Positions 1 through 64,000 of a DNA stretch of 64,000 nucleotides are shown in pieces. Numbering within the stretch: position 1 is the first letter of the stretch; every line of letters begins with the position of its first letter. The stretch is from Shewanella sediminis HAW-EB3 (GTDB taxonomy: Bacteria > Pseudomonadota > Gammaproteobacteria > Enterobacterales > Shewanellaceae). Below the pieces are notes generated by a model, which did not search any database, was not told where the DNA came from, and saw nothing but the letters and a program-made list of their open reading frames with translations. The translations under genes were made by a program, and so were the position numbers. The stretch is from positions 5,022,001 to 5,086,000 of the forward strand of contig NC_009831.1 of assembly GCF_000018025.1 (NCBI RefSeq), given 5' to 3'.

Positions 1-2908
1 ACTCCAATCCATCTTCCCCGTCACGCGTTCTTGTTTCTACTATATTTGTAGCCGTATCGGTATTAAGTACATTATAAACGGTTCCTTTGACGGTAAAGTC
101 TCCACCAAATAGATCTGTCATATAGGTTAACGAGAGATCTAACTTAGTCACCCATGGGAGGTTCCCTTGGCTACCACGCGGTGCAGGATCTTCGTTCTCA
201 TCATAGAAACTTGAGTGGCCATAGTAACCCTCACATGCATCCCAAACATTACCTTCTTCACAGCTATCAACACCTAAAGGATGGCGGCCGAGATAGTTTT
301 GTGGACGGCCGGAACTGATGCTTGTAACAAAACCAAAAATCAGCTCTTCGGTAATATCATAGCTACCATTGAACTTGAAGACATGAGTGTGATCATTTGG
401 CAGATCGCCGTATGAATGATCCATGATGTCACCATAGTCATAAGAGGTAGTCCAACCCGGATCGGCTTGGTTATTATCGGTTTTAACAAGCCCTTCAGTG
501 TTGCCCCAGTTATCAGACAGGGTATAAGAGGAGTTGATTCTGAAATCTTCGGTAACATTGCCATCGAGTGTTAACTCTAGTGCCAGATAATGACGTTGCA
601 TCCCAGGAAGGGCCATCTCCTCAGGAGAAAGCGTTACATTGTCAACTTGACCATCGCCATCGAAATCTTTGGCAATAGTTAAGCTCTCTCCTGGGTTATG
701 TAAAAACCAGGTACTACCGACTGAATCATAGCCTAACTCGGCAAGCTTCTTATTTAACGGAGAAGTGATATCTGAATCTTCTACGCCACGGCCAAGGTCT
801 CGCCAGATCACTCGAGCACCTGCAGACATGGTATCGAACACTTCTTGCTGATAACCGACAGTAAATTCATCTGAATACATAGGCTTCAAAGTTGTCGATG
901 CTATTTCACCTGCATTCGAATCTGAGCTGTCTTGCTGTACATAGGTATCTCTTAGCAGCTCACCACGACTCGGAGAGCCATCTGGTAACAATACTGGATA
1001 GCCATTCACATCCACTTCATCGAAGGCATAGAAATCGATAAGGTCACTCGCCGAACTTCCCTGAGTAATGTTCATGTTTGCCGAAACCGGTTGGTAATAT
1101 CGTCCATATGTCGCAAACACTTTGGCACTACCATCACCATGAAGATCATAGATAGCTTGCAGTCTTGGCGCAATCTGGTTGTCAAAATCGACATAGGCTG
1201 TACCATCTGACATGGTATTTTCCGATTGGGTATACCTCAGTCCCATATTCAGGACTAAGCTATCAGTTGCCTGCCAGGAGTCGTTCACGTAGAAAGCGAG
1301 TGCACTAACATCTGAATCGGTGAATCTGTCTCTTACTCGACGTTGGATGTAATCTTCTCCGGGAGCCGCCCCAGAGATGCTACCTTCACCGGCAGTTCTG
1401 ATTTGCCACCACCCCGCACCTTCATCGATACCATTAGGCGTTTCTAAATACTTTACGGCGACATTGGTATAGTCGACCCCAAAGCTGATCGCATGCTCTT
1501 CCAGATCCCAATTAAAGTCTATTCTTGCCTGATCGCGGGTATACTCTTCATTATATAGCGTTGAATTCGTTTCTTGACTTAACTTCACCCAGCCATCGCG
1601 TCCGTCCCATACCGATGGGTCAGTAGAAGCCGGAACCGTATTCTCTTCTTGGACCACACGACCAACGACTGCCGATACGGAGAAGTTATCTGAAAGGTAA
1701 CCGTTGTAGTTTAAGCTATAGAGTTGACCACCGTCCTCGCCAGGAGAATCAACCCCTTTCTGTGCGCCTATCTCATCAGTTTCCCAATCATAGGCATATG
1801 TTGTGGTTGTCCAGGTACGCTTGTTATTCATGGCCATGAAACCGATAGAGTGATCTTCTGTCATGTACCAGTCTAACTTAGCAAACCAACGATCTGATTC
1901 ACGGTCTCTTACTGAAGTTGTCGTTTGTCCTGACCACTTGGACTCCTCCTTACGTGGCTCGTAGAGCCCATAATAAAACAGTGAGTCTTCTACTATCGCC
2001 CCACTGACCCACAGTTTTGCCTGCTTAAAGTCATAGCTATCCTGTGCGGTGACATCCTGCATTACACCGTTGTAATCATAGATTGAATCTTGAGTAGCGC
2101 GAAGCGAAGATGGGTCATATCGAATTTCTCCACCAAACTTAAACTCGTTATCACCAGACTTAGATACAGCATTGACAATACCGCCCAATGCTCCTCCAAA
2201 TTCAGGACTTACGCCACCAGTCTTAATTTGAGTTTGAGAGATAGCTTCCCATGGTAGGGACAATGAGCTTAAACCGGTCTTAATATTAGTAATATTAAGA
2301 CCGTTTAAGAAATAAGCATTTTCAGCGGAAGATGACCCACCAAAACTAGATGCACCATTAAAGTTTGATCCACCAGCAGCCGCAGTACCCGGAGCAAGTA
2401 GAGCAATATTTTCAAAACCTGAGTCCACAGGCATAGTATTAAGCTCTTCCTGGCTAAAGGTCACCCCGGAAGTAGAAGAAGAGGTATCGATTCTACGGAT
2501 CATGCTGCCCGTAACAGCGATCCGCTCAACGTTATCAACTCCCACGGCTGTCAATTGGCCATCCAAAATAACCGGCTGTCCAATAACAACCCTTACACCA
2601 GACTCTTGAGTCTTAGTGAATCCGTCTTTTGTAATGCTGACGTCATAATCACCAACGGGAACATTACGTAAGAAGTAATCACCCTTTTCATTGGTTTCAA
2701 CTGTATATACTAAACCTTTGGTCTTATGTTTCAGCGTGATAGTCGCATTAGATACTGTCGCTCCTTCGCTGCTAACGATATGACCTTTTACGATACTGGT
2801 ATCGGCAGCCATCACTCCCGGTGCCGACATCATCAATACTGAACCTACGGCGATCGCAGCAAGCGTTTTTCTTGGTGTAAATCGCTTAAGCGCATTACTT
2901 CCAGACAT
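1..2908 (-). CDS. TonB-dependent outer-membrane receptor with N-terminal regulatory-like domain (3' end outside window)
   Basis: Reading leftward from an ATG at 2908 the frame stays open to base 1, so about 969 N-terminal residues are present and the C-terminus is missing. Residues 1-34 look like a signal peptide (basic start, hydrophobic core, cut after VMA). Residues 36-115 resemble a carboxypeptidase-regulatory-like beta-sandwich (KGHIVSSEGATVSNATITLK). A plug domain follows (FSQEELNTMPVDSGFENIAL, then GGVSPEFGGALGGIVNAVSK), and then a long aromatic-rich barrel with alternating strands. The layout is that of Oar-like receptors found in several copies in Shewanella. Such proteins import a ligand across the outer membrane using TonB energy; nothing here shows which ligand. 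A GGAGAA ribosome-binding site precedes the ATG. It follows gppA in the same direction, but a 365-bp gap suggests its own promoter. Confidence 0.88.
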   Translation of the reverse strand, partial: MSGSNALKRFTPRKTLAAIAVGSVLMMSAPGVMAADTSIVKGHIVSSEGATVSNATITLKHKTKGLVYTVETNEKGDYFLRNVPVGDYDVSITKDGFTKTQESGVRVVIGQPVILDGQLTAVGVDNVERIAVTGSMIRRIDTSSSTSGVTFSQEELNTMPVDSGFENIALLAPGTAAAGGSNFNGASSFGGSSSAENAYFLNGLNITNIKTGLSSLSLPWEAISQTQIKTGGVSPEFGGALGGIVNAVSKSGDNEFKFGGEIRYDPSSLRATQDSIYDYNGVMQDVTAQDSYDFKQAKLWVSGAIVEDSLFYYGLYEPRKEESKWSGQTTTSVRDRESDRWFAKLDWYMTEDHSIGFMAMNNKRTWTTTTYAYDWETDEIGAQKGVDSPGEDGGQLYSLNYNGYLSDNFSVSAVVGRVVQEENTVPASTDPSVWDGRDGWVKLSQETNSTLYNEEYTRDQARIDFNWDLEEHAISFGVDYTNVAVKYLETPNGIDEGAGWWQIRTAGEGSISGAAPGEDYIQRRVRDRFTDSDVSALAFYVNDSWQATDSLVLNMGLRYTQSENTMSDGTAYVDFDNQIAPRLQAIYDLHGDGSAKVFATYGRYYQPVSANMNITQGSSASDLIDFYAFDEVDVNGYPVLLPDGSPSRGELLRDTYVQQDSSDSNAGEIASTTLKPMYSDEFTVGYQQEVFDTMSAGARVIWRDLGRGVEDSDITSPLNKKLAELGYDSVGSTWFLHNPGESLTIAKDFDGDGQVDNVTLSPEEMALPGMQRHYLALELTLDGNVTEDFRINSSYTLSDNWGNTEGLVKTDNNQADPGWTTSYDYGDIMDHSYGDLPNDHTHVFKFNGSYDITEELIFGFVTSISSGRPQNYLGRHPLGVDSCEEGNVWDACEGYYGHSSFYDENEDPAPRGSQGNLPWVTKLDLSLTYMTDLFGGDFTVKGTVYNVLNTDTATNIVETRTRDGEDGLE

Positions 2909-3273
2909 AATTTATTCTCCCTTAAACCTTCTCTGAGTAAGCACTTAGCAGAAATATTATTAGTAGATGTGGGTACAAAACGAGCCAAGTGCAACAAAAC
3001 GATAACACAGCTTACATATTTTATACAATCTGCAATATCCAAGTTGAAGTTGAATACGCCCTGATCTTGCCATCTACATGGAGATCGAAAAAGCGCCAGA
3101 TAAAGAGAGGTAGCGGAAGATTTTATGGTTTCAACACAAGTATAGGCTGGGTGAACTTGAGAAATATTCACGTTGACGCTGGTGCTGGTGCTGGTGCTGG
3201 TGCTGGTGCTGGTGCTGGTGCTGGTGCTGGTGCTGCAAATGAGAAAAGGGAGAGGGATAAAGTCAACGACTCA
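2909..3273. other. Intergenic region between the TonB receptor and gppA
   Basis: This 365-bp gap lies upstream of the receptor gene and downstream of gppA, both leftward. It should hold the receptor promoter and the gppA 3' end. The notable content is the GCTGGT microsatellite at 3178-3234. Open frames crossing it consist of low-complexity Ala-Gly, Leu-Val or Ala-Pro repeats and are not believable genes. I see no strong hairpin terminator. Confidence 0.5.
3178..3234. repeat. Hexanucleotide microsatellite (GCTGGT)9.5
   Basis: Fifty-seven bases of perfect GCTGGT repetition, nine and a half copies, about 270 bp upstream of the TonB receptor start and 40 bp past the gppA stop codon. Perfect short repeats of this kind change length by slippage. 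Because it lies outside both genes, a length change could only alter spacing in the receptor's upstream region or the gppA 3' UTR. Confidence 0.95.
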
Positions 3274-4191
3274 CTACTTGATTCGGTTTGCCAACCTCTG
3301 TAGCACCCCTTCTCTAAGCGCGCCGCCAGAAAGGTTAAGCTTTTCAATTTCAAGAAGCTCGAACAGGGCCAGTAGTATGGATATGCCGGCGGCAAAAGTC
3401 GGTGCTCTTTCTGGGTGTAATCCGCTAATGTCCCGCATCGAGATATCTTCTTGCTCTAAGATCTCTTGCTTCAGAGTGTTGAGCACAGCAGGAGTGATAC
3501 TTGCTGATTCATTGCGATGATTCAGTAACTCAACCACAGATTGCACACTGCCGGAAGCTCCGACAACACAATGCCAACCTAAAGCCTTCAGTTCAGTTAA
3601 ATATTGCCCCAAAACGGCTTTAACTTGCGACTCGGCATCGTCGAAATCTAACTGTTGGAATGGAAAGGAGTTAAAGAAGCGTTCATTGAAAGTCACGCAT
3701 CCCATAGAGAGACTGGTTTTAAGCAAAACCTTATCATCGTCACCGATAATAAATTCGGTGCTAGCGCCCCCGATATCGATCACCAGTCGACGACCTTCCG
3801 CACACGTAGTCGCAACCATACCTTGATAGATAAACTCGGCTTCCTGCATACCTGAGATGATCTCAATAGGGTGACCAAGAATGGGTAAGGCGCGTTGGCA
3901 AAAATCATCCGAGTTGCCGATATGTCTGAGTGTTGCAGTTGCAATAACGGCAACATTATCAGGGGCAACACCCTCCTCCTTCAGCATTTTTGCAAACATA
4001 GCCAAGCAATCCAATCCTCGGTTCAGCACCTCTTCACTTAAGGTACCATCGCCTTGAATTCCTTCGGCCAGTCTGACTTTGCGTTTATATTTAGCAATAA
4101 TTTCAGGTTGGCCACCAAGTGTCTTGGCAACCAACATGTTGAAACTATTCGAACCTAACGTAATCGCTGCGTATGGAGGAGTATTTGACAT
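3274..4191 (-). CDS. gppA: Ppx/GppA family phosphatase, short form
   Basis: A 305-residue member of the exopolyphosphatase/guanosine pentaphosphatase family, which hydrolyses polyphosphate or converts pppGpp to ppGpp in the stringent response. The actin-like ATPase fold is evident from ITLGSNSFNMLVAK near the N-terminus (phosphate loop 1), ATATLRHIGN, the signature VIDIGGASTEFIIG around residue 140, and GGALREG near the C-terminus. E. coli GppA is about 494 residues, so this protein has only the two catalytic subdomains and lacks the C-terminal HD-like helical half. Its position next to rhlB matches E. coli gppA, which is why I use that name; Ppx activity cannot be excluded. It ends in tandem stop codons (TAG TGA). 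It is 11 bp downstream of rhlB and probably cotranscribed with it. Confidence 0.85.
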   Translation of the reverse strand: MSNTPPYAAITLGSNSFNMLVAKTLGGQPEIIAKYKRKVRLAEGIQGDGTLSEEVLNRGLDCLAMFAKMLKEEGVAPDNVAVIATATLRHIGNSDDFCQRALPILGHPIEIISGMQEAEFIYQGMVATTCAEGRRLVIDIGGASTEFIIGDDDKVLLKTSLSMGCVTFNERFFNSFPFQQLDFDDAESQVKAVLGQYLTELKALGWHCVVGASGSVQSVVELLNHRNESASITPAVLNTLKQEILEQEDISMRDISGLHPERAPTFAAGISILLALFELLEIEKLNLSGGALREGVLQRLANRIK

Positions 4192-4202
4192 CTATCGCAT
4201 GC

Positions 4203-5510
4203 TTACGAGTGTCTGCGAGTTTTGTCGTGACGACGTGGGGCGTTACGATTGCCACTACGTGGCTTTCCACCCGAGCCAGAACGTCCCTGAGGTCGACTGT
4301 TATGCTTTCTGTGTACTCTGACAGGAGCTGGAATGTCATCCAGTAACGCTTCGCTATCATAGTTAGTCACAGGAATAGTGTGATTGATATACTCTTCAAT
4401 TGCAGGCAAGTTCAACGCATACTCTTCACAGGCAAAACTAACCGATACACCTTTCTTACCCGCGCGACCCGTACGGCCAATGCGGTGTACATAATCTTCG
4501 CAATCATCGGGAAGATCATAGTTATATACGTGAGAAACATCTGAAATATGCAAACCACGAGCGGCTACATCGGTAGCAACCAGAACATCAAGTTTTCCTT
4601 CGGTGAACAGCTCAAGAATACGAATACGTTTCTTTTGTGGAACATCGCCGGTCAATAATCCAACTCGGTGTCCATCGCCTTCTAACCAAGACCATAATTT
4701 TTCACAGCTGTGTTTGGTATTTGAGAATACAATCGCCTTGTCCGGCCAATCTTCCTCGAGAAGGGTAAGCAACAGACGCATCTTCTCATCCATAGATGGA
4801 TAGAAGATCTCCTCTTTGATGTTCTTAGAGGTTTTTTCGTTCGGTGCGATTTCAACTTTCTCTGGCTCATTCATATGATCATAAGCCAGCTCCTGCACTT
4901 TCATCGACAGAGTAGCAGAAAACAGCATATTCAGACGCGACTTGGCATCTGGCATGCGTCTGAAAAGGAAACGAATATCTTTAATAAAGCCGAGGTCAAA
5001 CATACGATCGGCTTCATCTAAAACGACAGCTTGAATTGCACTGACGTTAATGATTCCCTGACGAACATAATCTATGATACGGCCAGTAGTTCCGATAAGA
5101 ATATCGACACCTTTATCCAGCACTTTACGCTGAACTTCATAACTTTCGCCACCGTAGACTATTCCGACTTTCAGTCCTGTGTGTTTAGCAAGCAGATCCG
5201 CATCTTTGGCGATCTGAATTGCAAGTTCACGAGTGGGGGCCATAATAATCGCTCTGGGCTGATTAAGCTGGCGGCCTTCCGGAATAGGGGTGGTAAGCAG
5301 GTGATTGAACGTGGCAACAAGAAAAGCTAACGTTTTTCCCGTGCCAGTTTGCGCTTGACCCGCAATATCTTTTTTCTGAAGAAGAATAGGTAGAGATAAC
5401 GCTTGAATAGGCGTGCAGTATTCAAAGCCGCTCTCGTTAAGTGCTGTTTTTATCTCTGTTTGAAGAGAAAAGTCGGCAAACTTCTGATTAGATAAATGTG
5501 TTTCGCTCAT
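4203..5510 (-). CDS. rhlB: DEAD-box RNA helicase RhlB
   Basis: 435 residues with all helicase motifs in order: an N-terminal Q motif ([14 protein letters not shown]...CTPIQ), AQTGTGKT (Walker A), [16 protein letters not shown] (Walker B), [15 protein letters not shown] and [10 protein letters not shown]. The C-terminal tail from about residue 395 is rich in Arg, Gly and Ser, as in RhlB of other gammaproteobacteria. RhlB unwinds structured RNA for PNPase within the RNase E degradosome; that role is family knowledge. It is divergent from trxA and followed closely by gppA, the same arrangement as in E. coli. Confidence 0.95.
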
Positions 5511-5606
5511 AGCGGCAGCATACCAGTTGGGGTTGCAATAAGAAACTCAATCGTTTGAAATAGCGACTAATAATAAAAAGTAGCTTTAAAGTCGATTAAT
5601 TCTACC

Positions 5607-5636
5607 TTGAAAAGTTTTTTTCAAACCCAATATACA
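5607..5636 (+). promoter_or_regulatory. Predicted sigma-70 promoter of trxA
   Basis: TTGAAA at 5607-5612 and TATACA at 5631-5636 are separated by 18 bp. They lie about 50 bp upstream of the trxA start in the 174-bp gap shared with divergent rhlB. This is a consensus match only. Confidence 0.5.
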
Positions 5637-5684
5637 GGTTAAGCCATTAACAAACCAGCAATGGCAATCTAACTGGAGAACATC

Positions 5685-6011
5685 ATGAGCGACAAAATTG
5701 TATACCTAAGTGACGACAGCTTCGAAAATGACGTAATTAACTCTGAGCTACCAGTGATCGTAGATTTTTGGGCTGAGTGGTGTGGCCCTTGTAAAATGAT
5801 TGCCCCAATCCTTGATGACGTTGCCGAAGAGTATGCAGGTAAGGTCACCATCGCTAAGCTGAATGTGGATCAAAACAATGTATCGCCAGCTAAATACGGC
5901 GTTCGTGGCATCCCAACTTTGCTTATTTTCAAGAACGGCGAATTGGCCGGAACAAAAGTTGGCGCGCTTTCTAAAACTCAACTGAAAGAGTTTATCGACG
6001 CCCAGCTATAG
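5685..6011 (+). CDS. trxA: Thioredoxin 1
   Basis: 108 residues, the same size as E. coli thioredoxin, with the active site WAEWCGPCK around residues 28-36 and the cis-proline segment [13 protein letters not shown]. It is a cytoplasmic disulfide reductase that passes electrons from thioredoxin reductase to ribonucleotide reductase, PAPS reductase and other targets. The start is supported by an upstream GGAG (ACTGGAGAACATC ATG). It lies between divergent rhlB and the rho gene, the classical order. Confidence 0.97.
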
Positions 6012-6026
6012 TCTTGGATAGCAGCA

Positions 6027-6058
6027 GTTCTACAACATGAATTTTTATGTTGTAGAAC
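6027..6058 (+). terminator. Perfect 12-bp hairpin after trxA
   Basis: GTTCTACAACAT (6027-6038) pairs exactly with 6047-6058 around an 8-base loop, starting 16 bp after the trxA stop. No clear U-tract follows, so it may act as a 3' stabilising stem or a weak terminator rather than a strong intrinsic one. Confidence 0.5.
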
Positions 6059-6266
6059 AAGTTTCAGCCCCTTAGGTGACACCTGACACAGCGTCAACAA
6101 GAAAATCAGTCTGGTTTGACTAAATTTCTAGACGCACCGCGACTATAGTGCTACTTTAATAACCACGGTATTTCAAACAAACCACATCTCGCTATTCGAT
6201 CAATATCCTTTATTTTATTACCCGTTGATCACAGATAGCATTTCTCGCATAAAAAGACCCTCCAAG

Positions 6267-7532
6267 ATGAATTTATCAGAATTAAAAGACACGTCGATTT
6301 CAGACTTAGTACTACTAGCCCAAGAAATGAAAGTTGAAAATACTGCCCGTGCTCGTAAGCAGGACATTATATTTTCAATCCTTAAAGCCCACGCCAAAAG
6401 CGGTGAAGATATTTTTGGTGGCGGAGTATTAGAAATCTTGCAGGATGGATTTGGCTTCCTGCGTAGTGCCGACGCGTCTTACCTTGCAGGTCCCGACGAT
6501 ATTTATGTCTCTCCAAGTCAGATCCGTAGATTCAGTATGCGAACGGGTGATAGCATTTTCGGTAAGATTCGCCCACCTAAAGAAGGTGAACGTTATTTTG
6601 CACTACTGAAAGTCTCCGAAGTCAACTTTGACAAGCCAGAAAACTCCCGTACCAAAATCCTTTTCGAAAACCTGACTCCACTGCACGCAGAAGAACGTAT
6701 GCGTATGGAACGTGGTAATGGTTCGACAGAAGATATTACCTCAAGAATTCTCGACCTCTGCTCACCTATCGGTAAAGGTCAGCGTGGTTTGATTGTTGCG
6801 CCGCCTAAGGCTGGTAAGACACTACTTCTTCAGAACATGGCTCAAAGTATCACCTACAATAATCCCGATGTGGTATTGATGGTTCTGCTAATCGATGAGC
6901 GTCCGGAAGAAGTCACAGAAATGCAGCGCATGGTTAAAGGTGAAGTCATTGCTTCTACCTTCGATGAGCCAGCCAGCCGTCACGTACAAGTGGCAGAGAT
7001 GGTAATCGAGAAGGCAAAGCGTCTTGTTGAGCATAAGAAAGATGTCGTCATCTTACTCGATTCAATCACGCGCCTCGCTCGTGCATACAACACAGTTATC
7101 CCATCATCGGGTAAAGTACTTACCGGTGGTGTCGACGCTAACGCACTACATCGTCCTAAGCGTTTCTTCGGTGCGGCTCGTAACATCGAGCACGGCGGAA
7201 GCTTAACGATTATTGCAACTGCGCTAGTTGATACGGGTTCTAAGATGGATGAAGTCATCTACGAAGAATTTAAAGGTACGGGTAACCAAGAGTTACACCT
7301 ATCCCGTAAAGCTGCTGAAAAACGCGTCTTCCCAGCCATCGACTTTAACCGCTCGGGTACTCGTCGTGAAGAGAAGCTAACCACGCCGGATGAACTGCAG
7401 AAGATGTGGATCCTACGTAAGATTCTTAATCCGATGGATGAAGTGACAGGTATGGAGTTCCTTATCGATAAATTGGCTATGACCAAGACTAACGATGAGT
7501 TCTTCAAGGCAATGAAGCGTGCTAAGACTTAA
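6267..7532 (+). CDS. rho: Transcription termination factor Rho
   Basis: Starting at the ATG at 6267 the protein is 421 residues (E. coli 419) and begins [20 protein letters not shown], matching the family N-terminus. A TTG start 42 bp upstream would add 14 unconserved residues and is rejected. Visible features are the N-terminal RNA-binding OSB domain ([17 protein letters not shown]), the P-loop APPKAGKT, Walker [17 protein letters not shown], the Q-loop segment [28 protein letters not shown] and the R-loop [10 protein letters not shown]. It forms a hexameric RNA translocase that ends untranslated transcripts. The 255-bp leader from trxA is the usual location for rho autoregulation, but I cannot identify a leader peptide with confidence. 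Confidence 0.97.
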
Positions 7533-7561
7533 GAGTTCCTAGGTTCTAAAAAGCATAAAGA

Positions 7562-7586
7562 AAGCCGCACATGTTGCGGCTTTTTT
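7562..7586 (+). terminator. Rho-independent terminator of rho
   Basis: AAGCCGCA (7562-7569) pairs with TGCGGCTT (7575-7582) around loop CATGT, followed by a run of six T to 7586. It sits 30 bp after the rho stop codon. Confidence 0.9.
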
Positions 7587-7587
7587 G

Positions 7588-7663
7588 TGTCTGGAACACT
7601 TATGTCTATTTTCCATGGATGGATAAAAATAGACGTTGTGTCAGGCCATCAATGTTCCAGACA
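7588..7663. repeat. Nested palindromic element
   Basis: Outer arms TGTCTGGAACA (7588-7598) and TGTTCCAGACA (7653-7663) enclose a second perfect pair, GTCTATTTT (7604-7612) and AAAATAGAC (7626-7634). The two nested stems make a 76-bp foldable unit directly after the rho terminator. No reading frame uses it. It may be a small dispersed repeat or an RNA structure. Confidence 0.6.
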
Positions 7664-7712
7664 TCGATTGGCATTTCCTCCATCCTTTGGGGTCAGAACA
7701 CACCAAAGGCTC

Positions 7713-7803
7713 CTAGGTTCTAGGTTCTAGGCTCTAGGCTCTAGGTTCTAGGCTCTAGGCTCTAGGTTCTAGGCTCTAGGCTCTAGGTTCTAGGTTCTAG
7801 GTT
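7713..7803. repeat. Thirteen tandem heptamers CTAGGTT/CTAGGCT
   Basis: Thirteen uninterrupted 7-base units alternate between two variants in the order T,T,C,C,T,C,C,T,C,C,T,T,T (third pyrimidine after CTAGG as TT or CT). The array ends 8 bp before the stop codon of the convergent LysR gene. One extra copy, CTAGGTT plus CTA, stands alone at 7539-7548 just after rho. The period of seven and its location between convergent genes argue against coding use. Confidence 0.95.
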
Positions 7804-7810
7804 CTATAGA

Positions 7811-8713
7811 CTAGCCCCTAGCTTCCAGCCTCTGCCTACACCTTTCTCTCAGCATATCTCTTAATAACAAGATAACTGGCGTGACATGCTCTCTTCCTGG
7901 GCATACAAGATAGAGATCGGCCGATTCACCTTGATAATCTGTCATCATTGGTACCAGTCTTCCACTGGTAATATCCCCCTCTAAATCCAGAGAGGATTTG
8001 TAAACAACACCTTTACCAGCCACTGCCCAGCGCCTTGCAACCTCAGCGTCATTACAGGTACGATTCCCCGTGACTCTGACCTTAAATTCACGGCCATTCT
8101 TGCTGAATCGCCACTGATCATGAGTCCGTTCTTCTAACATAAAAAACAAACAGTTGTGATCTGATAACTGATCGATTGTGGTGACCTCACCATACTTGGC
8201 GATATATGCTGGAGAGGCACAGAGTAGCCTTTTCACTTTAGCTATCTCAAAGGCGACTAAGGATGAGTCTTTGGGCGTACCTAAACGCAGTGCCACATCG
8301 ACTTTATCATGATAAAAATCAGATAATGTATCGCCGATATGTAGCCTAAGCTTGAGTTCAGGATATTGATCCATAAACTCATCTAGCCAAGGCAGTAAAA
8401 CGTGGCGACCCACATCCGATGGCACAGCAAGACTGACGACACCAGAGATCTTCTCCCTCACGTCATTAACCGCTTGCTGGCCCAGCGCTAAGTCTGATAA
8501 TGCTCTGCGACAATGTATCAGATAACGTTCACCGGTATCGGTAAGCCTAAGGCTTCTTGTGCTGCGAATAAACAAGCTGGTTCCAAGTTGTTTCTCTAAC
8601 CGCTTAAGTGCTGCACTCGCCGTAGCCGGAGAGAGTTCTAACTCTGTAGCCGCGGCCGTGATGCTGCCACAATCGGCAACCCGAACAAAAAGCCTTAGAT
8701 CGTTTATCTGCAT
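7811..8713 (-). CDS. LysR-family transcriptional regulator
   Basis: 300 residues, the usual LysR length. The N-terminal winged helix-turn-helix (LRLFVRVADCGSITAAATEL, SPATASAALKRLEKQLGTSLF, STRSLRLTDTGERYL) is textbook; the rest is the periplasmic-binding-protein-like effector domain. The N-terminal half and effector domain resemble the large clade that often regulates adjacent oxidoreductase genes. Here it lies downstream of frdB in the same orientation, separated by a terminator at 8767-8798, so no target is apparent. The effector is unknown. Confidence 0.9.
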   Translation of the reverse strand: MQINDLRLFVRVADCGSITAAATELELSPATASAALKRLEKQLGTSLFIRSTRSLRLTDTGERYLIHCRRALSDLALGQQAVNDVREKISGVVSLAVPSDVGRHVLLPWLDEFMDQYPELKLRLHIGDTLSDFYHDKVDVALRLGTPKDSSLVAFEIAKVKRLLCASPAYIAKYGEVTTIDQLSDHNCLFFMLEERTHDQWRFSKNGREFKVRVTGNRTCNDAEVARRWAVAGKGVVYKSSLDLEGDITSGRLVPMMTDYQGESADLYLVCPGREHVTPVILLLRDMLRERCRQRLEARG

Positions 8714-8766
8714 GGTGTTAGGCCTAAATTAATACCAGTATAAGCATCATGCTATGAGGTCTGCAT

Positions 8767-8798
8767 AAAAAAAGAAAGCCTGCTTTAAAGCAGGCTTT
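8767..8798 (-). terminator. Terminator of the frd operon
   Basis: AAAGCCTGC (8775-8783) pairs with GCAGGCTTT (8790-8798). Seven A residues at 8767-8773 become a U-tract on the leftward transcript. It is located 28 bp past the frdB stop. Confidence 0.9.
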
Positions 8799-8826
8799 AT
8801 ACCAATGGCTTCACTTCAGACTGTAA

Positions 8827-9558
8827 TTAAACGAGTGCACCCGCCATCTTACGTCTAAGATAAGCTATCTGCTGCATGTGCGGTAGATCTTTGGGACAGT
8901 TATCCTGACAACCTAACAGGGTCATACAACCAAATACACCATCCTGATTACCGATAACATGGTAGAAATCTTCCACGGTGCGCTCATCACGGCTATCCAG
9001 CTCGAAGCGTGCAATTTTCATCATACCTACAGCGCCGACAAAACTGTCACGCATCTGCTTAGTCGCACAGGCTGAGACACAGACACCACACTCGACACAA
9101 CGCTCTAACTCATACAGCTTAGCCGCTTCTTCCGGAGCCATTGGAGCTTCGAGACGATGCACGTCGACATCATCTAAGTTAGGTTGTAGCCATAACTTAA
9201 GACGTTCGGCGAGTTCACGCATAAATTTCCCCGTATTAACCGACAAGTCGCCGATTAATTCGAAGCCAGGCAGTGGCATCAGAGTAATTTCGCCCTTGGG
9301 ATATTTACTGGTTAATGTACGGCATGCCAGTGTCGGGAAACCATTGATCACCATGGCACAGCTACCACATATTCCTGCCCGGCAGACAAAGTCGAACTGC
9401 AGAGAGGTATCTTGATGTTCACGCAACATATTGAGTGCGATAAACACGGTCATTCCCGGCGCTTCTTCGAGCTGGTATTTCACCATCTTAGGCTTGTCAC
9501 CCGGCTCTTGAGGGTCGTAGCGAAAAATATTAAAGGTTAATGTGCGGCCCTGACTCAT
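8827..9558 (-). CDS. frdB: Fumarate reductase / succinate dehydrogenase iron-sulfur subunit
   Basis: 243 residues. The N-terminal ferredoxin domain has the [2Fe-2S] motif [21 protein letters not shown]. The C-terminal half has [11 protein letters not shown] for the [4Fe-4S] cluster and [12 protein letters not shown] for the remaining ligands of the [4Fe-4S] and [3Fe-4S] clusters. It passes electrons between the membrane diheme cytochrome and the FAD subunit. The sequence and the diheme partner subunits place it with the Wolinella-type enzymes. Its ATG overlaps the frdA stop by four bases, so the two are translationally coupled. Confidence 0.93.
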
Positions 9559-11579
9559 AATGCTTGCTCTCCTTCAGACTCTTCTCCAGGCACGGCTGAG
9601 GCAGGTCTATCTAAGTTGTCACATAAGCGTTCATTTCTCGCCATCAAAGCTTCAGGAACTTCGAATGGCATCAATGCTTGCTGACGCTGATAACGATCGG
9701 CGTCATCTCCCAGCTCACTTAAAATTTTAGTGATCTCTTTTTCGCGCTTATCGGTATCGGGATGGGCAATCGCATTGTTAATCCCATAGCCGCGATATCC
9801 GGGTGGCAACTCCATCTTCATCACATCGAGCTCTTCGTAGTCTAGCTCAGGTGTGAGTGCATTTTCATCGGGCCAGCTGGACAAGGTTCTGTTCAACCAG
9901 TCTTTATCGTTACGTTGCGGGAAATCTTCTCGAGCGTGAGCGCCACGACTCTCTGTTCGCGCTGCAGCGCCACAGGCAACCGTCAATGCGACCTTAAGCA
10001 TGCGCTTCACGCGCAGTGCTTCGACCAACTCAGGGTTCGCGTGGCGTTTCTTACACTTAAGGCCTAAGTTTTTGGCACGCTTCAATAACGCTTGAAGCTC
10101 AGTCACAGCCTTCTCTAACTCAGGGCCATTACGGAAGATACCGACATAGTTCATCATGATCCGTTCCATCTCTTTTCTCAAAGCGAATGGACTCTCAGTT
10201 CCCGGACCTTCGACAAGTTCATCTATCTCATTACGTACCTTGTCCACAAAGGATTCGGCCAAACCAGTGTTGATCTCTAAGGTATTTTCCTGACAGAAAT
10301 CGGCTACATATTTACCGATAATCATGCCGCCAACTACAGTCTCGGCCAGCGAGTTGCCACCCAGACGGTTGAAGCCATGCATGTCCCAACAAGCGGCTTC
10401 GCCCACACTGAATAAGCCTTTTAGCTGAGGGTTTTGTCCTGTTTTATCGGTGCGTATACCACCCATAGAGTAATGTTGAGTCGGGCGAACCGGGATCCAA
10501 TCTTTTGCAGGGTCGATACCTAAGAAGCTCTCACAGATCTCTTTCACTTCACGCAGGTTGGTTTCGACATGTTTACGACCAAGAAGCGTAATATCTAACC
10601 ACAGGTGAGGACCATAAGGGCTATCGACCCCCTTGCCTTTGCGAATATGTTCGGTCATACGACGTGATACGACATCACGGGAAGCGAGTTCTTTCTTTTC
10701 AGGCTCATAGTCCGGCATAAAACGGTGGCCATCTTTATCTCTTAACAGGCCTCCGTCACCACGACAACCTTCGGTTGTCAAAATACCGACCGGCACGATG
10801 GCGGTTGGATGGAACTGTACCGCCTCCATATTGCCAAGTTTTGCCACACCGGTTTCCAGCGCGAGCGCCTGCCCTATTCCCTCACAGATAATAGCATTGG
10901 TCGACACTTCATAGATGCGGCCATAGCCCCCGGTTGCAATCGTGGTCGACTTGGCAATATAGGCCCGAAGCTCGCCCGTTATCATGCAGCGGGCAACGAC
11001 ACCATGACACCGCTTGCCGTCGTGAATAAGGGATAATGCCTCGACTCTTTCGTGAACGGGTATGTCGAGAGAGATGGCTTTGTTATCGACGGCATAAAGA
11101 AGTGAGTGACCGGTACCATCGGCGGTATAACAGGTTCGCCACTTTTTAGTACCACCAAAGTCCCGCGCATTAATCAGACCATGAGCCTCTTCGGCCTCTT
11201 CGATAGTCACCTTTTCGGCGTTAACGACCACCTGACGAGGGCCTTTAGTCACACGTGTCCACGGCACCCCCCAGTTCGTTAGCTCACGCACGGCTTTAGG
11301 AGCACAATGAGCAAACATCCTTGCCACATCCTGATCGCAGCCCCAGTCAGAACCTTTGACCGTATCCTGAAAATGGATATCTTCATCATCACCCATACCT
11401 TTAACGGTATTTCCAAGACTCGCCTGCATACCACCTTGAGCGGCTGCAGAATGCGATCGTTTTGCAGGAATAAGTGATAACACTACAGTGTCAAGGCCAC
11501 GCTCTTTAGAGGCGATAGCAACTCTGAGTCCGGCCAGTCCAGCTCCGACTACTAAAGAATCGGTATATATCAGTTTCAC
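9555..11579 (-). CDS. frdA: Fumarate reductase / succinate dehydrogenase flavoprotein subunit
   Basis: 674 residues. It has an N-terminal FAD fold ([17 protein letters not shown]) and the covalent-FAD histidine at residue 43 in [11 protein letters not shown], the same number as in Wolinella FrdA. Also visible are the substrate segments [20 protein letters not shown] and [10 protein letters not shown] (catalytic arginine) and the FAD-closing [19 protein letters not shown]. It interconverts fumarate and succinate on the cytoplasmic face. Sequence alone does not settle the physiological direction; Shewanella also uses a periplasmic fumarate reductase (FccA) and has a separate SdhCDAB, so this complex could serve either purpose. 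Confidence 0.93.
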
Positions 11580-11690
11580 ACTTGCTCCTTACATAGGGCT
11601 TGAGGGCTCATTATTTTTATCATTTCAAACTAATCATTTAGATTTTAGTGGGAACAGTTTCAGGCTCTTTGAATGCCTGACACCTTCTCG

Positions 11691-12359
11691 CTATGCGTGT
11701 GGAAGAAACGCCAGCAATGACGCCATGCCGATAACCACAAATACCACACTCACTATCGTTTTTATCTTTTTCATTCGAGCTCGGGTATTGAGATCTCGGG
11801 CGGCGCCCCATTTTATGGCGACTCGATATACTCCGATGGCGGCATGTAACTCTACGCAGAGCAGAAGCGGCATATACAACATCCATACACCATCATTCCA
11901 GATCCTGTCTGCGGATCCTGAAGGACCGATAGTCTCTGGTGCCGAGCCGATAAGCCACAGGTGTACGGGTAACATCAGCAAGATACCGACCCCCGTAACG
12001 GCCTGCCAGACCCAGAGTTTGGTATCTCCATGACTGATTGAGGCCATCTGCTTTCTTAGTGCAATCTGTTGTCTCAAGCTCAGAGGCAGCTTTTGAACCG
12101 CAATTAACACATGAACCAGCACTAAACTTGCGATAGCGATGGCAATGATTGACACCACCCAAGGGTAACCATGGCCATCGGCACTCAAAAAGTTCAGCTC
12201 CATCATGCCCGCGACCCAGGTCATTGCGTCGGCGCCGAGCAGTATTGATGACACCAGTATTAAATGTGTCCACAAGAACACGGCCAAAATAACGCCTGAC
12301 ACACTCTGGCTCATATCGAGCCAGCCACTACAGTTTTTTATTGTTTTTGTTATCGCCAT
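11691..12359 (-). CDS. frdC: Diheme cytochrome b subunit, second copy
   Basis: 222 residues, about five membrane helices, no signal peptide. It aligns along its length with the neighbouring protein encoded at 12518-13243, sharing SSILLG, GHG(Y/F)P, (W/F)WQ(A/L)VTG, (I/M)G(V/L)YRVA(I/V)KWG. The four haem-ligand histidines of Wolinella FrdC are present at residues 32, 83, 133 and 172. It would oxidise or reduce menaquinone and anchor FrdAB. It lies 111 bp upstream of frdA and starts close behind a GAGGA. Two non-identical C subunits in one operon suggest either a heterodimeric anchor or alternative anchors. Confidence 0.85.
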   Translation of the reverse strand: MAITKTIKNCSGWLDMSQSVSGVILAVFLWTHLILVSSILLGADAMTWVAGMMELNFLSADGHGYPWVVSIIAIAIASLVLVHVLIAVQKLPLSLRQQIALRKQMASISHGDTKLWVWQAVTGVGILLMLPVHLWLIGSAPETIGPSGSADRIWNDGVWMLYMPLLLCVELHAAIGVYRVAIKWGAARDLNTRARMKKIKTIVSVVFVVIGMASLLAFLPHA

Positions 12360-12517
12360 ATATCCTCACCGAATTAATGTTGCAACATTAAAAAAAGTCA
12401 TCGAATAGACTAATCATAATGTCGCTCACATATCGCCTAAAAACCGTGAGGCAGATCAAAACAGGATTAAATAATCAACCAAGTTCTAAAATACTCATCT
12501 TCATGAGGTTTTGCTGA

Positions 12518-13243
12518 CTATTCAGGCACAAAGGGTTGGACAGGGAGCGCCAAATCACTACCGATTATCATGTAGGAGAGCAGGCTCAATGAACCGATGA
12601 CGATCAGATAGATGATCAACACCTTGATGATTTTTCTCAAGCCTCTTCTGTTTGCAGTCAGGCCCCATTTAACCGCGACACGATAGAGACCAATCATGGC
12701 GTGAATAACCACGGCAGGAAGAAGCAGCGCGTAGAGTAACCAGGCGTTCGCATGGTAAACACGCTCCGCGGAAAGGTGTGGCCCGATTTCAGGATTCGTT
12801 ATCATGGTAAAGACATGTACCGGTGCCAGGAAAAACAGAATAAACCCGGTAACGAGCTGCCAAAACCAGGCGTGGCTATCCTTATGGTTAATGCCGTTCA
12901 TATGACGACGCAGTGCTCGCCATTGTCCCAATTGAGCCGGAAAACGTCTCAGTGCCACAGCGGCATGTAACATAACGACAATAAGAATAAACACGGAAAA
13001 TACTTTGGTAACGACGGGGAAACCATGGCCCGTTTCACTAAACATTCCCCCCTCGAGGATCTGAACGACTTGATAGAAGGCCTCTTTTCCCAGCAGGATA
13101 CTGGACTCAAAATGCAGGTGAGCCAATAAAAAACAGCCAAGTAATATGCCTGTGACACTTTGAATTTTATCTGCCTTTGCAGACCAGGGGTGTCCTACAA
13201 TGCCAGGGATGCTTGTTTCGGGAAGTAAAGTTCTCACAGTCAT
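12518..13243 (-). CDS. frdC: Diheme cytochrome b subunit, first gene of the frd operon
   Basis: 241 residues with five predicted membrane helices and haem-ligand histidines at 42, 93, 143 and 181, nearly the Wolinella FrdC numbering (44, 93, 143, 182). The N-terminal extension of about ten residues and a C-terminal tail distinguish it from the second copy. It is first in the operon frdC-frdC-frdA-frdB; a 158-bp gap separates the two C genes. The CRP-like site at 13319-13334 lies about 76 bp upstream of its start, in a good position for activation. Confidence 0.87.
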   Translation of the reverse strand: MTVRTLLPETSIPGIVGHPWSAKADKIQSVTGILLGCFLLAHLHFESSILLGKEAFYQVVQILEGGMFSETGHGFPVVTKVFSVFILIVVMLHAAVALRRFPAQLGQWRALRRHMNGINHKDSHAWFWQLVTGFILFFLAPVHVFTMITNPEIGPHLSAERVYHANAWLLYALLLPAVVIHAMIGLYRVAVKWGLTANRRGLRKIIKVLIIYLIVIGSLSLLSYMIIGSDLALPVQPFVPE

Positions 13244-13318
13244 TTTCTTATAGTGCCTATTGTCGGGATTTACACCTTATCAAGAAGAATAGAACTAAGA
13301 ACAACGTCCTGATTAAAA

Positions 13319-13334
13319 CGTGACCAAACTCACA
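13319..13334. promoter_or_regulatory. CRP-like binding site upstream of frd
   Basis: CGTGA-N6-TCACA matches the CRP consensus TGTGA-N6-TCACA at nine of ten defined positions with exact spacing. In Shewanella, CRP with cAMP is the established activator of anaerobic respiration genes, which fits an frd operon. Binding is inferred. Confidence 0.6.
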
Positions 13335-13634
13335 GCCTTACCTTCGGCTATTTGAAGCAGATCACAAACAAAGGGGGTCACACAAAACAAAGGTCATACC
13401 ATTTAACCACCCCAATTCAATGAGTTAGACAGAATTTTCAAACGAAACAATCATGACCAACTTTGGTGGAACACCAACCATATCGGTATGATTTAGCAAA
13501 TTTCATTCATTACCTTCCGATTTAATTGCTTGATAGCCGGAGCAAGTTCATTAACTATCGAAGCAAGCTAACCACTGACTTTACCCATCAAGCGGTGGAC
13601 GGAATATCTCGACCGTTTCCCCCAAGTGTAGCCC

Positions 13635-13730
13635 TGACTTAAAAGGGAAAACTAATTCAGTGTCTATGCCTCTTGAGTTGAAAAATCTGAGTGACTCTGA
13701 ATTGATTACATATTTAATGTGATTGGTATT
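13635..13730. repeat. Right-hand part of a dispersed palindromic repeat
   Basis: About 96 bp align with the right end of the element at 27320-27585: both start TGACTTAAAAGGGAA, share a middle like TGA(G/A)TTGAAA...CTCTGAA(T/C)TGAT, and end at GATTGGTATT. The left half and left terminal repeat were not found, so this is a truncated copy. It ends 37 bp before the prmA start and may contribute to its promoter. Confidence 0.65.
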
Positions 13731-13767
13731 ACAATAGCTCAATTGCAGAACTTAAAGAGACGATCCC

Positions 13768-14649
13768 ATGCCTTGGATCCAGTTAAAAATTGATACCGAT
13801 AACCAACATGCAGATGCCTTGAGCGATCTGTTAATGGAGGAAGGCTCTCTGTCTATTACCCTGGAAGATGGTAAAGACACGCCTATTTATGAGCCTACTC
13901 TAGGTGAGACGCCGCTGTGGAATCACACAGTGCTAACAGCACTCTTTGAAGCCGATAGAGATCTTGCCATTGTCGTTGAGCAGCTCAAACTGCAACCCTA
14001 TTTAGGCGAAGACTTTTCCTACAAGATTGAGCAAGTCGAAGATAAAGACTGGGAACGTGAGTGGATGGATAACTTTCACCCGATTAAGTTCGGTGAACGC
14101 TTATGGATCTGTCCCAGCTGGCGCGAAATCCCCGATCCAGATGCCGTTAATATCATCTTAGATCCAGGGTTAGCATTTGGTACCGGTACTCACCCAACGA
14201 CAGCCCTCTGTCTGGAGTGGTTAGATAGCTTAGATTTTGCCGATAAAGAGGTGATCGATTTTGGTTGTGGCTCAGGCATCTTAGCCGTCGCAGCACTGAA
14301 ACTCGGCGCGACTAAAGTTACCGGCATCGACATCGATTACCAAGCCATCGACGCATCTAAGGCCAATGCAGAACGCAATGGTGTCGAAGATCAATTAGCC
14401 CTCTTCCTTCCCGAAGATCAACCGAAAGATCTACAGGCCGATATCTTAGTGGCAAACATTCTTGCGGGCCCGCTGAGAGAGCTTGCTCCTTTAATTGCCG
14501 AAAAAGTAAAAACCGGCGGCCAATTGGCCTTGTCCGGACTACTTAAAGAACAAGCCGAAGAGGTTGCGGAGTTTTACACTCAATGGTTCGATATGGATGA
14601 GCCTGCTCACAAAGAGGATTGGAGCCGCTTGACAGGAATACGCAAATAG
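13768..14649 (+). CDS. prmA: Ribosomal protein L11 methyltransferase
   Basis: 293 residues, matching E. coli PrmA. The N-terminal L11-recognition domain ([20 protein letters not shown]) is followed by the linker and the SAM-dependent methyltransferase fold with [34 protein letters not shown] (motif I) and [11 protein letters not shown] (motif IV). It trimethylates lysines and the N-terminus of L11. It is first in the prmA-dusB-fis cluster, an order conserved in gammaproteobacteria. Confidence 0.95.
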
Positions 14650-14800
14650 CGGTAATGGGCGGTACACCCTGTGCCGCCTAAGATTTCTCAGCTTTCAAAA
14701 GTCAAGAAAAAAAGTTTCTCTCAGGTCATTTATTGACCTTTTCACCAGCTCAAAAAAGGCGTACTATAGCGCCCCTTTGAAGCGCTAAGGTATGTTGAAA

Positions 14801-15769
14801 ATGCAGATTGGACCCTATCAACTGAAAAACCGGTTGATCGTGGCACCAATGGCAGGTGTCACAGACCAACCCTTTAGAAATCTATGTCTTCGTTATGGTG
14901 CAGCCATGGCGGTGTCGGAGATGCTTTCGTCGAATCCTGATGTTTGGGATACCGATAAGAGCCGCCAGCGCATGAGTCATGCTGGTGAAGATGGGATACG
15001 CTCAGTACAAATAGCAGGTGCCGATCCTGAGTTAATGGCCAATGCCGCCGTTGTCAACGTACAACAAGGGGCACAGATCATTGATATCAATATGGGTTGC
15101 CCTGCGAAGAAAGTGAATAGAAAGCTAGCTGGTTCAGCTTTACTGCAAGACCCTGTGCAGGTAAAAGCAATTTTACAAGCCGTGGTTGCCGCAGTGGATG
15201 TACCGGTAACACTGAAAATTCGAACTGGATGGGCTCCGGAGCATAGGAATGGTGTTCAAATCGCCCAGATAGCCGAAGATTGTGGTATTGCCTCATTAGC
15301 CGTTCACGGCAGAACCAGGCAGTGCATGTACAAGGGAAATGCCGAGTACGACACGATTAAAGCTATTAAAAAGAATGTCTCGATCCCTGTTGTTGCTAAC
15401 GGAGATATTGTCACTCCTGAAAAAGCACGTTTTGTGTTAGATCAGACCGGTGCCGATGCTCTCATGATAGGTCGGGGTGCTCAAGGAAGGCCTTGGATTT
15501 TCCGAGAAATTCAACATTATCTGGAAACGGGTAATAAGCTAGCGCCTGTTGAGATGGATGAAAAGCGTCTTGTGATGCTGGAACATCTTAAAAACTTATA
15601 TGCTCTGTATGGTGAATATAAGGGTATCCGTTTCGCTAGAAAACATGTTGGATGGTATTTGGACCAAGATGAACAGCGTCCATTCCGGGCCGAATTTAAT
15701 CGGCTGGAAACTGTTGAAGAACAAGGTTCCATGGTGGAACGCTATTTTGATGAAATTGCACAGAATTAA
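14801..15769 (+). CDS. dusB: tRNA-dihydrouridine synthase B
   Basis: 322 residues from the ATG at 14801, giving the family N-terminus MQIGPYQLKNRLIVAPMAGV. An ATG nine bases upstream sits almost on top of the AAGG ribosome-binding site, so the later start is preferred. The flavin-binding TIM barrel shows APMAGVTDQPFR, DINMGCPAKKVNRKLAGSAL (the catalytic cysteine is in GCPAKKV), KIRTGW, HGRTR, VVANGDI and MIGRGAQGRPWIF. It reduces specific uridines of tRNA with NADPH. The gap to fis is 18 bp, so the two are cotranscribed. Confidence 0.95.
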   Translation: MQIGPYQLKNRLIVAPMAGVTDQPFRNLCLRYGAAMAVSEMLSSNPDVWDTDKSRQRMSHAGEDGIRSVQIAGADPELMANAAVVNVQQGAQIIDINMGCPAKKVNRKLAGSALLQDPVQVKAILQAVVAAVDVPVTLKIRTGWAPEHRNGVQIAQIAEDCGIASLAVHGRTRQCMYKGNAEYDTIKAIKKNVSIPVVANGDIVTPEKARFVLDQTGADALMIGRGAQGRPWIFREIQHYLETGNKLAPVEMDEKRLVMLEHLKNLYALYGEYKGIRFARKHVGWYLDQDEQRPFRAEFNRLETVEEQGSMVERYFDEIAQN

Positions 15770-16093
<324 letters not shown>

Positions 16094-16116
16094 ATCGTTC
16101 ATCTCTTGCTTTAAAT

Positions 16117-16145
16117 AAAAAAACCAGCGCTATGCTGGTTTTTTT
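16117..16145. terminator. Bidirectional terminator after fis
   Basis: AAACCAGC (16121-16128) pairs with GCTGGTTT (16134-16141), flanked by A residues on the left and a T run to 16145 on the right. It can stop fis transcription and leftward transcripts. Confidence 0.9.
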
Positions 16146-16228
16146 ATGCCTGATTTTTATGAAGTGGTGTTTGGCTTTGAGACAGGCTCTTGCGCTTCCA
16201 TCAAGATGTGATGATAAAGTTATGCCTA

Positions 16229-16336
16229 TTATCCGGTAATTAACAGCAGGAGTAGCCCGATAATAATCATAAGAGCCAAGCTGCAACTCAGCAATAGACA
16301 CAAACCATAGATCAAGCTAAAGGGATCTGTTTTCAT
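16229..16336 (-). CDS. Possible 35-residue single-pass membrane protein
   Basis: An ATG at 16336 opens a 35-codon frame ending in TAA at 16229. The protein begins MKTDPFSLIYGLCLLLSCSL and continues as an almost unbroken hydrophobic segment ending LLLLLITG. GAAGG lies 7 bases upstream of the ATG, an ideal ribosome-binding site. A charged, polar N-terminus followed by one long helix is what small bacterial membrane proteins look like. I do not recognise a family. It is leftward, located between the fis terminator and the rdh operon end; a hairpin at 16451-16468 separates it from rdhB. It could also be a chance frame. Confidence 0.4.
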   Translation of the reverse strand: MKTDPFSLIYGLCLLLSCSLALMIIIGLLLLLITG

Positions 16337-16450
16337 CTGTCGGCCTTCGAAGATGCACGCTCAATTCAGAGCATGACGTCCCCCAATAACTCTCCATAAG
16401 AAGACTTCTCATAAGAAGACTCTACAGAGCCGATAACCAAGAGAGAATTT

Positions 16451-16468
16451 AGCCCCTGAGCAGGGGCT
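16451..16468 (-). terminator. Hairpin after the rdh operon
   Basis: AGCCCC (16451-16456) pairs with GGGGCT (16463-16468) around a six-base loop, 33 bp beyond the rdhB stop. The following tract on the leftward strand (AAATTCTC) is only weakly U-rich, so termination strength is uncertain. Confidence 0.45.
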
Positions 16469-16500
16469 TTCATATGAGAGTGAATACCTATCGGTATAAA

Positions 16501-16788
16501 TTATTGAGCAGGCTTGAAGCCAGGCGCTACCAGATGACGCCAGGTAACAATCACCATGAGTAGGCCGGATCCGGCAAACACAGATAATCCCAGCGCACCG
16601 GATTGAGCATAACCTTCAATAAATGAAGAGCCACACCAGGCGATGCCAAACAAGATATCCAGGATTCCGATCAACAACAGAGGTATCGCATACCATTTAA
16701 GTTTTACCACCATATGGGCATACACCATGACGTTGATTGTCAACATACTGATAATGCCCAGACAGAACCATTGTAAAGCTTCCATCAC
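16501..16788 (-). CDS. rdhB: Reductive dehalogenase membrane anchor (RdhB/PceB type)
   Basis: 95 residues, hydrophobic, with three predicted helices (about residues 4-25, 33-53 and 66-84). It matches the size and topology of PceB-like proteins that hold the exported RdhA on the outer face of the cytoplasmic membrane. It begins 15 bp after the rdhA stop, the canonical rdhAB order. Its identification rests mainly on this context and topology; sequence conservation in this family is low. Confidence 0.75.
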   Translation of the reverse strand: MMEALQWFCLGIISMLTINVMVYAHMVVKLKWYAIPLLLIGILDILFGIAWCGSSFIEGYAQSGALGLSVFAGSGLLMVIVTWRHLVAPGFKPAQ

Positions 16789-16803
16789 TCTTTCTCCTAT
16801 ATG

Positions 16804-18273
16804 TTAACCGGCTGTGCCGATATTATTTTTCATTGAAGTGTTGGTACGCATGTCGGCACCAGACTCCCAGAACTTCTCAACCTTACCTGGAATAGGCTCG
16901 GCTCCCTGTCCGCCATACCCAAACGCCGGATGGGCTTCGGCCATAAAGGCATGCAGGAATTTTGGCATCATAGGATTGACGGCCATCATCATCCAGTGAT
17001 GCCAGAAGTCGGGTTCATTAAAGGTACAGCTGGCGATACAGTTCAGGCAGGAGGTATCGTTATCGACCCAGAAGTTGAAGCAGCGTTTGGAATCTGAATG
17101 CCACTTACTGACGCCCGCGTGGCTATTCCAGGTATAACCCGGTTCATCACTGAACTCATAGGTAGGCTGAAAGGTTGGCTCATCGTCCTGACTGATGGCA
17201 CCAGACGGGCAAGAGTCGGCACACTTCTTACAGGTCTTGCAGAACTCACGCACACCCCAGGTACGTGGCTGATCGTAAGCATCTTCAAAATCGATATCGG
17301 TGAATACCTTACACAGTCTCACCCTGGGTCCGACGCCAGGCATGATACAGGATCCGAGACGACCTCCTTCTCCCATACCCGCCAGAATGGCATAAGCGAC
17401 CGAGTTAGCCAGATCGTTACCCGCACCCACGGCGTGGTAGCCACAGCCACGAATAAATTTCGCCATCTGGCAAGCCATCTTACCCATGTCGCTATAGCCA
17501 TTACCCGTGGCCCCTTCTGAGGTCCAGGATGGAGCCGTCGCTACGTTGTCATAATCCATAGGGGTGGCAATGACGATCACCGACTTGGGCTTGAAGGGGA
17601 AATCTTTCTCCCAGGATAGGGTTCTCTCATCTTCCATGTCATAAAGAGGATCGTAAACGAAACGCTTGTCGAATTTAGCGATACCGACACGGACCGCGCC
17701 AAACAGGCGTCCGGTCGAACGGATCATATCTGCGGCACGTTTTCCGCTCCCCCAATCATATTGCTCTGCCTCTACGTCGGTTTGATCCCAGCTATGCAGA
17801 GGGGTATTCGGCTGACCGAAGGCGGATGCACGGGATTTTGCGACAACCAGAGGATACCAGGCGGCATGGCCGATAGCCCTGTCGGCCTGACCATATCCTG
17901 ACTTACTATTATCGAAATGGTCGCGGTTCTCGAATGTCTGAACCACATCATTAAAATTAAAGTCTTTCTTCCACAAGCGTGAATACTGAACCGAACGTTC
18001 GGGGTGATCTATCTTCGATAGTTTTGGGCTAACCGCATGAGTCAATACCAGATCACGTTGGTCGAAGGGCTTAAAGTTCAGTTCATCGACTTCGATACCC
18101 GGCGTATTCGTCGACCCTTCCAGCGCCGCTTTCGACGCCCCTAATGCCACGCCCCCGGTCAACATAGCCGCACCGCCACCTATAACGGTTTTCTTAAAGA
18201 AACTACGTCGCGACATGTTCGGCAGATCATCTTGTAGCTCTTGTGAGCTCCGGTTTTCAATTTGGTTTGTCAT
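16804..18273 (-). CDS. rdhA: Corrinoid/iron-sulfur reductive dehalogenase catalytic subunit
   Basis: 489 residues. Residues 20-50 form a twin-arginine signal (MSRRSFFKKTVIGGG followed by a hydrophobic stretch and ALGASKA), so the folded enzyme is exported by Tat. Near the C-terminus CKTCKKCADSCP (Cys codons within 17209-17241) gives the first [4Fe-4S] site. C-x10-C-x2-C-x3-C (codons within 17026-17082) gives the second. This double cluster after a corrinoid-binding middle region is the reductive dehalogenase signature. The family removes halogen from organohalides using cobalamin and quinol-derived electrons. The substrate cannot be read from sequence; from memory, a tetrachloroethene-active homologue was reported in Shewanella sediminis. 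I chose the first ATG because the internal ATG at the RR motif has no ribosome-binding site. An epoxyqueuosine-reductase relative is unlikely given the Tat signal and anchor gene. Confidence 0.88.
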   Translation of the reverse strand: MTNQIENRSSQELQDDLPNMSRRSFFKKTVIGGGAAMLTGGVALGASKAALEGSTNTPGIEVDELNFKPFDQRDLVLTHAVSPKLSKIDHPERSVQYSRLWKKDFNFNDVVQTFENRDHFDNSKSGYGQADRAIGHAAWYPLVVAKSRASAFGQPNTPLHSWDQTDVEAEQYDWGSGKRAADMIRSTGRLFGAVRVGIAKFDKRFVYDPLYDMEDERTLSWEKDFPFKPKSVIVIATPMDYDNVATAPSWTSEGATGNGYSDMGKMACQMAKFIRGCGYHAVGAGNDLANSVAYAILAGMGEGGRLGSCIMPGVGPRVRLCKVFTDIDFEDAYDQPRTWGVREFCKTCKKCADSCPSGAISQDDEPTFQPTYEFSDEPGYTWNSHAGVSKWHSDSKRCFNFWVDNDTSCLNCIASCTFNEPDFWHHWMMMAVNPMMPKFLHAFMAEAHPAFGYGGQGAEPIPGKVEKFWESGADMRTNTSMKNNIGTAG

Positions 18274-18324
18274 AATGCTTAATTCTCTTCATGTAACAAG
18301 GAGACAAAGTCTCTGTGAACAGGG

Positions 18325-18954
18325 TCAAACGACTTCAATCAGTTCAAGGTCAAAAATCAAGGCGGCATTCCCGGGGATCTTCGGAGCCTTACCCACTTGG
18401 CCATAGGCCAGCTCTGACGGGACATATACTCGCCACTTAGAACCGGACGGCATCATCTGTAACACCTCAGTCCAACCGGGGATCACGCTCTGCACCGGAA
18501 ACTCTACCGGCTCCCCTCTCTCGACGGAGCTGTCGAACACTTCACCGTTGATCAACATGCCATGGTAATGAACGATGACATTATCGACCTGACCGGCAGT
18601 TCGCCCCTCACCCATCTCTATGACCTTGTATTGCAGCCCGGAGTCTGTGATAACGACACCTGGCTTAAGGGCGTTTTCAGACATAAACGCCTGACTTCGG
18701 CCCGCTGTTTCATCAGCTTCGCGTTGACGAATGGCCGCTGCCAGAGCGGCGATATTTTTAAATGCCGATTCCACTTGCTGATCTGTGATGGGAGCCGCTC
18801 TGTCATGGAAGCAATCCAACATTCCGGCAAAAACGGTTTCCATCTCCAATCCGTCAAAGTTATGAGTTTGTAGGTGGCGGCCAAACTGCCACCCCAACCC
18901 ATAACTGACTTTCTGCTCATCATTCGCAAGCGATACTGGTTTAGTGTCTGTCAT
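18325..18954 (-). CDS. FKBP22-type peptidyl-prolyl isomerase
   Basis: 209 residues. The N-terminal half (VSYGLGWQFGRHLQTHNFDG, then a long helix through AAAIRQREADETAGRSQAF) is the dimerisation arm of FklB/Mip proteins. The C-terminal half is an FKBP domain (VIVHYHGMLINGEVFDSSVE, VIPGWTEVLQMMPSGSKWRVY, AYGQ...IPGNAALIFDLELIEV). There is no signal peptide, so it is cytoplasmic. It is 51 bp upstream of rdhA in the same direction. Some dehalogenase operons of Firmicutes carry a different isomerase, the trigger-factor-like PceT, that holds the RdhA precursor before Tat export; an equivalent job is inferred here. It may alternatively be a general FklB paralogue. Confidence 0.85.
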   Translation of the reverse strand: MTDTKPVSLANDEQKVSYGLGWQFGRHLQTHNFDGLEMETVFAGMLDCFHDRAAPITDQQVESAFKNIAALAAAIRQREADETAGRSQAFMSENALKPGVVITDSGLQYKVIEMGEGRTAGQVDNVIVHYHGMLINGEVFDSSVERGEPVEFPVQSVIPGWTEVLQMMPSGSKWRVYVPSELAYGQVGKAPKIPGNAALIFDLELIEVV

Positions 18955-19001
18955 GATGATTCGACTCCTTAAATAATGTAAATGTATGCAAGCTGCAGTT
19001 T

Positions 19002-19511
19002 CTAATGTCCGGCAGGTGCATCGGGCAGGGGTAAAATCAACCTTGTTGCAGGCTTCATAAAGCTCTGATGACAGGCATTGCAGGCCTGAATAGTAGTCAC
19101 TACGGCTTTCATACTGGAATTACCATCATGGTTTCGAACCGCTAAACGCAGACCAAGGGTGGCATTTTTAAGCGCCTTAGATCGGCTCTGAAACTCCTCC
19201 TTACGTTCCAGCAAGTCATCACTGGCCTTACTTTCAGTGAAGGAGTCAGGCACAAAGAAAAAATCGTTATATATGATGGATAAACCTGCCAACGAATCCA
19301 CACGGTTAAGCATGGTAAAACCATTCCACGGTTTCTTACCGGTGGCGATGGCGCCAGCATCCATCAGGCTAGCCCCCATGAGGCGGTGAACACCTTGGCG
19401 CGCTTGAATTGCCGCCGCAGGTTCGGCGTAGGGATCGGGCATTGAATTAGCTTCTGCTACAACACCAAATAGGCTTGCAAGCAAAGTTATTGAGAGAACT
19501 GTCTTCTGCAT
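19002..19511 (-). CDS. Periplasmic c-type cytochrome (cytochrome c'-like)
   Basis: Starting at the ATG at 19511 the protein is 169 residues and begins MQKTVLSITLLASLFGVVAE, a clear Sec signal. An upstream in-frame ATG at 19562 would put 17 polar residues before the signal and is rejected. A single haem motif CNACH lies close to the C-terminus (followed by QSFMKPATR), as in class II (c') four-helix cytochromes; the middle is helical. It is first in the operon cytochrome-FKBP-rdhA-rdhB. A role in delivering electrons to RdhA is inference; NO or stress sensing is another c' role. Confidence 0.8.
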   Translation of the reverse strand: MQKTVLSITLLASLFGVVAEANSMPDPYAEPAAAIQARQGVHRLMGASLMDAGAIATGKKPWNGFTMLNRVDSLAGLSIIYNDFFFVPDSFTESKASDDLLERKEEFQSRSKALKNATLGLRLAVRNHDGNSSMKAVVTTIQACNACHQSFMKPATRLILPLPDAPAGH

Positions 19512-19648
19512 TTTTTTAGGTTTCCTATCGACACACTGCCACAGGCAAAGCGCATGGGTCATATAGCACTGAATGAAAAACCGAAACGGGTTAACCTTCT
19601 GTCGCTAATTTGGGATAATGACCCAAAATCGCTTACCCAACGATATAA

Positions 19649-19662
19649 GTACCGACCAGTAC
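19649..19662. promoter_or_regulatory. Operator candidate 1 for the TetR regulator
   Basis: GTACCGACCAGTAC is an imperfect palindrome of the ACCGACCAGT type often seen for TetR-family operators. It is in the divergent gap between the cytochrome and tetR genes, 43 bp centre-to-centre from the second site. Confidence 0.5.
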
Positions 19663-19689
19663 ATACGTTAGTGGCGATAATACCTCTCG

Positions 19690-19707
19690 ATGTACCAGCC
19701 GGTACAT
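19690..19707. promoter_or_regulatory. Operator candidate 2 for the TetR regulator
   Basis: ATGTACCAGCCGGTACAT has perfect seven-base arms around AGCC and resembles site 1 (both contain GTACC and GTACAT). It lies 77 bp upstream of tetR and 179 bp upstream of the cytochrome start. Two like palindromes about four helical turns apart suggest cooperative binding. Confidence 0.55.
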
Positions 19708-19783
19708 AACGAGGTTGTAAAAATGTGACACATGGTCTGAAAATAGACAATTTTTGATTTAGAGCAACAACCACAACTTTTGT

Positions 19784-20365
19784 ATGGGTATGTCAATGAC
19801 CGGTAAAGTAACGCGCCAACGTTTTTCCAAGAATCAATGGTTGGAGGCTGGGTTAAAAATGCTATCAAACCAAGGTGTTGATAAGCTAAGCATAGGTAAT
19901 TTGTCTCGCACTGTCGGTGTCGCCAAGACCAGCTTCTACTGGCACTTTAAAGACAGACAAGATCTACTCGATCATATGCTGGAGTACTGGGTATCTGAAT
20001 TTAACGCTGTGTTAACGGACAACCCGGATCTGCCACAACTTCCGCCTAAACAGCGACTGCAAGCCATCGCCGATACTGTAGTCGGACAAGATCTAGCCAA
20101 ATATGAGTTAGCCATCCGCGGCTGGGCCAGCCACGACGAGGCAGCCATGGCGGTGTTCGACAATATTCACTCACGCCGAATGGCCGTGATTCAACGGGCC
20201 TTTGCCGACGCCGCTTTCGATGAGCAGGAGCAGAAGACCCGTGCAGAACTCTTTAACTGTTACCTGAACTGGGGCAAGGTGATGAACAACGACCCCCTAT
20301 CATTTAAGACAACGGTAAACAGACTTATCCCTATGCTGCTTCAAGCGCCAGCTGAAGCAGATTAA
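19784..20365 (+). CDS. TetR-family transcriptional regulator
   Basis: 193 residues. The N-terminal helix-turn-helix is evident (FSKNQWLEAGLKMLSNQGVD, LSIGNLSRTVGVAKTSFYWHF, KDRQDLLDHMLE); the C-terminal ligand-binding half is divergent, with conserved-looking LAKYELAIRGWASHDEAAMAVF. It is divergent from the dehalogenase operon, with two palindromes in the shared gap, so it probably controls that operon and itself; the inducer may be a halogenated compound. There are ATG codons at 19784, 19790 and 19796 in frame, none with a strong ribosome-binding site, so the exact start is uncertain. Confidence 0.85.
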   Translation: MGMSMTGKVTRQRFSKNQWLEAGLKMLSNQGVDKLSIGNLSRTVGVAKTSFYWHFKDRQDLLDHMLEYWVSEFNAVLTDNPDLPQLPPKQRLQAIADTVVGQDLAKYELAIRGWASHDEAAMAVFDNIHSRRMAVIQRAFADAAFDEQEQKTRAELFNCYLNWGKVMNNDPLSFKTTVNRLIPMLLQAPAEAD

Positions 20366-20419
20366 AGCGAAAATGTGAATTCCTGAGCAATTTAGTCAAG
20401 TTTTACTTGCCAGCGCTTA

Positions 20420-20466
20420 AAGAGGTCAATAATATGCACCTTAAAGATATAAATAATTTGCAGCTT
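20420..20466 (+). promoter_or_regulatory. Two NsrR-like palindromes upstream of the RIC protein gene
   Basis: Two overlapping-style 23-bp matches to the NsrR pattern (AAGATG-like half, 1-base centre after 11 bases, CATCTT-like half) occupy 20420-20442 and 20444-20466. Each agrees at about 16 of 22 positions by eye, for example ATATGCACCTT as the right half of the first. They sit directly upstream of the ribosome-binding site of a gene type commonly repressed by the NO sensor NsrR. The match is moderate. Confidence 0.4.
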
Positions 20467-20476
20467 TGAGGTGTTT

Positions 20477-21187
20477 ATGAGTGTTACAGAGCAAACTGAG
20501 GTCTCCTTATCTGAACAGCGTGTCGGTCAGCTTGTGGCCGATGACTTTCGCTATGCCCATGTATTTAGTCAATTTGGTATCGATTTTTGCTGTGGTGGGG
20601 GGCGAACATTAGCCGCTGCCTGCGACAAGGCCGGTATCGCACTATCTGAAGTCGAAACGGCACTCAGTAAGATTAACTCTGAAGGCCAAAAAGATGATGC
20701 GCTTAATCAATTGCCGCTCGGTGAACTCATTGACTACATAGAAGCCAATCATCACGCCTATGTCAGAGAGAAGGCGCCTCTGTTAATGGAATACAGCCAG
20801 AAGATGGTACGAGCACATGGTGAACGTCACGCAGAAATTAAACCTTTTGCGGGCTGGGTACGCGCATTAATCGACGATCTGACTCCGCACCTGATGAAAG
20901 AGGAGAAAATCCTGTTTCCGGCCATCAGAGCCATGGCTGCCGGCGAAACCGTCGAGGGGTGCTTCGGCCATATCGGCAACCCCATCAATGCGATGCAGCA
21001 TGAACATGACGATGCGGGTCATATGTTCGAGAAACTTCATGAGCTGACCAATCATTTCCAGCCACCGGAGCATGCATGCACCACATGGCGTGTTTGTTAC
21101 GCGACGCTGGCCGAGTTCGAGGCTGACTTAATGCAGCACATTCACCTCGAAAATAATATCCTCTTCCCTAAGGCATTAGCCCTCTAA
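20477..21187 (+). CDS. ytfE: Iron-sulfur cluster repair di-iron protein (YtfE/ScdA/DnrN, RIC family)
   Basis: 236 residues from the ATG at 20477, which has GAGG five bases upstream; the GTG at 20471 overlaps that site and is rejected. The N-terminal ScdA-type domain carries GIDFCCGGGRTLAAAC. The hemerythrin-like part supplies histidines and carboxylates in NHHAYVREKAPLL, HGERH, HLMKEEKILFPAI, MQHEHDDAGHMFEKL and HIHLENNILFP. The family helps repair iron-sulfur clusters damaged by nitric oxide or peroxide. It is monocistronic, with terminator at 21213-21232. It lies beside an oxygen-sensitive iron-sulfur dehalogenase, though a direct link is speculative. Confidence 0.9.
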   Translation: MSVTEQTEVSLSEQRVGQLVADDFRYAHVFSQFGIDFCCGGGRTLAAACDKAGIALSEVETALSKINSEGQKDDALNQLPLGELIDYIEANHHAYVREKAPLLMEYSQKMVRAHGERHAEIKPFAGWVRALIDDLTPHLMKEEKILFPAIRAMAAGETVEGCFGHIGNPINAMQHEHDDAGHMFEKLHELTNHFQPPEHACTTWRVCYATLAEFEADLMQHIHLENNILFPKALAL

Positions 21188-21212
21188 ACAAGGTGGACGA
21201 CCGGGTACAAAA

Positions 21213-21232
21213 AGGCCGGCTATTGCCGGCCT
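21213..21232. terminator. Bidirectional terminator between ytfE and hupE
   Basis: AGGCCGGC (21213-21220) pairs with GCCGGCCT (21225-21232) around TATT, with A residues before and a T-rich GTTTATATTT after. It serves both convergent genes. Confidence 0.85.
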
Positions 21233-21252
21233 GTTTATATTTCCGTCTAAGA

Positions 21253-21831
21253 TTAACTACCTATCAGCAGATAACCACCAATTAGCGCGATTACGCCTCC
21301 AGACATCCGCATCAAGTTATACTGCTTGCTCACATGCTGCATCCCCATACCTAACAATACCCCGACAATATGTATCGTCGCAGTGCCGCTGATAAACCCC
21401 AATGCATAGAGAATCGGATTAGCTAACTGTGGCATCTCGACACCATGGGCATGACCATGAAATATGGCAAATACACCAACAAATGCCATCACAAGTAGTT
21501 GAGGTAATCGCTTATCGATGGCTAAGGCTACTCCTAACAACAGGACCGAAACCGCAATACCCATCTCTACAAACGGAACCGGAATTGAAAGCAATCCAAG
21601 AATACCGCCAACAAGCATAAATATGACGAATGCGGTGGGGACGGTCCAGATAGCCTTGCCACCGAGCTGGGTACTTAAGATTCCCACGCACAGCATGGCT
21701 AACAGGTGATCGAAACCCAGAACGGGATGGTTAAATCCGGTGATAAAACCACCTGAGGAGTGGAGCTCATGGGCCTGTACCGGCAATGACGAAAAGAGGA
21801 TGACAAACACTAAAACAGCTAAACGCATCAT
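21253..21831 (-). CDS. HupE/UreJ family nickel or cobalt permease
   Basis: 192 residues from the ATG at 21831, preceded by AGGA at eight bases; longer in-frame starts add an unconserved polar leader. It starts with a cleavable-looking signal (MMRLAVLVFVILFSSLPVQA HE), then about six helices. Family motifs are HPVLGFDHLLAML in the first helix pair and FAIFHGHAHGVEMP in the middle. HupE/UreJ proteins import Ni or Co. No hydrogenase or urease gene is nearby; the corrinoid-dependent dehalogenase a few genes away makes cobalt supply an attractive guess, not a conclusion. Confidence 0.85.
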   Translation of the reverse strand: MMRLAVLVFVILFSSLPVQAHELHSSGGFITGFNHPVLGFDHLLAMLCVGILSTQLGGKAIWTVPTAFVIFMLVGGILGLLSIPVPFVEMGIAVSVLLLGVALAIDKRLPQLLVMAFVGVFAIFHGHAHGVEMPQLANPILYALGFISGTATIHIVGVLLGMGMQHVSKQYNLMRMSGGVIALIGGYLLIGS

Positions 21832-21930
21832 GACAACAATCCTATCCTTGATTAACTCACTATGAAGGTACGCAGCAAGATACACTGCATCAAGCAAACA
21901 CCACTTGATGCATATCAAGCGATTGAAAAC

Positions 21931-22653
21931 TTAGGAAAGAAGTACTGACAACTCAGATATATCGTCGATCTCTATATGGGGTAACATGCCTGCGCCTTTG
22001 TCGACCCGAGTTCTGTCATATGCAGGGTTAAGCCATACCGATTGACACCCGGCCATTCTCGCCCCTTGAATATCGTTAAGATAGCTATCACCAACATGCA
22101 GTAAGGTCTGATGAGCAATATTCAGTCTTCGACATGCGGTGTAGAACATATCCGGGTAAGGCTTCTTTCTTGTTCCGTCTCCGGGGTGGAGTACAAACTG
22201 AAAAACGGAATCCAAACCTATCTTGGCTGCATCGACATTGCCATTGGTCAACCCTATCAGGGGGTACCTGCTGCCCAGCTCCTCAAGCATTGTGATAATC
22301 GAAGTGGAGACGGTAAAGTCAGATCTATCTTTCAGAAAGTGGTCGAGCCCTCGCTGCGCACCGGTTTCAGCATCCGCTCTCGAATAACCTAATATGAGCA
22401 ACCCCTGTTCCAACATCACGAATCTTGCGGCCGTAGTATCGTGAATCAGTTCAGGGTATTTATGCAGCAAGGAGGTTTTTAACGCTATCCAGTCGGTCCT
22501 TTCCCATCGACAAGTCTTACCGTACTCCCGATAGAGAAACGCCATTAATGATGCCTCAGCCCGTTTTAGGACAGGACGGTTATCGTATAAGGTATCGTCG
22601 AGGTCGAAGCTAATTGCACGAAAATCTCGTGTCCTTATGTAAGAGTGGACCAT
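21931..22653 (-). CDS. yigB: HAD-family phosphatase YigB-like
   Basis: 240 residues. HAD motifs are ISFDLDDTLYDN (motif I nucleophile Asp), IGLTNGN (motif II), KKPYPDMF (motif III Lys) and HVGDSYLNDIQGARMAG (motif IV). It follows xerC, as in E. coli, where YigB dephosphorylates the riboflavin precursor 5-amino-6-(5-phospho-D-ribitylamino)uracil. The gene start overlaps the xerC stop by one base. Substrate assignment rests on synteny and overall similarity. Confidence 0.85.
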   Translation of the reverse strand: MVHSYIRTRDFRAISFDLDDTLYDNRPVLKRAEASLMAFLYREYGKTCRWERTDWIALKTSLLHKYPELIHDTTAARFVMLEQGLLILGYSRADAETGAQRGLDHFLKDRSDFTVSTSIITMLEELGSRYPLIGLTNGNVDAAKIGLDSVFQFVLHPGDGTRKKPYPDMFYTACRRLNIAHQTLLHVGDSYLNDIQGARMAGCQSVWLNPAYDRTRVDKGAGMLPHIEIDDISELSVLLS

Positions 22654-23558
22654 CAGTTTTTTCCTGCTTTCGCTGTCGATTTAGCTTTAGCTCTCGGATG
22701 TGCGCCATCATAGACTTTCGCTAAATGCTGGAAGTCTAAGCTGGTGTATATCTGTGTCGTCGATAAATTGGCATGTCCGAGTAACTCCTGAACAGCCCTG
22801 AGATCGGCGCTGGATTCTAGCATATGGGTTGCAAAAGAGTGTCTGAGCTTATGGGGATGAACGCGCATATTCAGCGCCTGCTCCTGCCCCCACTTTGCCA
22901 ATCTGGCCTGAATACTTCGATGTGCTAAACGCTTACCCTTACCGGTAACAAACAGGGCACCATCTTCACAGACTATCCCCTTTCTGCAGGTTAACCAGCA
23001 TTCGATAGCATTCATCGCCATATTACCGATAGGCACGATTCGCTCCTTGCTCCCCTTCCCCATCACCTTTACCTGCCTCTCACCAAAGTCGATATCCTTT
23101 ACATCCAAGGCAGCGAGTTCCGCCAGACGCAATCCTGAGGAGTAAAATAGCTCCATAATGGCTTTATCACGCACACTCAATGGATCATCGCCATCTATCT
23201 CCAGAAGATGAGTGACCGAATCAAGATCCATATTTTTGGGCAGAGGTTTATTTTGCTTTGGGGCACTCAGACTCATTGCCGGGTTAGCCTGGATAGCTCC
23301 CTCTGCAAGCAGGAAGTCACAGAACTGTTTTATCGCAGACAGTGTGAGTGATATGGAACGAGGGCTGAGCCCTTGCCGGTGAATCTGGCTCAATGCTCCT
23401 TGAAGTTGCTCTCGGGTAACATCAAGCCATGAGGTGGTTTCATCCAGTCGCTTACTGACCCGCTCTAACTCATACAGATAGTTACGTACCGTATGTTTAG
23501 ATAGTTGACGCTCTGCACTGAGGTAACTCTCAAATTTCTGAAACCATTCGACGTCCAT
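22653..23558 (-). CDS. xerC: Site-specific tyrosine recombinase XerC
   Basis: 301 residues. The N-terminal SAM-like core-binding domain ([20 protein letters not shown]) is followed by the catalytic domain with Arg in [12 protein letters not shown], Lys in [26 protein letters not shown] (His and Arg), [14 protein letters not shown] (His and the nucleophilic Tyr). With XerD it resolves chromosome dimers at dif. It lies between DUF484 and yigB, the conserved order. A 162-bp gap to DUF484 is larger than the other gaps of this operon. Confidence 0.95.
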
Positions 23559-23720
23559 TAGGGCCTGTTTATCTTTCTAGTTTGAATTTTGCTCAATCTC
23601 AATGAGTTTAGTGCAAGGCATCGAGCAATGACGCCTAATGGGTTAAGCATCTTACGCGCGTTTGCCAGATAAGGGCGAGCACGCTAAGTGCTAAGCTACC
23701 ATCAGTCTAGCGGATGGAGC

Positions 23721-24359
23721 TTATAATTTTGGCAATAAGTGATCTAAAAGCTGCTTAAGCTGATCCAACAGTAGATTATCCATCTCGGGATGAAAGTGCA
23801 TCGCATCCTGACTCGCGATAGCAAAAATCACCTGCCCACACTGCTCAGACAATCTGGATAATGCCACAGATCCCACGTCGCTACCGAACAGACGTTTAGA
23901 CTCTTCGATGGTCAGGCGCCCGAAGTAATGCCCCTGGCTCAAGCGTTTGCTCCAGATCCGCGACAGTTCACTATCGAGATCATGTACAGTAATAAGTCTG
24001 ACGTGACTAAAATGGAACTGAGACTTTAGCCCCTCGGATAAGGCTTGCCTTAATTCTCCGAGATCTTCACATTCCAGTAATTTAAGCGACAGTGCCGTAT
24101 TGAACATATAGATCATTTCATTACGGGTCGCCATTCCCATCAAGGAGGTGATCTCCTCCTCAAGCTGCTGCACCCGACTTCTCAGCATCTCCTGCTTTCG
24201 TTCAACCAGAGATACGGCTCCGCGCTCGGCGTGGGGAATTCGCATGGCTAATAGCAATTCTGGATATCGACTGAAAAAATCGGGATTATCCAACAGATAT
24301 TCACGTATTAGTATTTCGTCGAAGGGGACTTCTTTTTTCACTTTAGATGCATCACTCAT
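23721..24359 (-). CDS. DUF484 family protein (YigA-like)
   Basis: 212 residues. It begins with an acidic helix segment ([29 protein letters not shown]), typical of DUF484, followed by [24 protein letters not shown] (coiled coil) and a GAF-like C-terminal domain. Function is unknown; it is nearly always between dapF and xerC. Its ATG overlaps the dapF stop by four bases, so translation is coupled. Confidence 0.88.
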
Positions 24360-25198
24360 TGTTGTATCTGTCCATCATATACGTGTTCGGCGGGCCCGGT
24401 CATCCACAGCGGCTTACCTTCCCCTTCCCAGTTAATCGTCAGGGTACCGCCAGGAAGATCGACACGCACACAATTGTCTAATTTTCCTTGTAGCTGCCCC
24501 ACAACTGCAGCGGCGCAGGCACCCGTTCCGCAAGCTAAGGTCTCTGCAGCTCCTCGTTCATAAACTCTCAACTTGATATGTCCTGAGTTGATGATCTGCA
24601 TAAAACCCACATTGACCCCTTTAGGAAAACGTTCATGGCGGGTAAGCAGCGCGCCAATACCTTCAACATCTGCAGCCTCAATGTCTTCTACATCCAATAC
24701 ACAGTGAGGGTTGCCCATGGAAACGGCACCAAACAGGAAGGTCTGCATAGTTGAATCAGGATTCGTCGCCTGAAGCAGGTATGTCTTTTCCATTTTCTTA
24801 GCATTGAATGGAATTCTCCCTGGTTCAAGCACCGGAATGCCCATATTAACCGTCACATTACCGTCTCTTTCGAGCCTTAGTGTGATCTTGCCATTTGAAG
24901 TGCTGACTCTGATTTTCTGTTTATTAGTCAGCCCCTTATTACGAACGAAACGGGCAAAACAACGGGCACCATTGCCACACTGTTCGACCTCGCCACCATC
25001 GGCATTAAATATGCGATAGTGAAAATCCAGATCCGGATCATAAGGGGGTTCTACCAGTAGCAACTGATCGAAACCGATACCAAAATTTCGATCGGCAAGG
25101 CGCTTGATCTGCTCAGGTGAGAAGAACACATTCTGTGTTACTCCATCGACCACCATAAAATCATTACCTAAGCCGTGCATCTTAGTAAAATGGATCAA
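24356..25198 (-). CDS. dapF: Diaminopimelate epimerase
   Basis: 280 residues (E. coli 274). It starts [19 protein letters not shown] and carries both catalytic cysteines, in [13 protein letters not shown] and [14 protein letters not shown]. It converts LL- to meso-diaminopimelate for lysine and peptidoglycan. It lies 86 bp downstream of lysA, which consumes its product, and is coupled to DUF484. Confidence 0.97.
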
Positions 25199-25258
25199 GA
25201 TAGATATCCTTTAAAATCTGTGTTCTACAGCTTGAAGCAGAACAAAAACAAAACTGTT

Positions 25259-25276
25259 AGGTCGTTTGGGTATATA
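25259..25276. repeat. Half copy of the TATACCCAA palindrome
   Basis: AGGTCGTTTGGGTATATA matches the right arm of the 58-bp element at 31931-31988 with one difference. It lies in the 86-bp lysA-dapF gap and lacks a left arm. Confidence 0.45.
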
Positions 25277-25284
25277 TAGACAGT

Positions 25285-26529
25285 TTACGGCAGTAGTTGC
25301 TCACCTTGCCATAGCTGTGACAATTTTTCTCGTTCACGAATAAGATGTGCCCGACTGCCATCGACCATGATTTCGGCCGCTCTGGGACGGGAATTATAAT
25401 TCGACGACATAGTAAAACCATAAGCACCCGATGATCTAACCGCAAGAAAATCGCCGGCATCGAGATTTAATTCTCTGTCTTTACCTAAGAAATCCCCCGT
25501 TTCACATACCGGGCCCACGATATCGTAATTACGTGTTTCACCTTCTCGAGGCTTCACCGGAATTATGTTTTGCCAAGCGCTGTAAAGTGAAGGACGAATG
25601 AGATCGTTCATAGCACCATCGACCAGGGCAAAGTGTTTATCACTGTTACCTTTAAGGTAGAGAACCTGAGTAACAAAAATACCGGCATTGGCCGCGATCG
25701 CACGACCAGGCTCAAAAATAAGTTTTAGATCTCTCCCGCCCAAACGCTCAAGCAAGGCGGCAGCGTAAACATCCGGCTGAGGAGGCGTTTCATCATCATA
25801 GGTCACGCCTAAGCCGCCACCGACATCGAAATGCTCAATGTTAATCCCCTGCTCGGCCAATCTATCGATTAAGGCAAGCATGCGATCCATGGCATCGAGA
25901 AACGGCTGTATCTCTGTCAATTGTGAGCCGATATGACAATCGACCCCCTTAACTTCCAATCCAGGCAAACTGTTCGCTCGAGCGAAGATAGCTTCGGCTT
26001 CATCCATGGCGATACCAAACTTATTCTCTTTAAGCCCGGTAGAGATATAGGGGTGAGTGCCTGCATCGACATCGGGGTTCACTCGCAAAGATACCGGTGC
26101 GACTTTCCCCAGCTGCACCGCAACAAGGTTGAGTTGTTCGAGTTCTGCGGCCGATTCAACATTGAAACAGTGAATTCCCAGGTTTAATGCCATCTCCATC
26201 TCGGCAACCGTTTTACCGACACCAGAGAAAACCACCTTATCGGGTGAGCCCCCAGCCTCGATCACCCGGGAGAGTTCGCCACCCGAGACAATATCGAAGC
26301 CACTGCCCAAACGTGCAAGCACATTGAGTACAGCAATATTTGAATTGGCTTTCACCGCATAACAGATGAGATGCGGATGATTCGCGACCGCACGGTCAAA
26401 AGCATGCCAATGACGCTCTAATGTCGCACGAGAATAGATGTATAAAGGTGTTCCGTAGGTTTGAGCTAGCTGGGCAACCTGGCAATCTTCGGCCTGTAGC
26501 TCATTATTTTTATAGAGAAAATGATCCAA
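25285..26529 (-). CDS. lysA: Diaminopimelate decarboxylase (TTG start)
   Basis: 414 residues from a TTG at 26529, giving the family-like N-terminus (M)DHFLYKNNELQAED. An AAGGA lies eight bases upstream, and a longer frame to an ATG at 26652 would run through most of lptM and encode a strongly basic unlike-family leader, so it is rejected. The PLP barrel lysine is in CYAVKANSN; HIGSQL, FDVGGGLGV, EPGRAIAANAG and GPVCETGDFL follow. It decarboxylates meso-DAP to lysine. It begins four bases after the lptM stop and precedes dapF. Confidence 0.93.
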   Translation of the reverse strand: MDHFLYKNNELQAEDCQVAQLAQTYGTPLYIYSRATLERHWHAFDRAVANHPHLICYAVKANSNIAVLNVLARLGSGFDIVSGGELSRVIEAGGSPDKVVFSGVGKTVAEMEMALNLGIHCFNVESAAELEQLNLVAVQLGKVAPVSLRVNPDVDAGTHPYISTGLKENKFGIAMDEAEAIFARANSLPGLEVKGVDCHIGSQLTEIQPFLDAMDRMLALIDRLAEQGINIEHFDVGGGLGVTYDDETPPQPDVYAAALLERLGGRDLKLIFEPGRAIAANAGIFVTQVLYLKGNSDKHFALVDGAMNDLIRPSLYSAWQNIIPVKPREGETRNYDIVGPVCETGDFLGKDRELNLDAGDFLAVRSSGAYGFTMSSNYNSRPRAAEIMVDGSRAHLIREREKLSQLWQGEQLLP

Positions 26530-26533
26530 GAGT

Positions 26534-26689
26534 CTATTCCTTATTGCTTTCTTTCTTTGGCTGTTCTTTTGTTTGTTCCTGATTATCTTGTTTGTCCGGC
26601 GATTTATACAAGGGTCCCTTTTGACCGCACGCGACGATAAAAAGGCTACCAAGCAATATCAATGAACACACTCTCATTTTTCTCAACAT
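26534..26689 (-). CDS. lptM: LptM (YifL) lipoprotein
   Basis: 51 residues from the ATG at 26689 (a second in-frame ATG at 26677 is possible). Lipobox LFIVACGQKGPLYKSP: the cysteine followed by GQKGPLY is the LptM/YifL signature. The rest is a polar Lys/Glu/Gln-rich tail. LptM is an outer-membrane lipoprotein that assists maturation of the LPS translocon LptD. It is first of the leftward operon lptM-lysA-dapF-DUF484-xerC-yigB and divergent from cyaY, as in E. coli. Confidence 0.88.
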   Translation of the reverse strand: MLRKMRVCSLILLGSLFIVACGQKGPLYKSPDKQDNQEQTKEQPKKESNKE

Positions 26690-26933
26690 CTTTCTGTCCA
26701 GGTTGTTTAATCGCAATCGGTTTAATAGCAATGCTTACATCTTTAGTGATGTTGCAGAGTTAGACTTTCTACGTCAAGCAGATAAAGGACTAATACATGC
26801 TATTCCTGTTGTTTCATTCCAATTCAAAGCCAAGATGTGAGGCTTTTACAAAATTTGATTGGAGTGATGGGTTGTGATTGGTACTATCAATGAGGAAAAC
26901 TACATTATCACTTCAACCAAGGATTAAGACCCA

Positions 26934-27263
26934 ATGGCAATGACAGACTCTGAATTTCATCAACTGGCCGATGAAATGTTTCAAGCCATAGATAACGCCA
27001 TCGAGCAAGCCATCGATGAACAGGATGCCGATATCGACATTGATGCCTCTGGAAATGTGCTGCAGTTAGAGTTTCCGGATACATCGAAAATTGTGATAAA
27101 TAAACAGGAACCCTTGCATCAGATCTGGGTTGCAACCAAGTTCGGTGGCTACCATTTCTCTTTCGTGGAAGGTCGGTGGATCGATGAAAGAAATGGCGGT
27201 GAGTTTATGCCGTTCGTTATCGACTCTATTCAGCGTCAAGGTGACATCCAGCTTTCGCTATAA
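26934..27263 (+). CDS. cyaY: Frataxin-like iron-binding protein CyaY
   Basis: 109 residues (E. coli 106). The acidic first helix ([33 protein letters not shown]) and the beta-sheet [24 protein letters not shown] are characteristic. It binds iron and modulates the cysteine desulfurase in iron-sulfur cluster assembly. AAGGA lies 10 bases before the first ATG; the family start could also be the ATG at 26940. It is convergent with cyaA. Confidence 0.95.
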
Positions 27264-27319
27264 TCCCCTTAAATGTTAAACCTGAATAAATGAGGCCATT
27301 AAGTCATCTGGCCTCTCTT

Positions 27320-27585
27320 ATACCAATCCTACTAATTATGTAATCTTTCAGCGGGAGTTCAAAACGCTGTAGGTAAGGCGGATGCTTGAAGCTAATAGTT
27401 ATTCTATATCGAAAGCATCTAACGCAGCATAAAGAGTTTTGAAACCCGCACTATGTGAGCCTCTCAGGCATTCCACTTCTGTGTTGCATTGACTTAAAAG
27501 GGAATAACCATTTCTTCATCAATGCGCCTTGAATTGAAAGGCCTGAGAGGCTCTGAACTGATCACCTATTTAGTGAGATTGGTAT
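27320..27585. repeat. MITE-like 266-bp element with terminal inverted repeats and internal palindromes
   Basis: Termini ATACCAATC (27320-27328) and GATTGGTAT (27577-27585) are perfect inverted repeats, with weaker pairing continuing inward (CTACTAA versus TTAGTGA). Inside, GAGCCTCTCAGGC (27457-27469) pairs exactly with 27541-27553, and TTCAAAAC, CGCTG and GATGCTT find partners GTTTTGAA, CAGC and AAGCATC between about 27356 and 27445. No protein is encoded. It fills the gap between the convergent cyaY and cyaA. The right 110 bp recur at 13635-13730. Confidence 0.75.
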
Positions 27586-27601
27586 TAGCTGTCCATTTCA
27601 G

Positions 27602-30025
27602 CTAGAAGTCCATCTCAGCTTCATCCACCGACACACCGAAGGGGATCGCCCTTAGGCGACCATCGATCCGTATCAATCTGAAAAACTGTGGCAGGTTAAA
27701 ACGCTGTGTGGAGGTGTCCGGCTCCTCAAAAGCATGGTGATGGCTGACCTGGCTCACCAGTTCATCGACATTAGCGCCCTGTTGAACGTAATGATTCAAC
27801 TCATTTTTTTCATTAAGTACAAACACATCTAAGCCATGTTTGCTTTGACGAAGAAAATATTGAATCGCACCATGGGCGGCAAAGTCCTGAATCACATCTG
27901 GGATTTTTGTAAAAGGTTCGTTACCAAGATCGGGTCTGGGTAACTCTATCACCTTCTTCATGGTGAGCTGTTGATAGAAAGCCTTGGCATCTTTAAGGTC
28001 CTGAAAAACCATCCCTTTACTGTTAAAAAAGATCCCGTACTGTACCTTTCCGACTTTCAACGGATAGACCAATGTCGATGAACTCGATACTTGCAAGCTT
28101 AAACGAACCGCTCGTTGAACCAGCCCTGTCACGGTGCGCTCGAACTGAGATTTAAGCTTAGCCGAACAGCTGATGACCTCTATGGATATATCTTCGGCAG
28201 CCAGTCTTATACCCGGTATGATAAACGCCAACGCATTTAATATACCCACTTCTCCCTCGTAATGGTGGCAATGCCATTCACCCCATGAGTTCAAACTGAT
28301 GATGTCGATCGATGCCAGCATGTTTTGCTGACGACGTCCCAGGGAGAAGATATTGGCATTCATATAATCGACCATGATCTCCTGCCCTTGCCATTGAGCA
28401 GTCGGGTCGCTATTGAAGTTAAGCAGCAGGATCAGTTTTTTGTATCGCCACGGCTGACACAGATCCATCTTAGATACGCGTCTTTCTTTGAGATCGAAGA
28501 AAGAGATTAATCTCTTAGCTGCCGTCGTTAAATATTCTGATTTCCCGCTACCATTTGCAAACTCATACCAGGTAGTCACCTGAGTTGAAACACCATTTAA
28601 TGCCGCCCAAGCGAGCAGTTTTGCTTTGCTTCTGGAACGGTAAACGGCTCTCTGGCCAATAAAATTTCTCGAATAAGGGGGGCAACGATACAGACAGTAC
28701 TCATTATCATTGTGACTATAGATGATCGTCAAATCCGGCTCGGCAATGGAGTCACTCCAAAGACGATTTAAGCTAATGATCTGCTGAGTATCGGCGCTGA
28801 AATAGGTATGAAGTTTTCGGGTCAGTAACCCTAACTCTGATAGCCTGAAACTTCCGTTTAGCTTATTGGTTGAAGCAAATTGAATTAGCGTCTGATAACT
28901 GCCTAGCATGAGTTCATTGAGCTGCTCATTAAACCATTGCAGCTGGCCGCAATGCCAATCGTCACAGTGATCCAGTGTATCGATGAGGCTCTGTGACCAA
29001 TTCCAGCTATCGACTAAACTTCTCAGTTTGTGATAACGCCAATCTTTTGCCTGTTCAAACTCACTCAATCGAATACCGCATTTGAGGTAAAAGCAACGAC
29101 GAACGATCTCCAATCGACTCAAATCTTGCTGTTTTTCAAGATAGGCTTCGATCGATTCATAAAGAAGATAATAAGCATCGTTCGCAGCAGAGAAATCACC
29201 ATCTATGGTTCGCTGCCATACCTTCTCGCTAACCAGTAAGGTATCTGGGTATTCTGTGGCATACGCCTCAAGAAGCAGTACCTTGAGTAGTGCTTTATGT
29301 GGCTTGTCTAAGCCTTTGTAGAGTTGCCATAGAGAAGCACCGAAGTACTCGCTCGCGGGGATGTGGCTCACGTCCCCTAAATATAACAGCTCATCGGCTC
29401 TCTGAGCATTTGGCCACCATGCGACGGTTTTACCCGCTAAACAGATTTGACTGCGATAAAACTCCTCAAGCAACAACCAATGTTGTGCACTCCCACTATG
29501 CTCCTGACCTATAGGATGAAGCGATTCATCCTCGGATATTGATGCCTTTGAGAACTGTTCCGGATGAACCAGATAAATATTAACTTCCAACCCATATTGA
29601 GCAAACCAGCCAGTTAGAAGCGATGATTTATCCTCGAGTAATCGGCACTCCTCTTTAGTCAGCAAACGGTCGTGAACCAGCCACACATCGATATCACTCT
29701 TGGGGTTCTGACCAAAGCTGGCCATGCTCCCCATACTGTAGACCCCTTCAATAGCAGCCTGCTTGACTCGATGCTGAGTTGGCTTGACTAAGTCGAGCGT
29801 ATCACAAGCGGCAAGCTCACTCTCAGAAGGGACATAATTGAAGACGCCGGAAGGCGTCATGGAACCGTTATAACCAGGGTAACCAGCTCTATGGTAATGA
29901 AATAGAAGTGGAATAAGTCTTAAGAGGTCTCTTTTTAGTGGAGAGAGTATCGCGAGCGCACGAGCCAGTCTGATCCGATTTAATCGTTCAGCGTTTTCGA
30001 TAAATTGGCTCTGCTCATTGATCAA
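27602..30025 (-). CDS. cyaA: Class I adenylate cyclase
   Basis: 807 residues (E. coli 848). The N-terminal catalytic domain has the nucleotidyltransferase signature YSMGSMASFGQNPKSDIDVW, with the metal-binding Asp pair in SDIDVW, followed by GLEVNIYLVHPEQF. The C-terminal half is the less conserved regulatory region that in E. coli responds to the glucose phosphotransferase system. It makes cAMP for CRP, a key anaerobic regulator in Shewanella. It is divergent from hemC, the classic arrangement, with a CRP-like site in the gap. Confidence 0.95.
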   Translation of the reverse strand: MINEQSQFIENAERLNRIRLARALAILSPLKRDLLRLIPLLFHYHRAGYPGYNGSMTPSGVFNYVPSESELAACDTLDLVKPTQHRVKQAAIEGVYSMGSMASFGQNPKSDIDVWLVHDRLLTKEECRLLEDKSSLLTGWFAQYGLEVNIYLVHPEQFSKASISEDESLHPIGQEHSGSAQHWLLLEEFYRSQICLAGKTVAWWPNAQRADELLYLGDVSHIPASEYFGASLWQLYKGLDKPHKALLKVLLLEAYATEYPDTLLVSEKVWQRTIDGDFSAANDAYYLLYESIEAYLEKQQDLSRLEIVRRCFYLKCGIRLSEFEQAKDWRYHKLRSLVDSWNWSQSLIDTLDHCDDWHCGQLQWFNEQLNELMLGSYQTLIQFASTNKLNGSFRLSELGLLTRKLHTYFSADTQQIISLNRLWSDSIAEPDLTIIYSHNDNEYCLYRCPPYSRNFIGQRAVYRSRSKAKLLAWAALNGVSTQVTTWYEFANGSGKSEYLTTAAKRLISFFDLKERRVSKMDLCQPWRYKKLILLLNFNSDPTAQWQGQEIMVDYMNANIFSLGRRQQNMLASIDIISLNSWGEWHCHHYEGEVGILNALAFIIPGIRLAAEDISIEVISCSAKLKSQFERTVTGLVQRAVRLSLQVSSSSTLVYPLKVGKVQYGIFFNSKGMVFQDLKDAKAFYQQLTMKKVIELPRPDLGNEPFTKIPDVIQDFAAHGAIQYFLRQSKHGLDVFVLNEKNELNHYVQQGANVDELVSQVSHHHAFEEPDTSTQRFNLPQFFRLIRIDGRLRAIPFGVSVDEAEMDF

Positions 30026-30096
30026 ATGATTTTATTCCAGAACGAAATAGAGAGTTGATATTCATGCTAGCAGCTTTATTCGCATTAGGAAATAAA

Positions 30097-30112
30097 TGAG
30101 ATCAAGATCACA
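30097..30112. promoter_or_regulatory. CRP-like site between cyaA and hemC
   Basis: TGAGA-N6-TCACA matches TGTGA-N6-TCACA at nine of ten defined positions, 72 bp upstream of cyaA and 115 bp upstream of hemC. In E. coli CRP represses cyaA from a site in this region; feedback control here is inferred. Confidence 0.6.
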
Positions 30113-30226
30113 CTTTAAAGTTCGAAATAGTTGGGTGAACTTCAAAGAATCAACAGCCATATATTACATCTGTTCCTGAGCAATGTTAGCATTACTGCAA
30201 CTAAGGCCTCTGATGGAATATCGAGC

Positions 30227-31156
30227 ATGTCTCAAAACGTCATTCGAATCGCAACACGTAAAAGCCCACTTGCACTTTGGCAAGCAGAATTTGTGAAAGC
30301 TGAACTGGAAAAATTCCACGAAGGTTTGACGGTAGAACTTCTACCTATGAGTACTAAAGGCGACATCATCCTTGACACACCACTGGCAAAAGTAGGTGGT
30401 AAAGGGCTATTTGTTAAAGAGCTGGAGGTTGCCATGCTTGAAGACAGAGCCGATATTGCTGTGCATTCGATGAAAGATGTTCCAGTCGACTTTCCAGAAG
30501 GTTTAGGCTTAGAAGTTATTTGTGAGCGTGAAGACCCACGCGATGCTTTTGTATCTAATAACTACAAGAATATCAGCGAACTACCTCAAGGTGCAGTCGT
30601 TGGTACATCGAGCCTACGACGTCAATGCCAGATCAGAGCGTCACGCCCCGATCTTGTGATCAGAGATCTGCGCGGCAACGTAGGTACCCGTTTAGGAAAA
30701 CTAGATGCGGGCAATTATGACGCCATTATTCTTGCGGCTGCAGGCCTTAAGCGCCTGAAGCTTGAGGAGCGCATTACCAGCTTTATCTCTGCAGAAGAAT
30801 CCCTACCGGCCAATGGCCAGGGTGCAGTAGGTATTGAGTGTCGCATCAATGACGAAAGAGTAAAGGCGCTTCTTGCCCCACTCGAGCACACTGAAACACG
30901 TCACCGTGTTATCGCCGAGCGCGCAATGAACACTCATCTGGAAGGCGGATGTCAGGTTCCTATCGGAGCCTATGCCGAGATCCAAGATGATACACTGACG
31001 CTACGTGGTTTAGTCGGTAATCCCGATGGTAGCCACATCATCGAAGCGACAAAGGTTGGTTCTAAGACTGATGCACAAGCAATTGGTGTTGCACTGGCTG
31101 AAGAGTTGCTCAGCAAAGGCGCTAAAGCCATTCTCGATGCCGTTTATATCAAATAG
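30227..31156 (+). CDS. hemC: Porphobilinogen deaminase (hydroxymethylbilane synthase)
   Basis: 309 residues from the ATG at 30227, which gives [20 protein letters not shown] like the family; an upstream in-frame start adds 32 unconserved residues. Motifs are [47 protein letters not shown] and [14 protein letters not shown], whose cysteine attaches the dipyrromethane cofactor. It condenses four porphobilinogens. It is first in hemC-hemD-hemX-hemY. Confidence 0.96.
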
Positions 31157-31182
31157 ACACAGCCTGTACGGCTCGCATTAAG

Positions 31183-31917
31183 ATGAAAGTACTTCTGACG
31201 CGCCCACAAGGGCGTAATCAGTCGATGATAGAGGCCCTGAATGAAAAAGGGGTCTCTCATGTCGTCACGCCATTATTGAATGTTCAAGCAACTGATATTC
31301 AGCTGCACCAATCATCTATCGAACAATTTAACCAAGCTGATATTGTGATTTTTATCAGCACTAATGCGGTAAAATTCGCTTCTAAAGCATTAAATAACCA
31401 ATTTCCAGACTCTGCACAGTTTTATGCCGTTGGAGAAGCAACCTATCAGGCTCTCCTAGCCCTTGGGATCTCTTCCCAAAAAGCGCCACAGGAATGCCAA
31501 CAGACCGAAGGGTTACTCACTCTCGAACAGCTTCATCATATTTCAAATAAGAACATTGTGATCGTACGGGGCGTCGGAGGAAGAGAGGCACTGGCCGAGG
31601 CACTAACCTCTCGGGGGGCCATCGTCAACTATTGGGAGGCCTATCAAAGGGGTTGCCCACAGCTAGACAAAAACAGTGTTATTCAGGGGTGGCAGAACGC
31701 TGAAATAGACACGATTGTCGTCACCAGTGGCGAAATACTTAATAATCTAATCAAACTTGTACCAAAAGAGCTATTTGCTTGGCTGCGTGCATGTCATATT
31801 ATAGTCCCTAGCTCTCGAGTTCAGGAACAAGCCTTAGCCAACGGATTACAACACGTTACTAATGCCAAAGCTGCAAACTGCAAGGCCGTACTATCAGCCT
31901 TAAAGTTATCTATCTAG
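31183..31917 (+). CDS. hemD: Uroporphyrinogen-III synthase
   Basis: 244 residues. This family is poorly conserved; identification uses the start MKVLLTRPQGRNQSMIEALN, the segment IFISTNAVKFASKAL, VGEATYQALLALGI, VRGVGGREALAEALTSRGA and VTSGEILNNLI, plus its position 26 bp after hemC. It closes the tetrapyrrole ring for haem, sirohaem and cobalamin. The final product line includes the corrinoid needed by reductive dehalogenases. Confidence 0.92.
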   Translation: MKVLLTRPQGRNQSMIEALNEKGVSHVVTPLLNVQATDIQLHQSSIEQFNQADIVIFISTNAVKFASKALNNQFPDSAQFYAVGEATYQALLALGISSQKAPQECQQTEGLLTLEQLHHISNKNIVIVRGVGGREALAEALTSRGAIVNYWEAYQRGCPQLDKNSVIQGWQNAEIDTIVVTSGEILNNLIKLVPKELFAWLRACHIIVPSSRVQEQALANGLQHVTNAKAANCKAVLSALKLSI

Positions 31918-31930
31918 CACTGTAAAGCCT

Positions 31931-31988
31931 TATACCCAAGCTACTTCTCGACATGCTGAATCCTGCATCTTGAGGTGGTTTGGGTATA
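31931..31988. repeat. 58-bp palindromic repeat between hemD and hemX
   Basis: TATACCCAA (31931-31939) and TTGGGTATA (31980-31988) are perfect inverted ends; the interior has CTTGAGGTGG facing GCTACTTCTCG-type sequence with partial pairing. I recall elements with these termini being scattered in Shewanella genomes. A half copy lies at 25259-25276. It lies within the hemCDXY operon, 44 bp before hemX. Confidence 0.7.
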
Positions 31989-32031
31989 TAATCGTCATCA
32001 TTGTAGCTGTATCGCCTTCAAGGACTGTTTA

Positions 32032-33183
32032 ATGGACAATAAAAAGTTAGATGAGAACGTTATAGAACCGAACATAGAGGTAAGCTCTGAAACGGATACT
32101 AATGACACGACTCGAGCAGTCAGCGAACCTCAGGAAGAGTCTGCTAATATCCAGCCTAAAACTGAGAAAAACGGTGTTTCCTGGGGATTTATCTTCAACC
32201 TGTTCTTTATACTGGTAGTGGCTTTTGGCACCCTAGGTGGCGGTTACTATCTTTATCAGGAGTTAATTAAGCAACAGGAAAAGGCTCAGGCATTAGCCAC
32301 AGATCTGAAACTGGCATTGAGTGAGCCATCAAGGCAGATATCGTCACTGCAAAGAGAGCAGCAAGCGTTTTCCGGCAGCATGAATCAACAGATGCAGGGG
32401 TTAAGCGAAAGCCAAACTCAGCTTAATGAGCGTGTCGCAAAGCTTGCGCAGCGTAATCCAAATCACTGGATGGCCGAAGAGGCAAAATACTTAGTCAGAA
32501 TGGCAGGAAGCAAACTCTGGCTGGAAAAAGATCCAAGCACGGCGGCGAGCCTGCTTAAATCGGCCGACGCTCGAATCGAGTCGATGAAAGATCCCTCTCT
32601 GACACCACTGAGAAAAGCATTGGCTCAAGATATCTCGGTGGTATCTGCTATCAAGAGCACCGATATCGCAGGTACGGTTCTAACCTTAGACAGTATGATT
32701 GAACAATTAGATCGGCTGCCATTGAATAGAGTGGAAGTTGCTAATGCGGCTAATCGTCTCGAAAGCCCCGAGATGTCAGCTTCCATTGATGACTGGAAAG
32801 AGAATCTGGCAAAGTCCTGGAAATCCATAATGGACGACTTTGTCGTGGTACGAAAGAGAACCACTGATATCACGCCGATACTCGCTCCCGATCAACAGTG
32901 GTATCTTGTCGAAAATATCCGTAACAAGCTGTTGCAGTCTCAACTTGCCCTATATAGACAAGATCAGGTCAACTATCGCCAGTCTCTGACGCTCGCAAGA
33001 AAGTGGATCTACCAATATTTTGATCTCAACGATGCCAAGACAAAAGAGACATTATCGGCTCTTGAGGCACTAAAAACCCTTGAGATACAAACACCAGCAA
33101 TTAACCACTTTCAATCTACAGCCCTGCTTCAACAGCTGGTGATACACGGTAACTTACTGGTTACGGAGGAACCTTCCCTATGA
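32032..33183 (+). CDS. hemX: HemX family membrane protein
   Basis: 383 residues from the ATG at 32032, with AAGGA seven bases upstream; a longer frame starting inside the 58-bp palindrome is rejected. After an acidic cytoplasmic N-terminus of about 50 residues comes one membrane helix (WGFIFNLFFILVVAFGTLGGGYYLY), then a coiled coil (EKAQALATDLKLALSEPSRQ...) and a periplasmic domain with NPNHWMAEEAKYLVRMAG. The gene is often labelled as uroporphyrin-III methyltransferase, but no methyltransferase motif is visible. Its stop overlaps the hemY start by four bases. Confidence 0.88.
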   Translation: MDNKKLDENVIEPNIEVSSETDTNDTTRAVSEPQEESANIQPKTEKNGVSWGFIFNLFFILVVAFGTLGGGYYLYQELIKQQEKAQALATDLKLALSEPSRQISSLQREQQAFSGSMNQQMQGLSESQTQLNERVAKLAQRNPNHWMAEEAKYLVRMAGSKLWLEKDPSTAASLLKSADARIESMKDPSLTPLRKALAQDISVVSAIKSTDIAGTVLTLDSMIEQLDRLPLNRVEVANAANRLESPEMSASIDDWKENLAKSWKSIMDDFVVVRKRTTDITPILAPDQQWYLVENIRNKLLQSQLALYRQDQVNYRQSLTLARKWIYQYFDLNDAKTKETLSALEALKTLEIQTPAINHFQSTALLQQLVIHGNLLVTEEPSL

Positions 33184-34349
33184 TTAGAATTATGATCTAT
33201 CTCGGGATTATCTTATTAGGCCTGTGTATCAGCCCATTTTTTGAAGGTATGAATGGCTACCTCTATTTTACCGTGTGGGATTATGAAGTCGAAACTGGTG
33301 TGGTGTTTGCTGTTATCGCTCTGATTGTTTTTTATGGCTTACTACAGATCCTGGAGTGGGCAATTATCTTCTTACTAAACCTGTTGTTTAGTAGCCGATT
33401 ATTACCAGAAAAATGGCGTAAGAAAGCGGCAAAAAAACATACTCTTATTGGGGCATTAGCCCTTGCCGAAGAGGACTGGGCAACCGCCGAGAAAGCGATG
33501 TCCAAGGGGGCGGAAAAGGGGGAACTCCCGGCTCTGAACCTGTTAGCAGCAGCGAGAGCGGCGCAGCATCAAAACAATACTGAAGCCAGGGATGAGTATC
33601 TGCTTCAGGCAGAAAACGAAAGATTAGCCGTTAAGGCTGTCGGTACCACACGTACCCGTTATCTGCTTCAGCAAGGTGAGCTGGACAAAGCCAGAAAAGA
33701 GTTGGATAAACTTTCCCCTACCAGTAAGAGTAAACTCCCGGTGCTCAGACTCGCACTCGAGTTATACCAGGCTCAATCTGACTGGCACTCGCTGAAGCTA
33801 CTGCTCCCAATCATCAAGAAACGAAACCTGCTTTCAGGCGAAGAGTTAAATGAGCTCATCATTTCAACGAATACTTCTTTGCTCGTTTCCGCTCAACAAA
33901 GTAGTGAGCAGGATTTAGAGAAAGCCTGGCACTGGCTCAGCCGAGCCGAGAGAAAAGAGATGCGTTATCTGGCCATCTACTGTGTCGGTCTAAATCTTTA
34001 TCAACGTAAGCCTGAGGCTCTCAAATTATTGATGAAACAATTAAAGAGCTCAACTTCTCCAGACTTGTTATCTGCTCTTGCTGAGATTATTTCACCAGCC
34101 GATGTTGAAGAGAGAAAGGTGATTTTCTCGCTTGAGAATAAATATGCTGAAGAGGTCAATTTCCAGATCCTTCTTGCTAAGCTGTATCAACAAAACAAAG
34201 AGTATCGACACGCGACCACATACTGGCAAAAAGTCTGCAATCTTCAACCCGACAAAGTCTGCTGGCTTGCTCTGGCAGAATCACAGGAGCATTTAGGTGA
34301 GCTCAACAAAGCCGTGAACAGCTATAGAAATGCCGCTTCGTTTAGCTAA
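33180..34349 (+). CDS. hemY: HemY family TPR membrane protein
   Basis: 389 residues. Two membrane helices (about 3-20 and 39-70) are followed by tetratricopeptide-like helical repeats (LLAAARAAQHQNNTEARDEYLLQAE, LQPDKVCWLALAESQEHLGELNKAVNSYRNAA). It is the last gene of hemCDXY; the family is associated with porphyrin synthesis, with mechanism unclear. It is not the protoporphyrinogen oxidase also called HemY in other bacteria. A strong terminator follows. A decayed copy of its last codons is found at about 39530-39572. Confidence 0.9.
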   Translation: MIRIMIYLGIILLGLCISPFFEGMNGYLYFTVWDYEVETGVVFAVIALIVFYGLLQILEWAIIFLLNLLFSSRLLPEKWRKKAAKKHTLIGALALAEEDWATAEKAMSKGAEKGELPALNLLAAARAAQHQNNTEARDEYLLQAENERLAVKAVGTTRTRYLLQQGELDKARKELDKLSPTSKSKLPVLRLALELYQAQSDWHSLKLLLPIIKKRNLLSGEELNELIISTNTSLLVSAQQSSEQDLEKAWHWLSRAERKEMRYLAIYCVGLNLYQRKPEALKLLMKQLKSSTSPDLLSALAEIISPADVEERKVIFSLENKYAEEVNFQILLAKLYQQNKEYRHATTYWQKVCNLQPDKVCWLALAESQEHLGELNKAVNSYRNAASFS

Positions 34350-34364
34350 CATCTATACCCATTT

Positions 34365-34403
34365 ATAATAAGAAAACTACCTGTATGGTAGTTTTCTTAT
34401 TAT
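34365..34403. terminator. Terminator of hemCDXY
   Basis: A perfect 17-bp stem: 34365-34381 (ending GAAAACTACC) pairs with 34387-34403 (starting GGTAGTTTTC) around TGTAT. Runs of A/T on both sides make it work in either direction. A near copy lies at 39591-39629. Confidence 0.85.
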
Positions 34404-34630
34404 GGCTCAATACAAACGCACACAACTATCACCTAACGCACTGAATATATAGAACTATAATCCCTCCTGCCTTAATCCTTTCTGCCTTCTTTAAATTTCC
34501 CCTTAGTTAGCCGAAGTTTGACACACATTAAAACTGGATCAGACTTGAAGTAATCAGGGAATAAGTATTACTTCCTGAACCTTCAACCCTTCTATTTTCG
34601 TTATAAATGAGCTTGCTCAGGGATGTAATT

Positions 34631-37600
34631 ATGGGTGTTTCAATAGCTAAACAAGATGCCGTTGTCACTAACTTGGTTGGTCAATTAAAAGCCAAAGATG
34701 AACAGGGAAATGTCAGAGATGTAACGATAGGCGATCTTATCAAAAACGGTGAGCAACTAATCTTCTCGCCAAATGCACAATTTATTCTGGAGATGGCCGA
34801 CGGCTCGGTCGTCGATGAAACAAACATCGTATCGGAAGAGCCAAGCTTATCTCCTACTCCTGAGGAGGGGCTAGCTACGGCGCCCGTGTCTACCGATGCG
34901 GAAATTGCAGCCCTGCAAGCTCAAATTTTAGCGGGTGAAGATCCAACAGCCGGACTGCCTGAGACCGCGGCTGGCACCGCAGCCGGAGCCGGTGGTAACG
35001 AAGGCACCGACTTTATCACCTTAGACAGAACTGCTGATGAAACGATAGCCGGTAGTGGATATGATACCAGTGGGTTCGATCTGGCTGCAGCACCCGCTAT
35101 TGACGAGCTAATCATTGCTGAAGAAAATATTCTTCCTACATTAACTTCCAGCTCCATCACTCTTTCAGAAGCAAATCTCCCCCAGGGCTCCTCTCCATTA
35201 GCAAGTGCTTTATCACAAGCAAACACAATTACACTTGCCGCCCCCAATGAAATATCCCTCTTAGTGATAAATGGCGTTGAAGTATTTACCGGTGGCGTAT
35301 TTGCCGGACCCGTAGCGATAACGTCTGCAAGCGGAACATTGAATATAACGGGGTTTGATGCTGCAACCGGCATTCTGAGTTATAGCTACACCTTGAACTC
35401 AGCAGCCGATCATAGCACTGCAGATCTTCAAGCAGATACCTTCGCCGTGTCGCTTACCGATATTCTGGGCAACAATACCACCTCAACTATTACCGCAAAC
35501 CTGCTCGATGATGCCCCTAGCGGACAAGATGACTTAGAGAACATAGGAGAGGATGACGTTTCAGTTTCAGGAAGTGTCATCATTAACGACACTCAAGGTG
35601 CCGACTCATCTACCGTTTCACAAATCACTAACTCAGATGGAGCCAGCTTAGCTATAGCTCAGGCAGCGAATATTAGCGGCAGCTTCGGGTCATTACAAAT
35701 ATCTGCCGACGGTAGCTATAGCTATCTGTTATCGACTCAGCTCGATGCGGTTCAATCTCTCGCTCAGGGGGAGCAGGTTACAGATATATTTACTTACCAA
35801 CTCACAGACAGTGATGGTGATAGCGTGCCGGTAACGCTTACGCTCACCATAACCGGCACCAACGACACCCCTGTCATTACTACAGAAATAGGTGATGGAG
35901 CCGATCAAGGCACTGTCATCGAATCAGGAAATGAGGATGACGGCACCATAGTTCCCGGAGTGCCACAAACAACGGGCACCCTCACCGCGACCGATATAGA
36001 TAACGGTGCGGTATTGAGCTGGAGCGGTAGCGCAACAGGAACCTTCGGCAGCTTTGTCATCGATGCCGTAAGTGGACAATGGTCATACACCTTAGATAAC
36101 CTGCTTGTCGATAATTTTGCCGAAAATAGCTTATCTCAAGAGGAGTTCCTGGTTACCGTGACCGATGAGTTTGGTGCAACAGCCACACAACTGGTGACCA
36201 TCACCATCAACGGTACCAATGACAGCCCAATTATCACCTCATCGGCTGCCGATGCCACAGGTAGCGTCAACGAACAGCCCGCTGAAGGGGTTGTGCTCGA
36301 TCCAGACACTCAAACAGCCACCGGAACACTCACCGCCAGTGATGTAGATACCGGGGCAGTCCTGTCCTGGAGCGGCGATGCCGACTCACTCTATGGCAGC
36401 TTTAGCATAGATCCGATGACCGGGAAGTGGACCTATACCTTAGATAACCAAGCAGCAGAGATCTTGGCCGAAGGTGAAGTGGTACAGGAAAACTTTTTAG
36501 TCACTGTTATCGATGAATTTGGCGCCACCGACACTCAGACAGTCACTATCAATATTACCGGTAAGGATGAAGCCTCCGTCATCGCTAATGACAGTAACAC
36601 CATAGATGAAGACACGGTCGCTTTAGGCAACGTGCTGGATAATGACAGTGATGAGGACGACCTGCTAACCGTCAACAGCTTTACCGTAGAGGGCAGTAGT
36701 TACAGCGCAGGAACCAGTGTCGATTTAGCAAATGGCACCTTAGTTCTTAACGAAGATGGTAGCTATGTGTTCACCCCTGATGCCAACTGGAACGGCGATG
36801 TCCCCATTATTACCTACACCACCAATACCGGCGCAACCGCAACCTTGACCATAGTTGTCGAGCCAGTCAATGATGCCCCCGATGCGCTAAACAACAGTTA
36901 TAATCTCAACGAAGGTGGTTTCACAAGCGGAAACATCATTACCGATAACACCGGAGTCGGTGTCGACAGTGACATAGATGGCGGCGCACTGAACATCACC
37001 CACATTAACGGTATTGCAGTTACATTCATTAGCGGCACGGCGATTCTTCCAATCGGCGATGGCACCTTAACCATCAACCAGAACGGTAGCTTCACCTATG
37101 CCCACAACGGTGAAGAACCCGAACCAACCAGCTTTACCTACACAATTAACGATGGATTGGGAGGAACGGACACTGCAAGCGTATTCTTCAATATCAACCC
37201 GGTCAACGATGGCCCGTTTGCCGAAGATGACAGCTTCAGTGTCGATGAAGGGGCCCTGCTCGGCGGCAACGTCATCACTCACATCGATAACAACGATGGC
37301 CTGCTGGATAGCGACGGCGGCGATGGTGGCCCACTGAGTATCACTCAGGTTAATGGCGCCGATCTGGTATTTAACCTCGGCTGGAGTCAGGACATCGTAG
37401 TGGGTAACGGTACCTTGCGCATCAAAGCCGACGGTACCTTCGAGTATCAACATGATGGCAGCGATCCCGAAGAGGTACCGCCTACCTTCCAATACACATT
37501 AAGTGATGGTTCAGGCACAGATACAGCAGTCGTGACTATCACCACCAACCCTGTTAACGATGGGCCTGAAATTGTCAGCATCGATTTAGCAGCTGTATCG

Positions 37601-39430
37601 GAAGAGGGTTTACTCTATGGGATCAAAGATGGTCCGCTACCGCCAGACGATACTACGGATGAAGTCTCTTTTGTCGGTACACTCAGTTTCACCGATGTCG
37701 ACAGCAGCAACTTCGGTATATCTATAGATGACACCAATATCGGTCAATACTATTCTGGAAGCACTGAAATAATCTGGAGTTGGAGTGGTAATACTCTTAC
37801 TGGTACTGCAGGCTCAATGACAGTTATGACAGTCGTATTTGGCGCTGTCAGTGGTACGGCACCGGACTTCAGCGTCAACTACACCATTAGCCTGTTCGCT
37901 CCGGTAAATCATGATCCCGAAAGCAATATCGAAGATGTACTGCCTATAGCCTTTGCCGTAACGGTTGACGATCTTAACGGTGGCAGCGCCGACACCACTC
38001 TCACGGTCAATATCGAAGATGACTCGCCAGTCGATGAGCTTGACCCACAAGCTGAACCATCAATAACCAATAGCATCGGCCAATACATCACTGGAGATCT
38101 ATTTGCCCCTGGCGCCGATGGTTTTGGCAACGTGGTCTTCGACGTCACTGCCGAGGTCAAGGGTAACCTTCTATATAATGGCTCATTTCTTTCCTATGAC
38201 ATGGACGGAAATACGTTAGTAGCATCGTCACCACTTGACGACACCGTCGTATTTACCATAACTGCGGTACCCGATGGAGACGGTCAATATGACTACAAAC
38301 TACTCTTACTGGAAGAGATCCAGCTAAAAACCGATGTTACATTTGAAGTCAATGATGCACCCGCTGGTTTCAATGAGACCTATTACGTCGACAGCGATGG
38401 TAAAATATACTCTCATGATGGCCAAGTAGTTGAAGAGATCGCTACAATTACCAGCTCCGATAGTCTTAATTCCAATGAGCATGGTATCGGCGTTGGCTCA
38501 ACTCCCTCTATTGATACAGGCGAAAAAATTGTATTCCATTACGGTGACTTAGGCACGTTAGGCGCAAAAATAGTCCTCGGAACCGGGGTCAATGCAACCC
38601 GAGATGGTAACAGTGTATTTAACTACACCGTGACCTACATAAATGGAGAAACGAAAGAGTTCACGGGCGTCGTTCTTGATGGAACATACGAAATAGAAGC
38701 TAAGTTCACCGATGACAATTTCTACTCAAATGTAGTATCTATCGAGATCGAATATGTTAACGGAGATGACTTCCAAGTTGCCGAATCAACCTCAACAGTA
38801 GCCAGCGTTACGGAGAATCCAATAGATATTGATTTTACCTACACAGCAACCGATGCTGATGGAGATAGCGTCTTTGACCCCGACGGAGAGCCAGGTGGTT
38901 TCACCGTCGTTGTAGAACCAGATACAGGCAGTGACGATATCAATATCTTGGCCGGAACCGATGCCGAAGACACTCTTTTAGGTGGAATAGAGAGTGACTA
39001 CATCATCGGCGGCACCGGAGATGACACGATATCTGGTGATGCAGGAGCCGATATTCTAATCGGCAGTGAGGGCTCTGACACCATAGACGCCGGTGTAGAT
39101 ACAGACCGTGACGCCATTATCTGGGAGGTGGGCTCTGCAGACGAGAGCATAGATACCATCTATAACTTCAACCCGGTCTACGACGTGCTCAACCTATCCG
39201 ATGTGTTAGTCAATGAAGCACCTGGCGATCTGGAAGACTTCCTCTCATTTAACTTTGTAGGCGGCAGCACAGAGATAGTCTTGGATACAAATGGAACATC
39301 ATCAGCTGGAGGAGATACACTAACCATACTATTAGATGGGGTAGACCTATCTACCATCTATGGTCCAACTCCAACGGAGATCATCAACGGACTCCTCGAT
39401 GACGATGCACTGATTGTTGATGTACCATAA
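34631..39430 (+). CDS. Giant RTX-type surface adhesin 1
   Basis: 1599 residues from the ATG at 34631, which has GGGA seven bases upstream; the ATG 24 bases earlier has none. N-terminal retention-type module ([20 protein letters not shown]), then [19 protein letters not shown], where TAAGTAAG (codons 34964-34987) resembles LapG protease sites. VCBS/cadherin-like repeats of 100-120 residues run from about 35515 to 37560 ([40 protein letters not shown]). A shared tail starts at [21 protein letters not shown] repeats lie at 38940-39095 ([20 protein letters not shown]), followed by the type I secretion C-terminal domain ([11 protein letters not shown]...ALIVDVP). Expected to be exported by the ABC system encoded downstream and to mediate attachment. 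The N-terminus has no Sec signal, consistent with type I secretion. Confidence 0.9.
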   Translation: MGVSIAKQDAVVTNLVGQLKAKDEQGNVRDVTIGDLIKNGEQLIFSPNAQFILEMADGSVVDETNIVSEEPSLSPTPEEGLATAPVSTDAEIAALQAQILAGEDPTAGLPETAAGTAAGAGGNEGTDFITLDRTADETIAGSGYDTSGFDLAAAPAIDELIIAEENILPTLTSSSITLSEANLPQGSSPLASALSQANTITLAAPNEISLLVINGVEVFTGGVFAGPVAITSASGTLNITGFDAATGILSYSYTLNSAADHSTADLQADTFAVSLTDILGNNTTSTITANLLDDAPSGQDDLENIGEDDVSVSGSVIINDTQGADSSTVSQITNSDGASLAIAQAANISGSFGSLQISADGSYSYLLSTQLDAVQSLAQGEQVTDIFTYQLTDSDGDSVPVTLTLTITGTNDTPVITTEIGDGADQGTVIESGNEDDGTIVPGVPQTTGTLTATDIDNGAVLSWSGSATGTFGSFVIDAVSGQWSYTLDNLLVDNFAENSLSQEEFLVTVTDEFGATATQLVTITINGTNDSPIITSSAADATGSVNEQPAEGVVLDPDTQTATGTLTASDVDTGAVLSWSGDADSLYGSFSIDPMTGKWTYTLDNQAAEILAEGEVVQENFLVTVIDEFGATDTQTVTINITGKDEASVIANDSNTIDEDTVALGNVLDNDSDEDDLLTVNSFTVEGSSYSAGTSVDLANGTLVLNEDGSYVFTPDANWNGDVPIITYTTNTGATATLTIVVEPVNDAPDALNNSYNLNEGGFTSGNIITDNTGVGVDSDIDGGALNITHINGIAVTFISGTAILPIGDGTLTINQNGSFTYAHNGEEPEPTSFTYTINDGLGGTDTASVFFNINPVNDGPFAEDDSFSVDEGALLGGNVITHIDNNDGLLDSDGGDGGPLSITQVNGADLVFNLGWSQDIVVGNGTLRIKADGTFEYQHDGSDPEEVPPTFQYTLSDGSGTDTAVVTITTNPVNDGPEIVSIDLAAVSEEGLLYGIKDGPLPPDDTTDEVSFVGTLSFTDVDSSNFGISIDDTNIGQYYSGSTEIIWSWSGNTLTGTAGSMTVMTVVFGAVSGTAPDFSVNYTISLFAPVNHDPESNIEDVLPIAFAVTVDDLNGGSADTTLTVNIEDDSPVDELDPQAEPSITNSIGQYITGDLFAPGADGFGNVVFDVTAEVKGNLLYNGSFLSYDMDGNTLVASSPLDDTVVFTITAVPDGDGQYDYKLLLLEEIQLKTDVTFEVNDAPAGFNETYYVDSDGKIYSHDGQVVEEIATITSSDSLNSNEHGIGVGSTPSIDTGEKIVFHYGDLGTLGAKIVLGTGVNATRDGNSVFNYTVTYINGETKEFTGVVLDGTYEIEAKFTDDNFYSNVVSIEIEYVNGDDFQVAESTSTVASVTENPIDIDFTYTATDADGDSVFDPDGEPGGFTVVVEPDTGSDDINILAGTDAEDTLLGGIESDYIIGGTGDDTISGDAGADILIGSEGSDTIDAGVDTDRDAIIWEVGSADESIDTIYNFNPVYDVLNLSDVLVNEAPGDLEDFLSFNFVGGSTEIVLDTNGTSSAGGDTLTILLDGVDLSTIYGPTPTEIINGLLDDDALIVDVP

Positions 39431-39485
39431 TCGACTAACGAGGTAATTACGCCGTTTTTACAATATATCTAGCAGAGAAACGCAG

Positions 39486-39511
39486 CGAAGCCACTATATT
39501 TAGTGGCTTCG
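39486..39511 (+). terminator. Terminator of adhesin 1
   Basis: CGAAGCCACTA (39486-39496) pairs with TAGTGGCTTCG (39501-39511) around TATT. The same hairpin follows adhesin 2 at 49484-49513, consistent with gene duplication. Confidence 0.75.
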
Positions 39512-39529
39512 TTGTAACGGCCTAACTGC

Positions 39530-39572
39530 CACAGAGACGAGCCAAAGCCATCAAAATGCCGCTTTGCTTGGC
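39530..39572 (+). pseudogene. Decayed remnant of the 3' end of hemY
   Basis: About 43 bases (CAAAGCC...AAATGCCGCTTTGCTTGGCTAGC region) align with the last codons of hemY and its stop region at 34303-34350, with a short deletion and substitutions; the stop TAA has become TAG. It is directly followed by a copy of the hemY terminator. It encodes nothing and marks the left end of the duplicated block. Confidence 0.65.
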
Positions 39573-39590
39573 TAGCATCTATATCCATTT

Positions 39591-39629
39591 ATAATAAGAA
39601 AGCTACCTGTGTGGTAGTTTTCTTATTAT
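39591..39629. terminator. Copy of the hemY terminator upstream of adhesin 2
   Basis: 39591-39607 pairs with 39613-39629 around TGTGT; one A-T pair of the original has become a G-T pair, so the stem is retained. It may insulate adhesin 2 from transcription of adhesin 1. Confidence 0.75.
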
Positions 39630-39858
39630 GGCTCAATCTAAATCAACATTATTCTCACTTAAACATATGAATACACCTGATTAATCTCCCCCGGGACTCA
39701 AAACCTCCCCCCATCAGTAAATTCCCCCCTCAACTGCACAAGTTTGACACACAGTGAAACTGGATCAGACTTTAGGTAGTCAGGGAGAAAAATATTAATT
39801 TCCTGAACCTTCAATCCTTCAATGTCTGTTATGAATGAGCTTGCTCAGGGATGTAGTT

Positions 39859-42800
39859 ATGGGTGTTTCAGTAGCTAAACAAGATGCCGTTGTCACTAAC
39901 CTGGTTGGCCAGTTAAAAGCCAAAGATGATCAGGGGAACGTGAGAGATGTGACGATAGGCGATCTTATCAAAAACGGTGAGCAGTTAATCTTCTCGCCAA
40001 GTGCACAATTTATTCTGGAGATGGCCGATGGAACGGTCGTCGATGAAACAAACATCTCACCAGACGATCCGGTCCTGCCTCCGTCCCAAGAGGAAGGCTT
40101 AGCTACAGCACCAGTTTCCGCAGATGCTGAAATCGCCGCCCTGCAGGCACAAATTTTAGCGGGTGAAGATCCGACGGCAGGACTTCCTGAGACCGCAGCC
40201 GGAACGGCAGCCGGAGCAGGTGGTAATGAAGGTACGGAGTTCATCTCTTTAGACAGAGCTGCAGATGAAACGATAGCAGGCAGTGGATATGATACCAGCG
40301 GGTTTGACCTGGCTGCAGCACCGGCCGTCGATGAACCTATCATTCCAGAAGAAAATATTCTTCCCACTTTAACTTCCAGCTCCATCACTCTTTCAGAAAT
40401 CAATCTTCCCCAAGGCTCCTCTCCATTAGCAAGTGCTTTATCACAAGCAGACACGATCACACTTGCCGCACCCAATGGAATATCCCTCTTAGTGATAAAT
40501 GGCGTTGAGGTGTTTAGCGGTGGCGTATTTGCAGGTCCCATAGCCATAACATCTGCAAGCGGAACATTGAATATAACAGGATATGATACAGCTACAGGAG
40601 TTCTGAGTTATAGCTACACATTGAACTCAGCCGTCGATCATAGCGCGGCAGATCCTCAAGCAGATACCTTTGATGTATCTCTTACCGATATTCTGGGCAA
40701 CAATACCACTTCAACGATTACCGCAAACCTGCTCGATGATGCCCCCAGTGGACAAGATGACTCTGGTAACATAGGTGAAGATGACGTTTCAATTTCAGGA
40801 AATGTCATAGTTAACGATACTCAAGGCGCCGACTCAGCGACAGTTTCACAAATTACTAACTCAGATGGAACCAGCTTAGTCGTGGCTCAGGCAACGAGTA
40901 TTAGCGGCAGCTTCGGGGTATTACAAGTATCTGACGACGGTAGCTACAGCTATCTGTTATCAACCCAGCTCGATGCAGTACAGTCTCTCGCTCAGGGGGA
41001 ACAAGTTACAGACACCTTTACTTACCAACTCACAGACAGTGATGGTGATAGCGTGCCGGTAAACCTTACAGTCACCATAACCGGTAGCAATGATGCGCCA
41101 GTCATTACCACAGAAACAGGAGATGGAGCCGATCTAGGTACCGTTATCGAATCAGGAAATGAAGATGACGGAACCATAGTTCCGGGTGTACCACAGACAA
41201 CGGGCACCCTCACCGCTACCGATATAGATAACGGTGCGGTATTAAGCTGGAGTGGTAGTTCAACCGGAACGTTCGGCAGCTTCACAATCGATGCCGCAAG
41301 TGGGCAATGGTCATACACCTTAGATAATCAGCTTGCCGACAACCTTGCCGAAGGCAGCGTATCTCAAGAGGAGTTCCTCGTTACCGTGACTGATGAATTT
41401 GGTGCAACGGCAACGCAGCTGGTGACCATCACCATCAACGGTACCAATGACAGCCCCATTATTACCTCATCGGCTGCCGATGCCACAGGCAGCGTCAACG
41501 AACTGCCTGCCGAAGGGATAGTGCTTGAACCTGACACCCAAACAGCCACTGGAACACTCACCGCTGGTGATGTCGATACCGGTGCAGTCCTGTCCTGGAG
41601 CGGCGATGCCGACTCATTTTATGGCAGCTTCAGCATCGACCCGGTAACCGGAGAGTGGACCTATACCTTAGATAACCAAGCGGCAGAAAGCCTGCTCGAA
41701 GGTGAAGTGGTACAGGAAAACTTTTTAGTCACTGTCACCGATGAGTTTGGCGCCACCGATACTCAAACCGTCACTATCAATATTACCGGCACCGATGAAG
41801 CCACTGTCATAGCTAACGATAGTAATACCATAGATGAAGACACCGTCGCGCTCGGTAACGTATTAGATAATGACAGTGATGAGGACGATCTGTTAACCGT
41901 CAGCAGCTTTACTGTTGAGGGAGGCAGTTACAGCGCCGGAACCAGTGTCGATTTAGAGAACGGCACCTTAATTCTTAACGAAGACGGTACCTATGTTTTC
42001 ACACCCGATCCTGATTGGAATGGTAATGTCCCCATCATTACCTACACCACCAATACTGGCGCAACGGCAACCTTGACCATAGTGGTTGAACCTGTCAATG
42101 ATGCACCGGATGCACTGAACAACACATATAATGTCAACGAAGGCGGCTTCACAAGCGGAAACATCATTACCGATAATACCGGCTCCGGCGTCGACAGTGA
42201 CATCGATGGCGGACCACTAAATATTACACATATTAATGGTGTTGCCGTTACTTTCATTAACGGTACAGCGATTATTCCAATCGGTGATGGAACCTTAACC
42301 ATCAACCAGAACGGTAGCTTCACCTATGCCCATAATGGTGAAGAACCCGAGCCAACCAGTTTTACCTACACGATTAACGATGGCCTTGGCGGAACAGATA
42401 CTGCAACTGTGAACCTAGCTGTACAGCAGGTTAATGACGACCCAACCGCTTTCGCCGACACTAACGTGGTGGAAGAAGGTGAAGACGAAGTTGATGCTGA
42501 AGCCATCACAGGTAATGTTATTCTCGGTATGGATCACGGCACAGTTCTTGGTATTGACTATGCCGATGTGGCCGATACAGACCCTGAAAATCAAAATCTT
42601 ACGGCAGTCGTCATTCAGGGAGGAGGTAACCCATCCGATGTCAATGAAGTCGGTGATACCATTATTGATGGCCTCTACGGAACTCTCACCATCTCAGCCG
42701 ATGGTAGTTACAGCTATCAGCTCAATGACGATAATGAAACCATCAATGCCTTAGATATCGGCGACACTGCAACAGACAACTTCACCTACTGGATTGAAGA

Positions 42801-45800
42801 TACTGACAATGCACAATCCAGTGCCACACTGACCATCACCATCAACGGCAGCAACGATGGCCCGACCGCCTTCGCCGACACTAACGTAGTCGAGGAAGGG
42901 GCTGACGATACTGATGCACTGCTTATTTCCGGTAATGTTATTCTCGGTATGAGCCACGGCACGGTGGAAGGTATTCCCTATGCCGATGTGGCCGATACCG
43001 ATCCTGAAAGTCAGACACTGGATATCGTTAAAGTCACCAACTTTAATAATGTCACCATAGGTAATGGCGCGACCGCCATTGGCGATGACATAGTACTCGT
43101 CGGTGAGTTCGGTACTCTCATCATCTCAGCCGATGGTAGTTACAGCTATCAGCTCGATGATGACAACCTATTCATTAATGCACTGGATGTTGATGATGTT
43201 GAAACTGATACCTTCACTTACTGGGTTGAAGATGCTTACGACGCACAGTCACAAACCACTTTAACTATTACCATCAACGGCAGCAACGATGGCCCTACTG
43301 CCTTCGCCGACACTAATGTAGTCGAGGAAGGCGCTGACGATACTGATGCACTGCTTATTTCCGGTAATGTCATCCTCGGCATGAGCCACGGCACGGTGGA
43401 AGGTATTCCCTATGCCGATGTGGCCGATACCGATCCTGAAAGTCAGACCCTGAATATCGTTAAAGTCACCAACTTTAATAATGTCACCATTGGTGATGGC
43501 GCGACCGCCATTGGCGATGACATAGTCCTCGTCGGTGAGTTCGGTACTCTCACCATCTCAGCCGATGGTAGTTACAGCTATCAGCTCGATGATGACAATC
43601 CATTTGTTAATGCCTTAGGTGTCGATGATGTTGAAACCGACACCTTCACCTACTGGGTTGAAGATGCTGATGACTCTCAAGCACAGACGACGCTAACCAT
43701 TACCATCAACGGTACTAACGATGGCCCAACCGCCTTCGCCGACACTAACGTGGTATCTGAAGGGGTCGATAATGTCGACGCCTCACCTATCACAGGTAAT
43801 GTCATTCTCGGTATGGATCACGGCACAGTGCTTGGCATTGACTATGCCGATGTGGCCGATACAGATCCTGAAAATCAAGTTCTCACTGCAATTGAAGTCC
43901 AAGGTGGAGGCAATCCATCCGATGTCATTGGAGTCGGTGACACTATTCTCGATGGCCTCTACGGTACTCTCACCATCTCAGCCGATGGTAGTTACAGCTA
44001 TCAGCTCGATGACGATAATGAAACCATTAATGCCTTGGATGTTGGTGAGACGGAAACTGATAGCTTCACCTACTGGATTGAAGACAGCGATAATGCCCAG
44101 TCCAGTGCCATACTGACCATCACCATAAACGGCAGCAACGATGGCCCTACAGCCTTCGCCGACACTAATGTAGTCGAGGAAGGCGCTGACGATACCGATG
44201 CACTGCTGATTTCCGGTAATGTGATTCTCGGTATGAGCCATGGCACGGTGGAAGGTATTCCCTATGCCGATGTGGCCGATACAGACCCTGAAAGTCAGAC
44301 TCTGAATATCGTTAAAGTCACCAACTTTAATAATGTCACCATTGGTGATGGCGCGACCGCCATTGGCGATGACATAGTACTCGTCGGTGAGTTCGGTACC
44401 CTCACCATCTCAGCCGATGGTAGTTACAACTATCAGCTCGATGATGACAACCCATTCGTTAATGCCTTAGGTGTCGATGATGTTGAAACTGACACCTTCA
44501 CCTACTGGGTTGAAGATGCATATGACTCTCAAGCACAAACGACGCTAACCATTACTATCAACGGTACTAACGATGGTCCAACCGCCTTCGCCGACACTAA
44601 CGTGGTATCTGAAGGGGTCGATAATGTCGACGCCTCACCTATCACAGGTAATGTCATTCTCGGTATGGATCACGGCACAGTGCTTGGCATTGACTATGCC
44701 GATGTGGCCGATACAGACCCTGAAAATCAAGTTCTCACTGCAATTGAAGTCCAAGGTGGAGGCAATCCATCCGATGTCATTGGAGTCGGTGACACTATTC
44801 TCGATGGCCTCTACGGTACTCTCACCATCTCAGCCGATGGTAGTTACAGCTATCAGCTCGATGACGATAATGAAACCATTAATGCCTTGGATGTTGGTGA
44901 GACGGAAACTGATAGCTTCACCTACTGGATTGAAGACAGCGATAATGCCCAGTCCAGTGCCATACTGACCATCACCATAAACGGCAGCAACGATGGCCCT
45001 ACAGCCTTCGCCGACACTAATGTAGTCGAGGAAGGCGCTGACGATACCGATGCACTGCTGATTTCCGGTAATGTGATTCTCGGTATGAGCCATGGCACGG
45101 TGGAAGGTATTCCCTATGCCGATGTGGCCGATACAGACCCTGAAAGTCAGACTCTGAATATCGTTAAAGTCACCAACTTTAATAATGTCACCATTGGTGA
45201 TGGCGCGACCGCCATTGGCGATGACATAGTACTCGTCGGTGAGTTCGGTACCCTCACCATCTCAGCCGATGGTAGTTACAACTATCAGCTCGATGATGAC
45301 AACCCATTCGTTAATGCCTTAGGTGTCGATGATGTTGAAACTGACACCTTCACCTACTGGGTTGAAGATGCATATGACTCTCAAGCACAAACGACGCTAA
45401 CCATTACTATCAACGGTACTAACGATGGTCCAACCGCCTTCGCCGACACTAACGTGGTATCTGAAGGGGTCGATAATGTCGACGCCTCACCTATCACAGG
45501 TAATGTCATTCTCGGTATGGATCACGGCACAGTGCTTGGCATTGACTATGCCGATGTGGCCGATACAGATCCTGAAAGTCAAGCTCTCACTGCCATTGAA
45601 GTCCAGGGTGGAGGTAATCCATCCGATGTCATTGGAGTCGGTGACACTATTCTCGATGGCCTCTACGGTACTCTCACCATCTCAGCCGATGGTAGTTACA
45701 GCTATCAGCTCGATGACGATAATATAACCATTAATGCCTTGGATGTTGGTGAGACGGAAACTGATAGCTTCACCTACTGGATTGAAGACAGCGATAATGC

Positions 45801-48800
45801 CCAGTCCAGTGCCACACTGACCATCACCATCAACGGCAGCAACGATGGCCCTACTGCCTTCGCCGACACTAATGTAGTCGAGGAAGGCGCTGACGACACC
45901 GATGCACTGCTGATTTCCGGTAATGTGATTCTCGGTATGAGCCATGGCACGGTGGAAGGTATTCCCTATGCCGATGTCGCCGATACAGACCCAGAAAGTC
46001 AGACCCTGAATATCGTTAAAGTCACCAACTTTAATAATGTCACTATTGGTGATGGCACGACCGCCATTGGCGATGACATCGTACTCGTCGGTGAGTTCGG
46101 AACCCTCACCATCTCAGCCGATGGTAGTTACAGCTATCAGCTCGATGATGACAACCTATTCATTAATGCACTGGATGTTGATGATGTTGAAACTGATACC
46201 TTCACTTACTGGGTTGAAGATACATATGACTCTCAAGCACAGACGACGCTAACCATTACGATCAACGGCAGTAACGATGGCCCAACCGCTTTTGCCGACA
46301 CTAACGTAGTGGAAGAAGGCGCTGACGATACTGATGCACTGCTTATTTCCGGTAATGTTATTCTCGGTATGAGCCATGGCACGGTGGAAGGTATTCCCTA
46401 TGCCGATGTCGCCGATACAGATCCTGAAAGTCAGACCCTGAATATCGTTAAAGTCACCAACTTTAATAATGTCACCATTGGTGATGGCGCGACCGCCATT
46501 GGCAACAATATAGTTTTAGTCGGTGAGTTCGGTACACTCACTATCTCAGCCAATGGTACGTATAGCTATCAACTCGATGATGATAATCCGTTCATCAATG
46601 CCTTAGGTATAGACGATGTTGAAACCGATACCTTTACCTACTGGGTTGAAGATGCTGATGACTCTCAAGCACAAACCACACTAACCATTACCATTAATGG
46701 TGTTAACGACGGCCCAACTGCCTTCGCCGATACTAACGTGGTATCTGAAGGAGTCGATAATGTCGACGCCTCACCTATCACAGGTAATGTCATTCTCGGT
46801 ATGGATCATGGCACGGTGCTGAGCATCGACTATGCCGATGTGGCCGATACTGATCCTGAGAATCAAGTTCTGACAGCCATTGTTATTCAGGGGGGAGGTA
46901 GTCCATCCAATGTTAATGAGATTGGCGATACTGTTATCGACGGGCTCTACGGTACTCTCACCATCTCCGCAGATGGTGGTTACAGCTACCAGCTTGACGA
47001 TGATGACCCCCTAATTAACGCTTTAGATGTTGGTGAGACAGCAACCGATAGCTTCACCTACTGGATTGAAGACAGCGATAATGCACAATCCAGTGCCACA
47101 CTGACTATCACTATCAACGGCACCAATGATGGTCCAACGGCCTTTGCCGACACTAACGTGGTCGCTGAAGGAACAGAAGGAAACGCAGCTTCGCTTATTT
47201 TCGGTAATGTCGTTCTGGGTATGGATCATGGCACCGTAGAAAGTATTCCCTATGCAGACCTGGCCGATACAGACCCAGAAAGTCAGACTTTGAATATCGT
47301 TAAAGTCACTAATTTTGATAATGTCACCATTGGTGATGGCGCGACGGCTATTGGTAACAACATAGTATTAGTCGGAGAGTTTGGCACCCTAACCATCTCA
47401 ACTAACGGTAGTTACAGCTATCAACTCGATGACACCAATACCTTTATTAATGCATTAAGTGCAGATGAATTTGAAACCGATACCTTTACCTACTGGGTCG
47501 AAGATGCTGATGACTCTCAAGCACAAACAACACTTACTATCACTATTAATGGTACTAATGATGCGCCAGAGGTTGTCAGTATTGATCTAGCCGCAGTATC
47601 TGAAGAGGGATTGCTGTATGGGATCGAAGATGGTCCATTACTACCCGACGATACAACTGATTCAGTCACCTTCGACGGCACGCTCAGCTTTACTGATGTT
47701 GATAGCGATAGCTTTGCAATCTCTATCGATGACACCAATATAGGCCAGTACTTTTCAGGAAATACTGAAATCAACTGGAATTGGAGTGGCAATACCCTTA
47801 CGGGTACTGCGGGCTCAACGACTGTGATGACTATTGTTTTTGGTACGGTCGGAGGAGCCGCGCCTAACTTCAGCGTAGACTATACTGTCAACCTGTTTGC
47901 CCCAGTGGACCATCCGACAAACGATAACGAAGATGTGCTCCCCATTGAGTTTACCGTAACCATTGACGATCAAGATGGCGGCAGTGTTGACACCACTCTC
48001 ACCGTGAATATCGAAGATGATGCGCCACTCGATGAGGTAGATACTCAGGCAATCCAAACGATAACTAACACTATCGGTCAATACATATCCGGCGATCTGT
48101 TTAATCCGGGCGCCGATGGTTTCGGAGGAGTAAACTTTGCCGTTGCTACGCAGGGGCTTCTCTATAACGGTATAGCACTTGCCTACACCATGAGTGGTAA
48201 TACCTTAACAGCGACGGCTAATGGTACTGAAGTATTTACCTTAACAGCCGTACCGGATGGTAACGGTCACTATGATTACAAGCTAATTTTATTGCAAGAA
48301 ATACAACTCGAATTTACCGTCGAATATAACCTAAGCGGTGCTCCTGCGGGTAATAACGATGCATACTATGTTGATGGCGATGGCGAGATCTATGCTCAAG
48401 ACGATCAAGCGACAGCAGTAATAGCCACCATGACAGGTACAGATGGCGGTCTGGCAGACAGCATAAACTCAAACAGCCACGGTATAGGCGTGGGCGCCAA
48501 AACCTCTATCGATGCAGGCGAAGCGATTAACTTCGATTACGGCTCGAACGGAACCAGTGTCGCCGTAATAAGTCTGGGAACAGGGAACAACGGTAGCCAC
48601 GACGACATTAGTTACATCACCTATGTGATCAACTATGTTGGAGGAGGGCAACAAACATTTACCAATGTTCTTGTGGATGGCACATTTGATATCGAAGCCG
48701 GGCCTCTAAATGGCTTTAATATCGAGTCGATTAACATAGAGTATGTGAGTGGTGAAGATTTTCAGGTTATCGGGGTATCTTCTGCCGGCATCATTACCGA

Positions 48801-49407
48801 GCTGCCTATCGATATCGACTTTACCTACACTGCGACCGACGGAGATGGAGATAATGTTGGTGATCCAGACGGCTTCACCGTTGTTGTTGAGCCAGACACG
48901 GGTAATGATGATACAAATATCTTGGCAGGTACCGATGCCGGAGACAATCTGGTCGGTGGAATAGGCAGCGACTACATACTCGGCGGCCTTGGAGGTGACA
49001 CAATATCCGGTGGCGCCGGAGCCGATATACTGATTGGAGGTGAAGGCTCAGACACCATAGATGCCGGCGTTGATTCAGATATTGACACGCTCATCTGGGA
49101 GGTTGGATCCGCTGATGGCAGCACGGATATTGTTCAAAACTTCCATTATGACCATGAAGACGTGCTCAACCTATCCGATGTATTAGTCAATGAAACTGCT
49201 GGAACTCTGGAAGACTTCCTCTCATTCAACTTTGTAGGTGGCAGTACAGAGATAACCCTCGATACAAATGGATCCGTTGCTGGAGGAGACACGCTTACCA
49301 TCAAGTTAGATGCGGTAGACCTGTCAGTCATCTATGCCAGCACAAATGAAACGGATATCATCAATGGACTCCTCGATGACGATGCACTGATAATTGACGT
49401 TCCATAA
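39859..49407 (+). CDS. Giant RTX-type surface adhesin 2
   Basis: 3182 residues from the ATG at 39859 (GGGA ribosome-binding site as in adhesin 1). The first roughly 790 residues are nearly the same as adhesin 1: retention-type module, [16 protein letters not shown] (TAAGTAAG at 40192-40215), three VCBS-type repeats and one cadherin-like repeat. Then twelve VCBS units of 140 or 144 residues replace the single central unit of adhesin 1 (42433-47556). The tail from [18 protein letters not shown] onward, the RTX repeats at about 48915-49070 ([20 protein letters not shown]) and the secretion C-terminus are again shared. Very acidic, rich in Asp, Thr and Gly, consistent with Ca-binding repeats. No Sec signal; type I export is expected. 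Confidence 0.9.
42433..47556 (+). repeat. Twelve VCBS coding repeats in adhesin 2
   Basis: Two unit types alternate: type A, 432 bp ([20 protein letters not shown], then [12 protein letters not shown]), and type B, 420 bp ([20 protein letters not shown], then [10 protein letters not shown]). The order is B A A B A B A B A A B A. The 852-bp pair at 43717-44568 is repeated almost base for base at 44569-45420, indicating a recent duplication. The last A unit is the most diverged. Confidence 0.9.
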
Positions 49408-49483
49408 TCAACTAACACGGTAAAGCTGCACCTCTTTGCACTAAAAGCTAAGAGAAGCGCACTAAACCGAACCAAGCAACTGT

Positions 49484-49513
49484 AGCGAAGCCACTATATT
49501 TAGTGGCTTCGCT
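49484..49513 (+). terminator. Terminator of adhesin 2
   Basis: AGCGAAGCCACTA (49484-49496) pairs with TAGTGGCTTCGCT (49501-49513) around TATT, extending the adhesin 1 stem by two pairs. Confidence 0.78.
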
Positions 49514-49584
49514 GTATCTAAAACACTAACTTTATCAAAAGCTAATACAAAAGTGGTATTTCACGGCCCCGAACTGTCAAAAAA

Positions 49585-49627
49585 TTGACCAGCACAGATA
49601 CATACGTTAAGATTTCTGGTCGTATGT
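49585..49627 (+). promoter_or_regulatory. Promoter of adhesin 3 with an overlapping inverted repeat
   Basis: TTGACC (49585-49590) and TAAGAT (49608-49613) are exactly 17 bp apart, 91 bp before the start. ACATACG (49600-49606) and CGTATGT (49621-49627) form inverted arms around the -10 and likely start point, a plausible operator. Confidence 0.5.
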
Positions 49628-49703
49628 TTATATTGCCGCCTTCTTTTGAATATAAAGTTTTTTCTGGGCTGCACGGTTACTGTTTACTCGCTTGGAGTTA
49701 TGA

Positions 49704-52700
49704 ATGAAATCTTTAGTCACTGCACAACACGGACAAGTTTTGCTTGCTAATGGAAATGTCACAATTGAAATTGCTAATGGCAAGCAAACTATTGCTCCAG
49801 GTGAACAGCTACCGAAAGGCTCAACACTATATATTGAGGATGGGGCAGAGGTTGAAATAGCTTTTGAAGATGGCACAACATACTCCAACCTTGCATCTGC
49901 AGCTCAAGATTCTGAAGAAGCGATAACCGATAGTGCCTCAAGCGCTTTAGATGAGATCCAGGCTCTGCAGGACTTAATCGCTTCAGGCGAAGACCCAACC
50001 GCAGGCCTACCTGATACGGCAGCAGGTGCCGGAACCGCGGGTAACCAAGGCGGCACTGATTTTATATCCCTAAGCCGAAGCGGAAATGAGACGATTGCCT
50101 CATCAGGGTTCGCAACCGATGGTAGCAGCCAAAGTGAATTTTCTGCTGACGGCAACCTCGATGAAAGCGTCATAGATAACCCATCAGAGCTAATAGATGA
50201 CACCAATACCATCGATGAAGATGGTTTAGCCACAGGTAATGTCTTAGATAATGACTCCGATGTAGATAGCGACTTAAGTGTCATCACGTTCGAAGTTAAC
50301 GGTGACACCTATTTAGCAGGGACAGAGGTTACCCTCGAAGGTGGCACGCTAGTTATCGGTGAAGATGGCAGTTATACTTTTACGCCTGATGAAAACTGGA
50401 ACGGCTCAGTCCCGGTTATCACCTACACCACCAATACCGGCTCTACTGCGACTCTCACCATAGAGGTCACTCCAGTCGATGACGCCAGCGTACTTGTTAA
50501 TGACAGCAACACCATCGATGAAGATAGTGTCGCGACGGGTAATGTCTTAGATAATGACTCGGATGTAGATAACGAGCTCACCGTTGCCAGTTTCGAGGTC
50601 AATGGCACCAGCTATAGCGCAGGTACAGAAGTCACCCTCGAAGGCGGAACGCTAGTTGTCGGTGAAGATGGAGGTTACACCTTCACACCTGACGAGAACT
50701 GGAACGGCTCAGTCCCCGTTATCACCTACACCACCAATACCGGCTCTACTGCGACGCTGACCATTGAGGTCACTCCAGTCGATGACGCCAGCGTACTTGC
50801 TAATGACAGCAATACAATCGATGAAGACACTGTTGCGACGGGTAATGTCTTAGATAATGACTCGGATGTGGATAACGAGCTTACCGTTGCCAGCTTCGAA
50901 GTTAATGGCACCAGCTATACGGCTGGCACTGAGGTCACCCTCGAAGGTGGCACTCTGGTTATCGGTGAAGATGGTAGTTACACCTTCACGCCTGACGAGA
51001 ACTGGAACGGTTCAGTCCCCGTTATCACCTACACCACCAATACCGGCTCTACGGCGACATTGACCATAGAAGTCAGCCCTGTCGATGACGCCAGCGTACT
51101 TGCTAATGACAGCAATACAATCGATGAAGACACTGTTGCCACAGGTAATGTGCTCGATAATGACTCGGATGTGGATAACGAGCTTACCGTTGCCAGCTTC
51201 GAAGTTAATGGAACCAGCTATACGGCTGGCACTGAGGTCACCCTCGAAGGTGGCACTCTGGTTATCGGTGAAGATGGTAGTTACACCTTCACGCCTGACG
51301 AGAACTGGAACGGCTCAGTCCCCGTTATCACCTACACCACCAATACCGGCTCTACGGCGACATTGACCATAGAGGTCAATCCTGTCGATGACGCCAGCGT
51401 GCTTGTTAATGACAGCAATACAATCGATGAAGACAGTGTCGCGACGGGTAATGTCTTAGATAATGACTCGGATGTGGATAACGAGCTTACCGTTGCCAGT
51501 TTCGAGGTCTATGGCACCAGCTATACGGCTGGCACTGAGGTCACGCTTGAAGGCGGCACTCTGGTTATCAGTGAAGATGGCAGTTACACCTTCACCCCCG
51601 ATGAAAACTGGAACGGCTCAGTCCCCGTTATCACCTACACCACCAACACCGGCTCTACGGCGACATTGACCATCGAAGTCAATCCCGTCGATGACGCCAG
51701 CGTACTTGTTAATGACAGCAATACAATAGCTGAAGACAGCGTCGCCAGAGGTAATGTTCTAAGCAACGACTCGGATGTTGATAACGAGCTCACCGTAACA
51801 AGTTTTACAGTAAATGGTTCCACTCACACTGCCGGCACTCAAGTAACACTAGCTGACGGCTCGCTAGTGATTAACTCTAACGGCAGCTATACATTCACAC
51901 CAAACGAAGACTGGAATGGCTCAGTACCCGTTATCACCTACACCACCAATACCGGCTCCTCAGCAACACTGAGTATTGTTGTATCTCCTGTAAATGATGC
52001 CCCTGTCGCAGAAAACGACAGCTTCAGCGTCGATGAAGGTGGAGCGGTCAACGGTAACGTCATTACCCATATGGATGGGGATGGTATACAAGACAGCGAT
52101 GGCGGCGACGGCGCAGCGCTGTTTGTCACCCAAGTCAACGGCAATGATTTAACCTTTGATCAGGATGGCTGGGCAAGTGTCGATGTCGCCAACGGTACGT
52201 TGCGCATCAAAGCCGATGGTACCTTCGAGTTCCAGCACAACGGCAGCGACCCAAGCCAGACCGACCCAAGTTTCGTCTATACCCTAAGCGATGGTACTGA
52301 TTCAGATACGGCAACGGTTACCATCAGCGTCGGGGCAGTTAACGATAAACCAGTCGCAGAAAACGACAGTTTCAGTGTCGATGAAGGTGCAATGGTCTTC
52401 GGCAACGTCATCACCCATGATGATGGCGATGGTATCCGGGACAGCGATGGTGGCGATGGGGCTGGACTCTTTGTCACCCACGTCGGTACCACCCTATTGA
52501 CCTTCGATTCTGAAGGCTGGAGTCAGGAACTAACAGTCGCCAATGGCACTTTATTCATTAAAGCCGACGGTACCTTTAAGTACACCCATGATGGCAGCGA
52601 TCCAAGCCAGACCGACCCAAGCTTTACCTACACCATTAGTGATGGCAGCGATGTCGATACGGCATCCGTGACCTTCAGCGTCACCAATAACGATGAAGGC

Positions 52701-55700
52701 GTAACGGCTGGCGACGATGACTACACTGTGCTTGAAGATGGCAGCGTTACCCTAAACTTACTCGGTAACGATGTGGCACCGGATGGCGGCTTAGCGATCC
52801 AGTCTATCAATGGCATAACCCTCACCGGCTTGGCACAAAACATTGCGGTTGCTAACGGCACCGTAGTGATCGCCGATAATGGCACTATGACCTTTGAGCC
52901 AACAGACAACTACTACGGCCCAGTCAGCTTCGATTACATCGCCACTGACGCCGATGGCGACACCGACACCGGTACCGTGAGCATCACCGTCACCAATAAC
53001 GATGAAGGCGTAACGGCTGGCGACGATGACTACACTGTGCTTGAAGATGGCAGCGTTACCCTGAACTTACTCGGTAACGATGTGGCACCGGATGGCGGCT
53101 TAGCGATCCAGTCTATCAATGGCATAACCCTCACCGGCTTGGCACAAAACATTGCGGTTGCTAACGGCACCGTAGTGATCGCCGATAATGGCACTATGAC
53201 CTTTGAGCCAACAGACAACTACTACGGCCCAGTCAGCTTCGATTACATCGCCACTGACGCCGATGGCGACACCGACACCGGTACCGTGAGCATCACCGTC
53301 ACCAATAACGATGAAGGCGTAACGGCTGGCGACGATGACTACACTGTGCTTGAAGATGGCAGCGTTACCCTGAACTTACTCGGTAACGATGTGGCACCGG
53401 ATGGCGGCTTAGCGATCCAGTCTATCAATGGCATAACCCTCACCGGCTTGGCACAAAACATTGCGGTTGCTAACGGCACCGTAGTGATCGCCGATAATGG
53501 CACTATGACCTTTGAGCCAACAGACAACTACTACGGCCCAGTCAGCTTCGATTACATCGCCACTGACGCCGATGGCGACACCGACACCGGTACCGTGAGC
53601 ATCACCGTCACCAATAACGATGAAGGCGTAACGGCTGGCGACGATGACTACACTGTGCTTGAAGATGGCAGCGTTACCCTGAACTTACTCGGTAACGATG
53701 TGGCACCGGATGGCGGCTTAGCGATCCAGTCTATCAATGGCATAACCCTCACCGGCTTGGCACAAAACATTGCGGTTGCTAACGGCACCGTAGTGATCGC
53801 CGATAATGGCACTATGACCTTTGAGCCAACAGACAACTACTACGGCCCAGTCAGCTTCGATTACATCGCCACTGACGCCGATGGCGACACCGACACCGGT
53901 ACCGTGAGCATCACCGTCACCAATAACGATGAAGGCGTAACGGCTGGCGACGATGACTACACTGTGCTTGAAGATGGCAGCGTTACCCTGAACTTACTCG
54001 GTAACGATGTGGCACCGGATGGCGGCTTAGCGATCCAGTCTATCAATGGCATAACCCTCACCGGCTTGGCACAAAACATTGCGGTTGCTAACGGCACCGT
54101 AGTGATCGCCGATAATGGCACTATGACCTTTGAGCCAACAGACAACTACTACGGCCCAGTCAGCTTCGATTACATCGCCACTGACGCCGATGGCGACACC
54201 GACACCGGTACCGTGAGCATCACCGTCACCAATAACGATGAAGGCGTAACGGCTGGCGACGATGACTACACTGTGCTTGAAGATGGCAGCGTTACCCTGA
54301 ACTTACTCGGTAACGATGTGGCACCGGATGGCGGCTTAGCGATCCAGTCTATCAATGGCATAACACTCACCGGCTTGGCACAAAACATTGCGGTTGCTAA
54401 CGGCACCGTAGTGATCGCCGATAATGGCACTATGACCTTTGAGCCAACAGACAACTACTACGGCCCAGTCAGCTTCGATTACATCGCCACTGACGCCGAT
54501 GGCGACACCGACACCGGTACCGTGAGCATCACCGTCACCAATAACGATGAAGGCGTAACGGCTGGCGACGATGACTACACTGTGCTTGAAGATGGCAGCG
54601 TTACCCTGAACTTGCTCGGTAACGATGTGGCACCGGATGGCGGCTTAGCGATCCAGTCTATCAATGGCATAACCCTCACCGGCTTGGCACAAAACATTGC
54701 GGTTGCTAACGGCACCGTAGTGATCGCCGATAATGGCACTATGACCTTTGAGCCAACAGACAACTACTACGGCCCAGTCAGCTTCGATTACATCGCCACT
54801 GACGCCGATGGCGACACCGACACCGGTACCGTGAGCATCACCGTCACCAATAACGATGAAGGCGTAACGGCTGGCGACGATGACTACACTGTGCTTGAAG
54901 ATGGCAGCGTTACCCTGAACTTACTCGGTAACGATGTGGCACCGGATGGCGGCTTAGCGATCCAGTCTATCAATGGCATAACCCTCACCGGCTTGGCACA
55001 AAACATTGCGGTTGCTAACGGCACCGTAGTGATCGCCGATAATGGCACTATGACCTTTGAGCCAACAGACAACTACTACGGCCCAGTCAGCTTCGATTAC
55101 ATCGCCACTGACGCCGATGGCGACACCGACACCGGTACCGTGAGCATCACCGTCACCAATAACGATGAAGGCGTAACGGCTGGCGACGATGACTACACTG
55201 TGCTTGAAGATGGCAGCGTTACCCTGAACTTACTCGGTAACGATGTGGCACCGGATGGCGGCTTAGCGATCCAGTCTATCAATGGCATAACCCTCACCGG
55301 CTTGGCACAAAACATTGCGGTTGCTAACGGCACCGTAGTGATCGCCGATAATGGCACTATGACCTTTGAGCCAACAGACAACTACTACGGCCCAGTCAGC
55401 TTCGATTACATCGCCACTGACGCCGATGGCGACACCGACACCGGTACCGTGAGCATCACCGTCACCAATAACGATGAAGGCGTAACGGCTGGCGACGATG
55501 ACTACACTGTGCTTGAAGATGGCAGCGTTACCCTGAACTTGCTCGGTAACGATGTGGCACCGGATGGCGGCTTAGCGATCCAGTCTATCAATGGCATAAC
55601 CCTCACCGGCTTGGCACAAAACATTGCGGTTGCTAACGGCACCGTAGTGATCGCCGATAATGGCACTATGACCTTTGAGCCAACAGACAACTACTACGGC

Positions 55701-58700
55701 CCAGTCAGCTTCGATTACATCGCCACTGACGCCGATGGCGACACCGACACCGGTACCGTGAGCATCACCGTCACCAATAACGATGAAGGCGTAACGGCTG
55801 GCGACGATGACTACACTGTGCTTGAAGATGGCAGCGTTACCCTGAACTTACTCGGTAACGATGTGGCACCGGATGGCGGCTTAGCGATCCAGTCTATCAA
55901 TGGCATAACCCTCACCGGCTTGGCACAAAACATTGCGGTTGCTAACGGCACCGTAGTGATCGCCGATAATGGCACTATGACCTTTGAGCCAACAGACAAC
56001 TACTACGGCCCAGTCAGCTTCGATTACATCGCCACTGACGCCGATGGCGACACCGACACCGGTACCGTGAGCATCACCGTCACCAATAACGATGAAGGCG
56101 TAACGGCTGGCGACGATGACTACACTGTGCTTGAAGATGGCAGCGTTACCCTGAACTTGCTCGGTAACGATGTGGCACCGGATGGCGGCTTAGCGATCCA
56201 GTCTATCAATGGCATAACCCTCACCGGCTTGGCACAAAACATTGCGGTTGCTAACGGCACCGTAGTGATCGCCGATAATGGCACTATGACCTTTGAGCCA
56301 ACAGACAACTACTACGGCCCAGTCAGCTTCGATTACATCGCCACTGACGCCGATGGCGACACCGACACTGGTACCGTGAGCATCACCGTCACCAATAACG
56401 ATGAAGGCGTAACGGCTGGCGACGATGACTACACTGTGCTTGAAGATGGCAGCGTTACCCTGAACTTACTCGGTAACGATGTGGCACCGGATGGCGGCTT
56501 AGCGATCCAGTCTATCAATGGCATAACCCTCACCGGCTTGGCACAAAACATTGCGGTTGCTAACGGCACCGTAGTGATCGCCGATAATGGCACTATGACC
56601 TTTGAGCCAACAGACAGCTACTACGGCCCAGTCAGCTTCGATTACATCGCCACTGACGCCGATGGCGACACCGACACCGGTACCGTGAGCATCACCGTCA
56701 CCAATAACGATGAAGGCGTAACGGCTGGCGACGATGACTACACTGTGCTTGAAGATGGCAGCGTTACCCTGAACTTACTCGGTAACGATGTGGCACCGGA
56801 TGGCGGCTTAGCGATCCAGTCTATCAATGGCATAACCCTCACCGGCTTGGCACAAAACATTGCGGTTGCTAACGGCACCGTAGTGATCGCCGATAATGGC
56901 ACTATGACCTTTGAGCCAACAGACAACTACTACGGCCCAGTCAGCTTCGATTACATCGCCACTGACGCCGATGGCGACACCGACACCGGTACCGTGAGCA
57001 TCACCGTCACCAATAACGATGAAGGCGTAACGGCTGGCGACGATGACTACACTGTGCTTGAAGATGGCAGCGTTACCCTGAACTTACTCGGTAACGATGT
57101 GGCACCGGATGGCGGCTTAGCGATCCAGTCTATCAATGGCATAACCCTCACCGGCTTGGCACAAAACATTGCGGTTGCTAACGGCACCGTAGTGATCGCC
57201 GATAATGGCACTATGACCTTTGAGCCAACAGACAACTACTACGGCCCAGTCAGCTTCGATTACATCGCCACTGACGCCGATGGCGACACCGACACCGGTA
57301 CCGTGAGCATCACCGTCACGCCTGAAGGCGATGCCTTCGACGATGCCAGTGAAGAGGTTGAAATTGCCGAAGACAGCGCATTGCACAACGGTGATCTACT
57401 CGCAGGTACCAACAGCGTCGATGGCGATGTGTCACTCGCCGAATTTACCGTTGACGGCAGCACTTATACCTTCAGTGCCAGCGTCACCAGCCACACCGTC
57501 AACCTCGATGCCGGCACCTTAATCATTAACCAAAATGGCACCTATAGCTTTGACTCGGCTGACAACTGGAATGGCACCGTACCGACCGTCGACTACACCG
57601 TCAGTGATGGCGACAGCAACAATGACTCGACCCTGACGATCACCGTCACGCCTATAATTTCAGCTGGCAATCCCGTAGAACTCTTTGTTGATGATGCTGA
57701 CACTATAAGCAGTACAACAGACAGCCACTCAATGGCGCTAAGCTTTTCAGCCGGTACAGAGGCCGTGCATCAATTTACTTTCGGAGATGATTTCAGTGAG
57801 ATCTCTGTAAATGGCCTGGATGGAGAGTTAACCTGGGCAATTAACGATTCCGGTCACTTAATAGGCAGCCTAGGTGGAAATGCGCTAATACAGCTAGAGC
57901 TTTCCGATACGACTATAGCGGCAGGCACTACGGGGGCGGTGACGGTCTCTGTAACGCTTCTCGATAACCTTCCGCATGGTGCGAGTGCTGATTCTCTAAC
58001 TATTAACGGTATTACTGTTGTCGCTTCCGGTACTTCAGGAGCAACTGCGGAAGGTATTGTCAATGTCACCGTCAATGACGATCAAGTTGTAGCTGATGTC
58101 GCGGATAGCCAGGCAGAGAATGCAGCTCAAACAATTCTTGGTTCAATGACAGTCAGTGGCGCAGACACAGATTACTCAGCCAACTTAATGGGTAACATTA
58201 CTGGCAATACTAACCATGATGGGCAAAGTGATTTCGTCGACTCAGGTCTAACAACTGGTGGGGAGACAATTTACTACTTTGTCGACCCTGATCAGCCAGA
58301 TGTCTTAATCGGTTATACAGATTCAAGTGCCGATGCATCCAGCTATAGTGCTAACGGCAATCAAACACAGATATTTACATTAAGGGTAGATCCTAATTCT
58401 GGTGAATCTGGTGAATACGTACTTGATCTGAAAGATTCTATAACCCTTATTCAGGAAACGACTGTTGATTTAAGTGGCAATATAGTAGCTGGAAACGATG
58501 GTGACCTGTTTATTTATCTAGACAGTACTGCTGAATATGCTGACAGCGCTAGTGCTAGCAAAAGCGTTCTGTGTACCATTACTGCCACTACCAACGGAGG
58601 TGCTACTGCTACTGTCAATAACAGTAACAATGGTATCGGTGTCGGCTCAAGAGGAGGTCCAGGTGCAGGAAAAGATATTAGTGACAGCGACGTTCTTATT

Positions 58701-61700
58701 TTGTCATTCAATCAAACTATTACCACTGACATTCAGATCACCTTAAGTAACAATAGCGGCACTGTTTTTGATGGTAATGCCACTTTCTATGTTGAAGGTA
58801 AGAATGCTCTGGGTGTGAAAACAGTATTAGACTTCACCGGCACAAGTGAGGAATTTGCAACGGCCCTATCCAATTCTTCGATAGTAGAAGTTGACTTAAT
58901 TACACTTTCCAAAGCTGTAGGAGGTGAAGACTTTAACCTCCAAGGCTTATCCACCGACTCAATCATAATTGATTCAGCTGGAACGACACTCGACTTTACT
59001 GTGGATATAATAGACAGCGATGGAGATGTAGACAATGATAATGATTTCAGCGTTATACTGAACGCTCCTACATCATTGTCAGTTTTAACAGCCAACGCCG
59101 TTGCACAGCTCGATGAAGCCACATTACTCTCTGATGCCGCTGATAATGACAAAGAGACATTACTGTTCAAAGCGGGTGATACTGAAATCAATAGCTTTAC
59201 CTTTGGCGATACCAATAACATTGAAGTATATGGGATTCGCCAACCGATGGAATGGCGTATTGAAGGTGGTAATCTCATTGGTTCGATGAATGGGCGCGGA
59301 GATCTGCTTAAGTTAACCTTGGACTGGGATGCAATCGCGTCAGGACAACAAGGCTCAGTCATTCTCGATGCAGAGTTACTTGGTAAATTTCCGCACAACA
59401 TTGACGTAGACGACCTGTTAGTGACGGGTATTCAAGTCATTGCCACCGATGGTTCAGGAGAGAGTGCAACATCGAACGTCACAGTCAGTGTCGCAGATCA
59501 TAACCGCGCCCCCGATGCTGAGAATGACAACTTTGGTGGCTTAACGAGTCATTACTACGGCTATAACGACAGCAAAGCCTATGGCGACAAAGATGGTGGA
59601 AACTTAAACCTCCTAAGCCAAGTTAATACTTTCATCAATAAAAACGCTCCCGATGCGACCTTCACCGCTACAACATTGAATTATGCTTACGGCGGAGGCG
59701 ATCTAGGTACTGGTACCAGTCTACAAAATTTCCTTGGCACAGATGCCGCCAGCCTGAGTAACGATCCAGGAAACAGTACGGATGCCATCTTGCATATGCA
59801 GGGCAATGTGCAGTTAGATGCCGGGAAATATGGCCTGAGAGTCACTGCCGATGACGGTTACTCCATCAAGGTTGATGGGGTAGTTGTGGCACAGTACTCT
59901 AAGATTCAGTCGCAACATACCAAGTCCCCAGGCGATGATGGCCATATCTATTTCGACATAGAGACTGCCGGGTTACATGAAATCGAAATCGTCTACTGGG
60001 ATCAAGGTGGTGCTTATGTGTTTAATGTTGAGCTGGGCCAGTTCGATCAAAATAACCAGCAGATAGGTGATTACAGCCAGCTAGGCGACCAGGTGTTAAC
60101 CCCGCCATTAGCGGTAATGGAAGATACGCCATTTACTTTCTCAGCCAGCAGCATCTTAGGCAATGATAGCGATCCTGATGGGGACGCACTCTCCATCATT
60201 GACGTCATGAATGCAGAGCACGGCACTGTATCGCTCGATGCTAATGGTAATGTAGTGTTCACCCCAGAAGAGGGCTACACAGGGGCTGCAAGCTATCAGT
60301 ACACCATCTCCGATCCTTCAGGCTTAACCGATACCGCGACAGTAACTTTCGATGTGGTGCCATCAAGAGGCTATGGCCAAAACACGGGGACTGACGGAAA
60401 TAATGACATTCAAGGTACCAGCAATCATGATGTAATAGTTAGTGACACTACAGGCTTACAGATTGTTAGTGGTGAAAACTATAACATCGCATTTATTCTC
60501 GACTCGTCGGGCAGCATGGGGAACACTAATGTCACTTCAGCCAAAGAGCAACTACTGGAAGTTTTCAATACACTAAAAGCCAGTGCAACCAGTGTGCACT
60601 CCGGTGTCGTAAATGTTTTATTAGTCGATTTTAATAATGGAACTAAAGCCAATGTTTCAGTTAATTTAGCCGATAACAACGCAATATCTAATCTGACTGA
60701 CGTGTTAAGTACTATCGCTAGTGACGGAGGTAGAACCAACTACGAATCAGCCTTTGAAACAACGACGAACTGGTTTAATAGTGGAACGGCATCGGAAAAT
60801 ACTGGCACGAATCTGACTTACTTTATTACCGATGGTGAACCTAATAATTACAACGTAGATCAAACGCCCGAAGAGCTACGTGCTTACGATTCGTACTATG
60901 AAAGCAAACAGTTATCAGATTTACTCGATACTTATATTGAGGGGCAAGAGCTTATATATAACAACAAGGTCATCATTGACGAGTATGGAAATACATACTA
61001 TTGGTCTAATAGCAATGGCAGTTGGAGTAGCCATCAAACAGGCACAATAAAACTGGGCGCTGACGGCAATTATACTGTAGCAGAAATTGCGTATGGTGAT
61101 GACCAAGCCGAAACCGAAGCTTTAGCAGCCTTCGATGTTCTAAATATCGTTTCAGAAGTTAAGGCTATTGGCATAGGCAACGGTATTGATTTAGATGATC
61201 TCACCCCATACGACTCCGATGGCCTGGCTCATCACAACATTAAGGCGGATGAGATTGCCAGCGTTATTCTTGGCTCTGAAGAAGTCCTGCTTCAGGGTGA
61301 CGACACGGTTAACGCGGGTGAAGGTAATGATATTATCTTCGGCGACTTAGTTAGCTTCGAAAATATTGAAGGCCAAGGCTACTCAGCCTTACAAAAATTT
61401 GTGGCTAGTCAACTCGAAAATGTCGAAACCACTGACGTTACCGTCAAGGATGTACATAACTTCATTACTAACAACCCAGATATGTTTAATCTGGCTAATA
61501 ATGATGACGGTGACGACAAACTTTACGGCGGTCAAGGTAAAGATATCCTCTTCGGTCAGGGTGGTGACGATACCTTGGACGGTGGTACGGGATCGGATCA
61601 CCTCATTGGCGGGGTCGGTATAGATACGCTGATCGGTGGTTTAGGCGATGATACTCTGACCGGCGATGGCCCTACGGGTCCCACCAGTGCAGATACCTTC

Positions 61701-62108
61701 GTCTGGTCTGCGGGCTCAACGGGTACCGATCACATCACAGACTTTAAACTAGGTGAAGATAAGCTAGATCTTAGCGACCTTCTACATGTTGAGAGTGGGC
61801 ATCAACTTGCTGAATACCTCCACTTTACCGTCGATAATACGACGTCGACGCCCTCAACATCTATCGATATAGATGCAGACCTTAACGGCATATACGAGCA
61901 GCATATCGTCTTGGATGGCGTCGACCTGAGTGATGCGTTTGGAGATAGTGAAGGGGCGATTATTCAAGGGTTACTCGGTGACAATGGAAACGGAGCATTA
62001 ATCATCAGTAATTCAACCGATGAAACGACTTCGTCTACTACGTTTGCTGAAGCACCTGGTTCTAATTCGTACTCGGATGATGATCAAATTACTTATCTTC
62101 TTCCATAA
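49704..62108 (+). CDS. Giant RTX adhesin 3 with PA14-like and von Willebrand A domains
   Basis: 4134 residues; GGAG six bases before the ATG. N-terminal retention-type module (MKSLVTAQHGQVLLANGNVT), then DPTAGLPDTAAGAG with TAAG at 50016-50027. Six cadherin-like repeats of 101 residues (50196-52013), two larger repeats (52014 to about 52680), fifteen 103-residue repeats (52682-57316), then mixed beta domains. A PA14-like domain (about 59530-60040: HYYGYND, LRVTADDGYSIKVDGVVV) resembles sugar-binding modules. It is followed by a cadherin repeat, a VWA domain (about 60475-61250) with the MIDAS set DSSGS, RTNYESAF and ITDGEPN, RTX repeats (about 61510-61670, GQGGDDTLDGGTGSDHLIGG) and a type I secretion C-terminus. 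Layout recalls Vibrio FrhA and the Marinomonas ice-binding adhesin. Ligand unknown. Confidence 0.92.
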   Translation: MKSLVTAQHGQVLLANGNVTIEIANGKQTIAPGEQLPKGSTLYIEDGAEVEIAFEDGTTYSNLASAAQDSEEAITDSASSALDEIQALQDLIASGEDPTAGLPDTAAGAGTAGNQGGTDFISLSRSGNETIASSGFATDGSSQSEFSADGNLDESVIDNPSELIDDTNTIDEDGLATGNVLDNDSDVDSDLSVITFEVNGDTYLAGTEVTLEGGTLVIGEDGSYTFTPDENWNGSVPVITYTTNTGSTATLTIEVTPVDDASVLVNDSNTIDEDSVATGNVLDNDSDVDNELTVASFEVNGTSYSAGTEVTLEGGTLVVGEDGGYTFTPDENWNGSVPVITYTTNTGSTATLTIEVTPVDDASVLANDSNTIDEDTVATGNVLDNDSDVDNELTVASFEVNGTSYTAGTEVTLEGGTLVIGEDGSYTFTPDENWNGSVPVITYTTNTGSTATLTIEVSPVDDASVLANDSNTIDEDTVATGNVLDNDSDVDNELTVASFEVNGTSYTAGTEVTLEGGTLVIGEDGSYTFTPDENWNGSVPVITYTTNTGSTATLTIEVNPVDDASVLVNDSNTIDEDSVATGNVLDNDSDVDNELTVASFEVYGTSYTAGTEVTLEGGTLVISEDGSYTFTPDENWNGSVPVITYTTNTGSTATLTIEVNPVDDASVLVNDSNTIAEDSVARGNVLSNDSDVDNELTVTSFTVNGSTHTAGTQVTLADGSLVINSNGSYTFTPNEDWNGSVPVITYTTNTGSSATLSIVVSPVNDAPVAENDSFSVDEGGAVNGNVITHMDGDGIQDSDGGDGAALFVTQVNGNDLTFDQDGWASVDVANGTLRIKADGTFEFQHNGSDPSQTDPSFVYTLSDGTDSDTATVTISVGAVNDKPVAENDSFSVDEGAMVFGNVITHDDGDGIRDSDGGDGAGLFVTHVGTTLLTFDSEGWSQELTVANGTLFIKADGTFKYTHDGSDPSQTDPSFTYTISDGSDVDTASVTFSVTNNDEGVTAGDDDYTVLEDGSVTLNLLGNDVAPDGGLAIQSINGITLTGLAQNIAVANGTVVIADNGTMTFEPTDNYYGPVSFDYIATDADGDTDTGTVSITVTNNDEGVTAGDDDYTVLEDGSVTLNLLGNDVAPDGGLAIQSINGITLTGLAQNIAVANGTVVIADNGTMTFEPTDNYYGPVSFDYIATDADGDTDTGTVSITVTNNDEGVTAGDDDYTVLEDGSVTLNLLGNDVAPDGGLAIQSINGITLTGLAQNIAVANGTVVIADNGTMTFEPTDNYYGPVSFDYIATDADGDTDTGTVSITVTNNDEGVTAGDDDYTVLEDGSVTLNLLGNDVAPDGGLAIQSINGITLTGLAQNIAVANGTVVIADNGTMTFEPTDNYYGPVSFDYIATDADGDTDTGTVSITVTNNDEGVTAGDDDYTVLEDGSVTLNLLGNDVAPDGGLAIQSINGITLTGLAQNIAVANGTVVIADNGTMTFEPTDNYYGPVSFDYIATDADGDTDTGTVSITVTNNDEGVTAGDDDYTVLEDGSVTLNLLGNDVAPDGGLAIQSINGITLTGLAQNIAVANGTVVIADNGTMTFEPTDNYYGPVSFDYIATDADGDTDTGTVSITVTNNDEGVTAGDDDYTVLEDGSVTLNLLGNDVAPDGGLAIQSINGITLTGLAQNIAVANGTVVIADNGTMTFEPTDNYYGPVSFDYIATDADGDTDTGTVSITVTNNDEGVTAGDDDYTVLEDGSVTLNLLGNDVAPDGGLAIQSINGITLTGLAQNIAVANGTVVIADNGTMTFEPTDNYYGPVSFDYIATDADGDTDTGTVSITVTNNDEGVTAGDDDYTVLEDGSVTLNLLGNDVAPDGGLAIQSINGITLTGLAQNIAVANGTVVIADNGTMTFEPTDNYYGPVSFDYIATDADGDTDTGTVSITVTNNDEGVTAGDDDYTVLEDGSVTLNLLGNDVAPDGGLAIQSINGITLTGLAQNIAVANGTVVIADNGTMTFEPTDNYYGPVSFDYIATDADGDTDTGTVSITVTNNDEGVTAGDDDYTVLEDGSVTLNLLGNDVAPDGGLAIQSINGITLTGLAQNIAVANGTVVIADNGTMTFEPTDNYYGPVSFDYIATDADGDTDTGTVSITVTNNDEGVTAGDDDYTVLEDGSVTLNLLGNDVAPDGGLAIQSINGITLTGLAQNIAVANGTVVIADNGTMTFEPTDNYYGPVSFDYIATDADGDTDTGTVSITVTNNDEGVTAGDDDYTVLEDGSVTLNLLGNDVAPDGGLAIQSINGITLTGLAQNIAVANGTVVIADNGTMTFEPTDSYYGPVSFDYIATDADGDTDTGTVSITVTNNDEGVTAGDDDYTVLEDGSVTLNLLGNDVAPDGGLAIQSINGITLTGLAQNIAVANGTVVIADNGTMTFEPTDNYYGPVSFDYIATDADGDTDTGTVSITVTNNDEGVTAGDDDYTVLEDGSVTLNLLGNDVAPDGGLAIQSINGITLTGLAQNIAVANGTVVIADNGTMTFEPTDNYYGPVSFDYIATDADGDTDTGTVSITVTPEGDAFDDASEEVEIAEDSALHNGDLLAGTNSVDGDVSLAEFTVDGSTYTFSASVTSHTVNLDAGTLIINQNGTYSFDSADNWNGTVPTVDYTVSDGDSNNDSTLTITVTPIISAGNPVELFVDDADTISSTTDSHSMALSFSAGTEAVHQFTFGDDFSEISVNGLDGELTWAINDSGHLIGSLGGNALIQLELSDTTIAAGTTGAVTVSVTLLDNLPHGASADSLTINGITVVASGTSGATAEGIVNVTVNDDQVVADVADSQAENAAQTILGSMTVSGADTDYSANLMGNITGNTNHDGQSDFVDSGLTTGGETIYYFVDPDQPDVLIGYTDSSADASSYSANGNQTQIFTLRVDPNSGESGEYVLDLKDSITLIQETTVDLSGNIVAGNDGDLFIYLDSTAEYADSASASKSVLCTITATTNGGATATVNNSNNGIGVGSRGGPGAGKDISDSDVLILSFNQTITTDIQITLSNNSGTVFDGNATFYVEGKNALGVKTVLDFTGTSEEFATALSNSSIVEVDLITLSKAVGGEDFNLQGLSTDSIIIDSAGTTLDFTVDIIDSDGDVDNDNDFSVILNAPTSLSVLTANAVAQLDEATLLSDAADNDKETLLFKAGDTEINSFTFGDTNNIEVYGIRQPMEWRIEGGNLIGSMNGRGDLLKLTLDWDAIASGQQGSVILDAELLGKFPHNIDVDDLLVTGIQVIATDGSGESATSNVTVSVADHNRAPDAENDNFGGLTSHYYGYNDSKAYGDKDGGNLNLLSQVNTFINKNAPDATFTATTLNYAYGGGDLGTGTSLQNFLGTDAASLSNDPGNSTDAILHMQGNVQLDAGKYGLRVTADDGYSIKVDGVVVAQYSKIQSQHTKSPGDDGHIYFDIETAGLHEIEIVYWDQGGAYVFNVELGQFDQNNQQIGDYSQLGDQVLTPPLAVMEDTPFTFSASSILGNDSDPDGDALSIIDVMNAEHGTVSLDANGNVVFTPEEGYTGAASYQYTISDPSGLTDTATVTFDVVPSRGYGQNTGTDGNNDIQGTSNHDVIVSDTTGLQIVSGENYNIAFILDSSGSMGNTNVTSAKEQLLEVFNTLKASATSVHSGVVNVLLVDFNNGTKANVSVNLADNNAISNLTDVLSTIASDGGRTNYESAFETTTNWFNSGTASENTGTNLTYFITDGEPNNYNVDQTPEELRAYDSYYESKQLSDLLDTYIEGQELIYNNKVIIDEYGNTYYWSNSNGSWSSHQTGTIKLGADGNYTVAEIAYGDDQAETEALAAFDVLNIVSEVKAIGIGNGIDLDDLTPYDSDGLAHHNIKADEIASVILGSEEVLLQGDDTVNAGEGNDIIFGDLVSFENIEGQGYSALQKFVASQLENVETTDVTVKDVHNFITNNPDMFNLANNDDGDDKLYGGQGKDILFGQGGDDTLDGGTGSDHLIGGVGIDTLIGGLGDDTLTGDGPTGPTSADTFVWSAGSTGTDHITDFKLGEDKLDLSDLLHVESGHQLAEYLHFTVDNTTSTPSTSIDIDADLNGIYEQHIVLDGVDLSDAFGDSEGAIIQGLLGDNGNGALIISNSTDETTSSTTFAEAPGSNSYSDDDQITYLLP
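50196..52013 (+). repeat. Six 303-bp cadherin-like coding repeats
   Basis: Units start at 50196, 50499, 50802, 51105, 51408 and 51711. Each encodes [20 protein letters not shown]...FTPDENWNGSVPVITYTTNT. Inner copies are nearly identical; the first and last are diverged. The same domain type occurs once each in adhesins 1 and 2. Confidence 0.9.
52682..57316 (+). repeat. Fifteen near-identical 309-bp coding repeats
   Basis: Fifteen units in exact 309-bp register each encode NNDEGVTAGDDDYTVLEDGS...YYGPVSFDYIATDADGDTDT. By eye only a handful of bases vary: a TTA/TTG leucine choice in copies 7, 10 and 12, one change each in copies 1, 6 and 12, and an Asn-to-Ser change in copy 13 (about 56615). 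Such uniformity means recent expansion or continuing gene conversion. Confidence 0.95.
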
Positions 62109-62120
62109 ATCTGCTAATTA

Positions 62121-62154
62121 TCAAGATGGTCTATAGCAAAATAGACCATCTTGA
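62121..62154 (+). terminator. Perfect 14-bp hairpin between adhesin 3 and the ABC gene
   Basis: TCAAGATGGTCTAT (62121-62134) pairs with 62141-62154 around AGCAAA, 12 bp after the adhesin stop. The following CTAATACTTTTA is only moderately T-rich, so partial read-through into the secretion gene is possible. Confidence 0.6.
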
Positions 62155-62216
62155 CTAATACTTTTATAATACAATAAGAATAATTCCATAATAAAATCTT
62201 AAGGATAAGCTTTTAG

Positions 62217-64000
62217 GTGTCTGTTTCCACTCCTCAGAAAACTGAGCAATGGACCGTTTCTGCCTCTCAAAGAGTGTCAGTCGATCCCCTGTTAGACAGT
62301 TTAGTGTTATTAACCGAATATTTCGGCAGCCCTTGCTCCAGTGAATCCATGGCGGCAGGTCTCCCCCTGTCCGGTAGTGTACTCACACCAGACTTGGTGC
62401 CTCAGGCCGCTGCTCGAGCGGGGTTGGCTGCAAAGTTAACCCGTAAAGGGTTAAACCAAATATCGCCAATTTTCCTGCCCTGTATCTTGCTGCTAAAAGA
62501 TAAGAAAGCCTGCCTGCTTCGTGAATTGGATGTAAAAAAAGATAGGGCTGTCATTCAGCTGCCGGAGACTGGTGGCGAAGAGACGCTATCGCTTGAAGAT
62601 CTTGAAGCTATCTATGTCGGGTACCTGTTTATGGTTAAGCAGCAGTATCGTGGCGATATGGGCTTCGATATTCATCTCCATGACAGTAATAAGCACTGGT
62701 TATTTCAAACAATTAAAGATTCGGCGCCTATCTACCGGGATGCATTAATCGCATCGGTATTGGTCAACCTTTTCGCTTTGGTTTCGCCGCTATTCATCAT
62801 GAATGTCTATGATAAGGTCGTCCCCAACCTGGCGTTCGAATCCCTGTGGGTATTAGCCATCGGCGCGGGCATCGCCTATATCTTCGATCTAATCATGCGG
62901 CAACTTCGCGCCTATCTCATCGATGTTGCGGGTAAGAAGGTCGATATCATCGTCTCTTCCAAGCTGTTTGCCAAAGCAATAGGCATTCCGCTGGAGAATC
63001 GCTCACCCAGTGTCGGAGGCATGGCCAGGCAGCTAGGTGAGTTTGACAGTATTCGGGATATTCTGACTTCGGCAACAATTACCACATTGGTGGACTTACC
63101 ATTCGCCATCTTCTTCATGATGATTATCTACTTAGTAGCGGGCGACTTAGCCTTAGTACCTCTGTTGGGAGGGGTAATTATTATTACCTATACCTTGATC
63201 ATGCAGCCAAAGTTAAAGGCGGCTATTGAGGAGAGCAACAAGTTTTCCAGCCTGAAACATGGCCATCTTATCGAATCGCTCGCCTCATTAGAGTCGATAA
63301 AATCCAGTGGCGCCGAGGGGTTAGTGCAGAAAAGCTGGCAACAGATGATTGGCCATACCGCCAACTGGCAATTGAAATCGAAGAAAATTTCAACCTCAGT
63401 AACCAACCTCGCTAACTTTACGGTACAGCTTTCTGTCGTGTCAGTGGTGATCCTGGGGGTATATCGCGTGGCCGATAACGAGATCTCTATGGGTGGCATT
63501 ATTGCGGCCGTGATCTTATCCAGTCGGGCAATCTCTCCCATGGCGCAGCTGGCGGGACTCATGACCCGCGGTAATCACACCGCAAGCGCCCTACGGCAAC
63601 TCAATGAGATCATGACCCAAGAGGATGAATTTGAGAATAAGGGTCACCTGGTTAGCCGACAGCGCCTCCAGGGGCAGATGAGTGCCGATCATATTAGTTT
63701 CTCCTATCCCGGTTCGGAAAGACCGGTCTTGCACCCTATGTCTATTAACATTCAGCCAGGCGAGAGAGTCGCTATCATAGGCCGGAATGGTTCAGGTAAG
63801 AGTACCCTGGCGAAAATGCTGGTCGGACTCTATCAACCAAGCAAGGGAAGCCTGAGGTATGACGGACTGGACTCCGCTCAGATCCACCCTACAGACCTGA
63901 GACGAAACTTTGGTTATCTCCCTCAAGATATCACTTTGTTCCATGGCTCTATCAGGGACAACATTCTGTTTGGCACCCGACAGGTATCCGAACACCAACT
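62217..64000 (+). CDS. Type I secretion ABC transporter, LapB/HlyB family (3' end outside window)
   Basis: An open frame from a GTG at 62217 (AAGGA 11 bases upstream) continues past the window end, giving 594 residues here. The N-terminal ~130 residues form a degenerate C39-peptidase-like domain (VDPLLDSLVLLTEYFGSP) without a canonical catalytic cysteine motif, as in RTX exporters. Then come the six-helix membrane domain (YRDALIASVLVNLFALVSPLFIMNVYDKVVPN..., TLVDLPFAIFFMMIIYLVAG) and the nucleotide-binding domain with Walker A GRNGSGKST at codons 63780-63806 and the Q-loop YLPQDITLFHGSIRDNILFG. It would power export of the three adhesins together with a HlyD-like adaptor and TolC-like pore, expected downstream. 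No ATG fits the N-terminus better. Confidence 0.92.
   Translation, partial: MSVSTPQKTEQWTVSASQRVSVDPLLDSLVLLTEYFGSPCSSESMAAGLPLSGSVLTPDLVPQAAARAGLAAKLTRKGLNQISPIFLPCILLLKDKKACLLRELDVKKDRAVIQLPETGGEETLSLEDLEAIYVGYLFMVKQQYRGDMGFDIHLHDSNKHWLFQTIKDSAPIYRDALIASVLVNLFALVSPLFIMNVYDKVVPNLAFESLWVLAIGAGIAYIFDLIMRQLRAYLIDVAGKKVDIIVSSKLFAKAIGIPLENRSPSVGGMARQLGEFDSIRDILTSATITTLVDLPFAIFFMMIIYLVAGDLALVPLLGGVIIITYTLIMQPKLKAAIEESNKFSSLKHGHLIESLASLESIKSSGAEGLVQKSWQQMIGHTANWQLKSKKISTSVTNLANFTVQLSVVSVVILGVYRVADNEISMGGIIAAVILSSRAISPMAQLAGLMTRGNHTASALRQLNEIMTQEDEFENKGHLVSRQRLQGQMSADHISFSYPGSERPVLHPMSINIQPGERVAIIGRNGSGKSTLAKMLVGLYQPSKGSLRYDGLDSAQIHPTDLRRNFGYLPQDITLFHGSIRDNILFGTRQVSEHQ

Follow-up and report, generated by a model that had tools for sequence, protein, structure and literature searches.

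Five genes in the analysed stretch of Shewanella sediminis HAW-EB3 (64,000 nucleotides of contig NC_009831.1, here called the window) are predicted from their sequences to form a self-contained organohalide-reduction cassette that has moved horizontally; they make up one block in three genera and one inserted piece in Shewanella (Table 1). That the five genes form a joint system is well supported. The whole picture, in which this mobile cassette is controlled by a TetR-family regulator, matures its reductive dehalogenase RdhA with an FKBP and feeds RdhAB through a cytochrome, is given a probability of roughly 0.5, with functional steps that we infer. Only tentatively do we propose that a bis-histidine class II cytochrome c serves as the dedicated periplasmic donor of RdhAB, which would then draw on Shewanella-type periplasmic cytochrome networks rather than oxidise menaquinol directly, and that it moves between genera with a private FKBP22 maturation chaperone as one regulated cassette.

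Table 1. Features of the cassette, in window coordinates.
Feature	Position	Strand	Remarks
rdhB	16501..16788	-	small membrane anchor, three hydrophobic segments; EGY at expected RdhB EXE position
rdhA	16804..18273	-	Tat-exported corrinoid/2x[4Fe-4S] reductive dehalogenase
FKBP22/FklB-type peptidyl-prolyl isomerase	18325..18954	-	cytoplasmic, lineage specific to cassette
Class II cytochrome c (cytochrome c' fold)	19002..19511	-	exported; distal-position His42, CxxCH His148
Palindrome 2	19647..19664		conserved, ATGTACTGGTCGGTACTT on - strand; probable TetR operator
Palindrome 1	19690..19707		conserved, ATGTACCGGCTGGTACAT on - strand; probable TetR operator
FNR/EtrA-like site	19754..19767	-	TTGCTCTAAATCAA; matches 9/10 consensus positions
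TetR-family regulator, divergent	19784..20365	+	TetR_N domain
Inserted cassette, extent	16159..20369		bounded by the loss and return of homology to fis-ytfE of four cassette-free Shewanella genomes

An earlier, sequence-only reading had placed RdhB, RdhA, an FKBP22 and a cytochrome leftward and a TetR gene divergently at 16501-20365, and these open reading frames (ORFs) were found as described. RdhA is presumably the product of Ssed_4120. The gaps among the four leftward genes measure 47, 51 and 15 nt, are near-identical in four other Shewanella loci and contain no minus-strand terminator-like sites; a sigma-70 scan returned about the number of sites expected by chance (9 vs 8.3). The ORF list and Pfam matches include neither an uptake gene nor a corrinoid-synthesis gene among the cassette genes.

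The five-gene order is the same in 9/9 loci with an RdhA of ~80% identity or more (five Shewanella, two Photobacterium and two Psychromonas), and the flanks of the Shewanella loci differ from those of the other two genera. The cassette FKBP (E <= 1e-60) and cytochrome (92-100% identity, all other matches <=30%) each occur in 5/127 Shewanella genomes, and RdhA at 97-100% identity is found in the same five (129 genomes). The joint system proposed in the sequence-only reading has thus withstood both the comparison of gene order around rdhA homologues and a search of the 127 Shewanella genomes, where cassette-type FKBP or cytochrome genes were not found without rdhA. In Shewanella, the cassette is a 4.2-kb insertion beside fis, and relatives have sites without it; the fis side is visible in the window and at two other loci (L033, L034), while the sequences of the remaining two (L031, L032) end short of that side. 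At the five Shewanella loci the cassette adjoins ytfE/RIC, an Fe-S repair gene that was rejected as a cassette member because it adjoins fis in 9 of the 29 cassette-free fis loci inspected; since it does so in only these nine, the ancestral site varies. A second ground for the rejection is that no RIC relative was found in the flanking sequence retrieved for the Photobacterium and Psychromonas copies. Both Photobacterium copies and one Psychromonas copy (L037) adjoin FMN_bind/Fer4_5 (RdhC-like) genes, which could be electron donors at those loci (neighbours were scanned for these three copies). To look for transposon ends, 16094-16501 was compared with 20366-20471, and no 10- to 30-base word is shared in direct or inverted orientation. 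None of the plasmid records spans 80% of the cassette or matches its cytochrome; in 8 records only short pieces align, at the FKBP region, and the viral contigs searched contain no relative of the cytochrome. Excerpts of the open-licence PMC literature on organohalides and B12 contain no FKBP-cytochrome-rdhA arrangement; a published gene map of the locus may exist.

The divergent gene was correctly read as a TetR regulator (TetR_N, 2.5e-9, Pfam). Two palindromes recur in the promoter region of 9/9 loci, and their pattern occurs only at these two sites in the 5.5-Mb genome (reversed-pattern control, 0); both are probable TetR operators. The FNR/EtrA-like site lies in the same place in 9/9 loci and matches 8-10 of 10 consensus positions. 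The claim that a TetR is unlike the regulators of other rdh loci agrees with the six regulator ORFs scanned (four LysR, one AraC-type and one LuxR-type), and the other rdh loci checked hold no BLAST relatives of the cassette TetR.

RdhA scores 188.7 bits against the TIGR02486 profile (curated cut-off 160.35), placing it in this family; the tetrachloroethene dehalogenases 8q4h (1.7e-59) and 4uqu (4.4e-37) are among its matches. A Tat motif (SRRSFFKK) and two cluster motifs (CKTCKKCADSCP and C-x10-C-x2-C-x3-C) were located by eye in the translation, and Fer4_16 spans residues 345-419 (Pfam); together with the profile score, the motifs bear out a Tat-exported RdhA with two 4Fe-4S motifs. The catalytic Tyr and Arg are retained as Y260 and R319, positions at which all 158 aligned sequences have these residues, and map to Y246/R305 of SmPceA, which we take to be the catalytic residues of that enzyme. 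Their equivalents in DhPceA, Y337/R396, are given as catalytic in the excerpt consulted (PMC10624902). The cassette RdhAs form a single clade (support 99/96). By sequence, the protein falls within the respiratory RdhA family, with dehalogenase activity and corrinoid binding predicted.

The hydropathy scan of RdhB gave four windows above threshold, two of them overlapping, hence three segments, as expected of the three-helix anchor described earlier. The EXE motif between transmembrane (TM) helices 2 and 3 is absent, EGY being found in 9/9 cassette RdhBs. Compared with the quinone-pocket residues K489, H495, D515 and Y520 of DhPceA, the cassette RdhA keeps the His and Tyr (H426, Y453), and E420 and H448 take the place of the Lys and Asp in 9/9. 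E420 and H448 are also present in 120/120 of the RdhA relatives listed (the best 120 of 599) and in 6 and 10, respectively, of 29 non-cassette ORFs (22 rdhA loci, of which L039, L060 and L061 are short contigs), and no CxxCH protein is among the ORFs listed in the stretch fetched around each of the six E420 loci. As the wider RdhA clade has these changes and the ORFs listed for the six E420 loci include no CxxCH protein, the changes cannot be tied to the cytochrome and were rejected as proof of a cytochrome donor.

The isomerase contains FKBP_N and FKBP_C only (Pfam), has no signal peptide by eye and scores 198.4 against NCBIfam NF008602 (cut-off 198), which upholds its FKBP22 identity and assigns it to the FKBP22/FklB family, outside the trigger-factor family of PceT. 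It had been called 'built-in', which is apt for the gene, located within the block; the product is a separate protein and not an RdhA domain. Identity is 75-77% to the cassette copies in other genera and at most 42% to full-length paralogues of its own genome; across the cassette genomes examined, full-length host FKBPs reach at most 46%, and FKBP-domain-only host proteins up to 55% over about 120-133 residues. The FKBP is a plausible alternative to PceT, and may act like it though not of the trigger-factor family.

The likely start of the cytochrome is 19511 (MQKTVL...), as read earlier, the longest ORF starting at 19562; its leader peptide was judged by eye, and the hydropathy scan at the TM threshold did not flag it. 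With this leader, one CxxCH and a Cytochrom_C_2 match (PF01322, 1.3e-15), the protein is the signal-bearing CxxCH cytochrome that had been reported. Its AF2 model (pLDDT 74, no haem in the model) is four-helix and matches Shewanella cytochromes c' (Foldseek 2.6e-6), so that Pfam, model and Foldseek agree on the four-helix class II fold with C-terminal CxxCH that marks a cytochrome c'. The suggestion of a cytochrome c' as donor is sound as to fold, but the name needs correcting: the distal haem position, Phe-16 in S. frigidimarina cytochrome c' (SfCP; the alignment is ungapped at this comparison), is His in 16/16 aligned sequences, nine from cassette loci and seven database relatives seen without gene neighbourhood. 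The haem-site residues are invariant over the 16. Among 23 other class II cytochromes, this column holds Met in 11 and Phe in 9, with a single Tyr, a single Leu and a single His; the 23 were parsed from 24 loci with long PF01322 matches (L090 was dropped), and L095-L100, which match only in the C-terminal part, were left out. The haem coordination is predicted from the alignment, one of the 23 also having His. Class II cytochromes of the c-556 type are six-coordinate (His/Met). In characterised cytochromes c', residue 16 is Leu, Tyr or Phe and the distal site is vacant, as stated in the excerpt of PMC11365222. By alignment, the 16 sequences thus lack both the Met sixth ligand of cytochrome c-556 and the vacant distal site of gas-binding cytochromes c', in which residue 16 is not a ligand. 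The contrast with the vacant site argues, at the level of sequence, for a six-coordinate electron carrier and not a gas binder, which makes that role likelier than the name implies. A distal-His cytochrome lies beside a cytochrome b561 (L101), but this was dropped as an argument for electron transfer, since the Phe-type cytochrome c' of the S. sediminis genome likewise adjoins a similar-looking ORF.

In the proposed mechanism, TetR would bind the two palindromes and repress both directions until released by an organohalide or related ligand, and the FNR/EtrA-like site would add anaerobic activation. The signal-less FKBP22 would meet the RdhA precursor in the cytoplasm, before Tat export, and aid its folding and its uptake of the corrinoid and Fe-S clusters, the job of PceT in Firmicutes. 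The class II cytochrome, six-coordinate (His/His), would carry electrons in the periplasm and not bind gas, acting as the redox partner of RdhA(B) and replacing or supplementing the oxidation of menaquinol at the RdhA-RdhB interface.

The cytochrome might instead be a gas or redox guard that shields the corrinoid and Fe-S enzyme by scavenging or sensing NO or O2, while menaquinol feeds RdhA as it does in other RdhAB systems. The closest fold is that of NO-binding Shewanella cytochromes c', ytfE/RIC adjoins the cassette in five Shewanella loci, and RdhB is present with H426 and Y453 retained in the pocket; we nevertheless consider such a guard unlikely, since the distal His would occupy the gas site, and RIC looks like host backbone, with no relative in the sequence retrieved around the Photobacterium and Psychromonas copies. 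It is rather improbable that the cytochrome is a mere bystander or assembly aid to a TetR-FKBP-RdhA-RdhB unit in which the FKBP matures RdhA. Among the leftward genes the cytochrome has indeed diverged most (62-72% identity to the Photobacterium/Psychromonas copies), but it is the first gene of the block, is present in 9/9 loci, was not found without the cassette in the 127 Shewanella genomes and has invariant haem-site residues over the 16 sequences.

Instead of energy-conserving respiration, the role of the cassette could be to detoxify or scavenge natural organohalogens. The genome has five RdhA genes above the family cut-off, and the lack of uptake and corrinoid-synthesis genes also fits such a role, yet an exported RdhA, an RdhB anchor and an FNR-like site make up a respiratory layout, and we doubt this reading. 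Scarcely any weight is given to shared position without shared function, in which the FKBP and cytochrome are ordinary housekeeping genes beside rdhA: both families are common and have other members in the genome, but exclusive co-occurrence in the 127 Shewanella genomes already contradicts it, as do conservation across genera with different flanks and the location of all five genes on a single inserted piece.

The electron donor of reductive dehalogenases has long been unclear, and a cassette with its own cytochrome would offer a second possible route, testable in a culturable genus. A private FKBP, if true, would be an independent answer to RdhA maturation and a practical helper for producing oxygen-sensitive corrinoid enzymes, and a distal-His class II cytochrome, if true, would add a type of haem ligation to a well-studied fold.

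Among known systems, the genome's four further rdhA genes (one at L042, two at L043 and one at L044), one of which we take to be the tetrachloroethene dehalogenase gene Ssed_3769, encode RdhAs of the same family. RdhB was detected beside three of the four, the fourth being followed directly by an unmatched 102-aa ORF (L043 10618-10926); LysR and FMN_bind/Fer4_5 RdhC-like genes lie nearby (L043, L044). The 12-16 kb fetched around them contain no relative of the cassette FKBP, cytochrome or TetR, and the ORFs listed there no CxxCH. The Shewanella cytochromes c' (SfCP, 4cx9; S. benthica, 6a3k; S. violacea, 6a3l) share with the cassette cytochrome the four-helix fold and C-terminal CxxCH at 25-30% identity, whereas the cassette protein has His at distal position 16, a C-terminal extension of about 16 residues with an invariant near-terminal His, and a place in an rdh gene block. 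Cytochrome c-556 resembles it in carrying a ligand-capable residue at the same helix-A position, Met there and His here. The pceABCT operon of Desulfitobacterium/Dehalobacter, as described in excerpts of PMC10624902 and PMC3403914, likewise combines a Tat-exported corrinoid RdhA, an RdhB anchor and a peptidyl-prolyl-isomerase-type helper. In the solved complex, PceA2B2 is a menaquinol:organohalide oxidoreductase that uses menaquinol at the RdhA-RdhB interface (excerpt of PMC10624902). The Shewanella cassette differs in lacking a pceC-like gene and having a class II cytochrome instead, in an RdhB without EXE and altered equivalents of K489 and D515 in RdhA, and in its helper, which is an FKBP22 where PceT is a trigger factor. 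With bacterial FKBP22/FklB proteins (e.g. PDB 7dek) this helper shares FKBP_N, FKBP_C and the lack of an export signal, and it differs from them as a separate lineage that accompanies the rdh cassette.

Across 16501-20365 our own ORF calls agree with the sequence-only reading, and the family assignments of RdhA, FKBP22, cytochrome and TetR are firm at the sequence level. RdhA scores above the TIGR02486 cut-off and also matches solved dehalogenase structures, while Pfam identifies the others (FKBP_N and FKBP_C; Cytochrom_C_2; TetR_N). RdhB gave no match in Pfam or NCBIfam; it has three hydrophobic segments (hydropathy scan), and its relatives sit directly 3' of many other RdhA genes (BLAST across rdh loci). 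The S. sediminis genome (a single 5,517,674-base contig, of which the window is 5022001-5086000) encodes five RdhA proteins that pass the family cut-off. The window also carries tandem fumarate-reductase-type cytochrome b subunits.

Coordinates of the cassette genes and of features noted in the window and at other loci
Feature	Location	Coordinates	Strand	Remark
rdhB	window	16501-16788	-	
rdhA	window	16804-18273	-	
FKBP gene	window	18325-18954	-	
cytochrome gene	window	19002-19511	-	tail at residues 155-169
tetR	window	19784-20365	+	
cytochrome b subunits	window	11691-12359, 12518-13243	-	NCBIfam PRK13553, PRK13554
hupE/ureJ-like gene	window	21253-21918	-	
FNR-consensus site TTGATGCATATCAA	window	21905-21918		exact
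two rdhA, one rdhB	L040, Desulfobulbaceae MAG	8001-10765		
240-aa protein	L042	7027-7749		LuxR-type (GerE)
240-aa protein	L048	8663-9385		LuxR-type (GerE)
240-aa protein	L051	7924-8646		
240-aa protein	L055	4480-5202		
RdhC-like fusion, 969 aa	L044	2365-5274		
distal-His cytochrome and the cytochrome b561 gene it follows	L101	4287-5451		

The five cassette genes form a unit. An RdhA search of GTDB species genomes returned 11 loci, eight at ~80% identity or more and three at 43-52%. In these eight and the window (Shewanella 5, Photobacterium 2, Psychromonas 2), tetR and cytochrome-FKBP-RdhA-RdhB keep the same order and orientation, so that the comparison among relatives proposed earlier shows the arrangement conserved in 9/9 loci across three genera. 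The nine RdhAs form one clade (tree support 99/96). BLAST found relatives of the FKBP, cytochrome and TetR at none of 22 non-cassette rdhA loci (the three at 43-52% and 19 from whole genomes; three are short contigs). The cassette FKBP and cytochrome each occur in 5 of 127 Shewanella genomes, exactly those with an RdhA at 97-100%; neither was found without rdhA in this set, nor was either seen in two further Shewanella genomes with other RdhAs. Conserved order and co-occurrence strongly support the joint system first proposed from sequence. We found no description of the arrangement in the open-licence literature searched; a published gene map may still exist.

In Shewanella, ytfE (RIC) adjoins the cassette in 5/5 loci, and so does fis in all three whose contig extends that far; the surroundings of the Photobacterium and Psychromonas copies showed neither gene. 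In cassette-free Shewanella genomes ytfE adjoins fis in 9 of 29 fis loci. In four cassette-free ytfE-fis loci compared (one with merely a ytfE fragment), homology to the window ends at 16158 and restarts at 20370, which makes the ~4.2 kb with exactly the five cassette genes a single insertion.

In 9/9 loci the tetR-cytochrome intergenic region contains a pair of 18-bp sites (ATGTACY-N5-GTACAT and ATGTACY-N5-GTACTT); the joint palindrome pattern occurs only at these two sites in the 5.5-Mb genome (reversed-pattern control, 0). An FNR-box-like site near tetR holds a fixed position in 9/9 loci (8-10 of 10 positions). Taken alone this candidate site is weaker, positional conservation carrying its support: when the intergenic region of the window was shuffled by mononucleotide, 77/5000 shuffles gave an equally good site, and sites with no more than one mismatch number 3 in the 64-kb window vs 3.45 expected by chance. 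Regulators scanned near other rdh loci are LysR (4), AraC-type (1) and LuxR-type (1), and TetR does, as proposed, set the cassette apart. A hupE/ureJ-like gene carries an exact FNR-consensus site at its called start; the gene may truly start further in and be under anaerobic control.

Other rdhA loci show further arrangements. At one, a directly adjacent pair of distinct, tandem rdhA genes precedes a single rdhB. A 240-aa protein recurs 3' of non-cassette rdhAB (LuxR-type in both copies scanned), preceded at L048, L051 and L055 by a ~230-aa CNHCGG protein, with no Pfam match in the one copy scanned (L048). Beside an rdhAB pair elsewhere in the S. sediminis genome, an RdhC-like FMN_bind/Fer4_5 protein carries a flavodoxin/FAD/NAD reductase module in the same polypeptide, and this fusion may serve as an NAD(P)H-linked donor.

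The window cytochrome has a cytochrome c' fold (sequence alignment, predicted model, Foldseek). Its His42 (P0011, the window cytochrome numbering; H59 of the long ORF) aligns ungapped to Phe-16 of S. frigidimarina cytochrome c' (SfCP). In characterised cytochromes c', residue 16 (Leu, Tyr or Phe) lies on the distal side, vacant of ligand (excerpts of PMC11365222). This column is His in 16/16 aligned cassette-type cytochromes (nine from cassette loci, seven database proteins known without gene neighbourhood) and Phe in the other S. sediminis class II cytochrome; the latter and 22 from a class-wide sample give 23 parsed sequences with Met 11, Phe 9, Tyr 1, Leu 1 and His 1. Met here is the c-556 ligand. 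The single outside distal-His cytochrome lies directly behind a cytochrome b561 gene, and no dehalogenase was recognised among the ORFs listed around it. The distal His thus predicts His/His six-coordination and an electron-carrying role for the cassette cytochrome. The 16 cytochromes also share a C-terminal LPxP...H tail past the SfCP end (L160, P161, P163 and H169 invariant), a possible docking peptide.

We regard the cytochrome as RdhA redox partner as the best reading (probability about 0.5-0.55); that it replaces menaquinol as donor is possible but less likely. In DhPceA2B2, menaquinol is oxidised at the RdhA-RdhB interface (excerpts of PMC10624902). DhPceA K489 and D515 are E420 and H448 in the window RdhA, whereas H426 and Y453 of the quinone pocket are kept; the window RdhB has EGY in place of EXE. 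These substitutions would fit a changed donor site. E420 and H448 are nevertheless common to all of the best 120 of 599 RdhA relatives, and E420 also occurs at six non-cassette loci without CxxCH among the listed ORFs, so the changes cannot be tied to the cytochrome. RdhC-like FMN_bind/Fer4_5 neighbours also accompany all three of the copies scanned outside Shewanella, the two from Photobacterium and, of the Psychromonas pair L037 and L038, the former.

The window FKBP has no export signal as judged by inspection. It shares 75-77% identity with the cassette FKBPs of the other genera, whereas the closest full-length relative within S. sediminis reaches 42% and full-length host FKBPs in other cassette genomes at most 46% (FKBP-domain-only host proteins, up to 55% over ~120-133 residues); the FKBP lineage therefore goes with the dehalogenase. 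A role in RdhA maturation is likely. PceT is a chaperone for the RdhA Tat precursor (excerpts of PMC10624902 and PMC3403914), and by analogy a PceT-like function would be the natural reading of the cassette FKBP: the same proposed role, served by a different protein family.
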